Part shown: one piece after another, positions 1 through 57,213 of the stretch
Position numbering within the stretch: the first letter of the stretch is position 1
Layout of the letters: each line of letters begins with the position of its first letter
Made by a program: the position numbers and the translations under genes
Assembly: GCA_009692205.1 (NCBI GenBank)
Contig: SHZR01000017.1
Coordinates: 1-57,213, forward strand
Reading direction: 5' to 3'
Source of the DNA: Gemmatimonadota bacterium
GTDB taxonomy: Bacteria > Gemmatimonadota > Gemmatimonadetes > Longimicrobiales > Gaopeijiaceae
Length of the DNA: 57,213 nucleotides
The notes under the pieces: model-generated
Database searches by the model: none
What the model was told of the DNA's origin: nothing
The model's input: the letters and a program-made list of their open reading frames with translations, nothing else

Positions 1-128
1 GCAACGAGATCGAACGCCTCTTCCGCAGGCTCAAAGGCTTTCGCAGAATCTTCTCGCGCTTCGACAAGCTCGACGTCATGTTCACCGCCTTCATTCACTT
101 CACCCTCATCGCTGAGGTCCTGCGTTAG
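1..128 (+). mobile_element. IS5-family transposase, C-terminal fragment cut by the window edge
   Basis: Reading frame 3 gives about 41 residues ending in a stop at 126-128. They begin NEIERLFRRLKGFRRIFSRF and continue through DKLDVMF to the end. This is the well-known C-terminal signature of IS5-family DDE transposases: the last catalytic Glu sits in the NEIERLFRRLK helix, followed by the FDKLD segment. The rest of the enzyme lies outside the window, so activity cannot be judged. The fragment abuts an inverted-repeat-like end and an interrupted regulator gene, which fits a complete insertion rather than a stray fragment. Confidence 0.85.
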
Positions 129-144
129 TGTGAACAGGCCCTAG
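129..144 (+). repeat. Right end of the IS5-type element with putative CTAG target site
   Basis: Directly after the transposase stop the sequence is TGTGAACAGGCC. Read inward from the element's edge this is GGCCTGTTCACA, resembling terminal repeats of IS5-family elements. It is followed by CTAG at 141-144, which fits the YTAR target preference of the IS5 subgroup. The outer boundary is uncertain by 2-3 bases because the left end is not in the window, so the target duplication cannot be confirmed. Confidence 0.6.
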
Positions 145-623
145 CTCGCGCGGGAATCCGAAGCCTGGTCCTGCTTCCGGCCGATGCCCTCTCGGCCGAG
201 GGTCTGTCCGCAGCGGTCTGGCGTGCGCTCGCCGGGAGCACCGATGCCATGGTCGCTCGGGCGGTCAGCCCCCATGTGCCGGCGCGAGAAGTCCGCGTTG
301 TCCGGCTCGCTCTCGAAGCGGTCCAGCGCGGTTGGAGCACCGATGAACTCTCGAGCATGTGCGGGCTCACACGCGCACACGCGAGCGTGCGGCTCAAGTC
401 GTGGGGACTGCCCTCGGTGGGACACATGCTCACCTGGGCCAAGCTGCTCCATGCGGGCGCGTGGCTGACGGACCCCGGTCGTAGCGCGCAGAGCGTGTCC
501 CGCCAGCTGGAGTACTCGAGTGGGGCAGCGTTCCGGCGAGCGCTGCGGTCTTACGGAGGGATGGACTCCCACGGTGGCGCGAGAGCGGGGCGGCCTCGTC
601 CCCATCCTCGGGGGCTTCCTTGA
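141..623 (+). pseudogene. AraC-type transcription regulator, 5' end removed by IS insertion
   Basis: The frame is open from the IS edge to TGA at 621-623, with no credible start of its own. The C-terminal 100 residues match the AraC two-helix-turn-helix layout. The first HTH is around WSTDELSSMCGLTRAHASVR, then a linker helix MLTWAKLLHAGAWL, and a second HTH around SAQSVSRQLEYSSGAAFRRA. The first 35 residues after the IS edge look like the end of a separate sensory or receiver-like domain. The first ATG in frame is at 249, just before the DNA-binding part, so a free HTH domain could in principle be made. I infer an insertionally inactivated gene whose 5' half lies beyond the left edge, on the far side of the element. 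Confidence 0.6.
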
Positions 624-658
624 CGCCTGCGGCCTGCCGTATAGCGTTCAGGGCGGCC

Positions 659-678
659 GCTCCGTCGCCTGACGGAGC
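659..678. other. Perfect 8-bp hairpin between the regulator remnant and the next gene
   Basis: The arms GCTCCGTC and GACGGAGC are perfectly complementary around a GCCT loop. There is no T-run after it on either strand, so it is at best a weak or Rho-assisted terminator. It lies 36 bases after the regulator stop and 27 bases before the next ATG. Confidence 0.4.
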
Positions 679-705
679 CCACACCAGCGACGGACTACAT
701 CGACG

Positions 706-960
706 ATGAGGGACTTCACGGACGCGCAGGGACGCCGATGGCGTGCATCCGTCCGCGAGGAGCAGGGTGCGGACTACAAGGGCCGGCTCTTCCTGGTGAT
801 CGAGCCCCCAGATGCGCCGGCAGACGCCCTCGAGCTCAGGGACGTCCGCTGGAACAGTGAGCGCACCGCGGCGAGGACCATCGCTACGATGTCCACCGTC
901 GAGCTGAGGCGCCGCTTGCGGGCGGCGCTGGGCAGGAGCCCCGAGCGCCGGGTTGGTTGA
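706..960 (+). CDS. Small protein of unknown function, 84 aa
   Basis: ATG start, 84 codons, no signal peptide or membrane segment. The N-terminal half alternates polar and hydrophobic residues like a short beta sheet (GRRWRASV, GRLFLVIEPP, LELRDVRW). The C-terminal third is a basic helix (STVELRRRLRAALGRS). The order of strands then a RWNSERTA segment and an arginine-rich helix looks like a folded small domain rather than a chance ORF, but I do not recognise a named family. It lies alone between the IS-damaged regulator and the converging dacB. Confidence 0.5.
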   Translation: MRDFTDAQGRRWRASVREEQGADYKGRLFLVIEPPDAPADALELRDVRWNSERTAARTIATMSTVELRRRLRAALGRSPERRVG

Positions 961-976
961 TCGGCCTGCCTGAGGG

Positions 977-2692
977 TTACTGCGTGACCCCGCGCCGGGG
1001 AATGTCGAGCCACTGACCCGCGACCACCCGATTGGCCTGCAGGTCGGGATTCGCCTCGATCAGGTCGTCGATCGCGAGACCGTGCCGGTCGGCGATGAGT
1101 GCGAGGTTCTCGCCTCTCGCCACCTGGTACCGACTCGGCGCATCCGCATCGGGCTCGCTGAGCCCCTCGGCGAACCGCTGCGCCGGATTGGACGAGACGG
1201 CTCGGCCGAACGAAGCCAGGATGGCGCCGACTTGGTTCTCGACCGCCTTGGCCCGCGAGTTGGAGCGCGTGTTGTTCACGAGGAGCGAGAATGCCAGTCG
1301 CTCCCCGCTGAGCGAGCGTACCATGCCGGTGAGCGCTGAAACGCCTTCGATCGTGCCGGTCTTCGCTCGTAGGTTTCCTGCGGCGGGCGTACCGAACATA
1401 CGACCGAGCTCGCGCCTGGTACCGGCCTGCGGGAGCGAGCCCCAGTATTCGGGCCACGCCGGGCTCGCGGCCATGCGCTCGATCACCTCCACGAACGTCG
1501 AGGCGCTCACGCGACTCCCGGCCGACAGTCCCGAACCGTCGAGCTGCACGACATCCGACATGTCGACGCCCACCTCTCCGAGTGCCGTTCGCACGGCCGC
1601 CGCGCTCGCTTCCGGCGAGCCGACACCGCTCGTCACCCGACCGAGCGTCCTGAAGACGAGCTCGGCAAAGAGGTTGTTGCTCTCCTTGTTGATCACCGCG
1701 AGGTATACGCTCAGCGGGTCCGACACGTGGCGAGCGAGAACGCGCGAGCCGCGGCGCCCGAGCGCCGGGGCGGAGATCCGATCGATCACGGACTCGTTGG
1801 GCGCATCGACCGTGCGGATCTTCCCCAGAAGCGCGATTCCGCGTTCCTCGAGCGTGGCGCGGAAGACGGACGCCGCGAAATGCGCCGGGACCGGGACGGT
1901 CATCTCTCTCCAGACGTCCTTCGCGCCGGCCAACAAGCGTCCCTCGACCCTCACCGGCTCGAGCGGATGGTCGCGCAGGATGGCGAGTCTCGGACGCGCG
2001 TCGGCGGCGACGGTGCGGGCGGCATTCACGACCTCGAGGCCTGCGTGCTCCGGGATCGTGAGCACGGTGGGAGTCGTGCCCGCCGGCCCTGCGACGACCC
2101 GGAACGAGATCACGTTTTCGTTAAACGACAGGGCCGATATCGCGCCCGCGAAGCCGTCGTTCAAGTCGTTCGGATGCCATCCCTCGGGCCGCAACGGTCC
2201 CGACAGAAACGAGGCGTCCCCGACCAGATTTCCATCGACCGTATGGATGCCCAGGTCGACGAGCTGCTCGATGAGCAGCCGGAAGACCTCGTCCTTGCTG
2301 CGGTAGAACCGGTCGGAGATTCCCGGATCGCCCGTGCCGTAGAGCACGAGATCGCCGTGGAGTACGCCGTTGATCACCTCGCCTTCGGTGAGAAGGTAGG
2401 TCCGGAAGCGATAGTCCGTGCCGAGGATGCGCAGCGCGGCCGCGGTCGTGAGCAGCTTGAGGTTCGACGCGGGCGCGAGCGGCTCGTCCGGCTCGATGGA
2501 GAAGAGCGTGTCCCCCGTATCGAGGGAGAGCACCATCACGCCCCACGTGGCGCCTCGCCACACCGGGGCACCGAACGCGCTCGCGAGTCGGTCCTGCAGC
2601 TGCTCGACGTCCTGCGCCCCCGCCTCAGTGCCCAGCGCGAACCCGAGCAGGGTCGCGAGCGCTACGGCCAACCGCGCGGGGCAGGGTCTCAA
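977..2692 (-). CDS. dacB: D-Ala-D-Ala carboxypeptidase/endopeptidase (PBP4 type, peptidase S13) with C-terminal LysM
   Basis: This is a periplasmic low-molecular-mass penicillin-binding protein that trims or cleaves peptidoglycan cross-links. The three active-site motifs are present and correctly ordered: SNLK at residues 76-79 (nucleophile Ser76, Lys79), SNN at 338-340 and KTG at 444-446. The long insert between motifs one and two is typical of family S13. A signal peptide ends at GTEAGA before Gln27. Residues about 521-571 form a LysM domain (YQVARGENLALIADRHGL...), an extra peptidoglycan-binding module that the classical E. coli protein lacks. No ATG precedes the signal peptide, so the start is TTG at 2692. 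The gene begins 19 bases after the Fur-type regulator stop on the same strand and is probably cotranscribed with it. Confidence 0.9.
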   Translation of the reverse strand: MRPCPARLAVALATLLGFALGTEAGAQDVEQLQDRLASAFGAPVWRGATWGVMVLSLDTGDTLFSIEPDEPLAPASNLKLLTTAAALRILGTDYRFRTYLLTEGEVINGVLHGDLVLYGTGDPGISDRFYRSKDEVFRLLIEQLVDLGIHTVDGNLVGDASFLSGPLRPEGWHPNDLNDGFAGAISALSFNENVISFRVVAGPAGTTPTVLTIPEHAGLEVVNAARTVAADARPRLAILRDHPLEPVRVEGRLLAGAKDVWREMTVPVPAHFAASVFRATLEERGIALLGKIRTVDAPNESVIDRISAPALGRRGSRVLARHVSDPLSVYLAVINKESNNLFAELVFRTLGRVTSGVGSPEASAAAVRTALGEVGVDMSDVVQLDGSGLSAGSRVSASTFVEVIERMAASPAWPEYWGSLPQAGTRRELGRMFGTPAAGNLRAKTGTIEGVSALTGMVRSLSGERLAFSLLVNNTRSNSRAKAVENQVGAILASFGRAVSSNPAQRFAEGLSEPDADAPSRYQVARGENLALIADRHGLAIDDLIEANPDLQANRVVAGQWLDIPRRGVTQ

Positions 2693-2711
2693 GTCTTTCG
2701 TCCGGTCCGCG

Positions 2712-3176
2712 TCAGGCGAGGGCCACGGCGGGCCCGCCCTCGGGCAGGCACGTCGAGCAGTAGCCGGTGAATTCCAGTCGGTAGCCCGTCACCATGAAGC
2801 CGGCCGCGCGTCTGCGCACGGCCTCGACCTCCGCGTCGGGCATCTCGCCGGGGATGTCCACTACACTGTCGCACACGACGCAGCGCGCGTGATGGTGCGG
2901 GTCCGTGCGGCCGTCGTAGCGCGCCGAGTTGTCGGCGTAGGTGAGCTTCACGGCGAGCCCGCACCCGACCAGGGTCTCGAGGCCCTTGTATACGGTGGCC
3001 AGCGAGATCCCCGCCAAGTTCCGACGCACCGCGAGGAACACCTCGTCGGCGGTGGGATGCACGTCGGTGGCCGCGAGGTAGCGATAGATGGTCGCGCGTT
3101 GCTCGGTGAAGCGCTGGCCGCCGGCCTGCAGCGCGGCGCGCAGCCTGAGATCGCTCGAATCGGGGTTCATGGCCAT
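2712..3176 (-). CDS. Fur-family metal or peroxide-responsive regulator
   Basis: About 154 aa when started at ATG 3176; an ATG at 3170 also fits. The N-terminal winged helix carries the Fur signature (RFTEQRATIYRYLA, then HPTADEVF and ISLATVYKGLETL). The dimerisation part has HHHARCVVCDSV and a second CxxC (CSTCLPEG), the pair that holds a structural zinc. The HHHxxCxxC arrangement and compact size are closer to PerR or Zur-like members than to classic Fur, but the inducing metal cannot be assigned from sequence alone. It faces a divergent gene across about 80 bases containing a 13-bp palindrome, and it precedes dacB. Confidence 0.85.
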   Translation of the reverse strand: MAMNPDSSDLRLRAALQAGGQRFTEQRATIYRYLAATDVHPTADEVFLAVRRNLAGISLATVYKGLETLVGCGLAVKLTYADNSARYDGRTDPHHHARCVVCDSVVDIPGEMPDAEVEAVRRRAAGFMVTGYRLEFTGYCSTCLPEGGPAVALA

Positions 3177-3218
3177 ATCTTGTCTCGCCCGGCCGCCCGG
3201 AAGGGGCGGCACTCCGCC

Positions 3219-3231
3219 ACGTTGGCAACGT
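3219..3231. promoter_or_regulatory. 13-bp palindrome in the fur divergent region, possible operator
   Basis: ACGTTG and CAACGT flank a central G, giving a perfect inverted repeat. It lies 43 bases upstream of the Fur-type start and 28 bases before the likely CTG start of the divergent gene. It does not resemble the AT-rich Fur or PerR boxes of E. coli or Bacillus, so assignment to this regulator is only positional. Confidence 0.3.
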
Positions 3232-3258
3232 TACACGAGCCGAAGAAGGAGTGTCAAC

Positions 3259-3795
3259 CTGGACGCGATCCTCACGCTCGAACCGCTCCTCGAGGCCGTG
3301 CGCGAAGGGGTCGAGAGCACCGGGTGGAGTCTCTCCGGGCTTCAGAAGACTACCAGCCTGGAATTCGAGGGTCGGTGGGAGGGGGAAGCGACCCGAAGCG
3401 CCTACCTCTTCTTCCACACTCCGGAGGGTCCGGACGACGTCAGCATCGACGTCTACTTGGACGAGACGAGCAGCGGCCTGACGGGGAATCTTGCGCTCGT
3501 GGTCGACGTCGTGTCGCTTGCCCAACTCGGGGAGCCCGCCGGCGTCCTCGGCGGCCTGGCCAAGGCCGCCATCCCCGCAGGGCATGCGAGCCCGTTGACG
3601 CTGCGCCTCCGCCTCCCTGACGGTTCGAAGGATCCGGCCGGAGCCGAGGCCGAGGTGAGGTTCAAGCTCCTCCTTCCGAGCCGGAGTATCGCGGCGGGCT
3701 CGGGCGAGGTCCGGCGGCTGGCGGTGGCGGCGGTGGAGGCCTTCGAGCGCATTCTCGCGTCGACGGAGCTGACGGGATATCGGGCCGCCGACTGA
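3259..3795 (+). CDS. Conserved-looking soluble protein of unknown function, about 178 aa
   Basis: The coding frame is convincing from about 3259 (LDAILTLEPLLEAVREGVES) to the stop at 3793-3795, but no ATG, GTG or TTG lies in frame after the divergent promoter region. A strong AAGGAG at 3245-3250 sits 8 bases before an in-frame CTG at 3259, which I take as the start. The only in-frame ATG nearby (3169) is buried in the start of the opposing Fur-type gene. The protein has an N-terminal helix, a beta-rich middle (SAYLFFHTPEGPDDVSIDVYLDE) and a C-terminal helix, and no signal peptide. It sits between fur and acs, 87 bases before acs. I do not recognise the family. Confidence 0.55.
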   Translation: MDAILTLEPLLEAVREGVESTGWSLSGLQKTTSLEFEGRWEGEATRSAYLFFHTPEGPDDVSIDVYLDETSSGLTGNLALVVDVVSLAQLGEPAGVLGGLAKAAIPAGHASPLTLRLRLPDGSKDPAGAEAEVRFKLLLPSRSIAAGSGEVRRLAVAAVEAFERILASTELTGYRAAD

Positions 3796-3882
3796 GACTT
3801 GCTCGCGCAGGGGGCGGGTGCAGATTGGGACGCCCGGAAGCGAAGAACGCCAGACCCACGAACTCGCCCAAGGACATCCCGC

Positions 3883-5838
<1,956 letters not shown>

Positions 5839-5848
5839 CGTCCGCTCA

Positions 5849-5867
5849 CCGCGAGGTTACTTCGCGG
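5849..5867. terminator. Weak hairpin between convergent acs and acyltransferase genes
   Basis: CCGCGA at 5849-5854 pairs with TCGCGG at 5862-5867 around a 7-nt loop. It sits in the 30-bp gap between two converging genes, where a bidirectional terminator is expected. There is no T-tract. Confidence 0.35.
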
Positions 5868-5868
5868 C

Positions 5869-6690
5869 CTATTCGGCGAAGGGGTCGCGCGTCGGAGGTG
5901 CCTTCGCGGCGCGCTCCTCGGCGGACTTCTCCTTGGCTTTCCGGGCGGGCACGCCCACGTAGACCCAGTGGGGCTCCGTGCTCTTGGTGACGATCGAGCC
6001 AGTCCCGATCATCGAGTCGTCCGCGATGTGCGTGCCCGCGAGGATGGTCGCGTGGTAGGTGATGCGCACGCCCTTCCCGATGACCGTCTTCGGCGTGTAC
6101 ACGATCCGGCCGTCGACGATGTTGTGGGAGTGCGAGTAGACGTTGGCGAAGTCGGAAACCGACGCCCCGTCGCCGATCTCGATGCCACCTCGGTCGTCCA
6201 TGAGCACATGCCGGTGGAGCACCACGCCGTTCCCCACGTGCATGTTGTAACCGTAAGAGAAGCGGACGAACGTGAACGCTTTGAAGTTCTTGCCGCAGCT
6301 TGCGAAGACATGCCGCGCCAGGATGCGACGGAAGCGGATTCCCAGGTCGACATTCTCACCCAGCGGGCTCCGGTCGAACATCTCCCAGAGCCAGAGCAGG
6401 GGCTTCCGCGGCGCGTAGCGCTCGAGATCGATCTCTTGATAGTACTCGGGCTCGAGCGTCACGTTGCGCGGGTCCATCTGGAGCAGCGCGAGCCGTGCCG
6501 TCGGGGACAGCCTCGAGGGGTCCGCGTCCGCGTACTGCGGATAATAGATGTCCGTGAGGATCCGGCGGCAGAGCTCGTTCCGATCGCAGCGCGAGTCGGC
6601 CAGCGATGCGGCCAACCACTCCAGCCACTCGCCGTATTCGACCGTCGCCGCGGCGGTTACGGGGGCAGGCCGGAGAGGGTAGAAGGACAT
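5869..6690 (-). CDS. Acyltransferase with left-handed beta-helix (hexapeptide repeats)
   Basis: About 273 aa from ATG 6690; an earlier in-frame start at 6726 adds twelve residues of no obvious character. The first 110 residues are helical and specific to this protein. The C-terminal half shows imperfect hexapeptide turns (NMHVGNGVVLHRHVLMDD, GGIEIGDGASVSDFANVYSH, KTVIGKGVRITYHATILAG, DSMIGTGSIVTKS) ending in YVGVPARKAK. That pattern is typical of O-acetyltransferases such as those of the maltose/galactoside family. The acyl acceptor is unknown. The protein is cytoplasmic by sequence. Its promoter region is shared with the divergent gene at 6763. Confidence 0.75.
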   Translation of the reverse strand: MSFYPLRPAPVTAAATVEYGEWLEWLAASLADSRCDRNELCRRILTDIYYPQYADADPSRLSPTARLALLQMDPRNVTLEPEYYQEIDLERYAPRKPLLWLWEMFDRSPLGENVDLGIRFRRILARHVFASCGKNFKAFTFVRFSYGYNMHVGNGVVLHRHVLMDDRGGIEIGDGASVSDFANVYSHSHNIVDGRIVYTPKTVIGKGVRITYHATILAGTHIADDSMIGTGSIVTKSTEPHWVYVGVPARKAKEKSAEERAAKAPPTRDPFAE

Positions 6691-6762
6691 GGCGAAGAGG
6701 TTACCGGGATTCTGCGGTGGGGCCAAGGTGCGCGCCGTGTCGGAGCGAAGCTACCTTAGATC

Positions 6763-7155
6763 ATGCATGACGTTCTCCGCCAGCGACTTCTGCGCAAGAT
6801 CGAGAGTCTGCCCGACGAGCAGATCTACCAGGTGCTCGACTACATCGAATTCCTGGAATCGAAGTATGCCGCGGCGGCCGCCGTCGAGGCGTCCGGCCTG
6901 CAGAAATTCGCCGAGGGGCTCGAGGACAAGCTGCGCAAGCGCGCGGTGAGCCCGAGCACGATTCGCGAGGCGTTCCAGCTCATTTCGGCGGCGGACCGCG
7001 TGCTCTCCGGCGTGTCCTCCGCGGGCAAGCAGATCCTGGCCGATCTCGGTCAAACACTCGAGCCGACCGAGGGCGGACCCGACGCTCCCACGGAGCGGAT
7101 CGAGGCGGACCCCGGCAAGGCGCGGAACCCGCCGCGCGCGGAGGCCGGGGAGTAG
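6763..7155 (+). CDS. DUF2281-like small helical protein, 130 aa
   Basis: The N-terminus ([26 protein letters not shown]) follows the pattern of DUF2281-type proteins, where LP..q..evldfieFL is conserved. The middle is helical and charged. The last 35 residues are rich in Pro, Glu and Ala and probably disordered. There is no signal peptide or membrane segment. It lies 51 bases upstream of guaB on the same strand. Some DUF2281 proteins neighbour PIN-domain toxins, but no toxin is adjacent here, so I make no such claim. Confidence 0.6.
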
Positions 7156-7206
7156 CAGGCTGGCGAGGAAGTTGACGACTCCGGGGTGGGCGCCCTATCC
7201 TCCCCC

Positions 7207-8679
7207 ATGCCGCCCTCATCTGCCGCCCGAATCGTCAAAGAAGCCCTGACGTTCGACGACGTGCTGCTCGTTCCCGGGCACTCGCTCGTCCATCCCAAGG
7301 ACACGGATGTCTCCTCGCGCCTCACCCGAGGCATCGAGCTCCGCATCCCGCTCTTATCCGCCGCCATGGACACGGTCACCGAGTCCGCCATGGCCATCCA
7401 AATGGCGCGCGAGGGCGGCATCGGGATCATCCACAAGAACCTCTCCCCGGAACGTCAGGCCGGCGAGGTGGATCGCGTGAAGCGCTCCGAGAGCGGCATG
7501 ATCCTGAATCCGATCACGCTGGGGCCGGGAGCGACGCTTCGCGACGCGCACGACCTCATGGCGCGCTTCTCGATCAGCGGCGTACCGATCGTCGAGAACG
7601 GAGGCCGGCTGGTCGGCATCGTCACCAACCGTGACCTCCAGTTCGAGACGGACCTCTCCCGCTCGATCGCGGATGTGATGACCTCCGCCGATCTCGTGAC
7701 GGCGCCGGTGGGTACTACTCTCGAGGAGGCGCAGGCGATCCTGCATCGCCACCGCATCGAGAAGCTGCCCGTGGTCGATGGCCGCGGCCGGCTGAAGGGG
7801 CTCATCACCGTCAAAGACATCTTCAAGCGGCGCAACTACCCGAACGCGTGCAAGGACGAACACGGCAGGCTGCGCGTGGGTGCGGCTGTCGGATCGTCCA
7901 AGGCCGACTTAGAGCGCGCCGCGCTGCTCGTCGAGGCCGGCGTGGACGTGCTCGTGGTGGACACCGCGCACGGGCACTCCGAGGGCGTGCTGGAGGCCGT
8001 GGCCAGGGTGCGTGAGCGCTTCCCGGACGTGCAGCTCATCGGTGGCAACGTGGGGACGCGCGAAGGCGCCGCGGCGCTACTCGAGCGTGGCGTGGATGCC
8101 GTGAAAGTGGGCGTGGGCCCGGGCTCGATCTGCACCACGCGGATCGTGACCGGCGTGGGGCTGCCCCAGCTGACTGCGGTCATGGATGCCACGGATGGGG
8201 TGAATGGCGAGGTGCCGGTCATCGCGGACGGAGGGATCCGGTACTCGGGCGACATCGTGAAGGCGCTCGCCGCGGGTGCGAGCAGCGTCATGATGGGCTC
8301 GATGCTCGCCGGCACCGACGAGTCGCCCGGCGAGAGCTTCCTGCTGGAGGGGCGCCGCTTCAAGACGGTGCGGGGCATGGGCTCCCTATCCGCGATGGAA
8401 GAAGGATCCGCCGACCGGTACTTCCAGGAGAGCGAGATGGAGAAGAACAAGCTCGTTCCGGAAGGGATCGAGGCGCGTGTACCTTACAAGGGTCCCGTGT
8501 CGGACACGGTCTTCCAGCTGGTGGGGGGGCTGCGAAGCGGGATGGGGTACTGCGGATGCGCGACGGTGGAGGCGTTACGGACGGCCACCCGATTCATCCG
8601 CGTGACGAGCGGTGGGCTCCGGGAGTCCCACCCGCACGACGTCACGATCACGAGGGAAGCGCCGAACTACCGCATGTAG
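7207..8679 (+). CDS. guaB: IMP dehydrogenase
   Basis: This enzyme oxidises IMP to XMP with NAD+, the committed step of GMP synthesis. From ATG 7207 it is 490 aa, the normal length; a GTG at 7186 would add seven residues. The core starts with [12 protein letters not shown]. Two CBS domains occupy roughly residues 95-205 (for example [19 protein letters not shown] and [19 protein letters not shown]). The catalytic loop is [15 protein letters not shown] with nucleophile Cys309, and the mobile flap region contains YFQ...[15 protein letters not shown]. Nothing is truncated. The next gene starts 15 bases downstream. Confidence 0.95.
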
Positions 8680-8694
8680 ACGGGGAGCCGGGAC

Positions 8695-9894
8695 GTGACG
8701 CTTCGACAGAGCTATCGAGGTACGTGCGCCGTCGCGGCGATCGTCGCCGTGACGGGATGCGCGAGTGCCTCCTCGAGCGATGCAACGTCGGCGCCCCAGC
8801 CGCGACAGCCGCTCGTGTCGCACGGCATGGTACCGCTCGCGTCGAGCGTCGAGCTCGAGCCGCACGAGCATCCCGCGGTCGAGGTACGCATCGACCAGCT
8901 CCTGGCGTCGCCCGTGCTGAACGACGACGAGTTCCGCGCCGCGGTCGACTCCTGGATCGTGTATTGGGAAAAGACAGCAGCCGGCGCCGTTCCCGACTTC
9001 CTCGGGCGCATGGGCAGCTTCGGCGAGATGGTGGACTCCGCTCTGCTCGCGGCGGACCTGCCGCCGTCGCTCCGGTACCTGCCGTTCATCGAGAGCGGAT
9101 ACAATCCGAGGGCCACGAGTCGGGCCAGCGCCGTCGGCATGTGGCAGTTCATGTCAGCGACCGCCGCCGGCTTGGGCATGGAGGTGTCACCGCTTCTCGA
9201 CGAGCGCCGGGATCCCGAGAGGTCGACCGAGGCGGCGATCGCGTTCCTGTCCGAGCTGCGCGAGGGGTTCGGGTCGTGGTTCATCGCGCTCGCGGCCTAC
9301 AACTCCGGTCCCAATGGCACGCGCCGGGTGCTCGATAGGTACGCCCCTGGCGTGCCGCCGTCCGACAGTCTGTTCTGGGCGCTACGAAGCCACTTTCCCC
9401 GGGAGACGCGCGACTTCGTGCCCAAGTTGTTCGGCGCCGTGGTCGTCGCCGCGAGCCCCGACCTGTACGGACACGAGGCGGCGCCGCACGCGCCCTTCGT
9501 CTTCGACCAGGTCAGCGTTCCCGACGCGACGACGCTCGACGTGATCGCGCGCGCGGCGGCGGTGCCGCAGGCCGACATCGAGCGGCTGAACCCCCAGTAC
9601 CTCCGCGGCATCACGCCGCGTGGCCGAGAGAGCCTCGTGCGCGTTCCCCAGGGACGGGGGCCTGCGTTCCTGGCGGCGTACGCGCTCATTCCGGCGGACG
9701 AGCGGGTCACCTTTGTCGAGCACCGCGTCGCGAGCGGTGAGACGCTCTCACACATCGCGCTACGCTATGGGATTCGCGTCTCCGACCTGCAGGCGGCCAA
9801 TCCCAGCGTGCGCCCGCGTTATCTGCGCGTCGGGGCGCTCCTCACGGTGCCTGTCGCGCCGAGCGTACGGAACGCGGCGCACACCGGAGCCTGA
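8695..9894 (+). CDS. mltD: Lipoprotein lytic transglycosylase with LysM (MltD type)
   Basis: This enzyme cleaves peptidoglycan glycan strands non-hydrolytically in the periplasm. The GTG start gives 399 aa. A lipoprotein signal ends in the lipobox VTGC (Cys22). The SLT domain spans about residues 110-240, with the catalytic glutamate in FIESGYNP (Glu133), then ASAVGMWQFM and LAAYNSGPNGTRRV, the family's GLWQ/AYN landmarks. A C-terminal LysM (VASGETLSHIALRYGIRVSDL) binds glycan. The region at about residues 270-330 resembles another degenerate LysM (TLDVIARAAAVPQADIERLNP). It converges on moaC. Confidence 0.9.
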   Translation: MTLRQSYRGTCAVAAIVAVTGCASASSSDATSAPQPRQPLVSHGMVPLASSVELEPHEHPAVEVRIDQLLASPVLNDDEFRAAVDSWIVYWEKTAAGAVPDFLGRMGSFGEMVDSALLAADLPPSLRYLPFIESGYNPRATSRASAVGMWQFMSATAAGLGMEVSPLLDERRDPERSTEAAIAFLSELREGFGSWFIALAAYNSGPNGTRRVLDRYAPGVPPSDSLFWALRSHFPRETRDFVPKLFGAVVVAASPDLYGHEAAPHAPFVFDQVSVPDATTLDVIARAAAVPQADIERLNPQYLRGITPRGRESLVRVPQGRGPAFLAAYALIPADERVTFVEHRVASGETLSHIALRYGIRVSDLQAANPSVRPRYLRVGALLTVPVAPSVRNAAHTGA

Positions 9895-9915
9895 GCGCGG
9901 AGTCCGACCTTCGGT

Positions 9916-10404
9916 CTACTTGTCGGCGCTCCACTTCCCGGAGCGGCCGCCTTCCTTCTCGAGCAGCCGCACGCCCTCGATCCGCATGCCGCGGTCGACG
10001 GCCTTCGCCATGTCGTAGACGGTGAGGAGCGCCACCGATACCGCCGTGAGCGCCTCCATCTCCACGCCGGTGCGATCGACGACGCGCGCCTCGGCGCGGG
10101 CTCGAATGCCCGGCAGGCTTTCGTCGGGCTCGAGGGAGACCTTCACCGACGCGCTCGGAAGCGCGTGACAGAGCGGAATGAGGTCGGAGGTCTTCTTGCC
10201 GGCCATGACGCCCGCGAGCTCGGCCACCTGGATCGCGTCGCCCTTCGCGGTCTTGCCTGAGACGATCAAGCGCAGCGTCTCCGGGTCCATCACGATGTGG
10301 CCCTCGGCGACCGCTCGGCGCGCCGTGACCTCCTTCTCGGTCACGTCCACCATGCGCGCACGGCCCTGCTCGTCCACGTGCGTCAGCCGCTTGCTTGGGC
10401 TCAC
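9916..10404 (-). CDS. moaC: Cyclic pyranopterin monophosphate synthase
   Basis: With MoaA, this enzyme makes cyclic pyranopterin monophosphate, the first intermediate of molybdenum cofactor. The 162 aa length is standard. Signatures are [19 protein letters not shown] at the start, [20 protein letters not shown] with the active-site lysines and histidine, and [22 protein letters not shown]. It is the last gene of the long minus-strand array and overlaps holB by 4 bases, so it is probably translated by coupling. No other molybdopterin gene is present in the window. Confidence 0.95.
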
Positions 10405-11585
10405 GTCAGCGCCTCTGCGTGGGGCGTGCGCGCGAGTGCGCGGCGGAGGTCGCGGACGAGCCCGCCGATGACGAGCTGCGGGTTCACATTCGCGAGCGTG
10501 AGCTCACGGGCGCGCTCGACCCTGCCGAACGCGCTCGCGATCTGGAAGGATGTGAGACCGCCCTGCACGACGATGCGGTCGAGCTCGGCTAGCTTGTCCT
10601 GGTTCATCACCGCGCTCCTCGCCCCGGCGGCCACCGCGGCCAGATCCCGCAGCCATTCCTCGGCGAAGCCGAAGATCTCCACGAGCCCGCGTCCCTGGGA
10701 CGACGGGAACCCGAGCGCGAGGACGTGGGCCTCGGACGCGCGCTGCGCGGTGGCCGCGACGATGATCTCGAGCGCGCGACTACGGAGGACTTCTAGGGGC
10801 CCGGTCGGAGCGCCGTCCGCTAGGAATCCGAGGGCGCGTCCGATGGACCCCTGGCTCAACCCCGCCGCCCACGCCGCCGACTTGGGGTCGATCGACGCGT
10901 GGCGTTCCAGGAAGGCGGCCACATCGGCCACCGGCAACGGCGCGAGGTGCAGCGGGACCATCCGGGACGGGATGGTGGCGGGCAGGCGTCCCGATTCACT
11001 GGTCGTGAGGATGAAGCGGGCACCCCCCGGTGGCTCTTCCAGGAGCTTGAGCAGGGCGTTCGCCGCTTCTGGACTCGACTCCTGCGGCACGAGGAGATCG
11101 GCGTCGCCCACGAGGAACACGGGTCCACGGGCCATGACGGGTCGCTTGTACGCCTTGGCGCGTATGTTCTTCACCGTGCCGACGTAGAGGCCGCGCACCT
11201 CTTCGGAGTGGCTCGAGCGCAGGGGAGCTTCACGGATCTCCACGAGTTCATCGAGGCGTGCCTCCTCGAGGGCGTCGGCCAGGCGGTCTCCCGCCGCGTT
11301 CTTCGGGCGCGGGAGGGGGAAGTACCAGTGGACGTCGGGATGCTCCAACGAGAGGGCCATCCGACAAGACGCGCACGCGTCGCACGGCCCGTGCTCCGGC
11401 CGCTCGCACACGAGGAGCTGCGCGAGCCAGAGCGCCACGCGCTGCTTGCCGATGCCGCGCGGGCCGTGGAAGAGAAGCGCCGCGGGGAGGACGCCTCTCG
11501 CGTGAGCGCTGGCCAGCGCCGCGCGCGCGCGTTCGTGGCCGAGGACCGGATGCAGGCTCACGCTCAGCGGGCCGGCTTCAGCCAC
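10401..11585 (-). CDS. holB: DNA polymerase III clamp-loader delta-prime subunit
   Basis: A AAA+ family clamp-loader subunit that helps load the sliding clamp in replication. It is 394 aa from a GTG start that overlaps the last codons of the envC-like gene by 22 bases. [14 protein letters not shown] opens the domain. The P-loop is GPRGIGKQ (residues 41-48), followed by a four-cysteine zinc module (Cys60, Cys68, Cys71, Cys74). The sensor region includes [19 protein letters not shown] with [14 protein letters not shown]. The P-loop is more intact than in E. coli HolB. The C-terminal domain is less conserved, as usual. Confidence 0.88.
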
Positions 11586-12769
11586 TGCAAGGGATCCTGT
11601 GCCTGCGGCGAGCTCCCCTGGAGCGGCGACCGGATCTGGAATTCGAGGTGGGGCCCCTCGGGCGTGTCGGAACCTCCGACGGTGCCCACCACCTGGCCGG
11701 CCAGCACGTCCCGGCCCTCCACCACCCCGAGTTCCTCGAGATAGAGGTAGAGCGTGTAGAACCCGTCGCCGTGACTGAGCACGACTGTCGGACCGTATCC
11801 CTCGAACGGGCCGGCGAGCGCGACCCGTCCAGACTTGACCGCCCGCACGGGTGTTCCCGTCGGCGCCGCCAGGCCGATGCCGTTCCAGCGCAGCACCATG
11901 CCGTTCGGCCGTTGCTCCCGGCCGAAGCGGTAGATGATGCGGCCGTCGAGAGGCCAGTCGAGCGTTCCGGCGTCGCTGGCGGTGATCGACGGGCCACCGA
12001 CGCGCGCGCGTGCGGCCTCGAGGGCCCGCCTGCGCTCCTCGAGCCCGTCGATCAGCGTGGTCATGCGCACTTCGTCGCCCTCGAGCTCGTCCAGCCGCGT
12101 GGTCGCTCGTTCCTCGCGCGAACGGAAGTCGCGCAGCGAGGACTCACGCTCGCCCTCGACGACGCGGAGTTGGGCCACCTCGGACACGCGGTCCTGACGG
12201 AGCATCCCGAGCTGCGACATGCGCTGCCGTAGGTCTTCGTTCTGGCCCACGAGCAGTCCCTCCAACGCGCGCACCCGCTCCACGAGCTGACGGTCGGTGG
12301 CGGCGATCTCCTGTAGGTAGCGGTATCGGTTGAGTAGGTCGGCGAACGAACTCGCGCCGAGCAGAACCTGGACGGTGTGGAGAGGTCCCATCTTGTAGAT
12401 GTCGCGCAGCCGTCGATTGAGCACCGCCTGGCTCTCGGAGAGGCGGTCCTGCGAGTAGATCAGGTCGCGCGTGGTTGTTGCGACCTCGGCGGAGGTGGCC
12501 TCCGACTGGAATTGCACTTCGGCGAGGACGGCCGTGCTGGCCGACAAGCGCCGCTCAACGTTGGCCAATTCCTGTGCCACGTCGCGGACGCGGTTGCGCA
12601 CGTCCCCGATCTCTTGCTCGAGTCGCTCGCGCTCTGCGCGGATCTGCTCGAGCCGTCTCTGGCTCTCGAGGATCTCCGCCCGCAGGTCGGGCTGCTGCGT
12701 CGCAGCTCGACAGGGTACCACGAGCGTCAGGAGCCAGGCGATTCGGAGGAACGTCGTCGCTCGAGCCAC
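11564..12769 (-). CDS. envC: EnvC-like murein hydrolase activator: coiled coil plus degenerate LytM domain
   Basis: 401 aa from a GTG start. The N-terminal signal peptide (FLRIAWLLTLVVPCRAA) leads into a long coiled coil, about residues 30-240, rich in Glu, Arg, Gln and Leu. A LytM/M23 fold covers about residues 270-395. The zinc ligands of active M23 enzymes are not intact: the usual HLH at the end of the domain is HLE (His374, Leu, Glu376), and the YAHL element reads YLYL. Loss of ligands together with the coiled coil is what defines EnvC-type amidase activators. In E. coli, EnvC is docked on FtsX and turns on amidases when FtsE hydrolyses ATP. Here ftsE and ftsX lie directly upstream, 6 bases away, which strongly supports that role. 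Confidence 0.85.
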   Translation of the reverse strand: MARATTFLRIAWLLTLVVPCRAATQQPDLRAEILESQRRLEQIRAERERLEQEIGDVRNRVRDVAQELANVERRLSASTAVLAEVQFQSEATSAEVATTTRDLIYSQDRLSESQAVLNRRLRDIYKMGPLHTVQVLLGASSFADLLNRYRYLQEIAATDRQLVERVRALEGLLVGQNEDLRQRMSQLGMLRQDRVSEVAQLRVVEGERESSLRDFRSREERATTRLDELEGDEVRMTTLIDGLEERRRALEAARARVGGPSITASDAGTLDWPLDGRIIYRFGREQRPNGMVLRWNGIGLAAPTGTPVRAVKSGRVALAGPFEGYGPTVVLSHGDGFYTLYLYLEELGVVEGRDVLAGQVVGTVGGSDTPEGPHLEFQIRSPLQGSSPQAQDPLQWLKPAR

Positions 12770-12775
12770 GCTACG

Positions 12776-13630
12776 CTACACCTCCCCGAGGTGGCGCCGG
12801 ATGGCAAGGGCGCTCGAGAACGCGCCGAAGACGACGCCGACGAGCACCCCGAGCCCGATCCATCCCGAGGGCAGCCACGCGACCTCGAAGAGGAAGGAGT
12901 AGACGCCACGGTAGGTCGCGTAGGTCAGCCCCCAGGCCAGGAGCCCGCCGAGCAGGCCGGCCATCGCGCCCTCGAGCAAGAACGGCCTGCGAATGAACGA
13001 GGCCTTCGCGCCCACGAGCCGCATGACGTAGATCTCGTCGCGGCGCGCGAACACCGCGATGCGCAGGGCCGTGCCGATGATGAGAGCGGCCACCATCGCG
13101 AACGCCGACCCCAAGACGCCCGCCGTGGCGGCTCCAATCCTCCGCAGGGCGAAGAGCTTGTCGACCCACTCGCGCCCGTAGCGCACATCCTCGACGAACG
13201 GGTAGGCCGCCGCCGCTTCGGAGACCCGCTCGACCACGTCCGGGTTTCGCTCGCCGGGACGCAGCTCGATTTCGAGGGACTGGGGGAGGGGATTCACCTC
13301 CAAGTCGGCGAAGAGCTCGCCGAACTCGGGAAGATCCGCCCGGGCTCGGTCCAGCGCATCACGCTTCGAGACGAAGCTCACGGACCGGACCTCGGGGATC
13401 TCGGCGAGCTCGGTGAGCGCGAGGTCAATCTCGCTCTGCCGCGCATCGTCACGCAGATAGACGGCGACTTCGACACGCTCCTCCACCGACGTCAGCGCGA
13501 GCTGCAGGTTGTACGTCGCGAGCCCGAAGAGGCCCACCACGTAGAGCGCCAGCCCGACCATCGCGGAGGAGAGACCCGTGAGGACGGGAGAGCGCTTGAA
13601 CCCGGCGGCGGCTTCGCGGATGGCGTGCAT
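12776..13630 (-). CDS. ftsX: Cell division ABC transporter-like membrane protein FtsX
   Basis: 284 aa with four predicted membrane helices: one at about residues 18-42, then three in the C-terminal half (for example FAMVAALIIGTALRIAVFA). The periplasmic loop between the first and second helices contains SVEERVEVAVYLRDDARQSEI and SVSFVSKRDALDRARADLPEF, a typical FtsX extracellular domain layout. The C-terminal part has the FtsX core (IYVMRLVGAKASFIRRPFLLEG). It forms a complex with FtsE and relays ATP hydrolysis to a periplasmic hydrolase activator, here presumably the adjacent EnvC-like protein. Confidence 0.93.
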   Translation of the reverse strand: MHAIREAAAGFKRSPVLTGLSSAMVGLALYVVGLFGLATYNLQLALTSVEERVEVAVYLRDDARQSEIDLALTELAEIPEVRSVSFVSKRDALDRARADLPEFGELFADLEVNPLPQSLEIELRPGERNPDVVERVSEAAAAYPFVEDVRYGREWVDKLFALRRIGAATAGVLGSAFAMVAALIIGTALRIAVFARRDEIYVMRLVGAKASFIRRPFLLEGAMAGLLGGLLAWGLTYATYRGVYSFLFEVAWLPSGWIGLGVLVGVVFGAFSSALAIRRHLGEV

Positions 13631-13636
13631 GACGTC

Positions 13637-14308
<672 letters not shown>

Positions 14309-14356
14309 CGGACAGGGCTGCTCTGAAAGGGCACCACCTAGCTCCGGAAGTGAAGG

Positions 14357-15313
14357 TTAGACACGGCCCGAACCCGTGTCAAAGCGCGCGTGCGCGAGCT
14401 GTGCCGCGAGTCGGAGGGCCTCCAGCATGGAGGATGCGTCCGCGCGACCCGTGCCCGCGATGTCGAAGGCGGTTCCGTGGTCCGGCGAAGTCCGGATGAA
14501 CGGGAGCCCGAGGGTGACGTTAACACCGGAGCCGAATGCGACGGTCTTGAACGCGGCCATGCCCACGTCGTGATACGGCGCGACGACCGCGTCGAACTCC
14601 CCGGCGAGGGCGCGTGCGAAGACCGTGTCGGCGGGCAGGGGGCCGGTCGCATCGACGCCTGCGGCACGGAGCCTCTCCACGGCGGGGACGAACATCCGTG
14701 CCTCCTCGTCGCCGAAGAGCCCGCCGTCCGACGCGTGGGGGTTGAGCGCGCAGAGAGCCAGACGGGGGGCAGGGAGCCTCCAGTCTCGGCGCAGCGCCTG
14801 GGCCAGGAGGGCGCCCTGCTCGAACAGGAGATCCTCGTCGATGGCGGCGGGAACGTCGCGCAGCGCGAGGTGCGTCGTCGCCAGCAGCACGCGCAAGGGG
14901 CCGCCGAGCTTCGTCGTCTCGGCCGCCATGAGCATGCCCACGGGCTCCGAGCCGGTGAGGCGCCCGAGCATCTCGGTTTGGCCGGGCACGTCCCAACCCG
15001 CCGCATGGAGGGATGGCTTGTGCACGGGCGCGGTCACGATGGCGTGGAAGGCACCCCTCTTGGCGGAGGCAACCGCGGTCTCGATCGAGCGCGCGGCGGC
15101 GGAGCCGGCCTCCGCGTCCGACGTCATGCCTCCCGACGCATACTCACGAATTGCGTCGGCCATGTCGTCGCCCCTGACGACGCGATCGGGGAGAGCGATG
15201 GCTACCTCCACCGAGGGCTCGCGCGACCCGAAACGCTCGAGCGCGCGCAGCGCGACCTCGGGGCCAATTCCCCGCGGATCACCGAGTGTGACGGCGATGT
15301 GCGGGCGGACCAC
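14357..15313 (-). CDS. pdxA: 4-hydroxythreonine-4-phosphate dehydrogenase
   Basis: This enzyme oxidises 4-phosphohydroxy-L-threonine in the DXP-dependent pathway to pyridoxal phosphate. It is 318 aa, matching the family, from a GTG start. VTLGDPRGIGPEVALRAL opens the protein. VTAPVHKPSLHAAG contains a metal-binding His segment, and VAPYHDVGMAAFKTVAFG the second. INVT-like and RTSPDHGTAFDIAGTG complete the substrate site. The start shares a base with the surA-like stop, so translation is likely coupled. The product is a vitamin enzyme among envelope genes, as often seen next to surA in Proteobacteria (surA-pdxA). Confidence 0.95.
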   Translation of the reverse strand: MVRPHIAVTLGDPRGIGPEVALRALERFGSREPSVEVAIALPDRVVRGDDMADAIREYASGGMTSDAEAGSAAARSIETAVASAKRGAFHAIVTAPVHKPSLHAAGWDVPGQTEMLGRLTGSEPVGMLMAAETTKLGGPLRVLLATTHLALRDVPAAIDEDLLFEQGALLAQALRRDWRLPAPRLALCALNPHASDGGLFGDEEARMFVPAVERLRAAGVDATGPLPADTVFARALAGEFDAVVAPYHDVGMAAFKTVAFGSGVNVTLGLPFIRTSPDHGTAFDIAGTGRADASSMLEALRLAAQLAHARFDTGSGRV

Positions 15314-16635
15314 TACATCCGGATCTCGACGTAGGTTTGCGCTCGCAGTTCCTCGAGGATCCTCTCGCGCTGGCGCTCCTGCTGCAGCTGTGTCGCGAGC
15401 TGCGTCCGCAGGTCCTCGAACGTGTACGCGCCGGCCTCGCGCACCGCGATCACTTTGACCACGGCGAAGCGAACGTCGCCGGGAGTGCCGGAGCCCGCCT
15501 GGTATTCCAGGGGCCCGACCACCTCGTCACCCGTGACCCCGCTGAGCGAGCCGTACACGGGCGGCAGATCCCCGAGCTGCTCGAAGGGGATGGACACGGA
15601 GTCGGGCGCGATCGGATCGGAGTACTCGTCGTAGAGGTCGATCATCGATTCGCCGGCCTGCGCCCGGCGGCTGATATCGACCCCGAGGGCGCGGGCTCTC
15701 TCCACGTCGGCGGTGGTGGTCTCGGGAATGATGAGGATGTGCCGGGCCTGCACCTCGCTACGGCCCCGGACGCGCTCGACCTTGATGATGTGGAATCCGA
15801 AGACCGTCTCGACGACCCTGCTGAAGCGCCCGACCGGGATCGCGAAGGCAGCGTCCTCGAACTCCTGCACCATCTGACCCCGCCGGAACCACCCGAGGTC
15901 GCCGCCCGCCGTTGCGGTGCCCACGTCGTCGGAGTTCGCGGTCGCGATGGCAGCGAAGTCCTCACCGGCCGCCACGCGCTCGAGCAGCGCTTCGGCTTCC
16001 GCACGGGCGAGGGCCTTCGCGCTGTCGCTCGGCGTGGGCCGGACCACGACCTGACGGAAGGTGAGGAGCCGTGGCCGCCGCTCGAGCAGGGCGCTCGCTT
16101 CCTCGAAGCGGCGGCGAAGGTCGTCCTCGGTGATCTCGACGGGTCGGGCGTCGCGCAGCCGGCTCTGGAAGTAGAGCTGGAAGATCTGGAGTTGCCGGGC
16201 GTCGTTGCGCAGGAAGTCCCGGTACTCGGCGAGTGTCCATCCCTCGCGTTGGAGCGCGACCTGGAGCGCGGGCTGGCCACCGAACTGGAGCGCGAGCCCG
16301 TCGATGCGCTCAGACACCTGGCGGTCGATCGCCGGTTCGTCCGGCTGGATCAGCGAGTCCTTCGCAGCCGCCTGCAGGACGATGAGCCGGTCCACCCACG
16401 TGTCGAGGACGTCCTCGAAGAATTGACCGTAGTCGGGGTCGGTCGGCTGCGGAGTCTCGGGGTCGCTGATCTGGAGCCGCTGGACCTCCTCGAGTACCTG
16501 AGTCTGTAGGACGACCGAGTCGCCGACGATAGCGATGACGCGGTCGACCACGTCGTCAGGGATGATGGCTTGCGCCCCGGCCGCCGTGGCCGAGATGGGC
16601 AGGGCCAAGAGCGCGGCCACGATTCGATTCAGCAT
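15313..16635 (-). CDS. surA: SurA-like periplasmic chaperone and peptidyl-prolyl isomerase
   Basis: 440 aa from ATG 16635. The frame stays open far upstream to 17199, but that extension overlaps the preceding gene and lacks similarity. A signal peptide ends at TAAGA before Gln. The SurA N-terminal chaperone region follows (VVDRVIAIVGDSVVLQTQVLEE), then a parvulin domain at about residues 185-300 (GGDLGWFRRGQMVQEFEDAAFA and VETVFGFHIIKVERVRGR). A second, weaker parvulin-like segment begins at ARHILIIPE. In the family it escorts outer-membrane proteins. Its place before pdxA matches the common surA-pdxA order. Confidence 0.88.
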   Translation of the reverse strand: MLNRIVAALLALPISATAAGAQAIIPDDVVDRVIAIVGDSVVLQTQVLEEVQRLQISDPETPQPTDPDYGQFFEDVLDTWVDRLIVLQAAAKDSLIQPDEPAIDRQVSERIDGLALQFGGQPALQVALQREGWTLAEYRDFLRNDARQLQIFQLYFQSRLRDARPVEITEDDLRRRFEEASALLERRPRLLTFRQVVVRPTPSDSAKALARAEAEALLERVAAGEDFAAIATANSDDVGTATAGGDLGWFRRGQMVQEFEDAAFAIPVGRFSRVVETVFGFHIIKVERVRGRSEVQARHILIIPETTTADVERARALGVDISRRAQAGESMIDLYDEYSDPIAPDSVSIPFEQLGDLPPVYGSLSGVTGDEVVGPLEYQAGSGTPGDVRFAVVKVIAVREAGAYTFEDLRTQLATQLQQERQRERILEELRAQTYVEIRM

Positions 16636-16676
16636 TCCAGGTCCTAAACCGTTCTCAGGGGAGGGGTTCCGGCCCG

Positions 16677-18110
16677 TTACCGGACCGAGTCCGGCGCCGG
16701 AGCTGCGGTTTCCGGGGTGTTTTCGATCGGTGACGGGCTCCGCCCCGCGCGGATCTGTCCGACGCTGAGGAGCGCCTGCCCGACGCCCGCGGCGTTCACC
16801 GCGATCGGCACGCGCTCGCGCAATTGGAACCCGACCAGCCCGAGCGGGACGATCCGCGTCGCTCCCGACAGATTGTCCGCCAACGCGGCCAGTACGGCGC
16901 GCTGCACGGCCACCTCCATCTCCTCGCCGGGGGCCAGGTCGAGATCGCGAAGGCCTAGCGCCTGTGTCGCGGCGAGAAGCTGGCCGCGCACTTCGCTGGT
17001 GAGGGAGTCCACTCTGGCAGGCGCGGGATCGAGGCCGGACACGCGCGCTTCGGTGACGAGGAGGTCGCGGCGTCCGAGGTCGAGCAGGAAGTCTTCCAGT
17101 TCCTCGTCCGTGGAGACGGACACTCGGTCGCGCAGCGACGGTTGCTCGAACTGGAGCATCTCCAGTAGTTCGCCGGCGGAGTAGTCTCCCGCGTCCCAAG
17201 AAACGAGCGGCCTCCGCGCGGCCCTGCCGGCTAGCGTGGTGCTCGGGTTGCGCGCGAGTTCGCGCGCAACGTCGAAGGCACCTTCGGCGATCTGGAGTCC
17301 GGCCGGACCCTCGAGGCCCGCCACGAACGTCGATTCCGCCGCGGCATTCCGCTGCTGCTGAACGCGGAGGCGGAACGCCGGAGCGACCTCGTCGAAGTCC
17401 TGGACCCGCCGCTCCTCGAGACGGATGAGGTGGAGCCCCATGGGGCTCTCGACGACCCCGCTGACTTCTCCGGGCTGGAGCGCGAGCACGGCCTCCTCGA
17501 AGGGCTGCACCATGTCGCCGCGAGCGAAGAAGCCCAGGTCGCCGCCCTCGGCCGCGCTGCCGGGATCCTGGCTGAACTGCCGCGCGAGGTCCTCGAAGCG
17601 TGCGCCCACGATGATGCGGTTCCTGAGCTGCTCGAGGGTGTTGCGCACGCTATCCTGCTGCGCGGGCGTCGCCTCGATCGGGAAGTTCATCATGATGTGG
17701 CGCGCGCGTAGCTCGACCTCCGGAGACTCGGTGGCGTACAGCGAGCTCAGCTCTTCCGGCGTGATGAACGTGTCGACTTGGATCACGGAGTCGCGCAACG
17801 CGAGAATCATCTCCTGGTCGATGCGCTGGCGGACCAAGTCCTCGATCTCCAGTTGCCCGTAGGTGGAGTCCTCCTGCGTAGCCTCGGCCAGGAGTGTGTA
17901 GTCGATCCAGAGCTCCAGGAGCGATTCGACGATCGCAGACTCCGTGGGCAGGCGCTCCTCGTCCGCCAAGAGGGTGACCACGTCATCCACGGTCAGCTCG
18001 TAGTCACCGACCCGCGCGACGACGTTGGCGTCCATCGCATCGTCCCCACAGCCGGCCGCGGCGAGCGTGAGGCAACCGAGAACCGGGGCGATCATCCTGA
18101 GCTTTCTCAC
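16677..18110 (-). CDS. Lipoprotein parvulin-type peptidyl-prolyl isomerase (PrsA/SurA-like)
   Basis: About 477 aa. The best start is GTG 18110, six bases after a GAGGAG that overlaps the mfd stop; ATGs at 18134 and 18116 lie before or on that ribosome site. The signal ends in a lipobox, LAAAGC, followed by GDDAM, so the protein is a lipoprotein. The N-terminal SurA/PrsA-type helical region (ARVGDYELTVDDVVTLLADE) precedes a parvulin domain at about residues 135-240 (RARHIMMNF, GGDLGFFARGDMVQPFEEAVLA and VESPMGLHLIRLEERRV). The C-terminal 200 residues resemble the returning helical part. The two adjacent isomerases are probably non-redundant: this one is membrane-anchored and the surA-like one is soluble. 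Confidence 0.85.
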   Translation of the reverse strand: MRKLRMIAPVLGCLTLAAAGCGDDAMDANVVARVGDYELTVDDVVTLLADEERLPTESAIVESLLELWIDYTLLAEATQEDSTYGQLEIEDLVRQRIDQEMILALRDSVIQVDTFITPEELSSLYATESPEVELRARHIMMNFPIEATPAQQDSVRNTLEQLRNRIIVGARFEDLARQFSQDPGSAAEGGDLGFFARGDMVQPFEEAVLALQPGEVSGVVESPMGLHLIRLEERRVQDFDEVAPAFRLRVQQQRNAAAESTFVAGLEGPAGLQIAEGAFDVARELARNPSTTLAGRAARRPLVSWDAGDYSAGELLEMLQFEQPSLRDRVSVSTDEELEDFLLDLGRRDLLVTEARVSGLDPAPARVDSLTSEVRGQLLAATQALGLRDLDLAPGEEMEVAVQRAVLAALADNLSGATRIVPLGLVGFQLRERVPIAVNAAGVGQALLSVGQIRAGRSPSPIENTPETAAPAPDSVR

Positions 18111-18120
18111 TGCCATCTCC

Positions 18121-21100
18121 TCATGCGGCAGCACCCGCCGTCCTGAGCGCCGCCAATGCTACGGTTAACGTTTCCATGATCGGCTCCGATCCCTCCTGCT
18201 CGAAGCGAACCGACAGGGGCCGAACCCGCCGGACTTCGATGCTCGTCTTCTGTCGGCGCAGGGGTGCTTCCAGCGCCGCCATCTTGGGCACGACGTTCTC
18301 GCGGAAGCTGAGTCGCGCGGAGCGTCCTCGCACGTAGATCTTCTCGACTCCCACGGAGCGCCCGAGCACCCTGAGGGCCGCACCCGCCAGCAGCCGCTCG
18401 ACTTCCTCGGGAGGGGGCCCGAAGCGGTCGGTGAGCTCCGCCCGAAGCGCCTCCACTTCCTCGACGCCCTCCAGCTTGGACAGGCGCCGGTAAAGATGCA
18501 GCTTTTGCCCGGAATCTGAAACGTAGGCATCCGGCAGGAAGGCGGCTCCCCCGAGCGACACCTCCGGGTCTGGCCATTCGACGGCCGCCTCGCCCTTCTC
18601 GATGCGCTCGACCGTTCGCTTGAGCAGCCGCATGTACGCGTCGATCCCGATCTGCTGCGCGAATCCCGACTGGTCCGCCCCGAGGAGGTTCCCGGCGCCT
18701 CGGAGCTCTAGATCGCGCAGGGCCACCGAATACCCGGCCCCGAGCTCCGTGTAGTGCTCCAGGACGCGAAGCCGTCGCTCGGCGTCCTCCCCGATCTCGT
18801 CCGGCACGATCAGGTAGCAGTAGGCACGCCGGTCGGAGCGCCCCACGCGCCCGCGGATCTGATACAGCTGGGACAGGCCAAAGCGGTCCGCACGGTCGAC
18901 GATGAGCGTGTTGGCATTGGGGACGTCTAGCCCGTTCTCGATGATCGACGAGCACACGAGAACGTCCACCTCGGCGTCCACGAACGCGCGCATCACGTCG
19001 TCGAGGTCGTGCGCGTTCATCTGCCCGTGCGCCACCGCGACCCGGGCCTCCGGCACGAGTCCGCGCACCTCCTCGGCCAGGGTGTATATGGTGTCGACGC
19101 GATTGTGCAGGAAGAACGCCTGTCCGCCTCGGTCGAGCTCCCGGTGCAGGGCGTCGATGAGGAGCTGGTCGGACCAGGGCAGGACGTTCGTGAAGATCGG
19201 CATCCGGTCGCGGGGCGGCGTGCGGATGATCGAGAGGTCACGGATGCCCGACATCGAGAGATAGAGCGTACGCGGGATGGGCGTCGCCGTGAGGGAGAGC
19301 ACGTGCACCGAGGTGCGCATCTGCTTCAGGCGCTCCTTATGCTTGACGCCGAAGCGCTGCTCCTCGTCGATGATGAGCAGGCCGAGGTCCTTGAAGACCA
19401 CGTCGTCGGAGAGGAGACGGTGCGTGCCGATGATGATGTCTACGCCACCCTCGGCGAGGGTCGCGAGCAGCTCGTTCTGCTCCTTCGCCGTCCGGAAGCG
19501 CGAGAGCGCTCCGACGCGCACCGGGTAGTCGGCCAGGCGCTCGGCGAACGTGTGCCGGTGCTGCTCGACCAGGATGGTGGTGGGCGCGAGCACCGCCACC
19601 TGCTTTCCATCCTGCACCGCCTTGAACGCCGCGCGGATCGCGACCTCCGTCTTGCCGTAGCCGACGTCGCCGCAGAGCAGGCGGTCCATGGGACGCTTCG
19701 ACTCCATGTCGCGCTTCACGTCGATGACCGCCTGGCGCTGGTCGGGTGTGTCGTCGTACAGGAACGACGACTCCATCTCCTTTTGCCACTTCGTGTCCGG
19801 TGAGAACGAGAATCCCCGAGTTGCCTGCCTGCGGGCGTAGAGCTCGAGAAGCTCGACCGTCATGTCCTCGATCGCCTTCTCGGTCTTCGCGCGGAGGGCC
19901 TTCCAGCGCTTGCCCCCGATGCTGTGGAGCTTGGGCGGCTGGGCATCCTCGGACTCGCCGATCCAGCGCTCCACGAGGTCGAGCCGGTAGACCGGAACGC
20001 GGAGGATCTCGGCCCCCTGGTACTCGATGGCCAGCGCCTCCAGCTCCTCGCCGGCCACCTCGATGTGCTGGAGGCCGACGAAGCGCCCGATCCCGTGGTC
20101 CATGTGCACCACGTAGTCGCCAGGCGTCAGCTGCGCGAGGCTCTCGAGCGCGACGGCTCCGCGGAAGTGCCGGCTGCGCCGCACGCGTCGGGCACGGCGG
20201 AAGATCTCGTGATCGTTGACGACGCGAAGCGGAGGGGCGCTCGAACGCAGCTCGAATCCGGTCGCGAGTGTGCCGAGTCCGATCTGCGTCCCCGGTGGGA
20301 TGCGGCCGGGTCCACCCAGGATCTCCTCGAGACGCACGAGCTGTCCGTCGTTGTCGCAGAGGAGGAGCGTGTGCTGGCCGGTGGCGGCGCCCTCGCGCAG
20401 ATAGGCGTCGAGCACCTCCATGTCTCGGTCGATCGCTGGCGGCGGCCCGGAGTCCAGGCGGTGCTCCGCGTCTGCGCCGGGCAGCAGGTCCAGGCGCGGC
20501 CTCGACCCGAGCAGCGCGCGGAGCTCTTGGGGCGGCACGAAGAGCGCCGGCGGGTCGGGCGGGGTCGCCCCCGACTCCACCAGGCTCGTGTACAGCTCTG
20601 CCGCGCGGACCCAGGTCCGTTCCGCGTCGGCCTCGAGGTCGCAGGCACCGAGCAGGGTGATGAGCGCGTCGCTCGGAAGGAGCTCGGCGAGCGACCGGGT
20701 CACGGTGGTGTCGTCGCCCGCCTCGTCGCGGCGGAAGTCGGTGGGTAGGACGTGGGTCTCGCCCACCTCGGCCGTCGAGCGCTGGTCGCGCACGTCGAAG
20801 AGCCGAATGGAGACGATCTCGTCGCCCCAGAACTCGAGGCGCACCGGGTCGCCCGCCGCGACCGAAAAGACGTCGAGGATGCCGCCACGCACCGCGAACT
20901 GCCCGACCTCCTCGACGAGCGACACGCGCTCGAAGCCACGGGCCTCCAGCGTGCCGGGCAGGGAGGCGAAGGCGAGGGTGTCGCCCACGCGAAACGTCTG
21001 GCGCAGCTCTGCGAGTCGCGCGGGCACCGGAACGCGCTCCTGCAGCGCTCTCGGTGTCGTGACGATGATTCGCACCCGACCCGAGAGCAGGGCCTCGACC

Positions 21101-21432
21101 GCCTCGACCCGGAGGCCTCCGATCTCCAGATGCGGCTCGGCCTCCTCGTACGGGAGTGCCTCCTTCTGCGGATAGAGGTGCGACTCACCCTCGCTCTCGA
21201 GCAGCGTCTCCAGGTCGGCCTGCGCCGCCGCGGCGCCGAGAGGCGTCTCGGCCACGCACACGAAGACCTTGTCCGGGCGCGCGCGGTGAAGCGCCGCGAC
21301 CACCGCGGGGGCGAGCGAGCCGACGGCACCGCCCAGCGTGGCACGCTGTCCGGGCGCGGGAAGGCGACCGGCCAGGTCGCTCACGGCGGTGCACGACGCC
21401 ACCGCCTCCAGGACTCGGTTAGGGGAGGGCAC
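18121..21432 (-). CDS. mfd: Transcription-repair coupling factor
   Basis: This protein removes stalled RNA polymerase at DNA lesions and recruits UvrA. GTG 21432 (GGAG seven bases upstream) gives 1103 aa, near the family norm; further upstream extension overlaps the BatA-like gene and is not conserved. Visible parts are the UvrB-homology N-terminus, the RNAP-interacting domain around [19 protein letters not shown], helicase Walker [16 protein letters not shown], motif [28 protein letters not shown], motif [18 protein letters not shown], and the C-terminal domain. It overlaps the BatA-like stop by 14 bases. Confidence 0.96.
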
Positions 21433-23365
21433 TCGACGTCTCCGCCCGCGCGGGGAGCCGCTCCGCCTGCCGCGTGCCGCCCCTACGAGTAGACGCCAGC
21501 AAGGACTCCACGATGAGGAGGAGCGCGGCGACCCACAGGAAAGGCCACCACGCCTCGCCGCCGAGCCGGGTCTGGAACACGGCCCGAGCCCATGCATCGG
21601 CCCGGGACACCGCGTCCACCTCCTGGCCGACCGCGGTCTCATAGTCGCGTTCGTCGAGAGCCTCCAAGCGGGACTCACCCGCCGGCGGGTTCAGCGCGAC
21701 GAGGGCGACCAGGGTGTCCGCGGCGACGAATGCGTACACCCCCGGCTCGCTCGTCCCGCGGACCGTCCGCGTGGCGTCGATCTCCACCTCGCGGCCGGAG
21801 GGAAAGCGGACGTGGGTCGCCTCGGCGGGGGCGGGGAGGTACGCACCCGTCGAGTAGTCCGGGAGGCTTCCTGCGCCCGCCCACTCGCTCGCCGTCCAGT
21901 CGATGAAGCGCACCATGCTCGCCGAGACGGGCAGGGTGGTCGCCGAGGCCACCAGAGGCGACGCGAGCAGGAGGTAGCGTCGCCCGGCCGGGTCGGAGCC
22001 CTCGAGCGCCCACGCCCGGCCCGCAGCCTCGGCGAGCGTGCGCGTCGTCGGCGCGCGGTCACCGACGCTCACGACGTCATACCAGCGGAGCGCGCGTGCG
22101 CCTCGGAGCGGCTCCGGGAGGCTCTCGCCCGTGAGCTCGGCCTCCCCCGTCTCGAGGCGAGGCTCGTATCGCCACGGGATCTGCGCGTCCGCCAGACGGC
22201 GGTTGAGCGCCGGAAGCACGGTGGCATCCTCCGGCGGGACGATGAGTGCGGCGGTGGCGGGTCCGCGGCCCTCGAGTCCCGAGCCATCCTGCGCGATGAG
22301 CAACTCCGCCTCGCCCACACCCGAGGAGCGAATACGCCGCGATCCTTCGAGCACCGCCATCGCCTCCGACACGAAGACGCCCGTGGCGCCGCCGACCGCC
22401 ACCGACGGGGCTCGTCGGGCGCGGAACGCGAAGTAGCGGCGGTCGTCGGCGCGGAGTTCGTCGGGGTCAGACTCGACGTGTCCTTGGACCCAACCGAGCG
22501 CGGTCGCGGGAAGCGCGATCGTGGTCTGCGCTCCCGCGGATAAGGTGCCCGCCCCCCGAACGCGTCCATCGACGACGAGCCGCACGGTCCAGCGTGCCGT
22601 GTCGTCGACCGCATCCAGGGCGGTCATCGTGACCTCCGTGCGCTGTCCCTCGAGGGGTGGCAGACCCCCGCCCACGAGAAGCTCGGTGAGCGCGCGGTTG
22701 TTCGGCGTCTCGTCGTCGTCGGCCCACGTGACAACCGGGATCCCCCCCGTGGGATCATTGCCCGGCAGGGTGAACGCGGTGCGTTGCATGTCGGAGAGCA
22801 GGTGAATCTCGCGATCGTCGAGCTCCGCGGTGCCGAGCAGCTCCGCGGCGCGCACGAGCGCGGCGGTCAGGTCGCCGACTCCACCGCTCGCTTCTGTCGC
22901 GTCCACGGCCGCCCTCGCCTCTGCGGCACCGCCGGTGATCGCAGGCATCCAAGGCTCACCCGCGCGGATGACCCAGAAGCGATCCTCGTCAGAGGCGCCG
23001 TCGAGCGTTTGGTGCGCGAGCGCCTTCAAGTCGTCGAGCACTCGGCGCTCCCCGAGGACGAGCCCGCTGCTCATCGAGTTGTCCAGGACGATCACCACCG
23101 CGGTCGGCGGGTGCGCGCCGCCCAGACCCGCGAAGATGAGCCGGGCACCGGCGCCGACGAGCAGCAGGAGCACGGCCACGCGCGTGAGCAGGAGCAGGAG
23201 TTGGCGGAACCGGATCTGGCGTGCGTGCTCCTTCTCCGTCCGCTGCAGATATCGGAGCGCGGGGAAGTTGAACCGCCTCGTCTCGTGGCGGTGGAAGAGA
23301 TGGAGGATGATCGGCACCGCGACCGCGATGCCTGCGGCCAGGAAGAGCGGGTTCAGGGCTCCCAT
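21419..23365 (-). CDS. BatA-domain and VWA-domain membrane protein
   Basis: 648 aa. The first 80 residues are the BatA/aerotolerance N-terminal module: two membrane helices flanking LHLFHRHETRRFNFPALRYL. A VWA-like domain follows with the metal site DNSMS at residues 95-99. A long extracytoplasmic part rich in beta structure comes next, and a final helix near the C-terminus (WWPFLWVAALLLIVESLLAS). These proteins pair with DUF58 proteins and MoxR ATPases in many bacteria. The DUF58 gene is directly upstream with a 22-base gap, but no MoxR ATPase is in the window. Its exact function is unknown. Confidence 0.85.
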   Translation of the reverse strand: MGALNPLFLAAGIAVAVPIILHLFHRHETRRFNFPALRYLQRTEKEHARQIRFRQLLLLLTRVAVLLLLVGAGARLIFAGLGGAHPPTAVVIVLDNSMSSGLVLGERRVLDDLKALAHQTLDGASDEDRFWVIRAGEPWMPAITGGAAEARAAVDATEASGGVGDLTAALVRAAELLGTAELDDREIHLLSDMQRTAFTLPGNDPTGGIPVVTWADDDETPNNRALTELLVGGGLPPLEGQRTEVTMTALDAVDDTARWTVRLVVDGRVRGAGTLSAGAQTTIALPATALGWVQGHVESDPDELRADDRRYFAFRARRAPSVAVGGATGVFVSEAMAVLEGSRRIRSSGVGEAELLIAQDGSGLEGRGPATAALIVPPEDATVLPALNRRLADAQIPWRYEPRLETGEAELTGESLPEPLRGARALRWYDVVSVGDRAPTTRTLAEAAGRAWALEGSDPAGRRYLLLASPLVASATTLPVSASMVRFIDWTASEWAGAGSLPDYSTGAYLPAPAEATHVRFPSGREVEIDATRTVRGTSEPGVYAFVAADTLVALVALNPPAGESRLEALDERDYETAVGQEVDAVSRADAWARAVFQTRLGGEAWWPFLWVAALLLIVESLLASTRRGGTRQAERLPARAETSSALP

Positions 23366-23387
23366 CAGGCGGCGCGCTCGCGCGTGC

Positions 23388-24236
23388 TCATCCTAGGCGT
23401 TCGCGCTTGTGCAGGTACGCCTTCAGCGAGAGCGACATCGGCCGATCCGTATCGACCACCTCGTAGTCGATGCTGTGCGGACGCAGATCCCGTTGCCACT
23501 CGCTCAGCGCGCCGCGCACGGCCTCGCGGTACTCGGCGCGGATGTCGGCCACGCTCACGAGCAACTCTTCGTCGGTCTCCGGATCGAAGAAGCGCGCCTC
23601 GGAGGCTTGCGGAAGTTCGCGCTCGCCCGGGTCGAGGAGGTGGAAGACGAGGACTTCGTGTCCGTGGTGGCGAAGGAACTTCAGTGCCGTGAGGGTTTCC
23701 TCGCGCGCCACGAGCAGGTCCGAGAGGAGCACGACGAGCCCCCGGCGCCGCAGGCGTACCGCCAGCTCGCGGAGCGCGCCCTCGGCCACCGTACCTCCCT
23801 GGGCCTCGAGCGGCTCGAGGCGCCGGACCAACTCGTGCCACTGGCGCCGGCCTCCGCGGGCGTTGACGCGGTCCACGATGCGGTTGTGGAACGCGGCCAT
23901 CCCGACCGAGTCGCCCTGGCGCAGCAGCACGAGCGCGAGCGAGGCCGCGAGGTGCTTCGCGTACCAGAGCTTGCTCGGCAGCGTTCCGGGCGAAGAGCTC
24001 CATCCCATCGATTCGCTCACGTCGAGCAGGAGGTAGGAGCGCAAGTTCGTCTCCTCCTCGAACTGCTTCACGTAGTAGCGGTCCGACCGACCGTACATGC
24101 GCCAGTCGATGTAGCGCAGGTCGTCCCCGGCCTGGTAGGCCCGCAGCTCCGCGAACTCAGCCGAGAAGCCTCGGTGGGGAGAGCGGTGGAGCCCCATCAA
24201 GAACCCCTCGACGACCTCTCGCGCTATGAACTCCAT
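23388..24236 (-). CDS. DUF58-domain protein; true start probably upstream of the annotated ATG
   Basis: 282 aa from ATG 24236. The DUF58 core is clear: SPHRGFSAEFAELRAYQAG, DDLRYIDWRMYGRSDRYYVK and a VWA-like LLDVSESMG. In the same frame, the 18 codons before the ATG read DLLDPAALSQLGG just ahead of MEFIAREVVEGFL. That is how DUF58 proteins usually begin, so the protein probably starts earlier. No ATG, GTG or TTG exists in that frame, which remains open to a stop near 24500; CTG codons at 24317 and 24308 are the only candidates. It is the first gene of the long minus-strand array and partners with the BatA-like gene next to it. Confidence 0.85.
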   Translation of the reverse strand: MEFIAREVVEGFLMGLHRSPHRGFSAEFAELRAYQAGDDLRYIDWRMYGRSDRYYVKQFEEETNLRSYLLLDVSESMGWSSSPGTLPSKLWYAKHLAASLALVLLRQGDSVGMAAFHNRIVDRVNARGGRRQWHELVRRLEPLEAQGGTVAEGALRELAVRLRRRGLVVLLSDLLVAREETLTALKFLRHHGHEVLVFHLLDPGERELPQASEARFFDPETDEELLVSVADIRAEYREAVRGALSEWQRDLRPHSIDYEVVDTDRPMSLSLKAYLHKRERLG

Positions 24237-24392
24237 TCCCCCGAGCTGCGAGAGCGCAGCGGGGTCCAGGAGGTCGGGTCGTGCGCCACGCGGGGCGCTC
24301 CGTTTCAGATCGTTCAGCGGAGGGGGTCCATGGAGTTCAAAATAGTGGTGCGCCGGAAGGTACCCGTGGCTCGGAGCCCGCTCAACGTCCGT

Positions 24393-24452
24393 GTCCCCTG
24401 GGTGGGTCTCCGCCCGGACGGAGCCGTCCTCCCTCGTGGACGCCCAGGGGAC
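24393..24452. repeat. Long inverted repeat upstream of the sigma-54-like promoter
   Basis: GTCCCCTGGG at 24393-24402 is perfectly complementary to CCCAGGGGAC at 24443-24452. Inside the loop a second stem forms: GGACG at 24416-24420 with CGTCC at 24425-24429. The nested dyad lies 30-90 bases upstream of the -24 element of the downstream promoter, where enhancer-binding-protein sites often lie. It could equally be a transcription-stop structure for leftward read-through. Confidence 0.45.
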
Positions 24453-24481
24453 GAGGCGCGAGGCGGGCCGGCCTTGGGGGG

Positions 24482-24497
24482 TGGCATGCCTGTTGCG
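24482..24497 (+). promoter_or_regulatory. Sigma-54 (-24/-12) type promoter
   Basis: TGGCATG-CCTG-TTGCG matches the RpoN consensus TGGCACG-N4-TTGCW with exact spacing and one mismatch in each half. It is preceded by a G-run. The -12 GC at 24495-24496 predicts a start near 24508, giving a leader of about 22-28 bases before the ATG at 24530 or 24536. No rpoN or enhancer-binding protein is in the window. Confidence 0.6.
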
Positions 24498-24529
24498 AAG
24501 TCATGTCCTGCCCGACTTCCATCTCCGAG

Positions 24530-26017
24530 ATGACGATGCGCGCTCTCGCTTGGCTCACGCTCCTGCTCGCCACGACGGCCGTGGACCGTTCGGTCGCGGC
24601 CCAGGAGGCCGCGGGCGCACTCGAGGCGAGGGTCTGGCTCGACCGGGGCGACGAGCCCGTGCTCCGCAGGGGGGAGGACGTCCGCGTCTACTATAGGACG
24701 GGTGAGGACGCCTTCGCGGCGATCTTCCGCATCGACACCGACGGGCGGGTTTCGCTGATCTACCCCCAGCATCCCGACGTGGCGGACGTCGTCCGCGGGA
24801 GGCGCGACTACCGTCTTCTCTTCCCCCATGCGCCCGCGTGGCGGGTCGACGAGGATCCGGGCGTCGGGTACCTGTTCATCGTCGCGTCCCCCGAGCCACT
24901 CGACTTCTCTCGCTTCCCCTTCGACGAGCGGTACGGGTGGGATCTGAGCAGCGTCGGCGAAGCCGTGTATTCGGACCCGTACGTCGCGATCGACGACTAC
25001 GTGGCACAGATCGTCCCGGCCTGGGACCAGGTCCCGTACGCGCTCGACTTCGTCACCTACTCGGTGGGCGAAACCCATTCGTATCCACGCTTCCTCTGCT
25101 ACGACTGCCACGCGTACCAACGCTACTCGTCCTGGAATCCCTACGAGTACACCTGCGAGACCTACCGCGTGGTGATCTGGGACGACCCGTACTTCTATCC
25201 GCGCTACCGCTACTCGGGAATGAACGTGGTGGTGGCGCGGCCCGTGCGTGCGCTGCCGCGCTACGAGGTGGCGAGGCGCTCCGTGGGTGACGCCGTAGCG
25301 CCCGTCGTGAGGGTGAGGTCCCCCGCCCAGAGACGCGTGGCCGAATACAAGGAGCCCGGGACCGCCGCGGCTTCGAACGCTGGGGCGCCGCCGGTCCGCC
25401 GGTCCGCCTCGGCGCTGGCGAGCCCACAGGAGCGTCCGCGAACGGGAGTCGCGCCCCAGCAGGTGCCCGATACCGCGCGCACGCGTCCCACGCTCCAGCG
25501 CAGGCCGAGCGCGCGGCTCCCGTCCAGGACACCGCCGGCCGCACGCGGGACCCCGGCCGAGCAGCCGAAGCCGACCCCGGTCACGCCCACGCCCACGACC
25601 CCACGGGCCCCGACCGCGCGTCCGCAATCTGCCCCTCGAGAGCCTCAGGCGGCGGCGACGCCGACCCGGCTGGTGAGAACGCCGCCGACGACGCGAGGCG
25701 CCAGGACCCCGGAGCCGCAGGCGGCGCCGACGCGAACGCCAGCGCGCCCCACGACGACGCGGGAACCACAGGCGGCTCCGTCACGGCCGTCGGTTCGGTC
25801 GGTTCCCTCCCGTCCGTCCGAGCGGCACGAGCCGCCCGAGCGCGAGCCCCGAGCCGTCCCGGCCCAGCTCGAGTCCACCGGCCGCATCTGCTCCACCGCC
25901 GGCGCGCACGGCCGAGCCGCGTCCGACCGTTCGGCCCAGGCCCGCGGAGCCGAACTAGGGCAACTAGGCTCGTGCACGGGGGTTCGGGGTTCGTGGCTCT
26001 CCGCCGCGTGCCGTTAG
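24530..26017 (+). CDS. Secreted DUF4384-like protein with Pro/Thr-rich tail and an apparent frameshift
   Basis: Starts at ATG 24530 or 24536. A signal peptide ends at DRSVAA before Gln. The domain after it (VRVYYRTGEDAFAAIFRIDTDG and RVSLIYPQHPD) matches the DUF4384 pattern of extracytoplasmic proteins. A Tyr/Trp/Asp-rich section (FLCYDCHAYQRYSSW, YEYTCETYRVVIWDDPYFYP) has four cysteines that could pair. From about residue 255 the chain is low-complexity Pro, Thr, Arg and Ala with REPQAA-like repeats. Near 25855-25865 that composition stops in this frame and continues in the next one (PARTAEPRPTVRPRPAEPN) to a TAG at 25956-25958. A single-base indel is therefore likely, and the given tail to 26017 is doubtful. 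A sigma-54-like promoter precedes it. Confidence 0.7.
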   Translation: MTMRALAWLTLLLATTAVDRSVAAQEAAGALEARVWLDRGDEPVLRRGEDVRVYYRTGEDAFAAIFRIDTDGRVSLIYPQHPDVADVVRGRRDYRLLFPHAPAWRVDEDPGVGYLFIVASPEPLDFSRFPFDERYGWDLSSVGEAVYSDPYVAIDDYVAQIVPAWDQVPYALDFVTYSVGETHSYPRFLCYDCHAYQRYSSWNPYEYTCETYRVVIWDDPYFYPRYRYSGMNVVVARPVRALPRYEVARRSVGDAVAPVVRVRSPAQRRVAEYKEPGTAAASNAGAPPVRRSASALASPQERPRTGVAPQQVPDTARTRPTLQRRPSARLPSRTPPAARGTPAEQPKPTPVTPTPTTPRAPTARPQSAPREPQAAATPTRLVRTPPTTRGARTPEPQAAPTRTPARPTTTREPQAAPSRPSVRSVPSRPSERHEPPEREPRAVPAQLESTGRICSTAGAHGRAASDRSAQARGAELGQLGSCTGVRGSWLSAACR

Positions 26018-26074
26018 CTTTTGCGCTTCTCATTTGGTGAACTGCTGAGAGCGATCAGCTAATCCCGAGCCGCC

Positions 26075-27877
26075 GTGCAGACCGACCACATCCGCAATTT
26101 TTGCATCGTCGCGCACATCGACCACGGCAAGTCGACGCTTGCGGATAGATTGCTCGAGACCACGCACACGCTCGACGAGCGTCAAATGCGTGAGCAGGTG
26201 CTCGACAGCAACGACCTCGAGCGCGAGCGCGGCATCACCATCAAGCTGCACGCGGTTCGGATGGGCTATCGGGCGCCTGACGGCCAGGAGTACGAGCTCA
26301 ACCTGATCGACACGCCCGGGCACGTGGACTTCACCTACGAGGTCTCCCGCTCGCTCGCCGCGTGCGAGGGCGCGATCCTCGTGGTGGACGCCACTCAGGG
26401 GATCCAGGCGCAGACGCTCTCGAACCTCTTCTTGGCTCTGGACGCGAACCTCGAGGTCGTGCCGGTCATCAACAAGATCGACTTGGTCGGCGCGGAGCCG
26501 GAGCGCCGGCAGGCCGAGGTGGCCGACCTTCTGGGGGTCAAACCCGAGACGGTTCTGCTTGCGAGCGCCAAGCAGGGCATCGGCATCGAGGCGATTCTCG
26601 AGGCCATCGTAGCCAAGGTGCCGCCCCCGAAGGGGAAGGCGACCGACCCGCTCCGCGCGCTGATCTTCGACTCGTACTACGACCAGTACCAGGGCGCGGT
26701 CCCGTCGGTGCGTGTCGTGGACGGCGTGGTCGAGCCTGGTATGAAGATCACGTTCGGCAACGTGAAGGCGGAATACGAGGTGACGGAGGTCGGATTTATG
26801 CGCCTAGGCCGCGTCTCCCAGCCTCGCCTCGGGCCGGGCGAGGTGGGGTACGTCGTCGCGGCCATCAAAGAGGTGTCGCACACGCGCGTCGGAGACACGA
26901 TCCTCGACGCTGCGAACCCCGCCGCGACCCTGCTGCCTGGCTACCAAGAGGCCCGGTCGATGGTCTTCGCCGGACTCTACCCGACCAGCACCGACGACTA
27001 CGAGGACCTGCGGGACGCGCTCGAGAAGCTGCGCCTGAACGACGCCAGCCTGCACTACGTGCCGGAGACGTCCGTGGCGCTCGGCTTCGGCTTCCGCTGC
27101 GGCTTCCTGGGGCTCCTGCACATGGAGATCGTCCAGGAGCGCCTCGAGCGTGAGTTCGGCGTGGATCTCATCACGACGGTCCCGAACGTGGAGTACCACG
27201 TCACGCTCACCGACGGCACCGAAATCCACATCGAGAGCCCGACCGCGATGCCGCCCACGACCCGCATCCAGACGGTCGCCGAGCCGATCGTGCGGGCGCG
27301 CATTCTCTGCCCGGCCGAGTACATCGGCAACGTGCAGAAGCTTTGCCACGAGCGCCGGGGCATCTTCAAGCACATGACCTATCTCGACCCGCAGCGCGTC
27401 GAGCTCGACTTCGAGCTTCCGCTGTCGGAGATCGTGCTCGATTTCTACGACCGACTGAAGGGCAGCACTCGCGGGTATGCCGCGTTGGACTACGAGTTCC
27501 TCGAGTACAGGCCGGACACTCTGGTCAAGCTCGACATCCTCGTGAACGGCGACCCGGTGGACGCGTTCAGCGTCGTCATCCACGAGGACAAGGCGTACAC
27601 GCACGGCCGCGATCTCGTGCGGAAGCTCAAGGAGTTGATTCCCCGGCAGCAGTTCGCCATCGCGCTGCAGGCGTCGATCGGCAACGAGGTGATCGCGCGA
27701 GCCAACGTGTCCTCGTTGCGGAAGAACGTGACCGCCAAGTGCTACGGCGGCGACATCTCGCGGAAGCGGAAGCTCCTCGAGAAGCAGAAAGAGGGAAAGA
27801 AGCGCATGAAGCAGGTCGGCACGGTGGACATCCCCCAGGAGGCTTTTCTCGCCGTCCTGAATCTGAGCGACGATTGA
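26075..27877 (+). CDS. lepA: Elongation factor 4 (LepA)
   Basis: 600 aa translational GTPase from a GTG start. G1 is AHIDHGKST (13-21), the switch I region is [14 protein letters not shown]3 is [17 protein letters not shown] and G4 is [10 protein letters not shown]. The LepA-specific C-terminus is present ([30 protein letters not shown]). It acts on the ribosome by back-translocation or assisting initiation. It heads a run of closely spaced plus-strand genes. The stop overlaps the TTG start of the next gene. Confidence 0.97.
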
Positions 27878-28890
27878 GGGGCCGAGCTCCGGCTCGGCGG
27901 ATCATCCGCGCACCGAACCATCTGGGCGACGTGGTGGCCGCGCTCCCGGCGATCGTCGCCGACGGGTCGGACGTGCTGGTGGTGCGTTGGCTCGCCCCGG
28001 TCGTGGAGATGGCGGGCTCGGCAGGCGATGTGATCGGGTTCGACCGGGGATTCGCCGGTTTCGGGCGGGCGGTGCGGGAACTCCGCCGCCGCGGCTACGA
28101 CGATGGCGTGCTGCTCACGCCGGCGTTCTCGGCCGCTTGGCTGCTACGCTGCGGCGGAGTCGGACACCTGCGCGGCACGGCGACGGACGGCCGCAGCGTC
28201 CTGCTCCGCGAGCGAGTCTCGCCCGACGTGCTGCGTCCCCACCACCGCATCAACGCGTACAAGCTCCTGCTCGACCAAGACGCCGGTGGCGAGCCGCGCT
28301 TGCATCGACTGAGCCCATCGCCCGAGCGCCGCGAGCGCTGGCGCGCGGCGGTCGGCGCCACTCGCCCGGTGATCGGGATCTTCCCGGGCTCGAATGCGCC
28401 GGCGAGACGGTGGCCGACCGAGCGCTTCGCGGCGGTCGCTCGCGCGCTCGCAGCGCGCGGCATACGAATCGTGGTGATGGGCGGGGCGGGGGAGGCCGGC
28501 CTGACTGCGCTGGTCGCGGGTGCCGCCGACACGGCGCTCGACGTCGGAGGCCGCACCGACCTGGCGGACCTCGCGGCGCTCCTGTCGCTCTGCGACCTTG
28601 TGGTCACGAACGACACGGGCCCGATGCACCTCGCGGGGGCGGTCGGCACGCCGACGGTGAGCCTCTGGGGTCCCTCCGACCCGAATGAGGTGCGGCAGGT
28701 GGGCGCCTCGGACGCGCGCGTCACGGGTGCCGTGCTTCCCTGCAAACCTTGCCGCCGCAACCACTGCGGCAGACGCGGGCGTGGAACGGTGCTGGCGGAT
28801 GCCCATGGAGAGTGCATGCGACTGATCGAGGTCGAGGCTGTACTCGCGGCCGTGGAGTCGGAGTTCGGGCGGAGGCCGGCACGTGCCTGA
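27874..28890 (+). CDS. Glycosyltransferase family 9 (heptosyltransferase-like)
   Basis: About 338 aa. The frame becomes conserved at [19 protein letters not shown], the N-terminal motif of ADP-heptose:LPS heptosyltransferases. TTG at 27874 overlaps the lepA stop (TTGA) and supplies the start; the longer upstream frame lies inside lepA. The C-terminal half has the GT9 nucleotide-sugar signature: [20 protein letters not shown], then [20 protein letters not shown] and [11 protein letters not shown]. Cys-rich [13 protein letters not shown] near the end resembles the cysteine cluster in many heptosyltransferases. It suggests a lipopolysaccharide-like glycan, but the sugar is unknown. The next gene overlaps its end by 8 bases. 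Confidence 0.85.
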
Positions 28891-29887
28891 GCTCGGGACA
28901 CTGCGTCGCTGGGTGATCGGCGTCGACATCGGCGGCACGAACCTCGTGGTGGGCGTCGTGCCCTTCGAGGGCGGTGCGCCGCTGTCGCTGCGTTCGGCTT
29001 CGACCGAGGGAAAGCGCGGGCCGGATGCGGTCGTGGAGGACATCGGGGCCATGGCGGACGCCGTGGTCGATGAGGCCCTCGATCGGCACGGCGGCGGTCG
29101 CGACCGAATCGCCGGCGTCGGTATCGGGTGCCCCGGCCCGCTCGACCTCGTTCGCGGTAGGGTGATCGTGACGCCGAACCTCGGCTGGAACGACTATCCG
29201 ATACGCGACCGCATCGCCGAGCGGCTCGGGCTCCGCGCGACGCTCGACAACGACGCGAACTGCGCCACGTACGGCGAATGGTGGCAGGGCGCCGGACGCG
29301 GCGCGCGCTCCATGGCGGGCGTGACCATCGGGACGGGGATCGGCGGCGGACTCGTCCTCGAGGGGCGTTTGCTGCGCGGTGCGAGCGGCACGGCGGGTGA
29401 GTTCGGCCACACGACGATCGACTTCACGGGCCGTCGTTGCGCGTGCGGCAATTACGGCTGCCTGGAGGCGTACGCGTCGGGGCCGAACATCGCGGCCCGC
29501 GCGCGAGAGGGGATCGAGGTGGGATACGAGTCGTCCATTCTCGACTTGGTCGACGGAGATCTCTCCGCGATCACCGCGCTCACGGTCTACGACGCGCTCC
29601 TGCTCGGGGACCGCTACGCGCGCGAGGTGATGCTCGAGACCGCGAGGATCCTCGGGGCGGGGGTCGCCAACATCGTGAACATGTTCAACCCCGAGGTGAT
29701 CGTGGTGGTGGGCGGCGTCACTCGCGCCGGGGAGCATCTGTTCACTCCGCTCCGCGCGGAGGTCAAACGCCGAGCATTCCCGACTGCGGTCCGGGCGTGC
29801 CGCATCGTTCCGGGAGAGCTGGGCCAGGCCGCCGGCGTCGTGGGTGCGGCCGGTGTCTTCGTGACCGACGGAGGCGTGGCGGAGTGA
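28883..29887 (+). CDS. ROK-family sugar kinase (glucokinase type)
   Basis: 334 aa from GTG 28883. Phosphate-1 motif GVDIGGTNLVVGVV is near residue 12. The sugar-binding segment contains LDNDANCATYGEWWQGAG. A ROK zinc signature, GRRCACGNYGCLEAYASG, has CxCGxxGCxE. IGTGIGGGLVLEGRLLRGASG is the phosphate-2/adenosine part. There is no N-terminal winged helix, so it is a kinase rather than a repressor. The most likely substrate is glucose or a hexosamine. It overlaps both neighbours (8 bases upstream, 4 bases GTGA downstream). Confidence 0.88.
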   Translation: MPELGTLRRWVIGVDIGGTNLVVGVVPFEGGAPLSLRSASTEGKRGPDAVVEDIGAMADAVVDEALDRHGGGRDRIAGVGIGCPGPLDLVRGRVIVTPNLGWNDYPIRDRIAERLGLRATLDNDANCATYGEWWQGAGRGARSMAGVTIGTGIGGGLVLEGRLLRGASGTAGEFGHTTIDFTGRRCACGNYGCLEAYASGPNIAARAREGIEVGYESSILDLVDGDLSAITALTVYDALLLGDRYAREVMLETARILGAGVANIVNMFNPEVIVVVGGVTRAGEHLFTPLRAEVKRRAFPTAVRACRIVPGELGQAAGVVGAAGVFVTDGGVAE

Positions 29888-30864
29888 AGACGCTCGGGGT
29901 GGTCGGGACGCTCGTCTGGGACCGCATCTACGACCGCGACGGCCGCACCCAGCCCGTGGAGGAGTGGGGGGGCATCGCCTACGCGCTGGCGGCCGCGACC
30001 GCTTCGCTGCCCGAGGGATGGAAGGTTCTCCCCATCCTCAAGCTGGGACGGGATCTTGCGGAGGAGGGACGCCACTTCCTCAGGGAGATGCCGCGCCTCG
30101 ACGACTCCGCGATCGTGGTCGTGCCGGAGCCCAACAATCGCGTGGAGCTGCGCTACGAGAGCAGCGCTCGACGCTGCGAGCGGCTGACGGGCGGTGTTCC
30201 CGGGTGGACGTGGCCCGAACTCGCGCCGCTCGTGGAGCTGTGCGACGCGCTCTACGTGAACTTCATCTCCGGGCACGAGATGGATCTCGATACCGCCCGG
30301 GCGCTGCGGATGGGCTATGGTGGTCCCATCTACGGGGACCTGCACTCGCTCTTTCTCGGCATGACCCATCTCGGACAAAGAGTGCCACGCACGCTCGAAG
30401 CCTGGGGGGCTTGGCTCTCCTGCTTCGACGCCGTGCAGATGAATGAGGACGAGTTCGACCTCCTCGGTACGTCTGGCGACCCGTGGCAACTCGCGGCCGG
30501 AGCCATTGGACCCGATCTCAAGGTCATCACGGTGACGCTCGGCGCGCGCGGAGCCGCGTACGTGGCGGGGGTGGGCTTCGATCCCGATCCCATGACGTGG
30601 CCGAGACGCAGCCCCGTGCCGGTGGCGGAGCGCGCGCACAGCGGCAAGGTGACGCTGGCCGATGCGGCCCGCTCGGGTGATCCGACCGGGTGCGGAGACG
30701 TGTGGGGTGCGACCCTCTTCTCGCGGCTGCTCGGAGGCGACGATCTCGTGACCGCGATGCAGGAGGCCAACCGGTTCGCTGCCCGCAACGTCGAGCATCG
30801 CGGGGCGCGGGGTCTGTACCGACACCTCGCCGGGCGACTGTCGCACGTGGAGGGCGTCCTGTGA
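29884..30864 (+). CDS. PfkB-family carbohydrate kinase
   Basis: 326 aa from GTG 29884, which overlaps the ROK stop. It opens with LGVVGTLVWDRIYDRDG and a GG-containing substrate segment EEWGGIAYALAAA. The catalytic anion-hole motif DPTGCGDVWGATLFSRLLGG near residue 265 is the PfkB/ribokinase signature with the base Asp. Substrate specificity cannot be read from the sequence. It is coupled by GTGA overlaps to both the ROK kinase and the following GHKL gene. Confidence 0.85.
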   Translation: MKTLGVVGTLVWDRIYDRDGRTQPVEEWGGIAYALAAATASLPEGWKVLPILKLGRDLAEEGRHFLREMPRLDDSAIVVVPEPNNRVELRYESSARRCERLTGGVPGWTWPELAPLVELCDALYVNFISGHEMDLDTARALRMGYGGPIYGDLHSLFLGMTHLGQRVPRTLEAWGAWLSCFDAVQMNEDEFDLLGTSGDPWQLAAGAIGPDLKVITVTLGARGAAYVAGVGFDPDPMTWPRRSPVPVAERAHSGKVTLADAARSGDPTGCGDVWGATLFSRLLGGDDLVTAMQEANRFAARNVEHRGARGLYRHLAGRLSHVEGVL

Positions 30865-31748
30865 ACGTCTTGCCGGTTCCCGGGTCGCTCGACCATCAGA
30901 CCATCGACGCGTTCTTCGACTTGGTCGCGATCTCGAAGGAAGGGCGGACGCTCTTCGACGCGCGTCACCTGCGCTGGGTCGACCCGAATGGGATGGTCGG
31001 GCTGCTCGTCGCCGGCACGGTCGCGGCGCGCAAGCAGGGGGCCATGCCCCGGCTCGAGCTTCCCGAGAGCACGGACGTGCTCGGATATCTCTCGCGCATG
31101 GGGTTCTTCGAGGCCGCCAAGGGCGTCTTCGAGCTCGACGATCCCGGCCGGCGGGGTCCGGCACGCGCGTCGGACGTGCTTCTCGAGATCACCCCCATCG
31201 CGGCCAATGTCGACGTCCATGGCGCCATCGACCGCTTGCAGGAGAAGGCAGGCGCGATCCTCACCTCGAGGCTCGGCTATCCGGCCAGCGCGGTCGTGCA
31301 GTTCTCCGTGATCCTCTCCGAGGTATGTCAGAACATCATCGAGCACGCCGAGGCGCCGGGATGGGTAGCCGCGCAGGCCTACAACTGGGCGCGGCGCCTT
31401 GGGCGATACGTCGTCGTGATCTCCGTGATGGATGTCGGTCGCGGGTTCCGCGGCTCGCTCGGCGACGAGCACTCGGCGCGCTACGGAGACCGTTGGGGCG
31501 ACACCACCGCGCTCGAGGCCGCGTTCCTGCACGGGCTCACGCGCTTCCCCGACTCGGGGCGCGGCCAGGGGATCCAGCAGATCCGCAAGCAGGTGCGCCG
31601 TTGGGACGGTGCCATCACCATCCGCAGCGGCACCGCGCGCATCGGTCAGGTGCCCGAGTGGGACGACACCCCGCCGCTCGTCGACGGCATGCAGCCGTTC
31701 CCGGGAGCGCAGATCTCGATCATCCTGCCGGCGAAGAGCGGCTCGTGA
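30861..31748 (+). CDS. STAS-like domain fused to a GHKL (anti-sigma-kinase-like) ATPase
   Basis: 295 aa from GTG 30861 (GTGA overlap with the PfkB stop). The N-terminal 100 residues look like a STAS-type fold (TLFDARHLRWVDPNGMVGLL, then ESTDVLGYLSRMGFFE). The C-terminal part has GHKL ATPase boxes: N-box SVILSEVCQNIIEHAEAPG, G1 DVGRGFRGSL and G2 DSGRGQGIQQIRKQVRRW. No histidine-phosphorylation site or membrane segment is seen. Proteins of this kind act in partner-switching systems as serine kinases for STAS antagonists. A separate STAS-like gene follows immediately, which fits a two-part module. Confidence 0.75.
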   Translation: MNVLPVPGSLDHQTIDAFFDLVAISKEGRTLFDARHLRWVDPNGMVGLLVAGTVAARKQGAMPRLELPESTDVLGYLSRMGFFEAAKGVFELDDPGRRGPARASDVLLEITPIAANVDVHGAIDRLQEKAGAILTSRLGYPASAVVQFSVILSEVCQNIIEHAEAPGWVAAQAYNWARRLGRYVVVISVMDVGRGFRGSLGDEHSARYGDRWGDTTALEAAFLHGLTRFPDSGRGQGIQQIRKQVRRWDGAITIRSGTARIGQVPEWDDTPPLVDGMQPFPGAQISIILPAKSGS

Positions 31749-32317
31749 CCGACGTCGGCCTGGATCCCATCTGGATCGACGTCGGCCAAGTGTTGCAACG
31801 CACGGTGACGTCGCTTTACTCGCATCTCGTGACGCGGCAGACGGGGCGGGCGGTGCGCATGGCGATCGAGATTCAGCTCCGCACGGCGGGCGAGCGGTCC
31901 CTCTCCCTCATCGACCTGTCCGAGGTCGTGATCATCGACTTCTCGTGCGCCGACGAGGTGGTTGCCCAGCTGCTCGAGGGATCGAGGCAGAGCCGCACCC
32001 ACGAGGCGTTCTTCGTCTTCCGGGGCGTACACGAGCCGCACCGAGACCAGATCGAAACCGTGCTCGAGCGGCGCGGGCTCGCCGCGGTCGCGGAGACCGA
32101 CCCGGGCACCTACCAGTTGCTCGGCCGGCACACGGACGGCGAGGCGCGCATGTGGGCCGAGCTCGAGCAGCGCGGCTTGGTCGAGGCGGCGGAGCTCGGC
32201 ACGTTGCTCCCGGACCTGGAAGCGGTCGAGCTGCTCGTCGAGCGGCGCCTGGCCCTCCGAAGCCCGATCTCGGGGCGGATCCACGCGCTCAGTCGGCTGG
32301 TGCGGCACCTACACTGA
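31745..32317 (+). CDS. STAS-like/DUF4325-like protein, 190 aa
   Basis: Starts at GTG 31745, overlapping the preceding stop. The segment SLSLIDLSEVVIIDFSCADEVVAQLL has the pattern of STAS/anti-anti-sigma proteins or DUF4325: a beta strand, the motif around the usual phosphorylatable Ser, then a helix. Here the position before the helix is DFSCADE. The C-terminal 70 residues are helical and acidic, and I do not recognise them. It ends the coupled lepA-to-STAS run. I infer that it is the substrate or partner of the GHKL protein. Confidence 0.65.
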   Translation: MTDVGLDPIWIDVGQVLQRTVTSLYSHLVTRQTGRAVRMAIEIQLRTAGERSLSLIDLSEVVIIDFSCADEVVAQLLEGSRQSRTHEAFFVFRGVHEPHRDQIETVLERRGLAAVAETDPGTYQLLGRHTDGEARMWAELEQRGLVEAAELGTLLPDLEAVELLVERRLALRSPISGRIHALSRLVRHLH

Positions 32318-32341
32318 ACGTCGCGTGGATGGGCGGGTCAG

Positions 32342-32674
32342 CTATTCCAGCACACGTACTCGCTCGAGTCGCCCGAGCGCACGGTCGAACGTGATTAGCG
32401 GCAGGTCATCGCGTCTGTAGTCGGCGTGGATGAGCCGATCAACCAGGCCCGGCATGGATTTCGATACACGCGAAGCGCCGTCGGCCGAGAGCACCGCGCG
32501 CGAGACGCCAGGCGCCGAGATATCGGGATCGCTTAGCAGCGCCAGCAGGACGCGGACGGCCTCGGCGTGGGGCACTCCGTAGTGGTGTCGCAATGCGAAG
32601 TACGTTTCCGCGACCACGAGATCGGAGATCGTCACTGGCGTCGGAGCCGTGGCAAGGAAGTCGCGCGCGACCAA
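32342..32674 (-). pseudogene. PIN-domain gene, N-terminal part missing
   Basis: The frame, opened by a TTG at 32674, starts at RDFLATAPTPVTISDLVVAE and runs to the C-terminal PIN part with DLPLITFDRALGRL. PIN toxins begin with a strand and catalytic Asp (xxxDTNVLL) about 35-40 residues earlier. That part is absent, and the sequence upstream is the inside of a pruA fragment. The remaining E (AETYFAL) and D (ITFDRAL) acids are present, but the first catalytic Asp is not. It is therefore a non-functional remnant, and no antitoxin gene is attached. Confidence 0.75.
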
Positions 32675-32952
32675 TCGTGTCGCGCCTCGAGCGCGGCGGC
32701 TACGGCAGCCTCGATCTCTTTGGGTCCCGCGCGGTGGGCCCGCGCGATCACGTGACCGTGCGCGTGCGGCATCACCACGTCGAACGTATCGCCCGTGCGG
32801 ACCTCACGGCCCCCGATGACGAGTGGGATGTCGACGATCTGCCCGGCCTGCGCCTCGATCTCGCGCTTGAGCGCTGCGCGCTCGGGGGTGCCAACGGCGT
32901 ACGAGAGCACCGGCTCATTGGTCGGCCGGGGCACGATGGGGTTGCCGTACAT
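32632..32952 (-). pseudogene. pruA: N-terminal fragment of 1-pyrroline-5-carboxylate dehydrogenase
   Basis: ATG 32952 begins a 106-codon frame whose first 95 residues match the start of P5C dehydrogenase: NPIVPRPTNEPVLSYAVGTP, VDIPLVIGGREVRTGDTFDV and VMPHAHGHVIARAHRAG. The full enzyme is about 540 aa. After EARHDWSRA, where PruA normally continues into the NAD-binding domain, the match ends and the sequence enters the PIN-gene remnant. The fragment therefore marks a deletion or rearrangement joint near 32650-32680. Confidence 0.85.
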
Positions 32953-33048
32953 GGCAGAATCTCTACCGGGCTCACGCGGCGGCACAACGGGCCCGCGCCG
33001 GCGGTGGCGCGTCGCGTTACTTTCTGGCCCCTCGAACCCTCCCGGTCC

Positions 33049-34152
33049 ATGAATCCTGACGACCTGCGCCGCTCGGTGATGGCCGCGCTGGCCAAGATCA
33101 ACCACCCCGCCACGGGGAAGGATCTCGTCGCGGGCGGCCATGTCCAGAACGTCGCGGTCGACGACCAGGGGGTGGCGCGCTTCCAGTTCATGCTCAAGCC
33201 CGAGGATCCGAACGAGCTGGTGAAGGAAGCGCGGAGCGCCGTCGAGGCCATCGCGGGGATCACCGGGGCGAAGATCAACGTCCAGCTCCCGCAGATGCAG
33301 CCTCCCGGCGGTGGCGGCCGCAAAGGCGGCCTGAAGCCCGGCTCGGTGCCTGCGCCGACGCCCAAGCCGGGCCTGCTGAAGAACGTCAGCCACATCGTGG
33401 CCGTGAGCTCGGGGAAGGGCGGGGTCGGGAAGTCGATGGTGGCCGCCAACCTGGCCGCGGCGATCGCGAAGACCGGGCAGCGCGTGGGCCTGCTCGACGC
33501 CGATATCTATGGGCCGAACATCCCGCTCATGTTCGGCGTGAGCCGGCGGCCGAACGTGATCGGCGAGAAGGGCAAGGAGATGATCGAGCCGCTCGAGGCG
33601 CACGGCGTGCGTCTCATGAGCCTCGGCTTCCTGCTCGACAAGGACCAGCCCGCCATCATGCGCGGACCGCTCATCTCGGGCGTGCTCAAGCAGTTCCTGG
33701 AGCAAGTCGCCTGGGGCGACCTCGACGTGATGGTCGTGGACATGCCGCCCGGCACCGGCGACGCGCAGCTCTCGCTCGTTCAGTCGATCGACCTGGATGG
33801 GGCTGTCATGGTGACCACCCCACAGGACGTCAGCACGGGCGACGTGCGACGCGCCATCAAGATGTTCGAGCGGGTGAACACGCGCGTGCTCGGCATCGTC
33901 GAGAACATGGCTGGCCTGACGTGCCCGCACTGCCACGAGCACATCGACGTGTTCGGCGTGGGCGGCGGGGAAGCGCTCGCCGCCGAGATGAAGGTGCCGT
34001 TCCTCGGGCGCGTGCCGCTCGACCCCGCGGTCAGGGAAGCTGGGGACCGCGGCACCCCGACCGTGCTGTCGGCTTCAGGCTCGGGGGCAGGGGTCGCGCT
34101 CGGCGAGATCGCGGAGAAGGTGCTCGATACGCTGGCGGCACTGGTCGGCTGA
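33049..34152 (+). CDS. mrp: Mrp/ApbC-family iron-sulfur carrier ATPase
   Basis: 367 aa from ATG 33049. The N-terminal DUF59/MIP18-like domain (VMAALAKINHPATGKDLVAG) is followed by a Gly/Pro linker and a ParA-like NTPase with deviant Walker A SSGKGGVGKS (residues 120-129). Further motifs are DADIYGPNIP, VDMPPGTGDAQLSL and the cluster-binding CxxC in GLTCPHCHEH. It shuttles Fe-S clusters to target proteins. The start is preceded by a short gap shared with the divergent pruA fragment. It converges on doxX. Confidence 0.95.
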   Translation: MNPDDLRRSVMAALAKINHPATGKDLVAGGHVQNVAVDDQGVARFQFMLKPEDPNELVKEARSAVEAIAGITGAKINVQLPQMQPPGGGGRKGGLKPGSVPAPTPKPGLLKNVSHIVAVSSGKGGVGKSMVAANLAAAIAKTGQRVGLLDADIYGPNIPLMFGVSRRPNVIGEKGKEMIEPLEAHGVRLMSLGFLLDKDQPAIMRGPLISGVLKQFLEQVAWGDLDVMVVDMPPGTGDAQLSLVQSIDLDGAVMVTTPQDVSTGDVRRAIKMFERVNTRVLGIVENMAGLTCPHCHEHIDVFGVGGGEALAAEMKVPFLGRVPLDPAVREAGDRGTPTVLSASGSGAGVALGEIAEKVLDTLAALVG

Positions 34153-34165
34153 AGCGCCCGAACGC

Positions 34166-34573
34166 CTAGGACGCCCGCGTCCTCCGGCGATCGATCAGCC
34201 CGTCCACGCTGAACGCCCCGCCTCCGTGCGCCGCCATGTAGGCGAACGCGAAGCAGTAGAGGATGGCGAGTTCTCCGCGGTTCATGATCGGCACCGGTCC
34301 TCCCGGGAAGTGCTGGCGGAAGTACGCGATCGCCATCTGGCCCGCCAACACAAACGCGACCGTGCGCGTCAGCAGGCCCACCACGATCAGCAGTCCGCCC
34401 CAGAACTCGAGCACGCCCGCGACGCCGAGGAGCGACGTGAGCGAGACCGGGTCCTGATCCGTGAAGATGCCGAACATCTTCTGGGCGCCGTGCTGCATGA
34501 ACATGAGGCCGAAGACGATGCGGAAAGCGTTCAGCGCGAGCGCGCGGATCCGTTCTGCTGGGCTGGTGATCAT
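34166..34573 (-). CDS. DoxX-family membrane protein
   Basis: 135 aa with four hydrophobic helices. The DoxX pattern is visible: RIVFGLMFMQHGAQKMFG near the start, then LLGVAGVLEFWGGLLIVVGL and TRTVAFVLAGQMAIAYF. AGGAGC-like spacing (AGGAG eight bases before ATG 34573) gives a strong ribosome site. Function in this family is poorly defined (redox or oxidative-stress related). It follows a tiny membrane ORF by 13 bases. Confidence 0.85.
   Translation of the reverse strand: MITSPAERIRALALNAFRIVFGLMFMQHGAQKMFGIFTDQDPVSLTSLLGVAGVLEFWGGLLIVVGLLTRTVAFVLAGQMAIAYFRQHFPGGPVPIMNRGELAILYCFAFAYMAAHGGGAFSVDGLIDRRRTRAS
34168..34183. terminator. Hairpin at the convergence of mrp and doxX
   Basis: AGGACG and CGTCCT pair perfectly around CCCG. 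It overlaps the last codons of doxX and follows the mrp stop by 15 bases. There is no T-run. Confidence 0.3.
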
Positions 34574-34586
34574 CGTGCGGGGCTCC

Positions 34587-34685
34587 TCATTTGTCGCCTG
34601 ACCGTGCGTGGTTCGCCACGTAGAGGATCAGCCCCAGGAACCCCAGGAAGATCATGACGAGGATGGCCAGCTCGAAGATGCCCAT
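34587..34685 (-). CDS. Possible 32-aa single-span membrane peptide
   Basis: MGIFELAILVMIFLGFLGLI then LYVANHARSGDK: one hydrophobic helix with a short positively charged tail. Its stop lies 13 bases before the doxX start and overlaps the AGGAG of doxX, which suggests translational coupling. A longer upstream frame reaches 34838 but has no matching character. It is too short to be certain. Confidence 0.35.
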   Translation of the reverse strand: MGIFELAILVMIFLGFLGLILYVANHARSGDK

Positions 34686-34808
34686 CCGCCAACGTGCCAC
34701 GCGGCGGTCCCCCAGGGCAAGCGAGGCGGAGCGAGGCCTGGCGTCCCACGGCAGCATGGCCGCGCCCTCAGCAGCCGAACAGCTTCCTACATGAGCCCAG
34801 GCGGCTTG

Positions 34809-34827
34809 CACATGTGAATCACATGTG
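34809..34827. promoter_or_regulatory. Perfect 19-bp palindromic operator in front of vapBC
   Basis: CACATGTG-AAT-CACATGTG is a perfect inverted repeat, and each 8-bp half is itself palindromic. It ends 13 bases before the vapB start at 34841. Ribbon-helix-helix antitoxins bind such paired sites, so it is the likely autoregulation operator of this toxin-antitoxin pair. Confidence 0.7.
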
Positions 34828-34840
34828 TCAGACTCCAACC

Positions 34841-35077
34841 ATGCCCATCATGATCCAAGTCCGGAACGTTTCCGAGTCGGTCCACCGCGAGCTCGTGCGC
34901 CGCGCCGAACAGAAGGGTGTAAGCCTGACAGCGTACATCCAGTCCATCCTCGAGCGTGAAATCGCGCGGCCTTCGCGGGACGAGATCCTGCGCCGCATCC
35001 GAGAGGCGAAGCCGGTCGAGCTGGATCGGCCGTTCGCGGATGATATCCGCGAGGGGCGACGGGCGACCACCGAGTGA
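34841..35077 (+). CDS. vapB: FitA/VapB-type ribbon-helix-helix antitoxin
   Basis: 78 aa from ATG 34841 (ATG 34850 also possible). The N-terminal IQVRNVSESVHRELVRRAEQ is the FitA-type RHH DNA-binding domain: a strand followed by two helices, with GVSLTAYIQSILEREI as the second. The C-terminal half is charged and likely wraps the toxin. It neutralises the downstream PIN RNase and represses its own promoter. The vapC start overlaps its stop (GTGATG). Confidence 0.88.
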   Translation: MPIMIQVRNVSESVHRELVRRAEQKGVSLTAYIQSILEREIARPSRDEILRRIREAKPVELDRPFADDIREGRRATTE

Positions 35078-35484
35078 TGCCCTCAGCGATCGTCTTGGAT
35101 GCGTCCGTGCTCGGGGAGTTCGTGCTCGACCCGTCGAGTAATCCCTCGCTCGACGAGCTGATTCGCTCCGAAGGGTGTGAGATCTTCATCCCGCACCTCT
35201 GCGACGTCGAAGTGGCGTCAGGTTTTCGGTCGCGCATCGCCCGTGGGGCGATGGAGGCCGCGCGCGCCTCCGAGGCGTTGGAGCATTTCGTGGGCTTGCC
35301 CCTGCACAGGGTAGGGCACGTCCCCCTCCTCAGCCGCATCCTGTCGCTACGCGACAACTTCAGCGCCTACGACGCGACGTACGTGGCGCTCGCCGAGTCG
35401 CTGGGAGCCCCACTGTACACCGCGGACCTGCGGCTCGCCCGCGCTGTGCGCGAGCACACGGAGGTCGAGGTCGTCGAGGTCTGA
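35077..35484 (+). CDS. vapC: VapC-type PIN-domain ribonuclease toxin
   Basis: 135 aa. All expected acidic residues are present: Asp8 in VLDASVLGEF, a Glu in HLCDVEVASGFRSR, and the later acids in NFSAYDATYVALAE and LYTADLRLARAV. The overlap with vapB and the conserved C-terminus identify it as an intact toxin. VapC enzymes cleave tRNA or other RNA, but the target cannot be inferred here. Confidence 0.88.
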   Translation: MPSAIVLDASVLGEFVLDPSSNPSLDELIRSEGCEIFIPHLCDVEVASGFRSRIARGAMEAARASEALEHFVGLPLHRVGHVPLLSRILSLRDNFSAYDATYVALAESLGAPLYTADLRLARAVREHTEVEVVEV

Positions 35485-35488
35485 GGGC

Positions 35489-35725
35489 TTACTCGCCCTC
35501 GAGCCATTTCTTGTCGGCGTCCGACAGGGCGGGGGCTCCGCTCGACTTCTGGATCACCTTCACGACGATCCAACTGACGAGCAGGATGGGCGCGACCTTG
35601 AACAGAAGGAACGAGGCAAGGCCGAGCGTGAGCGAGAACACCGCCCCGACGACGGACAGCACGATGCCGGCCACAATCAGGGTGATGAGCCCTACCGCGA
35701 GGAACGTCAGAATCGAGCCGAGCAT
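35489..35725 (-). CDS. Small membrane protein, 78 aa
   Basis: From ATG 35725 there are two adjacent hydrophobic helices (SILTFLAVGLITLIVAGIVL, then GLASFLLFKVAPILLVSWIV) and a charged tail ending SDADKKWLEGE. I do not recognise a family. It is the last gene of the sigma/anti-sigma operon, 16 bases after the preceding stop, so it is probably coexpressed with the envelope proteins. An N-terminal extension from 35758 has no supporting features. Confidence 0.6.
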   Translation of the reverse strand: MLGSILTFLAVGLITLIVAGIVLSVVGAVFSLTLGLASFLLFKVAPILLVSWIVVKVIQKSSGAPALSDADKKWLEGE

Positions 35726-35741
35726 GTTGTTTCCTCCTGCT

Positions 35742-36572
35742 TTAGCGGACCCACACAACCTTCACGCTTCCGAACGCCGCGTCCAGGTCGACGGTCACCT
35801 TGCGCGCGGCCCCTGCCCAGTCGAGCGACTGGTAGGTGTCTCCCAGCTTCACCAGCCCTTCAGAGTCCAACGAGGTCAGGAAGCTATCCTTCCGGAGCTG
35901 CAGGCCCAGACCTTCAGGCACCCGTAGCTCGAGCCTCCCGAGGCCCATATCGATCGCGACGTGGGCGTCCGCCCGCCAATTGCCGTCGAGCCAGAGCGTG
36001 AGGGATCCCACCCCGGCGTCGATCTCTATGCGCTGCGCGTTGAGGTTGCCGAGATGTCGCGCGGTGAACTCGGCCGCTCCCACCTCGAAGCGGGCGACCT
36101 CCATGCCGCTGGTGCTCGGCTCGGAGACATCGATGGTCGACTCGGACGCGCCGGTGCTGAGATCGAGGCCCGTGAGCGCGAGGCCCCCTAGGTCCACGTC
36201 CGCGCGCACCGCTCCGAACTCGAGGTCGAGGTTCATCGGCACACCGCGGGCGAGCTCGAGGTCGAATCGGGCACCCTCCTGACTGCGCCTTCCGATTCCG
36301 CCACGGATCGATTCAATGCCGACATCCAAACGATGCCCCTCGTACTCGGCGACAGGCTCGTAGTGGTCCTCGTCGTACTCGAGGTTCATGCGATAGAGGA
36401 GTCCCGTGTCCATGGAGCGCACGCTGAAGCGTCCGGCACCGTACTCGACCGACACGCGCACCTCGTCCGCGTCTTCGAGTTGGCGGGACATCGTGACCGT
36501 GCGCATCTGCGCCTGCGTTGCGGCGGGCCACCCGCCAACGACCAGCAGAGCCGCGACGAGCCACTTACGCAT
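35742..36572 (-). CDS. Secreted beta-rich protein (DUF4097/LiaF toast-rack-like)
   Basis: 276 aa from ATG 36572. The signal peptide ends AATQA before Gln. After it comes a repetitive beta pattern (EVRVSVEYGAGRFSVRS, then LDLEFGAVRADVDLGGLALTGLDLSTGAS, and ADAHVAIDMGLGRLELRVPEG). That style is typical of DUF4097 or LiaF-type folds, in which regularly spaced strands form a helix-like stack. The protein is extracytoplasmic and its binding partner is unknown. Its start overlaps the upstream stop by 8 bases. Confidence 0.65.
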   Translation of the reverse strand: MRKWLVAALLVVGGWPAATQAQMRTVTMSRQLEDADEVRVSVEYGAGRFSVRSMDTGLLYRMNLEYDEDHYEPVAEYEGHRLDVGIESIRGGIGRRSQEGARFDLELARGVPMNLDLEFGAVRADVDLGGLALTGLDLSTGASESTIDVSEPSTSGMEVARFEVGAAEFTARHLGNLNAQRIEIDAGVGSLTLWLDGNWRADAHVAIDMGLGRLELRVPEGLGLQLRKDSFLTSLDSEGLVKLGDTYQSLDWAGAARKVTVDLDAAFGSVKVVWVR

Positions 36573-38133
36573 CACTCCCCTCCTTCGAGGCCGCTTCCGC
36601 GGGCTGTTCGGCGTCCACCCCACCCATGTCCGCGTTCATCGCGGCCTCCCACGCCTCGTCGGTCGAGTACCTCGCGTAGTCCCTGCGGCGGCCGCCGCGC
36701 GTGATGATCACCGCGCCGAATCCGACCTGGATCGCCGCGACGGTGATCACGAAGCCGGCCACTACGAGCAACCCGGTCAGGAATCCGAGGAAGGGCGCGA
36801 TCGAGATGATGTTGGCCGCCACGAACAGCACCATCAGTCCGGCCAGCCCGCCCACCATGGTGATGAGCGAGTTGGACTTCCGGATCCAGTGCGTCCACGG
36901 GAGCTCGCTGTCGGCCAGCCACTCGCCGGCGTTACGCGCCACCGCCAGATAGCCCACGAGCGCCGCGGCGCACGCGGCCAGCGGGAAGAGCGGCAGCCAG
37001 GCGATCGCGACCGGAATCCCGACGATCGACACGATGAGCGTGATGAACCCGACCACCCACGCCGGAATCAACAGCACCGCGCCGGCGATGCCGACCGCGG
37101 CGGACCGACCCGGCGCGCGGCGGGCGGTCTCGGCGATGACATCGACCTTGTCGCCCGCGAACGCGATCACCGCCGCGCCGATGAGGCCGAGGATGAGCAC
37201 CATGACCAGGTTCTCCAGGACGCCCCCGACGCCCCGGACGATGGGTCGGAAGGGCGCGAGGAGCGAGAAGCCGTCCTCGCCACGCATCTCCTCGCGGACA
37301 TCTCGGCGCACCTCCTCCACGACCTCGCGCCGGACGTCTTCGCGGATGTCGTCACCCACCTGCTCGCCTTCGCGAACCTCGATCACGTCCCCGTCCACCG
37401 TGCCGAGATTCCGCACGAGACGCGCATCGGCGAGACGCACGGAGCCCGAGACGGAGCTCCCTTCGAGCAACTCGAGATCGCCCCCCACCACCACCACGTC
37501 ACCCTCCACGTCGCCCTCGATGCGCGCGTCGCCCTGGATCACGACCAGGTTGCCTTCGACGACTTCGTCGGCGGCGATGACGACATCTTCGGCGACGTGC
37601 ACGCGCACGTTCTCGCCGAGCCCCTCGAGCGCGTCGTCGAGGAGCCGCAGGCGATCGCCCCCGCTCAGGAGCAGCCGAACCAGCGACCCGGGGTCGCCCA
37701 GCGAGACCGACGGCTCCCCGCTGTCGGCCTGGACGTCCACGTCGTGGAGCGCGGCGTCGAGGGCCTGGTCGATCTCGCGAGCCACTGCCGCATCGTCGCC
37801 CGTCAGCGCGGAGGGCACGGTCCAATCGGCGAGTGCCGCCGCGAGGGCTCCGTCGTCCAACGCGACGGCCTGAGCGAGCAGGGCCCGCCAGGCCGCGTCG
37901 AGCTCGTCGCCAGGCTCGAAAGAGCCCACCGCCTCGTCATCCACGAGTACCGATCGGTTGTCGAAGAGGATCTCGAGGCGGTCCCCGTCCGCGAACTCGA
38001 GCGCGAGGGACGCCTCCGATCGACCCACAGAGACTTCCTTGGACACGACCTCGCGCACCTGCGCGTGGACGGTGAGAGGGGCGGCGGCGGCCGCGAGCCC
38101 CAGCCCGAGGAGGGCGTTACCGAGTCGAGACAT
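36565..38133 (-). CDS. Signal-peptide protein with polymer-forming (bactofilin-like) repeats and a membrane tail
   Basis: 522 aa from ATG 38133. The signal peptide ends LTVHA before Gln. About residues 170-250 carry short repeats (VIAADEVVEGNLVVIQGDAR, then EGDVEGDVVVVGGDLELLEG) of the type seen in bactofilins and other right-handed beta-helix proteins. A charged helical segment (VREGEQVGDDIREDV) follows, then four or more hydrophobic helices in the C-terminal half (VLENLVMVLILGLIGAAVI and so on). It is probably an envelope protein whose extracytoplasmic part polymerises or binds. Its start overlaps the anti-sigma stop. Confidence 0.65.
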   Translation of the reverse strand: MSRLGNALLGLGLAAAAAPLTVHAQVREVVSKEVSVGRSEASLALEFADGDRLEILFDNRSVLVDDEAVGSFEPGDELDAAWRALLAQAVALDDGALAAALADWTVPSALTGDDAAVAREIDQALDAALHDVDVQADSGEPSVSLGDPGSLVRLLLSGGDRLRLLDDALEGLGENVRVHVAEDVVIAADEVVEGNLVVIQGDARIEGDVEGDVVVVGGDLELLEGSSVSGSVRLADARLVRNLGTVDGDVIEVREGEQVGDDIREDVRREVVEEVRRDVREEMRGEDGFSLLAPFRPIVRGVGGVLENLVMVLILGLIGAAVIAFAGDKVDVIAETARRAPGRSAAVGIAGAVLLIPAWVVGFITLIVSIVGIPVAIAWLPLFPLAACAAALVGYLAVARNAGEWLADSELPWTHWIRKSNSLITMVGGLAGLMVLFVAANIISIAPFLGFLTGLLVVAGFVITVAAIQVGFGAVIITRGGRRRDYARYSTDEAWEAAMNADMGGVDAEQPAEAASKEGSDA

Positions 38134-39079
38134 GGGCATACCGGCGGTTGGTGATGAGGTTGGTGTAGAGGACGCGGAGCGCGACCGCGGCGACGGCGGA
38201 GTAGGCGAGCGCCCCCCCGGCCACCACGAGCGGCGACCCCACGACGAGATCGAAGAGGGAGTCCGCTCCGAGCAGCGACGCGGCCTCGAGCCCGACCCCG
38301 ACGACGGCGTTCCATCCGAGGGCGAACAGGTCCGTGAGCTGCCAGAGCGCGAACGACGCGAGCGCCTGAGGCGTGAGCGTCGGATGCGAGAACACCGCGT
38401 AGAGCACGAGTCCGAAGATGGCGGCAGGGGTCACAGCAAAGCCCGACAGCGCCGCCCAAGCGCGACGCGTGCGCGGTACGAAGCGGCGGGCGACCACGAG
38501 CGCGTAGTCCCAGGCCGTCGTGCTTGCCACGGCGCGAGCCGCAACGGGAACGGCGGCCGGGGCGCGCACGGCGGCCAGCACCCGGGCGGCGAAGGCCTCA
38601 CTCGGCGCGTAGCGCTCGAGACGGCCGAGCGTGCCCATCACCACGCGCCAGGACTCGAGCTCGTGCGCGCACGTGGAGCAGGTGTCGACGTGCGCGCGAA
38701 CCCGAGCCACACGACGTGCGGGCAGAAGGCCCTCCACGAAGTCCTGGAGCACGTCGGCTTCGACGTGCCCGGGCCTGGCCCGAGGGCTCAGGGCCGCGAC
38801 GCCAGCACGTACACGTGCGGCGAGGCGAGCGCCGAGCGGCACCGGGGCGGAGATCTCGACCCCCGCCATCACCCGGTCTGCGAACCCAGCGCGAGGCGCC
38901 GGCGCCGCGAGCCCGGCGAGGTCCGCGAAGAGCACGCGCCAGCCATCGAGTTCCGCGGAGCAGCGCACACACGAGGCGAGGTGCTCCTCGATGGGGCTCC
39001 GCTCCCCCGTGGGGAGGTCGCCCTCGAGGAACGCCTGCATGCGCTCGGCGCTCACGTGGGTGTCGATGTGCTTGCTCAT
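38117..39079 (-). CDS. Anti-sigma factor with two tandem zinc-finger (zf-HC2) domains
   Basis: 320 aa from ATG 39079, which follows AAGGACGG. The first zf-HC2 is around SAERMQAFLEGDLP with EEHLASCVRCSAELDGW (HxxxCxxC). The second is around HVEADVLQDFVEGLLP with RAHVDTCSTCAHELESW. Membrane helices follow in the last third (AIFGLVLYAVFSHP, then VVAGGALAYSAVAAVALRVLY). A second start at ATG 39124 overlaps the sigma stop. Two zinc fingers in one anti-sigma protein are unusual; most have one. It likely restrains the upstream ECF sigma at the membrane. Confidence 0.82.
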   Translation of the reverse strand: MSKHIDTHVSAERMQAFLEGDLPTGERSPIEEHLASCVRCSAELDGWRVLFADLAGLAAPAPRAGFADRVMAGVEISAPVPLGARLAARVRAGVAALSPRARPGHVEADVLQDFVEGLLPARRVARVRAHVDTCSTCAHELESWRVVMGTLGRLERYAPSEAFAARVLAAVRAPAAVPVAARAVASTTAWDYALVVARRFVPRTRRAWAALSGFAVTPAAIFGLVLYAVFSHPTLTPQALASFALWQLTDLFALGWNAVVGVGLEAASLLGADSLFDLVVGSPLVVAGGALAYSAVAAVALRVLYTNLITNRRYAHVSTR

Positions 39080-39120
39080 ACGTCCGTCCTTACGGGGCCG
39101 GGTCGGGGCCGGTTTCATGG

Positions 39121-39795
39121 TCATGAAGCCAGGTGGGCCAGGCTCTCCCTGAGCTCGGCGCGGGCGCGGTGGAGGTACGTCTTCACGGTGCCGAGCGGCA
39201 CGTCCATGATCTCGGCGATCTCTTCGTAGGCATGGCCCTCGACATGGCGTAGAAGGACGGCGGTCCGGTACTCGTCGCGCAGCCCGCCGATCGCTTGCTC
39301 GATCTGTCCGCCGAGCTCCTTGTGCTCCAGGTATTCGAGCGGACTCTCGTCCTGCGAGGCGACCACGAGCTCGGTGTGGCTGGCCTCCTCGGCGGTCGAC
39401 GCGTGGGGCGAGCCATGGATCGAGATCGTATCCAGTCGCCGTTTGCGCAGGTGATCGATCGTGTGGTTGTTCGCGATCTTGAGGATCCAGTTGCTGAACT
39501 TGTAGCTCGTCTTGTACGAGCCGATCGCGTTGAAGGCCCGCACGAACGCCTCCTGCGCGAGATCTTCCGCCTGGGTCCGGTCGCGGACCATCCGGTAGAT
39601 CAGCGAGAAGACTGGGCGCTCGTAGCGCGCGAGCAACTCGCGAAACGCCGGCTCGCGACCACGCGCGGCCATCGTCGCTAGCTCTCGGTCGTCGAGGGCC
39701 GCGTAGTCCGGAGCTGCCAGAGGTCTCTCGTCCTGCCGTGGGTGAGCCAGCCACCGGGCGGTGCCACGCGGGAGAGATGCCACGTTGGTACCCAT
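39121..39795 (-). CDS. ECF-type RNA polymerase sigma factor
   Basis: 224 aa from ATG 39795. Region 2 is LLARYERPVFSLIYRMVRDR, then TQAEDLAQEAFVRAFNAIGS and FSNWILKIANNHTIDHLRKR. Region 4 ends with HAYEEIAEIMDVPLGTVKTY and LHRARAELRESL. The length and the absence of region 1.1 fit the ECF group. It opens an operon with its zinc-finger anti-sigma and three envelope proteins, so the regulon is likely envelope-related. It is divergent from the methyltransferase gene across 139 bases. Confidence 0.93.
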   Translation of the reverse strand: MGTNVASLPRGTARWLAHPRQDERPLAAPDYAALDDRELATMAARGREPAFRELLARYERPVFSLIYRMVRDRTQAEDLAQEAFVRAFNAIGSYKTSYKFSNWILKIANNHTIDHLRKRRLDTISIHGSPHASTAEEASHTELVVASQDESPLEYLEHKELGGQIEQAIGGLRDEYRTAVLLRHVEGHAYEEIAEIMDVPLGTVKTYLHRARAELRESLAHLAS

Positions 39796-39934
39796 GTCCG
39801 CGGCCCTACGCGGGACGGGCTCCTCGGGTTTCGCCGGGCGGTTGAGGCCCCCTGCGGGTTCCCGTAGCTTCTGCCCACGTCGCCCGGCCACGCCCAGGTG
39901 CGCTTGAAAGCTATCCAGCCCACGGATCCGTGTC

Positions 39935-40663
39935 ATGCAATCCGCCCGCGACGCCGCGCCTAAGGAAGGAGCCGAGCGGGCGACGCAGGTCCGGACTCTC
40001 TTCTCGGAGATCGCGCCCCGGTACGACCTGCTGAACCACGTCCTCAGCCTCAACATCGATCGATTGTGGCGACGGGCGGCCGTGAAGCGGCTCGGGTGGG
40101 AGGGCAAACCGACCGGGACGTACCTCGATGCCTGCGCCGGGACGTACGACCTGGCGCTCGAGCTCGCGAGCCGGAGCGGCTTCGGCGGCCGGGTGATCGC
40201 GACGGACTTCGCGCACCCGATGTTGGTCGAGGGGGCGGGGAAGATCGCAGGTGCTCCCATCACCCCCGCGTGTGCCGACTCGCTGGTGCTGCCCTTCGGG
40301 GACGCCACGTTCGACGGCGCGATGGTGGCTTTCGGCGTCCGGAACCTCTCCGACGTACGCGCGGGCCTCGCGGAGCTGCGCCGGGTGCTCAAGCCGGGGG
40401 CTCGCCTCGTCGTCCTCGAGTTCACGACCCCGCCGAACCGCCTGGTGCGCGCGGGCTACCTCTTCTACTTCAAGCGCATCCTGCCCGTGGTCGGGCGGAT
40501 CGTCTCGGGGCACCCCTGGGCGTATACCTACCTGCCCGAGTCGGTGAGCGAGTTCCCAGGTCCGCGCGAGCTCGGAGGACTCTTCGAGAGCGTTGGCTTC
40601 CGCGACGTGGACTGGCGGCTGCTCACGGGAGGGATCGCGGCCATCCACTGGGGCGCGGCGTAA
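39935..40663 (+). CDS. menG: Demethylmenaquinone/ubiquinone C-methyltransferase
   Basis: 242 aa SAM-dependent methyltransferase. Motifs are APRYDLLNHVLSLNIDRLWR, YLDACAGTYDLALELA (SAM-binding glycine motif, here with ACAG), VIATDFAHPM, and VAFGVRNLSDVRAGLAELRR. The end, YTYLPESVSEFPGPREL, is characteristic of UbiE/MenG. Quinone type cannot be decided from this window, but menaquinone is more likely if the host is as inferred. The next gene starts 5 bases after the stop. Confidence 0.9.
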   Translation: MQSARDAAPKEGAERATQVRTLFSEIAPRYDLLNHVLSLNIDRLWRRAAVKRLGWEGKPTGTYLDACAGTYDLALELASRSGFGGRVIATDFAHPMLVEGAGKIAGAPITPACADSLVLPFGDATFDGAMVAFGVRNLSDVRAGLAELRRVLKPGARLVVLEFTTPPNRLVRAGYLFYFKRILPVVGRIVSGHPWAYTYLPESVSEFPGPRELGGLFESVGFRDVDWRLLTGGIAAIHWGAA

Positions 40664-40668
40664 TCGCA

Positions 40669-41382
40669 ATGAGGGTTCTCCGTGCCGCCGTCGTCGGGGA
40701 CTTCGACCGCGAGGCCGTGGCGCATCGCGCAAACGGTCCAGCGATCGAGCTCGCTGCCGGGGCTGCCGCCGTGCGTGTCGTTCCGACCTGGATCCCCACC
40801 GACACGATCGACCCCACAGCCCCCGACCTCGAGGCCTTCGACGGCGTGTGGTGCGTCCCGGTCACCCCGTACCGGAGCGCCGCGGGCGCCATCGCGGCGA
40901 TCCGGTACGCCAGAGAGCGCGGGGTACCGTTCCTCGGAACCTGCGGTGGCTTTCAGCACGCCGTGCTCAAGATCGCGGAGTCGCTGTGGGGGATCCAGCG
41001 GCCGGCGCACGCGGAGACCGATCCCGCATCGCCCGACCCGATCATTGCACCGTTGGCGTGCAGCCTCATCGAGCAGGGCGGGAAGGTACGGTTCGCGCCC
41101 GGTTCGAGGTTGGCCACCGCGTATGGCCGCCTGGAGTCGGACGAGGAGTACCACTGCTCCTACGGCTTGAGCCCGCGATGCCGACGGTTCCTCGAGGCCG
41201 GTCCGCTCAGGGCGACATCATGGGATGACGAAGGCGACGTACGGGGCGTCGAGCTCGAGGGGAACCAGTTCTTCGTGGGCACTCTCTTCCAGCCGGAGCG
41301 GGCCGCGCTTCGCGGCGAGGTTCCGCCGGTCGTCGCGGCCTTCGTCTCGGCCATGGCCTACGGAGCCAAGACAAGGAGATGA
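40669..41382 (+). CDS. Class I glutamine-amidotransferase-like protein, CTP-synthase C-terminus related, histidine lost
   Basis: 237 aa from ATG 40669. The fold follows the PyrG glutaminase domain: DGVWCVPVTPYRS, the nucleophile elbow GVPFLGTCGGFQHAVLKIAE with Cys92, EEYHCSYGLSP and the C-terminal FQPERAALRG. In active class I enzymes the last motif is HPE and its His completes the Cys-His-Glu triad; here it is Gln208. A family of stand-alone PyrG-C-terminus proteins is known, some with selenocysteine at the Cys position, and this looks like a cysteine member. It probably does not hydrolyse glutamine, and its activity is unknown. The start is 5 bases after menG; the end overlaps the next ATG by 4 bases. 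Confidence 0.72.
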   Translation: MRVLRAAVVGDFDREAVAHRANGPAIELAAGAAAVRVVPTWIPTDTIDPTAPDLEAFDGVWCVPVTPYRSAAGAIAAIRYARERGVPFLGTCGGFQHAVLKIAESLWGIQRPAHAETDPASPDPIIAPLACSLIEQGGKVRFAPGSRLATAYGRLESDEEYHCSYGLSPRCRRFLEAGPLRATSWDDEGDVRGVELEGNQFFVGTLFQPERAALRGEVPPVVAAFVSAMAYGAKTRR

Positions 41383-41900
41383 GGCCCTCCATTCGTCGCC
41401 TCCGGGCCGTCGGCGACGCGGAGCTCGACCAGCTCGCTGACCTACTGATCGACTGTGTGGAGGGCGGTGCGTCCGTGAGCTTCATGCTCCCGCTCACGCG
41501 CGTGCGGGCCACGGCCTTCTGGCTCGGTGTGGCGGAAGGAGTCGCTTCAGGCGCGCGCGTGTTGCTCGTGGCGGAGGACGACTCGGGCATCTGCGGCACG
41601 GTCCAGCTGATCCTCGATCTGCCGGAGAACCAGCCGCATCGTGCGGACCTCGCGAAGCTCCTGGTGCATCAGCGCGCCCGCCGGCAGGGCCTCGGCGAGG
41701 CCCTCACGCGGGCCGCGGAGGCGACCGCGCGCGACTGCGGCCGGACGCTGCTCGTGCTCGATGCCGTCACGGACGGCGCCGCTTCGCGTCTCTACGCCCG
41801 CCTCGGTTGGCAACGTGTCGGGGACATCCCGGGCTACGCGCTCTTCCCGGGAGGGGGGCTCTGCAGCACGACCGTCTTCTACCGGGACTGCGGCGCCTAA
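41379..41900 (+). CDS. GNAT-family N-acetyltransferase
   Basis: 173 aa from ATG 41379, in ATGA overlap with the preceding stop. The GNAT core is clear: VLLVAEDDSGICGTVQLILD, the acetyl-CoA site LLVHQRARRQGLGEALTRAA (Q/RxxGxG/A pattern) and RLYARLGWQRVGDIPGYALF. The acceptor is unknown. Translational coupling suggests a role connected with the amidotransferase-like protein. Confidence 0.88.
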   Translation: MRPSIRRLRAVGDAELDQLADLLIDCVEGGASVSFMLPLTRVRATAFWLGVAEGVASGARVLLVAEDDSGICGTVQLILDLPENQPHRADLAKLLVHQRARRQGLGEALTRAAEATARDCGRTLLVLDAVTDGAASRLYARLGWQRVGDIPGYALFPGGGLCSTTVFYRDCGA

Positions 41901-41919
41901 GACACGCGGATATCGCCGG

Positions 41920-43365
41920 TCAGTCGACCCGGATCACCGTCACGGGCCCCAGGCCGGCGAGTGCCTCGCGCCCGATCCGCTCGGGATCGCCGACGACCAT
42001 GATCGTCATCTCGTCGGGACGGACGTGGTCGGCGAACACGCGGCGCACCTCGTCCGGCGTGACCTCTTGGATGCGTCGCGCGTACACTTCGAGCCAGTCC
42101 TCGGGCCAGTCCTCGGCCAGATACAACATCATCCGTGACACGATCTGGCCGGGCGTCTCGAAGTTGAACGCGAATCCGTTCACCACCCGGTCCACGGCCG
42201 TGCGGATCTCCGCCTCGGTGGGCGGGGCGTCCCGCATCTCGCTCATGGTCTCGAGCATCAGCCGGATCGCGGGGACCGCGGCGTCGGGTCGCGTGCTGGT
42301 CGTCGCGCCCATGACTCCGTCGTAGCGCCTCGGCATCGTCCAGAGGGAGGACACGGCGTAGGTCCAACCTTGCTCGGTGCGGAGGCGTCCGATCAGACGG
42401 CTCGAGAAGCCGCCGCCCCCGAGGATCGAGTTGCCGATCGTCGCGGCGAAGTACGTGGGGTCGTCGGCGAGCCGCACCGACACCGGGTGCGCCATGACGA
42501 TGAACGCCTGATCGAGGTCGCGCTCGAGCAGGAAGACGCCCCCTCCGCGTCGGATGTTCGGCGCGGGCGCCTCGGGGAGCGCGCCGGGGCAGCGTGGGAG
42601 CGCGTCGACCAGCGCCTCCAGCCGGGGCCGGACCTCTTCCCAAGAGACGTCGCCGGTGACGCCGAGAATGAGGTTCTCGCGACACACGATGCGACGGTGC
42701 ATCTCGCGAAAGCGCTCGGGGGTGACCAATCCGGTCTCGAGATCGGTCGGGCTCATCTCCCATCCGACCGGGTGGTCGCCGTACATGAGTCGATTGAACT
42801 CGGTGTAGGAGAGATTCCCCGGATCGTCGGCGCGTCGGCGTGCGCCCTCGAGCTCGCGTCCCCGCCAGAGCTCGATCTCCTCGGGGTCGAAGCGCGGATG
42901 CGCGATGAGGTCGCTCCAGAGGTCGAGGGCCACGCCGAGGTGCTCGGTGACCGTGTTCAGCGAGATCGAGACGCTTCCCCCGCCGGTGGCGAACGACGCC
43001 TGCACCGAGTAGAACTCGAAGAGTTGATCCACCGAATCGGGGGCGAGCTCCGTCGTGCCGCCGGTACGGAGCAGCGCGGGGAGCCCCATCGCCGGGGCGT
43101 ACCACTCCCGCTCGAAGAGACCGTATCCGCCGCGGAAGCGTGCGTACACGTTCACGAGGGGGAGGGCTCGGTCCTCCAGGAGAAGCACGGTCACGCCGGA
43201 GAGGTCGTGTCGCTCCGGGACGGGTGGGACGAACTCGAGCGGCTCGAACTCGAGCGCCTCCACCGCCTGCCTGCCGCTCGGGACCTGGGCCGCGCCCGTC
43301 GAGGCCGCGAGCGCGAGCATCACGAGCGTCGCGGCCGTCGGCCGTGACATGCGCGCGCGGCTCAC
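41920..43365 (-). CDS. M16-family peptidase-like protein without the zinc motif
   Basis: 481 aa from GTG 43365, which overlaps the upstream stop (GTGA) and has a good GGAGG five bases before it. A signal peptide ends STGAA before Gln. The M16 fold is recognisable (LSYTEFNRLMYGDHPVGWEM, then IVCRENLILGVTGDVSWEEV and LGGGGFSSRLIGRLRTEQGW), but the HxxEH metal motif is absent at the N-terminal position. This matches the inactive subunit in paired M16 peptidases, where the other half supplies the catalytic site. The adjacent gene has an intact motif. Confidence 0.88.
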   Translation of the reverse strand: MSRARMSRPTAATLVMLALAASTGAAQVPSGRQAVEALEFEPLEFVPPVPERHDLSGVTVLLLEDRALPLVNVYARFRGGYGLFEREWYAPAMGLPALLRTGGTTELAPDSVDQLFEFYSVQASFATGGGSVSISLNTVTEHLGVALDLWSDLIAHPRFDPEEIELWRGRELEGARRRADDPGNLSYTEFNRLMYGDHPVGWEMSPTDLETGLVTPERFREMHRRIVCRENLILGVTGDVSWEEVRPRLEALVDALPRCPGALPEAPAPNIRRGGGVFLLERDLDQAFIVMAHPVSVRLADDPTYFAATIGNSILGGGGFSSRLIGRLRTEQGWTYAVSSLWTMPRRYDGVMGATTSTRPDAAVPAIRLMLETMSEMRDAPPTEAEIRTAVDRVVNGFAFNFETPGQIVSRMMLYLAEDWPEDWLEVYARRIQEVTPDEVRRVFADHVRPDEMTIMVVGDPERIGREALAGLGPVTVIRVD

Positions 43366-44852
43366 GGGCCCTCCCGGCGCACGAGGACCGCGACCGTGCG
43401 ATTCGAAGCGACGAGGTACTCGGCGGCGACGCGCCGCACGTCCTCCGCGCTCACCTCCCTCAGGCGGGCGGACAAGCGGAAGGTGGAGCGCCAGTCGCTC
43501 GTGAGCGACTCCGAGTCCGCGAGCTGGAAAGCCAGGCCCAGGTTCGACTCGATGCGCCGCACGTTGCCCGCCGCGATCTGATTGCGCACCCGCTCGAGCT
43601 CCGCGTCCGACGGACCCTCCGCCGCCAGGCGCGCGATCTCCTCGTAGATCGCGCTCTCGAGATCGTCGGTCGAGTGAGGGCTCCGGGGAACGGCATCGAC
43701 GAAGAAGAGCTGCGGGTAGCGTTCGCCCGGCCCCGTCGACGAGGACACGCCCGTGGCGGCGCGGTCGTCGGTGACCAGCCGGCGCTGGAGGCGCGACGTG
43801 CGCCCGCCCGTGAGCAGGGCGCCCAGGATGCCGAGCGCCGGCGCGTCTGCATGAAAGGAGGAGGGCACGTGCCACGCGATGCGGAGCCGCGGCTCGGCGT
43901 CCCATTCGATGGTGATGCGTCGCTCACCGAGCTGGCGAGGCTCCTCGGCCAACACCTGCGGCGGAGACTCGCCGCGGGCGACGCGCTCGAAGTACCGTCG
44001 CGCCCACGCCTCGATCTCGTCGGGATCGATGTCGCCGACAATCGCGACCACGGCGTTGTCGGGGCCGTAGAAGCGACGGTAGTACGATTCGACGTCCCGA
44101 CGGCTGAGCGTTTCGAGGTCGCTCATGTAGCCGATCACCGGTACGCCATAGGGGTGTACCGTGAACGCGGCGCTCAGGTGCTCCTCGAAAAGCCGGCCCG
44201 CAGGGCTCGAGTCGATGCGCAGGCGCCTCTCGTCGGTGACGATGCTGCGCTCCGTGTAGTACTCGCGGAAGACGGGATCGCTCATGCGATCGGCCTCCAG
44301 CGCGAACCACAGCTCCGCTCGGTTGGCCGGCAGTTCGACGAAGTAGGTCGTGGCGTCGTTCGAAGTCGTCGCGTTGAGGCCCCGCGCGCCGGCCTCCGTC
44401 AGGATGCGATCGAGCTCGTTCGGCACGACGTACGCGCGCGCAGTGTCCTCCAACTCGCCGATGCGGCGCCCCAGTGCGGCGGAGAGGGTGGAGTCACCGG
44501 CCGCCCGGGCGACCAGCAGTGTATCGTGCAGCGCGTCCATGTGCGCGAAGAGCGCGCGCTCGGCGGCGATGTCGCGCGTGCCGATCGTCGAGGTGCCCTT
44601 GAAGAGCATGTGCTCGAGCAGGTGTGCGATGCCGGTGGTACCGAGGTGCTCGTTGACGCCTCCGACCCCGAAGCGCGTCACGAACGAGATGGTCGGGGCT
44701 CCGCTCCTGGGGAGGATGAGGAACCGCATGCCGTTCCCGAGCGTGACTTCCCGGACCGGCAGGCGCTCTCCTGGCGACTCCTGCGCGGCGAGGGTGCCGG
44801 CGGGCGCGATGAGCGCGAGCGCGGCCAGAAGCGACCGGTGTGCGGACCGCAT
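43362..44852 (-). CDS. M16-family zinc peptidase, catalytic
   Basis: 496 aa from ATG 44852. The signal peptide ends GTLAA before Gln24. The inverted zinc motif HLLEH is at residues 77-81, with the distal glutamate in LWFALEADRMSDP. The protein is periplasmic or surface-exposed by its signal. It overlaps the inactive partner gene by 4 bases, so a 1:1 complex is likely. Substrates of bacterial M16 pairs are mostly unknown peptides. Confidence 0.9.
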   Translation of the reverse strand: MRSAHRSLLAALALIAPAGTLAAQESPGERLPVREVTLGNGMRFLILPRSGAPTISFVTRFGVGGVNEHLGTTGIAHLLEHMLFKGTSTIGTRDIAAERALFAHMDALHDTLLVARAAGDSTLSAALGRRIGELEDTARAYVVPNELDRILTEAGARGLNATTSNDATTYFVELPANRAELWFALEADRMSDPVFREYYTERSIVTDERRLRIDSSPAGRLFEEHLSAAFTVHPYGVPVIGYMSDLETLSRRDVESYYRRFYGPDNAVVAIVGDIDPDEIEAWARRYFERVARGESPPQVLAEEPRQLGERRITIEWDAEPRLRIAWHVPSSFHADAPALGILGALLTGGRTSRLQRRLVTDDRAATGVSSSTGPGERYPQLFFVDAVPRSPHSTDDLESAIYEEIARLAAEGPSDAELERVRNQIAAGNVRRIESNLGLAFQLADSESLTSDWRSTFRLSARLREVSAEDVRRVAAEYLVASNRTVAVLVRREGP

Positions 44853-44871
44853 GCTGATAGGGTGCGCGCCC

Positions 44872-45702
44872 CTAATCAAGCGGCTGACACCCGGGGCAGA
44901 AGAACGCGGAGCGCCCGCCGAAGACGATGCGGCGGACCTCGCTCCCGCACCGGCCGCACGGCTCGCCGTCGCGTCCGTAGACGAGGAGACGAGGCGCGTA
45001 GCGGCCCGGCTCTCCCTCCGCGGTTCGATAGTCACGTAGCGTCGTCCCTCCGGCGTCGATCGCGGCTTGGAGCACCCGGCGGATGCCCCGGTGGAGCGCC
45101 TGCGCGCCCTTCCGGTCGACGGTCCGAGCCTGTTGCTCGGGGTGGATCCCTGCAAGATGGAGCGCCTCGTTCGCGTAGATGTTCCCGACTCCGGCCACCT
45201 TCCGTTGGTCGAGCAGCCAGGAGCGGATGGGTGAGCGCGACGCGGCGAGCGAGGCGTGCAGCCCCTCGGCTGTGAACGAAGGCCCGAGTGGTTCGGGGCC
45301 CATCCACTCGGAGCGCAGGTGCCACTCGCCCCCGGTCAGACACTCGACCGTGCCGAAGCGCCGCGTGTCGTCGAAGACGAGCGCGCCGCCCCCCTGGAAG
45401 CGGAACCGCACGGCGGGGTGCGAGCTGTCGGGGGGTGCGGGACCGTCGTCGAGGGAGGGAAGAAGGCGTCCGGTCATGCCGAGGTTCACCGCCACCACGC
45501 GATCCTCGTCGAGCCGGATGATGACGTTCTTCCCGCGCCGCTCCACACCGAGCACGGTCCGGCCACGCACCCTGTCCGCAAACCGGCGCCTCGGCTGCCG
45601 CAGCACGTCCGCGTGAATCACCTCAGTGGCTCGAATCGTTCGGCCTAGGATGGCAGGGCGGAGCCCCCGGACGATCGTCTCGGCCTCGGGTAGCTCCGGC
45701 AC
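44872..45702 (-). CDS. mutM: Formamidopyrimidine-DNA glycosylase
   Basis: 276 aa, standard length, from a GTG start. PELPEAETIVRGLRPAILGR gives the N-terminal proline nucleophile and catalytic Glu. LDQRKVAGVGNIYANEALHL is the helix-two-turns-helix. The C-terminal zinc finger is complete (CGRCGSEVRRI, then FFCPGCQPLD). It removes oxidised purines such as 8-oxoguanine and nicks the strand. It shares the minus strand with ybjQ and purD. Confidence 0.96.
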   Translation of the reverse strand: MPELPEAETIVRGLRPAILGRTIRATEVIHADVLRQPRRRFADRVRGRTVLGVERRGKNVIIRLDEDRVVAVNLGMTGRLLPSLDDGPAPPDSSHPAVRFRFQGGGALVFDDTRRFGTVECLTGGEWHLRSEWMGPEPLGPSFTAEGLHASLAASRSPIRSWLLDQRKVAGVGNIYANEALHLAGIHPEQQARTVDRKGAQALHRGIRRVLQAAIDAGGTTLRDYRTAEGEPGRYAPRLLVYGRDGEPCGRCGSEVRRIVFGGRSAFFCPGCQPLD

Positions 45703-45706
45703 GACG

Positions 45707-46027
45707 TCAGCCGAGCTTTACGGCGGTACCGGCCGAAGTGACCATGAGCATGCTGCCGCGCCTTCCGACCACCTCGTAGTCGAGGTCGACGCCGAGCACC
45801 GCGTCCGCACCGAGGTTGGCGGCTTGCGTGGCCATCTCGTGGAGCGCGTCCTGGCGGGCGCCGCGGAGCGCGTCCTCGTAACTCTTCGCCCGCCCGCCCA
45901 CGATGTCGCGCACGCCGGCGAAGATGTCGCTGAAGATGTGCGCCCCCACGATGGCCTCACCCATGACGATGCCGAGGTACTCCTGCACGGGCCGGCCCTC
46001 GATCGAGGGGGGCGTCGTGATGATCAT
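45707..46027 (-). CDS. YbjQ/UPF0145-family protein (DUF74)
   Basis: 106 aa. The family pattern is clear: [60 protein letters not shown] and [16 protein letters not shown]. These proteins form pentamers of unknown function, sometimes annotated as heavy-metal binding. The start overlaps the purD stop by 4 bases, so it is coexpressed with a purine gene. Confidence 0.9.
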
Positions 46028-47310
46028 GCTTTCTTCTCCAGGCGGGCTCTCTCCCGCCAGCCGATGTCCATGCGATGGTACGCGCCTTCGAAGGAGATAC
46101 GCGCGGCGGCATCCCGACTTTCATCGGCGGCCACCGAGAAGGAGTCGGCCAGCGCCGTGACGGCCAGCACGCGCCCTCCCGACGTGACGAGATCCGCGCC
46201 CCTTTGCTCCGTGCCCGCGTGGAACACCATGAGGTTGTCCGTCTCGAGCGAGTCTGGAATCCGAATCGTCTTCCCGTTCTGGTAGCCGCCCGGGTAGCCG
46301 CCCGCCGCCACGACCGTCGTGACCGCGGCGCCCGCTCGCTGACGGACCCGGCGGCCCGCGAGTGACCCTCCCTCGGCGACCGTGGCCAACAACTCCAGGA
46401 GCGACGAGTCGAGCATGGGAAGGACGACCTGCGTCTCGGGATCGCCGAAGCGGCAGTTGAACTCGACGACTTTGATGCCGTCGCGGGTCAGCATCAAACC
46501 GGCATACAGAAGCCCCTTGAACGGACTCCCGTCGGCGGCGAGTGCGGCGAGCGTCGGCTGAAACACGGTCGTGCGTGCCCGCTCGATCAGGTCGGGCGTA
46601 GCGAGGGAGACGGGGGCGTAGGCGCCCATCCCGCCGGTGTTGGGTCCGGTGTCGCCGTCGCCGATTCGTTTGTGGTCCTGCGCGGACACCAGCATGACGC
46701 AATGCGCGCCGTCCGTCACGGCGAAGACCGAGATCTCCTCGCCCTCCATGTGCTCCTCGATCACGACCTCGCGGCCGGCCTCGCCGAACTGGAGGGCACC
46801 GAGCATGGAGCGGACGGCGTCGAGCGCTTCGGCCTCGGTCGGGCACACCACCGCGCCCTTGCCGGCTGCGAGCCCGGAAGCCTTCACGACGATCGGCGCG
46901 CCACGCTCCCGCACGTACGCCTCTGCGCCCTCGAGGTTCGAGAACGTCCGATACTCGGCCGTCGGCACCCCGGCGCCGCGCATCAGGTCCTTCGCGTACG
47001 CTTTGCTCGCCTCGATCCTCGCGGCGGCCTTGCTCGGCCCGAACACCGGGAGCCCCTTGGCCTCGAAGCGGTCGACGATGCCCGCGGCCAACGGGGCTTC
47101 GGGGCCGATCACCGTCAGGTCGATCCGGTGTGCTGCCGCCCATCCAGCCAGCGCCTCGACGTCGCCGGGTGCGAGGGCGACCGGCTCACAGAGCGCCGCC
47201 ATTCCACCGTTCGGGCGCGTTGCGAAGAACTCTGCCGAGGGCGCGTCGCGTCTCAGCTTCCAGAGGAGCGCGTGCTCCCTGCCGCCGTTTCCCACGATCA
47301 GGATTCGCAT
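46024..47310 (-). CDS. purD: Phosphoribosylamine-glycine ligase
   Basis: 428 aa ATP-grasp enzyme of purine synthesis, joining glycine to phosphoribosylamine. [20 protein letters not shown] starts it. ATP-grasp motifs are [37 protein letters not shown], and [18 protein letters not shown]. It is intact and of normal length. It stands 43 bases downstream of the M48 gene, and ybjQ follows. Confidence 0.96.
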
Positions 47311-47352
47311 GCGGCAGACTTTACCGACGCGAGCCGGAAAGGGAAGGCGCTC

Positions 47353-48348
47353 CTACTTCTTGAACCCGCCCATCAAGTCGGAGCCCATGCGCTTCGCCGC
47401 GTCCGCGATGTCGTCCATGAAGTCCTTGGCGCCCTCGGCATAGGCCTGTGCCGCGGCCCGGAGGTCGTCCTGCAGCGCCGGGTCGGCTTCACCCCGCCGC
47501 GGGTACTCGCCGCGGATGATGCGGTCGTAGTCCCCGCCTTCGATCCAGGTCCGCAGTTCGCTCACGCGGAGTACGTAGAACGGATGGGTCCTGGCCATGA
47601 GGTTGAGCACCTTGAAGACCTGGTCCACGACGTCCCCGCTCTGCTTGTACTCCTCGGCCTGCACGATGAACTCCTGGAGACTCGTGTCCTTCGAGCTCCC
47701 GCCGCCGGCCATCTTGAGCATGGTGCGCATCACGACCTCGGGGTCCTGAACGGTCAGGAGCCCGGCTCGGTCGCAGGAGAGTTCGGACTTCCGCTCCCAC
47801 TCGCGCGACGCCACGAGCACCGCCCGCGCCGCGAGCCCCACGATGGGGAAGCCCATCTCCGCGAGGTTGATGAGGATGACCATCATCGTTCGGTAGAGGA
47901 CGTGGCCGCTCAGGATGTGGCCGATCTCGTGACCCAGGATGTACTCGAGCTCGTCGTCGTCGACGAGCGCGACGGTTCCGGAATTGAGGATGATGAAAGG
48001 CTGCTCCATGCCGTAGGCGCCCGCGTTCACCATGGGCGTCTGCGTGATGTAGAGCGGGTACTCCTCGGGCGCGTCGAGCGTCTTGAGCGCCTGCTTGTAG
48101 ACCTTGTAGACGTTGCCGAACTGGTTCGGGCCCACCTTGACCGCGTTCGCCTGGAACGCGAGCCGGATCGCCCTCTCCGTGAGGAAGCCGAAGATCTTAC
48201 GGAGCACAGCGTCGAAGACCGGAATCCGCCGGAGCGCCTGGAGCGCCGCTTTGTCGGCCGGATGCTCCCACGAGCTGGAAGCGATGTCGGTGAGGACGCG
48301 CCGCGCGCGTGCGCTCCCCTGATGGGTCCCTGCCTGTTCGTCCGCCAT
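47353..48348 (-). CDS. M48-family zinc metalloprotease
   Basis: 331 aa. The zinc motif is HEIGHILSGH, in which HExxH carries the catalytic Glu, with the third ligand Glu in the WERKSELSCDRAGLL helix. A hydrophobic segment (VILINLAEMGFPIVGLAARA) lies between them. Unlike HtpX there is no N-terminal pair of membrane helices, so it resembles the soluble M48 proteins often annotated in Gemmatimonadota-like genomes. A divergent promoter region of 198 bases separates it from the c-heme/copper gene. Confidence 0.85.
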   Translation of the reverse strand: MADEQAGTHQGSARARRVLTDIASSSWEHPADKAALQALRRIPVFDAVLRKIFGFLTERAIRLAFQANAVKVGPNQFGNVYKVYKQALKTLDAPEEYPLYITQTPMVNAGAYGMEQPFIILNSGTVALVDDDELEYILGHEIGHILSGHVLYRTMMVILINLAEMGFPIVGLAARAVLVASREWERKSELSCDRAGLLTVQDPEVVMRTMLKMAGGGSSKDTSLQEFIVQAEEYKQSGDVVDQVFKVLNLMARTHPFYVLRVSELRTWIEGGDYDRIIRGEYPRRGEADPALQDDLRAAAQAYAEGAKDFMDDIADAAKRMGSDLMGGFKK

Positions 48349-48546
48349 GTCGCGTTCCCCTCAGCGTTGTGACTCCGCGGGTCTTCCGCGGGAGGCCTGC
48401 TCGCCTGTGAAGCCCCTTACGCAGGCCCTCGGATGCCGGTTTCAGTTACCCCCACGCCCGCTCGAGATCCCCAAGGCTCGGAAGTCTCGCACGCCCGGGC
48501 GGCCAAGCTTACCTTTGCCGATCGCCATCATGCCTAGGAGCCCGTC
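48349..48546. promoter_or_regulatory. Divergent control region with repeated TCCGCGGG and a longer inverted repeat
   Basis: TCCGCGGG occurs twice, at 48374-48381 and 48385-48392, and together the CCGCGG cores form a hairpin. GGCCTGC at 48394-48400 is complementary to GCAGGCC at 48421-48427. A likely Shine-Dalgarno AGGAG at 48536-48540 lies six bases before the ATG at 48547. No clear -10/-35 pair stands out. The repeats are candidate operator sites for the c-heme/copper gene. Confidence 0.35.
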
Positions 48547-50028
48547 ATGAAGATCCTCCTCCCCCTCTTCGATCGACCCGTCCGAGGTGTGCTCGGGGCG
48601 GTCGCGGCCTTCCTCGGGCTGGTCGCGCCTGCCGCGCTGAACGCCCAGGCCACGGCGCCCGAGGGTCGGACGCACGTATTCGCCGCGGCGGACTTCGGGA
48701 TCAATCCGGCAGAGGTGACCTTCACCAAGGACATCGCGCCGATCCTTCAGCGCAGCTGCGAGAATTGCCACCGGCCGGACGGTGCCGGGCCGATGTCCCT
48801 GGTCACCTACCAGGAGGTTCGGCGGTACGCGGCCCGGATCCGGGAGCGCACGGCGATCCGGGACCGGATGGGTGCCATGCCGCCCTGGTACGTCGAGAAG
48901 GACATCGGCATCCAGCACTATAAGAATGATCCGTCCCTGTCCGACGAGGACCTCGCGAGGATTCAGGCCTGGGTGGACAACGGGGCGCTAGAGGGTAACG
49001 CGGCCGACATGCCGGCACCGCGGACATGGTCCGACGGTACCCAGTGGACGGTTCGTCCGGACTTGGTGGTGCGCTCGGCGGATATCGTGGTGGACGGGGC
49101 CGCACCCGACTGGTGGGGCGAGATCGGGAGCATCCCGATTCCGCTCGAGCAGGACCGGTACGTTCGCGCGGTCGAGGTCCGGGAGGTCAACGACGTGCCC
49201 CGCGCCGGGAGCGGAAGGGCGACCGTGGGTGGCAAGTACATCATCCACCACATGATCTGGCGCACCCAGTTGGCGGGAGGCAGTCAGCAGACGGCCTGGC
49301 CGGTCCACGAGGTCGGCCGTAACCCGGACGTCTTCGGCGAAGGCGCTGGCCGCCTCCTGAGGGCCGGATCCGAGATCGCGTCCGAGTCCGTGCACCTGCA
49401 TTCGAACGGACGCACGACGACGGGGCATCTCGAGATCGCGTTCGAGCTGTTCCCCGAGGGATACGAGCCGCTCTATCGCGGCGGCATCACCTCGCTGGCC
49501 AACGGCTCGGACATCGACATCCGAGGCGGGAGCGCCGGGCAGGAGCTCGACGCGTACACCGTGGTCCAACGGCCCACCAAGATCATCAGCTTCGAGCCGC
49601 ACCTTCACGCGCCCGGTGAGCGGATGTGCCTCGAGGCGATCTGGGGCTTCAAGGCCGAGACGCTCGCCTGCGTCGGCTATGATCACAACTGGGTGCGCAC
49701 GTATGTGTTCGAGGACAACTACCAGCCGCTCATCCCTCCGGGCGCCATGCTCCACATCCGCGGCTACATGAACAACTCGGAGACGAACGGCAACGTCCCG
49801 GATTCGCGGAATTGGCAGGGCTCCGGGAATCGGTCGATGGCGAACATGTTCATCGATCTAGGCGAGCGGGTGACCATGACCGAGGAACAGTTCGCCAAGG
49901 AAGTGCAGGAGCGCGCCGCGTACTTCCAGCTGACCAAGAACGACTACATGATCGGCTGCCCCCTCTGCCTGGCGATCGTTCCCACCCCGGGAGCGCGGCC
50001 TCTCGCGTCGACGCAGCAGGACCATTAG
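48547..50028 (+). CDS. Secreted c-type heme and PHM-like copper monooxygenase fusion
   Basis: 493 aa. A signal peptide ends AALNA before Gln. A cytochrome-c-like domain follows (FTKDIAPILQRSCENCH), with CxxCH at Cys71, Cys74 and His75 and a Met in MGAMPPW as a possible sixth ligand. The C-terminal 300 residues match the copper type II monooxygenase fold of PHM and related enzymes. The ligand order is kept: His234-His235 (IHHM), His283 or His285 (HLHSNG), His352 and His354 (EPHLHAPG), and Met434 (ANM). In rat PHM the same order HH, H, HxH, M holds the two coppers. I infer that the heme domain feeds electrons to the copper site in place of ascorbate. Substrate unknown. Confidence 0.78.
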   Translation: MKILLPLFDRPVRGVLGAVAAFLGLVAPAALNAQATAPEGRTHVFAAADFGINPAEVTFTKDIAPILQRSCENCHRPDGAGPMSLVTYQEVRRYAARIRERTAIRDRMGAMPPWYVEKDIGIQHYKNDPSLSDEDLARIQAWVDNGALEGNAADMPAPRTWSDGTQWTVRPDLVVRSADIVVDGAAPDWWGEIGSIPIPLEQDRYVRAVEVREVNDVPRAGSGRATVGGKYIIHHMIWRTQLAGGSQQTAWPVHEVGRNPDVFGEGAGRLLRAGSEIASESVHLHSNGRTTTGHLEIAFELFPEGYEPLYRGGITSLANGSDIDIRGGSAGQELDAYTVVQRPTKIISFEPHLHAPGERMCLEAIWGFKAETLACVGYDHNWVRTYVFEDNYQPLIPPGAMLHIRGYMNNSETNGNVPDSRNWQGSGNRSMANMFIDLGERVTMTEEQFAKEVQERAAYFQLTKNDYMIGCPLCLAIVPTPGARPLASTQQDH

Positions 50029-50047
50029 CTCGGAGCAGATAGCACGA

Positions 50048-51022
50048 ATGAGGACGATGGTGACCAAGACGCCCATACGGCTCGCCTTGGCGGCGATGTC
50101 GCTCAGCCTACTCGCCGCGCCATCGGTCGTGGGCGCGCAAGGGCTGACCTACGCTAGCGGACAGTCGGTCTCTCCGGCCTTCGAGGGCTGGAGGGACAAT
50201 CCCGACGGGTCGTTCACTCTCGTGTTCGGTTACATGAATCGAAACTGGGAGGAGGAGCCCGACGTCCCCGTCGGCGCCGACAACCGTTTCTCCCCAGGGC
50301 CCGAAGACCGCGGGCAGCCGACGCACTTCCTGCCGAGGCGCAACCGCTTCGTGTTCGAGGTCAGGGTCCCGGCCGACTTCGGTGAAAAAGAGCTGGCGTG
50401 GACGTTGACGCGGGCGGGCGAGGAGGAGACGGCTTACGGCAGGCTGCGACCCGACTACTACGTCGACAACGTGGTGATCATGTCGGAGACGGGAACCCTG
50501 GGGGCGGGCACCAGCGACCCCGAGCTGCGGGCGACCACGCCGCCCCAGGTCACGATGGAGACTCCGTCCGAGATGCAGGCCGTGGTGGGCCGGCCCGTGC
50601 GTCTCGTGGCCCACGTCACCGACGACGGGTTGCCCCGGCGGAGCAGGAATCGCTTGCCCCTCACGGACGATGGGCAGCTGGACCTGACCCGGGCGCTGAC
50701 GGCGCCGCCTTCCCGCATCACCGTGCAGAAGATCGTCGGGCTCAACATGAGTTGGTCGGTCTATCGTGCCCCCGAAGGTGTGAAGCAGCGCGCGGCCATG
50801 TTCGATCCGCCGCAGGTGGCCGTCTGGGAAGACACGCGCCCGTTCTCCAACTCGCCGTGGGCGACGTTCTGGGTGCCCCCCGAGCTGCCGGAGGACAGCC
50901 GCTGGATCGCGGACGTGACGTTCACCGAGCCGGGGACCTACGTCCTGCGGGGTCGTGCCGATGACGGAGGTCTCTTCACGGATGAGCAGGTGACCGTCCA
51001 CGTAGGTAGGCCCGTCTCCTAG
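50048..51022 (+). CDS. Secreted protein of unknown function between the monooxygenase-like and lyase-like genes
   Basis: 324 aa from ATG 50048, 19 bases after the previous stop. Signal peptide ends SVVGA before Gln. The first half (SPAFEGWRDNPDGSFTLVFG, with YMNRNWEEEPDVPVG) and the Ig-like second half (RPVRLVAHVTDDGLP, then DVTFTEPGTYVLRGRADDGG) look like two beta-sandwich domains. No cysteine pairs or catalytic motif stand out. It does not end in glycine, so it is not an obvious amidation substrate. Its position makes it a candidate partner, scaffold or carrier for the flanking enzymes. Confidence 0.7.
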   Translation: MRTMVTKTPIRLALAAMSLSLLAAPSVVGAQGLTYASGQSVSPAFEGWRDNPDGSFTLVFGYMNRNWEEEPDVPVGADNRFSPGPEDRGQPTHFLPRRNRFVFEVRVPADFGEKELAWTLTRAGEEETAYGRLRPDYYVDNVVIMSETGTLGAGTSDPELRATTPPQVTMETPSEMQAVVGRPVRLVAHVTDDGLPRRSRNRLPLTDDGQLDLTRALTAPPSRITVQKIVGLNMSWSVYRAPEGVKQRAAMFDPPQVAVWEDTRPFSNSPWATFWVPPELPEDSRWIADVTFTEPGTYVLRGRADDGGLFTDEQVTVHVGRPVS

Positions 51023-51046
51023 GACCTGGTCGGGCCCGACGCGTCA

Positions 51047-51076
51047 CGGGTGCCTTGCCGGTCGACGCGGCACCCG
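51047..51076. other. Eight-base-pair hairpin in the gap before the PAL-like gene
   Basis: CGGGTGCC at 51047-51054 pairs with GGCACCCG at 51069-51076 over a 14-nt loop. It lies in the 113-bp gap between the unknown gene and the PAL-like gene. It may attenuate or process the transcript, and no T-run follows. Confidence 0.35.
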
Positions 51077-51135
51077 ATAGCGTGGCCCGCTCGCGCGCCG
51101 GACATCGGCGCCATCCGTTCCTAGGAGGTGTTTTC

Positions 51136-52287
51136 GTGAGACGTGTTCTCCTTGCGGTCGCGGCACTAGCCTCGATCGCCGCTCCGGCGCTCGCGCAGCG
51201 GGTCCCGGAGCTTCCGTTCGAATCGGTGCCCAACCCGCTGACCTTGCCGGACGACATCCACTTCGGTGAGATCGGCGGCGTGGCCGTCAACTCCCAAGGG
51301 CACGTCTTCGTCTTTTCGCGCGGTAACTCGGTCGGTCCGTCGTACATGGCGAGAGCCTCGCAGCTCCTCGAGTTCGACGCCAACGGCCGATTCGTGCGGG
51401 AGATCGGCAAGAACCTCTACGGGTGGTCCTACGCGCACGCGGTGCGCATCGATCCTCAGGACAACATCTGGGTCGTCGACAAGGGATCCGACTTGATCCT
51501 CAAGTTCAACCCGGAAGGCCGCGTGGAGTGGGTGTTCGGGCGGGTTCAGGAGGCCTCTCACTTCACCGGGCCACCGGACTACGCCTCGACGCTTGCCGGA
51601 TACCTCGAGCGCGCCGGGGTGGAGGTGAACATTCCGGAGAACAACGACCCGCGCTGGCCGATCCCGGTCCATCGGGACAACGTGTTCAACCAGCCGACCG
51701 ACGTCGCGTGGGACTCGCAGGGCAACTCGTACTTCAGCGACGGCTACATCAACTCGCGGGTCGCGAAGGCCAACGCGCGCGGCGAGTGGGTCAAGAGTTG
51801 GGGATCTCTGGGCAGAGGCCCGGGCCAGTTCGACACGCCGCATGGCATCGCGGTCTCGCCGGCCGACGAGGTCTATGTGGCCGACCGCGGAAACCGCCGT
51901 ATCCAGGTCTTCGACACCGAGGGCACCTACATCCGGGAGTTCATCATCGATGTCCCGGTGGACACGACGCGCGGCGCGATCACCTATGGCACGGCGAACC
52001 CGAACGGGACCCGCGGGTCGCAGGCGCCCGGCGCGCCCGACGCGCTGTGCATGACGCCTGGTCCGAACCCTGTCCTCTTCGTGGGCGACCTGTATCCGAG
52101 CCGTATCTACAAGGTGTCGCTGCAGGGCGAGGTGCTCGGAGTGTACGGTCAGCCGGGCCGTAACCTGGGTGAGTTCGGCTGGATCCACGGCATCGCCTGT
52201 CCGTCTGAGGACGAGATCTGGGTCGCGGAGCTCATCAACTGGCGCGTGCAGAAGCTCGTCACGCGGGGCAGGGGCGGAGAGCAGTAA
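51136..52287 (+). CDS. Secreted PAL-like propeller (peptidyl-alpha-hydroxyglycine lyase family, NHL repeats)
   Basis: 383 aa from GTG 51136, behind a strong AGGAGGT at 51123-51129. Signal peptide ends APALA before Gln. NHL-type repeats build a six-bladed propeller (IGGVAVNSQGHVFVFSRG, VRIDPQDNIWVVDKG, PTDVAWDSQGNSYFSDGYIN, IAVSPADEVYVADRGNRRIQ). The residues that define active PAL are all in place: zinc histidines His101 (AHAVRID), His236 (PHGIAV) and His351 (IHGIAC); catalytic Tyr204 (DGYINSR); Arg62 (FSRGN); and Arg251 (DRGNRR). In animals this lyase finishes peptide amidation by splitting peptidyl-alpha-hydroxyglycine to amide and glyoxylate. A generic NHL protein would not keep all six. 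Confidence 0.78.
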   Translation: MRRVLLAVAALASIAAPALAQRVPELPFESVPNPLTLPDDIHFGEIGGVAVNSQGHVFVFSRGNSVGPSYMARASQLLEFDANGRFVREIGKNLYGWSYAHAVRIDPQDNIWVVDKGSDLILKFNPEGRVEWVFGRVQEASHFTGPPDYASTLAGYLERAGVEVNIPENNDPRWPIPVHRDNVFNQPTDVAWDSQGNSYFSDGYINSRVAKANARGEWVKSWGSLGRGPGQFDTPHGIAVSPADEVYVADRGNRRIQVFDTEGTYIREFIIDVPVDTTRGAITYGTANPNGTRGSQAPGAPDALCMTPGPNPVLFVGDLYPSRIYKVSLQGEVLGVYGQPGRNLGEFGWIHGIACPSEDEIWVAELINWRVQKLVTRGRGGEQ

Positions 52288-52298
52288 GAGGCTGAGAA

Positions 52299-52332
52299 CG
52301 CCCCACCCGAGGTCGTCACCTCGGGTGGGGCG
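52299..52332 (+). terminator. Perfect 15-bp hairpin after the PAL-like gene
   Basis: CGCCCCACCCGAGGT pairs perfectly with ACCTCGGGTGGGGCG around a CGTC loop, eleven bases after the stop at 52285-52287. There is no U-tract downstream, so it may act as a strong 3' stabiliser or a Rho-independent-like stop at high GC. It also faces the metB-like 3' end across a further 169 bases in which I see no gene. Confidence 0.7.
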
Positions 52333-52501
52333 GACGCCCGTCCACGGGACTGCCGGTCAACGGTATCGTCTCCAGACGCGACCGAGGTCTATCGTCGCCC
52401 CAAGCATCTGGCGAGCACCAAGCTTGCTCCCCGGCAGGTCACGCCAGCTCGGCAACGGACGCTCTACGAGCACGTGTCCGCAGATGATGGTCAACGAGTC
52501 G

Positions 52502-53665
52502 CTACCGCAATGCCTGCTCGACGTCCTCGAGCAGGTCGTCCACGTCCTCGACGCCGACGGAGAAGCGCACGAGCCCTGGCGTGAGCCCCATCGCCGCGCG
52601 GCGCTCCTCGGGGACCGACGCGTGGGTCATCAGGGCCGGCACGCTCACCAGGGACTCCACGCCGCCGAGGCTCTCGGCCAGGGCGAAGTAGCGCAGGCGT
52701 TCGCTGAGCGACTTGGCACGCGCGAGCGAGCCCACGTCGACCGACACCATGCCCGCGAAGCCTGACATCTGTCGGTGGGCCAGGGTGTGCTGGTCGTGCG
52801 ACTCGAGCCCCGGGTAGATCACGCGGTCGATTCCTGGATGCGCCTCCAAGTAGCGCGCCACCGCGAGGCCGTTGGCGTTGTGGCGCTCCATGCGCAGGTG
52901 CAGGGTCTTGATGCCGCGCAGGGTGAGGAAGCAGTCCATCGGCCCCGGGACCGCTCCGCTGGAGTTCTGGAGGAAGCGCAGCTCTTCGGCGAGGGCGTGG
53001 TCGCGCACCGCGATGAGCCCGCCGATCACGTCGGAGTGGCCGTTCACGTACTTGGTGGAGGAGTGCACCACGATGTCGGCGCCGAGCTCGAGCGGCCGCT
53101 GGTTGTAGGGCGACGCGTACGTGTTGTCCACCGAGAGCAGCGCGCCCCCCGCGTGAGTGACGTCCGCTGCCGCGCGGATGTCGCAGATGCGCATCATCGG
53201 GTTCGTCGGCGTCTCGACGTGGACGAGCTTGGTACGCGGCCGCATCGCGGACCGGATGCGCTCGGGGTCGCGTGTGTCGACGAAGGTGAACTCGATCCCG
53301 AGCCGGGCGAGCACGCGGGTGAAGAGGCGCATCGTGCCGCCGTACGTGTTCTCCTCGCTCACCACGTGGTCGCCGGCGGAGAGCCGCTTCACGATGGTCT
53401 CGATCGCGGCGATCCCCGACGAGAACGCGACCCCGTGCTTGGCGCCTTCGAGAGCCGCGATGCTCGTCTCTAGGGCGTCTCGTGTGGGGTTTGCCGTCCG
53501 CCCGTAGTCGAAGCGTCCGCCCTTGGGCTCGGCGACCGCGGGCTGGACGTACGTGGAGGTCTGGAAGATCGGCGTCATGATCGCGCCGGTGACCGGCTCG
53601 GGGTCGACTCCGGCGTGAAGCGCGAGCGTGCCGAACCGGGGGCCGTGCGCGGCTGCGTCAGCCAT
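52502..53665 (-). CDS. metB: Cys/Met-metabolism PLP enzyme (cystathionine gamma-synthase/lyase type)
   Basis: 387 aa from ATG 53665 with GAGG about nine bases upstream; a longer ORF from 53728 lacks similarity. PLP-binding lysine is in VVHSSTKYVNGHSDVIGG. Other signature parts are YGRTANPTRDALE, FSSGIAAIETIVKRLSAGDH, EENTYGGTMRLF, VETPTNPMMRI and SLGGVESLVSVPALMTHAS. Sequence alone does not settle synthase versus lyase. No SAM riboswitch fits in the short gap before it. It is divergent from glmM. Confidence 0.88.
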   Translation of the reverse strand: MADAAAHGPRFGTLALHAGVDPEPVTGAIMTPIFQTSTYVQPAVAEPKGGRFDYGRTANPTRDALETSIAALEGAKHGVAFSSGIAAIETIVKRLSAGDHVVSEENTYGGTMRLFTRVLARLGIEFTFVDTRDPERIRSAMRPRTKLVHVETPTNPMMRICDIRAAADVTHAGGALLSVDNTYASPYNQRPLELGADIVVHSSTKYVNGHSDVIGGLIAVRDHALAEELRFLQNSSGAVPGPMDCFLTLRGIKTLHLRMERHNANGLAVARYLEAHPGIDRVIYPGLESHDQHTLAHRQMSGFAGMVSVDVGSLARAKSLSERLRYFALAESLGGVESLVSVPALMTHASVPEERRAAMGLTPGLVRFSVGVEDVDDLLEDVEQALR

Positions 53666-53868
53666 GCTTCGGGTCCTCGTGGTGGAGCGGTGGTGCGCCC
53701 GGCGCGCGTCGCCGAGTGAGGTGGACAATGTACGCGATCACGTCGTCTCCGAGCTTCGTTGACGCGTCAGCCTCGGCCGAGCGACCTTCACCTGCGACCC
53801 GGGCCGAGGTGGCCCCTTCATGTCACGCCCCGGAGGATGTTCTGCCGATCCATATCCCTGACGACCTC

Positions 53869-55224
53869 ATGGTGAGCGTGTCGGGCATCCGTGGACGAGT
53901 GGGCCGGCCGCTCACCCCGGAGCTGATGGCCGGGATCGCGGCGTCGTTCGGGGCGTTCATGGGGAGAGGCTCGCGGGGGCCGATTTGCGTCGGGCGTGAC
54001 TCCCGCACCTCGGGGCCGATGTTCGCGCGCGCGGTCTTCGCGGGTCTCGAGTCCGTCGGGGTCGACGTCGTGGACCTCGGCGTGGTACCGACGCCGACGC
54101 TGCTCCTTTCGGTGAAGCATCACGGGGCCGTCGGCGGGATGGGCGTGACCGCGAGCCACAACCCTGCGGAGTGGAACGCCCTCAAGCTCGTGTCGGAGGA
54201 GGGCATCTTCCTCGACGACGAGCGCTCACGGGCCTTCCGCGAGTATCTTGCGACACAGGATCCACCGCGCGCGGCGTGGGACGCTCTCGGCTCGGTGCGC
54301 GAGGATCGGGAGGCGTGGGCACGGCACCTCGCCAAGATTCTCGCGCTCCCGCAGATCGACGTGGAGCGCATTCGGGCGCGCCACCTCAAGGTCGCCGTCG
54401 ACTGCGTGCACGGGGCGGGGGGGCCGGTCGCCTTCGAGCTGCTCACGCGTCTGGGATGCGAGGTCGTCGGCATCGGCATGGAGCCCGACGGACTCTTCCC
54501 GCGCGACCCCGAGCCGACGGCCAAGAATCTCTCGGACCTGTCAGCGCTCGTGAAGAAGAGCGGCGCGGCGATCGGGCTCGCGATCGACCCGGACGTGGAT
54601 CGCCTCTCGCTGGTGGACGAGCAGGGGAGGCCGCTCGGTGAGGACCTCACGCTCGCGCTCGCGTCGGCCGCGGTCCTCAAACGCACGCCCGGCCCGGTCG
54701 TCACGAACCTGTCGACGAGCCAGGTGGTCGAGGACGTGGCGCGCGCGCACGGATGCGTGGTGCACCGCGCGCCCGTCGGAGAGGTCAACGTGGCACGCCA
54801 GATGCAACGGGAGCGCGCCGTGGTGGGCGGGGAGGGGAACGGAGGCGTGATCTTGCCGGCCCTCCACTACACACGCGACGCGCCGCTGGCCGTTGCGCTG
54901 ATTCTGCAACACCTGGCGGACGAAGGGGTTACAGTGTCGGCGGCCGCTCGAAAGTGGCCGTCGTACCAGATCGTGAAGGAGAAGGTGTCGTTCCCGAGGC
55001 AGGCGTTGCACGCGGGCTACGCGGCGTTGGAGGGAGACCTCCGCGCGGAGGCCAAGGACGAGTCGGACGGACTCCGGCTCGCGTGGCCGACGAAGAGAGC
55101 GTGGCTGCACGTGCGTCCTTCGGGCACCGAGCCCGTCGTTCGACTCATCGCTGAATCGGTGGATGAGGCGGGCGCCAGGGAGTTGGTCGATCGCGCGGCA
55201 CGCATTCTTGCGGGCGTCGCCTGA
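53869..55224 (+). CDS. glmM: Phosphoglucosamine mutase-like alpha-phosphohexomutase
   Basis: 451 aa if started at ATG 53869, which matches the 445-450 aa norm; starts at 53716 or 53728 add poorly conserved residues. Active site TASHNPAEWNALK carries the phospho-Ser at residue 96. The metal loop is DPDVDRLSLVDE, the sugar-binding loop GEGNGGVILP, and the phosphate-binding end RPSGTEPVVRLIAES. The N-terminal VSVSGIRGRVG replaces GTDGIRG. Phosphomannomutase activity cannot be excluded, but glmS directly downstream favours the glucosamine route to UDP-GlcNAc. Confidence 0.85.
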   Translation: MVSVSGIRGRVGRPLTPELMAGIAASFGAFMGRGSRGPICVGRDSRTSGPMFARAVFAGLESVGVDVVDLGVVPTPTLLLSVKHHGAVGGMGVTASHNPAEWNALKLVSEEGIFLDDERSRAFREYLATQDPPRAAWDALGSVREDREAWARHLAKILALPQIDVERIRARHLKVAVDCVHGAGGPVAFELLTRLGCEVVGIGMEPDGLFPRDPEPTAKNLSDLSALVKKSGAAIGLAIDPDVDRLSLVDEQGRPLGEDLTLALASAAVLKRTPGPVVTNLSTSQVVEDVARAHGCVVHRAPVGEVNVARQMQRERAVVGGEGNGGVILPALHYTRDAPLAVALILQHLADEGVTVSAAARKWPSYQIVKEKVSFPRQALHAGYAALEGDLRAEAKDESDGLRLAWPTKRAWLHVRPSGTEPVVRLIAESVDEAGARELVDRAARILAGVA

Positions 55225-55250
55225 GGTTGTGACGGACTAGGAGATCACGT

Positions 55251-57082
<1,832 letters not shown>

Positions 57083-57086
<4 letters not shown>

Positions 57087-57213
57087 GGGTCGTCCTCCAG
57101 CGCGTCTCCCGCGCGGAGGTCCGAGTCGATGGGCGCGTGGTGGGCCGCATCGGTCGGGGGCACATGCTCCTCGTCGGGTTCGCGGCCGGCGACGGCCCCG
57201 ACCAGATCACATG
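57083..57213 (+). CDS. dtd: D-aminoacyl-tRNA deacylase, N-terminal part cut by the window edge
   Basis: GTG 57083 overlaps the glmS stop (GTGA). The 43 complete codons read MRVVLQRVSRAEVRVDG, then RVVGRIGRGHMLLVGFAAGD. VxQRVSRA and GxIGxGxxxLxG are the N-terminal signature of Dtd, which hydrolyses D-Tyr and other D-aminoacyl-tRNAs. The rest lies beyond the right edge. Confidence 0.85.

Follow-up and report, generated by a model that had tools for sequence, protein, structure and literature searches.

Does this locus encode a PHM-like and a PAL-like enzyme that act together, or do its genes serve some other purpose? The window (the whole stretch of DNA analysed, 57,213 nucleotides of a Gemmatimonadota contig, SHZR01000017.1) carries three open reading frames in a row, which the original prediction had read as a candidate split PAM, with a heme-bearing PHM-like protein and a PAL-like lyase flanking a middle protein that was treated as a bystander. 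The bifunctional PAM known from animals and from green algae resembles the window in that PHM-like and PAL-like parts are encoded close together; in the window they are unfused, as had been predicted.

Three exported proteins encoded in a row

The reading frames and the residue positions cited for them could be confirmed from the sequence, and the gene layout is as follows:

48547..50028, + strand: P1, ORF of 493 aa; predicted exported dicopper monooxygenase of the PHM/DBH fold with a fused c-heme domain
50048..51022, + strand: P2, ORF of 324 aa; predicted exported protein of Ig-like beta sandwiches
51123..51128, + strand: AGGAGG, likely ribosome-binding site of P3, read from the sequence
51136..52287, + strand: P3, likely GTG start; predicted exported, PAL-like NHL beta-propeller

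By eye, a Sec-type signal sequence appears to open P1, P2 and P3 alike, in keeping with the prediction of three secreted proteins. The likely GTG start at 51136 reproduces the predicted residue numbers of P3 exactly, and P2 could alternatively start at an in-frame ATG, at 50057. A scan for sigma-70 promoters found none, as expected for a G+C-rich organism.

PHM-type copper ligands and a c-heme motif in P1

In animals, the copper enzymes PHM and DBH rely on ascorbate. When the AlphaFold model of P1 (pLDDT 81.7) was searched with Foldseek, the top 31 PDB matches were all PHM or DBH (E between 3.5e-9 and 1.1e-6, probability 1.00), although the superposition on PHM is loose, with an rmsd mostly of 6–8 Å and a TM score normalised to PHM of about 0.5–0.6. 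An unforced profile alignment paired the six putative copper ligands of P1 with those of rat PHM, whereas hhalign of P1 against the single rat PHM sequence gave an E of 0.094, which is not significant. Conservation was counted in an unselected set of 42 aligned P1 sequences from the same phylum, in which H234, H235, H283, H352, H354 and M434 are invariant (42/42), and in a 129-sequence alignment that takes in 80 contig loci. The residues concerned are these, with their PHM equivalents (PHM CuH ligands as named in PMC6123673):

48757..48771, + strand: CxxCH c-heme attachment motif, C71–H75; C71, C74 and H75 in 127/129, the other two gapped
48877–48879, + strand: M111 in 'MPP', likely distal heme ligand; 129/129
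49246..49251, + strand: H234-H235, PHM CuH ligands H107-H108 by profile alignment to rat PHM; 129/129
49393..49395, + strand: H283, PHM CuH ligand H172 as aligned to rat PHM; 129/129
49600..49608, + strand: H352-x-H354, PHM CuM ligands H242/H244; 129/129, in part a result of selection, as one pattern used in scanning for the 80 contig loci included HxH, and also 42/42 in the unselected set
49846..49848, + strand: M434, PHM CuM ligand M314; 128/129, one gap
49957..49968, + strand: C-terminal CPLC motif of P1's clade, C471–C474; C471 in 102/129, C474 in 101/129

The predicted order of PHM copper ligands is thus borne out, and the choice it had left between H283 and H285 falls on H283 (42/42 versus 26/42 for H285). 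Of 95 pairs with the CPLC tail, 92 have P1 ahead of P2.

P1, on its model, combines a c-heme domain with the fold of PHM/DBH-type dicopper monooxygenases; CxxCH and M111 together with the Foldseek matches uphold the predicted joining of the two, and PF13442 weakly matches 31 of 37 P1 family members. It shares the fold and all six copper ligands with these type II dicopper monooxygenases and differs from them in its N-terminal c-heme domain, which plausibly serves as the electron input and would replace ascorbate; P1 is, moreover, bacterial, exported and present in many copies with a near-obligate P2 neighbour. Structure and Pfam, both proposed as checks on its identity, gave different answers, since P1 has no match to PF01082 or PF03712 at the curated cut-off. 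PF03712 weakly matches 3 of 37 P1 homologues (best E 6e-4), and in a search with PF03712/PF01082 the best locus in this genome reached 22.1 bits against a cut-off of 23. Because fold and ligands agree with PHM, this miss is probably a limit of model sensitivity; P1 does lie below the PHM cut-off, and we therefore call it PHM-like and not PHM. No Pfam or NCBIfam family fits either the catalytic part of P1 or P2, and a search of an open-access subset of the literature found nothing on heme-fused bacterial PHM-like proteins.

P1 also lacks the peptide anchors of PHM. At the equivalents of R240, N316 and Y318, which in PHM bind the carboxylate of the peptide, P1 has E350 (105/129), I436 (94/129) and L438 (101/129), and R, N and Y are rare; glycine-extended peptides, to judge from these missing anchors, are unlikely substrates of P1.

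Neighbours of P1: conserved P2 and occasional P3

P3 matches the NHL Pfam model (E 8e-18). Across 346 aligned columns it is 27% identical to rat PAL; blastp of the two proteins (E=6e-25) aligns 43–364 of P3 with 19–304 of rat PAL, and P3 profile A3 matches 3fvz over positions 45–345 (E 2.6e-29). The homology therefore spans the whole propeller, beyond the shared NHL repeats, and local motifs (SDGYxNSR, PHG, ADRGN) match as well. The zinc histidines, Tyr204, Arg62 and Arg251 that P3 was said to keep correspond one-to-one with rat PAL:

51319..52188, + strand: PAL-equivalent residues of P3, signature 'RHYHRH', identical to rat PAL
51319: R62, rat PAL R533 (catalytic)
51436: H101, rat PAL H585 (Zn ligand)
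51745: Y204, rat PAL Y654 (catalytic)
51841: H236, rat PAL H690 (Zn ligand)
51886: R251, rat PAL R706 (catalytic)
52186–52188: H351, rat PAL H786 (Zn ligand)

P3 differs from PAL in being a separate gene with extra inserts, in having W-I-H-G in place of PAL M784-P-H-D787, and in its inconsistent linkage to a monooxygenase. This genome has 24 P3 profile matches, and 14 of 35 aligned propellers form a variant class in which H replaces Y654 and E replaces H786.

Lack of conserved adjacency in relatives was to count against the original prediction, and for P3 that is what was found, because P3 is absent at the nearest loci and rare elsewhere. It is missing at the five nearest P1-P2 loci (72–81% identity), and its own nearest homologues (39–49% identity) are located elsewhere, mostly as tandem pairs; of 80 loci taken from other genomes, just 9 have a P3-profile propeller within about 8 kb, and in one of these the residue set is near-canonical. 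A split PAM as a conserved operon is thereby ruled out, and the predicted joint PHM-PAL pathway is without support as a conserved unit. There is some association: in three genomes, PAL-like genes within 5 kb of P1 number 11 against 2.7 expected (about 4-fold enriched), canonical PAL-like genes adjoin P1/P2 units at loci L064 and L076, and in this genome a PAL-like gene stands beside P1 at three places (the window, L059 and L064). However, PQQ proteins near P1 are enriched too (7 seen, 2.4 expected, about 3-fold), so that PAL-specific clustering at P1 is ruled out; amidohydrolases, taken as a control, are not enriched (1 seen, 1.1 expected).

The adjacency that does hold is that of P1 with P2, which proved to be no bystander: P2 is a near-obligate conserved partner of P1, and at 113 of 116 P1 genes it is encoded on the same strand no more than 2 kb away (median gap 90 bp). 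In genomes of the phylum the two occur together in 41/41 carriers, P1 being present in all 41 genomes with P2 and P2 in all genomes that match P1 strongly. P2 is likewise found in 74 of the 80 contig loci, mostly of Gammaproteobacteria and Acidobacteriota, and is nearly always directly downstream of P1; some more divergent P1 relatives, e.g., L065, L066 and L090, have no adjacent P2. The two proteins have also co-evolved, with a mirror-tree correlation of r=0.907 over 108 pairs (maximum 0.23 in 500 shuffles). Simple inheritance is ruled out as the source of this co-variation by paralogues within genomes, whose P1 and P2 distances correlate at r=0.71, a value reached in 0/1000 shuffles. Flanking synteny is ruled out as the cause of the linkage, since the core genes on either side of the pair in the window differ from those around relatives' P1-P2 loci, and the pair thus holds together in different surroundings. 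No P1-P2 fusion protein was present among the loci fetched, and neither P1 nor P2 had a match on plasmids; we infer from the linkage that the two proteins are in physical contact.

The P2 model (pLDDT 88) predicts beta sandwiches of Ig-like character. P2 of the window has no Pfam family, its relatives have only scattered, weak PKD/Ig-type Pfam matches, and the fold search returned only weak, low-TM Ig-like matches; a recognisable enzyme is ruled out on these grounds.

The P1-P2 pair is widespread in bacteria and often duplicated, with P1 family members in at least three phyla and 14 P1 loci in this 2.7 Mb genome alone, which suggests different substrates. In 10 P1 loci a PQQ dehydrogenase is encoded on the same strand 67–399 bp upstream, 12 gammaproteobacterial loci have a CopC-type gene close to P1 (the member tested belongs to PF04234), and VOC, cyclase and amidohydrolase genes are further neighbours.

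A proposed role for the P1-P2 pair

We consider it probable (about 0.7) that P1 and P2 form an exported two-protein module, a heme-fed copper C–H hydroxylase with a dedicated Ig-like partner. Electrons would enter P1, once loaded with copper and heme, through its own covalent c-heme, which periplasmic cytochromes would feed instead of ascorbate. P2 would be its dedicated partner, probably for substrate presentation, docking or stability, and the pair would hydroxylate an sp3 C–H of a small organic compound, not of a glycine-extended peptide. The product may then go to a nearby exported enzyme, in several loci a PQQ alcohol dehydrogenase, and in the window P3 could cleave a carbinolamide or hemiaminal made by P1-P2; PAL-like genes and PQQ alcohol dehydrogenases are best read as facultative downstream enzymes. 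One version of this explanation makes P3 a true pathway member: P1 and P2 would bring about N- or O-dealkylation by hydroxylating a carbon beside N or O in a compound other than a peptide, and P3 would accelerate hemiaminal breakdown, in the window and a few further loci only. The bacterial methylguanidine hydroxylase and lyase MgdH-MgdL, which demethylate through hemiaminal breakdown, follow the same hydroxylase-plus-lyase logic and may be a functional parallel, although MgdH is a 2-oxoglutarate/Fe(II) enzyme and the MgdL lyase has no sequence homology to PAL (PMC12508155). This precedent, the PAL-like enrichment near P1 and the three adjacent placements in this genome favour such a role for P3, but its linkage to P1 is facultative and 14 of the 35 aligned propellers are of the variant class, and we hold it as possible though doubtful. 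It seems unlikely that a heme-fed dicopper hydroxylase of the PHM fold, with an Ig-like protein as its obligate subunit, produces a carbinolamide or hemiaminal for a canonical PAL-type lyase to cleave extracytoplasmically; if true, this P1-P2-P3 route would be PAM-type chemistry in a prokaryote, driven by electrons from respiration and not from ascorbate.

The split PAM itself, with P1 as the hydroxylase of a glycine-extended peptide and P3 as the lyase that releases a C-terminal amide and glyoxylate from the product, would account for the six PAL residues of P3 and the PAL-like genes near P1, including those at L064 and L076; we nonetheless judge it highly improbable, as none of the five closest P1-P2 loci and hardly any of the others has P3, the carboxylate anchors are mostly E, I or L, the clustering extends to PQQ dehydrogenases, and no substrate peptide gene was identified. 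The same six residues, with the matching local motifs and full-length alignment, make it rather unlikely that P3 is an ordinary NHL propeller whose PAL resemblance and position are coincidental, even though such propellers are common, as the profile matches in this genome illustrate, and adjacency to P1 is not conserved. Nor need P1 be an oxygenase: the PHM fold might be kept for copper storage, copper sensing or heme-to-copper electron transfer, for which heme and copper sites could serve and with which CopC nearby in some loci would agree. This is quite improbable given that both copper sites are strictly invariant, including the catalytic His-His-Met set of CuM, and that the 14 loci are divergent and have neighbours that look catabolic.

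In the preferred reading of P1-P2 as a hydroxylase module, a large bacterial branch of PHM/DBH-type enzymes with a built-in c-heme would answer how such enzymes are reduced without ascorbate, and the pair would add an exported C–H hydroxylase family that current curated models do not name. With 14 loci in a 2.7 Mb genome and a spread over at least three phyla, P1-P2 could therefore be a significant, unannotated part of organic-matter oxidation.

Conserved pairing of the P1 and P2 genes

The three reading frames predicted for this region are present on the + strand of the window:

48547-50028, +, P1 reading frame (c-heme domain plus PHM/DBH-type fold)
50048-51022, +, P2 reading frame (middle protein)
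51136-52287, +, P3 reading frame (PAL-like NHL propeller); start most likely GTG 51136, with AGGAGG seven bases ahead

If P3 starts at this GTG, the residue numbers originally assigned to it are exact. By inspection, the N-termini of all three proteins are Sec-type signal sequences. Core genes border the region on both sides, and from sequence recognition we take them to be an M48 peptidase, purD and DNA-formamidopyrimidine glycosylase on one side and a PLP-dependent trans-sulfuration-type enzyme, phosphomannomutase and glmS on the other. The source assembly is 2.72 Mb, and the genome has 14 P1 loci.

The original prediction treated P2 as a protein of no known role beside a PHM-PAL pair, but the important linkage is that of P1 with P2, its conserved partner. 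When P1 and P2 profiles were searched in 150 genomes of the phylum, P2 was present in 41 genomes and P1 in all 41; the three P1-positive genomes that have no P2 each hold just distant, weak P1 relatives. P2 lies within 2 kb on the same strand at 113 of the 116 strong P1 genes (median gap 90 bp; downstream of P1 in 69 pairs, upstream in 44), and genomic surroundings differ between the pairs compared. Among 80 further loci, taken from named contigs of the Gammaproteobacteria, Acidobacteriota and Gemmatimonadota, P2 is present in 74, almost always immediately downstream of P1, and in four of the other six the contig ends just after P1. The two proteins also co-evolve, their pairwise distances correlating with r = 0.907 (108 pairs) and, for paralogues inside one genome, with r = 0.71, a value matched by none of 1000 shuffles. 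We found no description of this system in an open-access subset of the literature, a weak negative.

A CPLC motif in the C-terminal part of P1 (C471-C474, window 49957-49968) sets one P1 clade apart and accompanies the order P1 then P2; in the clade lacking it P2 mostly comes first. P2 is not adjacent to more divergent P1 relatives (L065:9007-10323 on G000:C32, a contig of the window's own genome; L066:10918-12249; L090), and G000:C32 gives that genome's sole weak PF03712 match.

The confident structure prediction for P2 (pLDDT 88) consists of beta sandwiches; the closest solved structures are Ig-domain proteins with low TM-scores, and P2 therefore has no assigned relative. P2 conservation revealed no invariant His or Cys set pointing to a metal site, and we infer that P2 is a partner or scaffold protein.

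Fold, metal sites and substrate residues of P1

Pfam gave a weak cytochrome match alone for P1, and 3 of 37 P1 homologues weakly matched PF03712. The best 31 PDB matches of the P1 AlphaFold model (input alignment of 37 homologues, pLDDT 81.7) are all PHM or DBH (E 3.5e-9 to 1.1e-6, probability 1.00). The copper ligands of PHM include H242, H244 and M314. Those of its CuH site are H107, H108 and H172 (PMC6123673). An unforced profile alignment of P1 to rat PHM (rat PHM and PAL reference sequences were checked against the PDB) equates H234/H235 with H107/H108, H283 with H172, H352/H354 with H242/H244 and M434 with M314; its score is not significant, so it counts only jointly with the fold match. 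These six P1 residues are constant in all 42 sequences collected by similarity over their whole length, and are kept in 128–129 of a wider set of 129 that was partly gathered with a pattern containing HxH. In the 129 sequences CxxCH and M111 are as constant as the copper ligands, and M111 is probably a heme ligand.

In PHM the carboxylate of the glycine-extended peptide is held by R240, N316 and Y318. P1 resembles PHM in fold and metal sites, yet its family's equivalents of these three residues are mostly E, I and L (129-sequence alignment), which makes peptidyl-glycine an unlikely substrate; this reading rests on how the sequences align around the CuM ligands, where HxH and Met serve as local anchors.

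PAL-like propellers and the amidation question

P3 proved to be PAL-like as predicted: a profile built from P3 plus nine relatives aligns with rat PAL across the whole propeller (E 2.6e-29), and PAL residues R533, H585, Y654, H690, R706 and H786 are all kept. We compared 35 related propellers, either encoded near P1 or retrieved by search. With PAL and P3 the alignment has 37 sequences, 13 of which have the canonical six-residue set. A second class, RHHHRE (14 of the 35; L059:6843-8144, L066:14295-15389, L169:10680-11789 and others), has His for Tyr654 and Glu for the Zn ligand His786, as though its metal site were reassembled from other ligands, and is as far as we have searched an unreported variant. 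PAL-like genes also come in tandem pairs (L061:13342-15996, L071:11031-13250, L074:405-2647, L073:6715-10180): one copy retains the PAL residues and the other lacks several, with Q at the H585 position and N at that of H786.

At loci L064 and L076 a P1/P2 unit has a canonical PAL-like gene beside it, and at L059 a variant-class one. In three genomes, with expectations that ignore contig ends, the count of PAL-like genes no more than 5 kb from a P1 is 11 out of 62, against 2.7 expected (Poisson P ~1e-4); for PQQ-repeat proteins it is 7 of 56 (2.4 expected) and for amidohydrolases 1 of 27 (1.1 expected). Since PQQ-repeat counts exceed expectation as well, the clustering of PAL-like genes near P1 is real yet loose and not PAL-specific. 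The five loci whose P1-P2 pairs are closest to those of the window lack P3. The genes and residues on which a split PAM was proposed stand, but a joint P1-P3 amidation pathway as a conserved unit is rejected.

Neighbouring genes and a proposed mechanism

At ten loci P1 follows a same-strand PQQ alcohol dehydrogenase gene (PF01011 for the member tested) at a distance of 67–399 bp, and in eight of them a gene for a di-heme cytochrome c comes before the dehydrogenase. Twelve gammaproteobacterial loci encode a CopC-type copper protein near P1. In Gammaproteobacteria the genes for a di-heme cytochrome c, a PQQ alcohol dehydrogenase, P1 and P2 follow one another on one strand (L160, L161, L164, L168-L171, L173). 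In the window's own genome the order is PQQ dehydrogenase, PAL-like, P2, P1 at L059 and VOC protein, P2, P1, PAL-like at L064. At G000:C7:1-16000 (L061) of the same genome, two P1 genes and one P2 cluster with two PAL-like genes and with genes for a cyclase-family protein, a DUF5916/CBM9 protein and a PQQ dehydrogenase; G003:C26 (L071) is arranged similarly.

The neighbours of P1-P2 fit both copper and a hydroxylation followed by oxidation or cleavage outside the cytoplasm. Fold, copper ligands, heme motif, gene pairing, co-evolution and copy number are shown by the analysis; the catalytic steps that follow are inferred. Periplasmic cytochromes would pass electrons to the P1 heme, from there to CuH and then to CuM, with O2 used as in PHM. 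P1, assisted by P2, would then hydroxylate a C-H bond, and an adjacent dehydrogenase or PAL-like lyase, where present, may act on the product.
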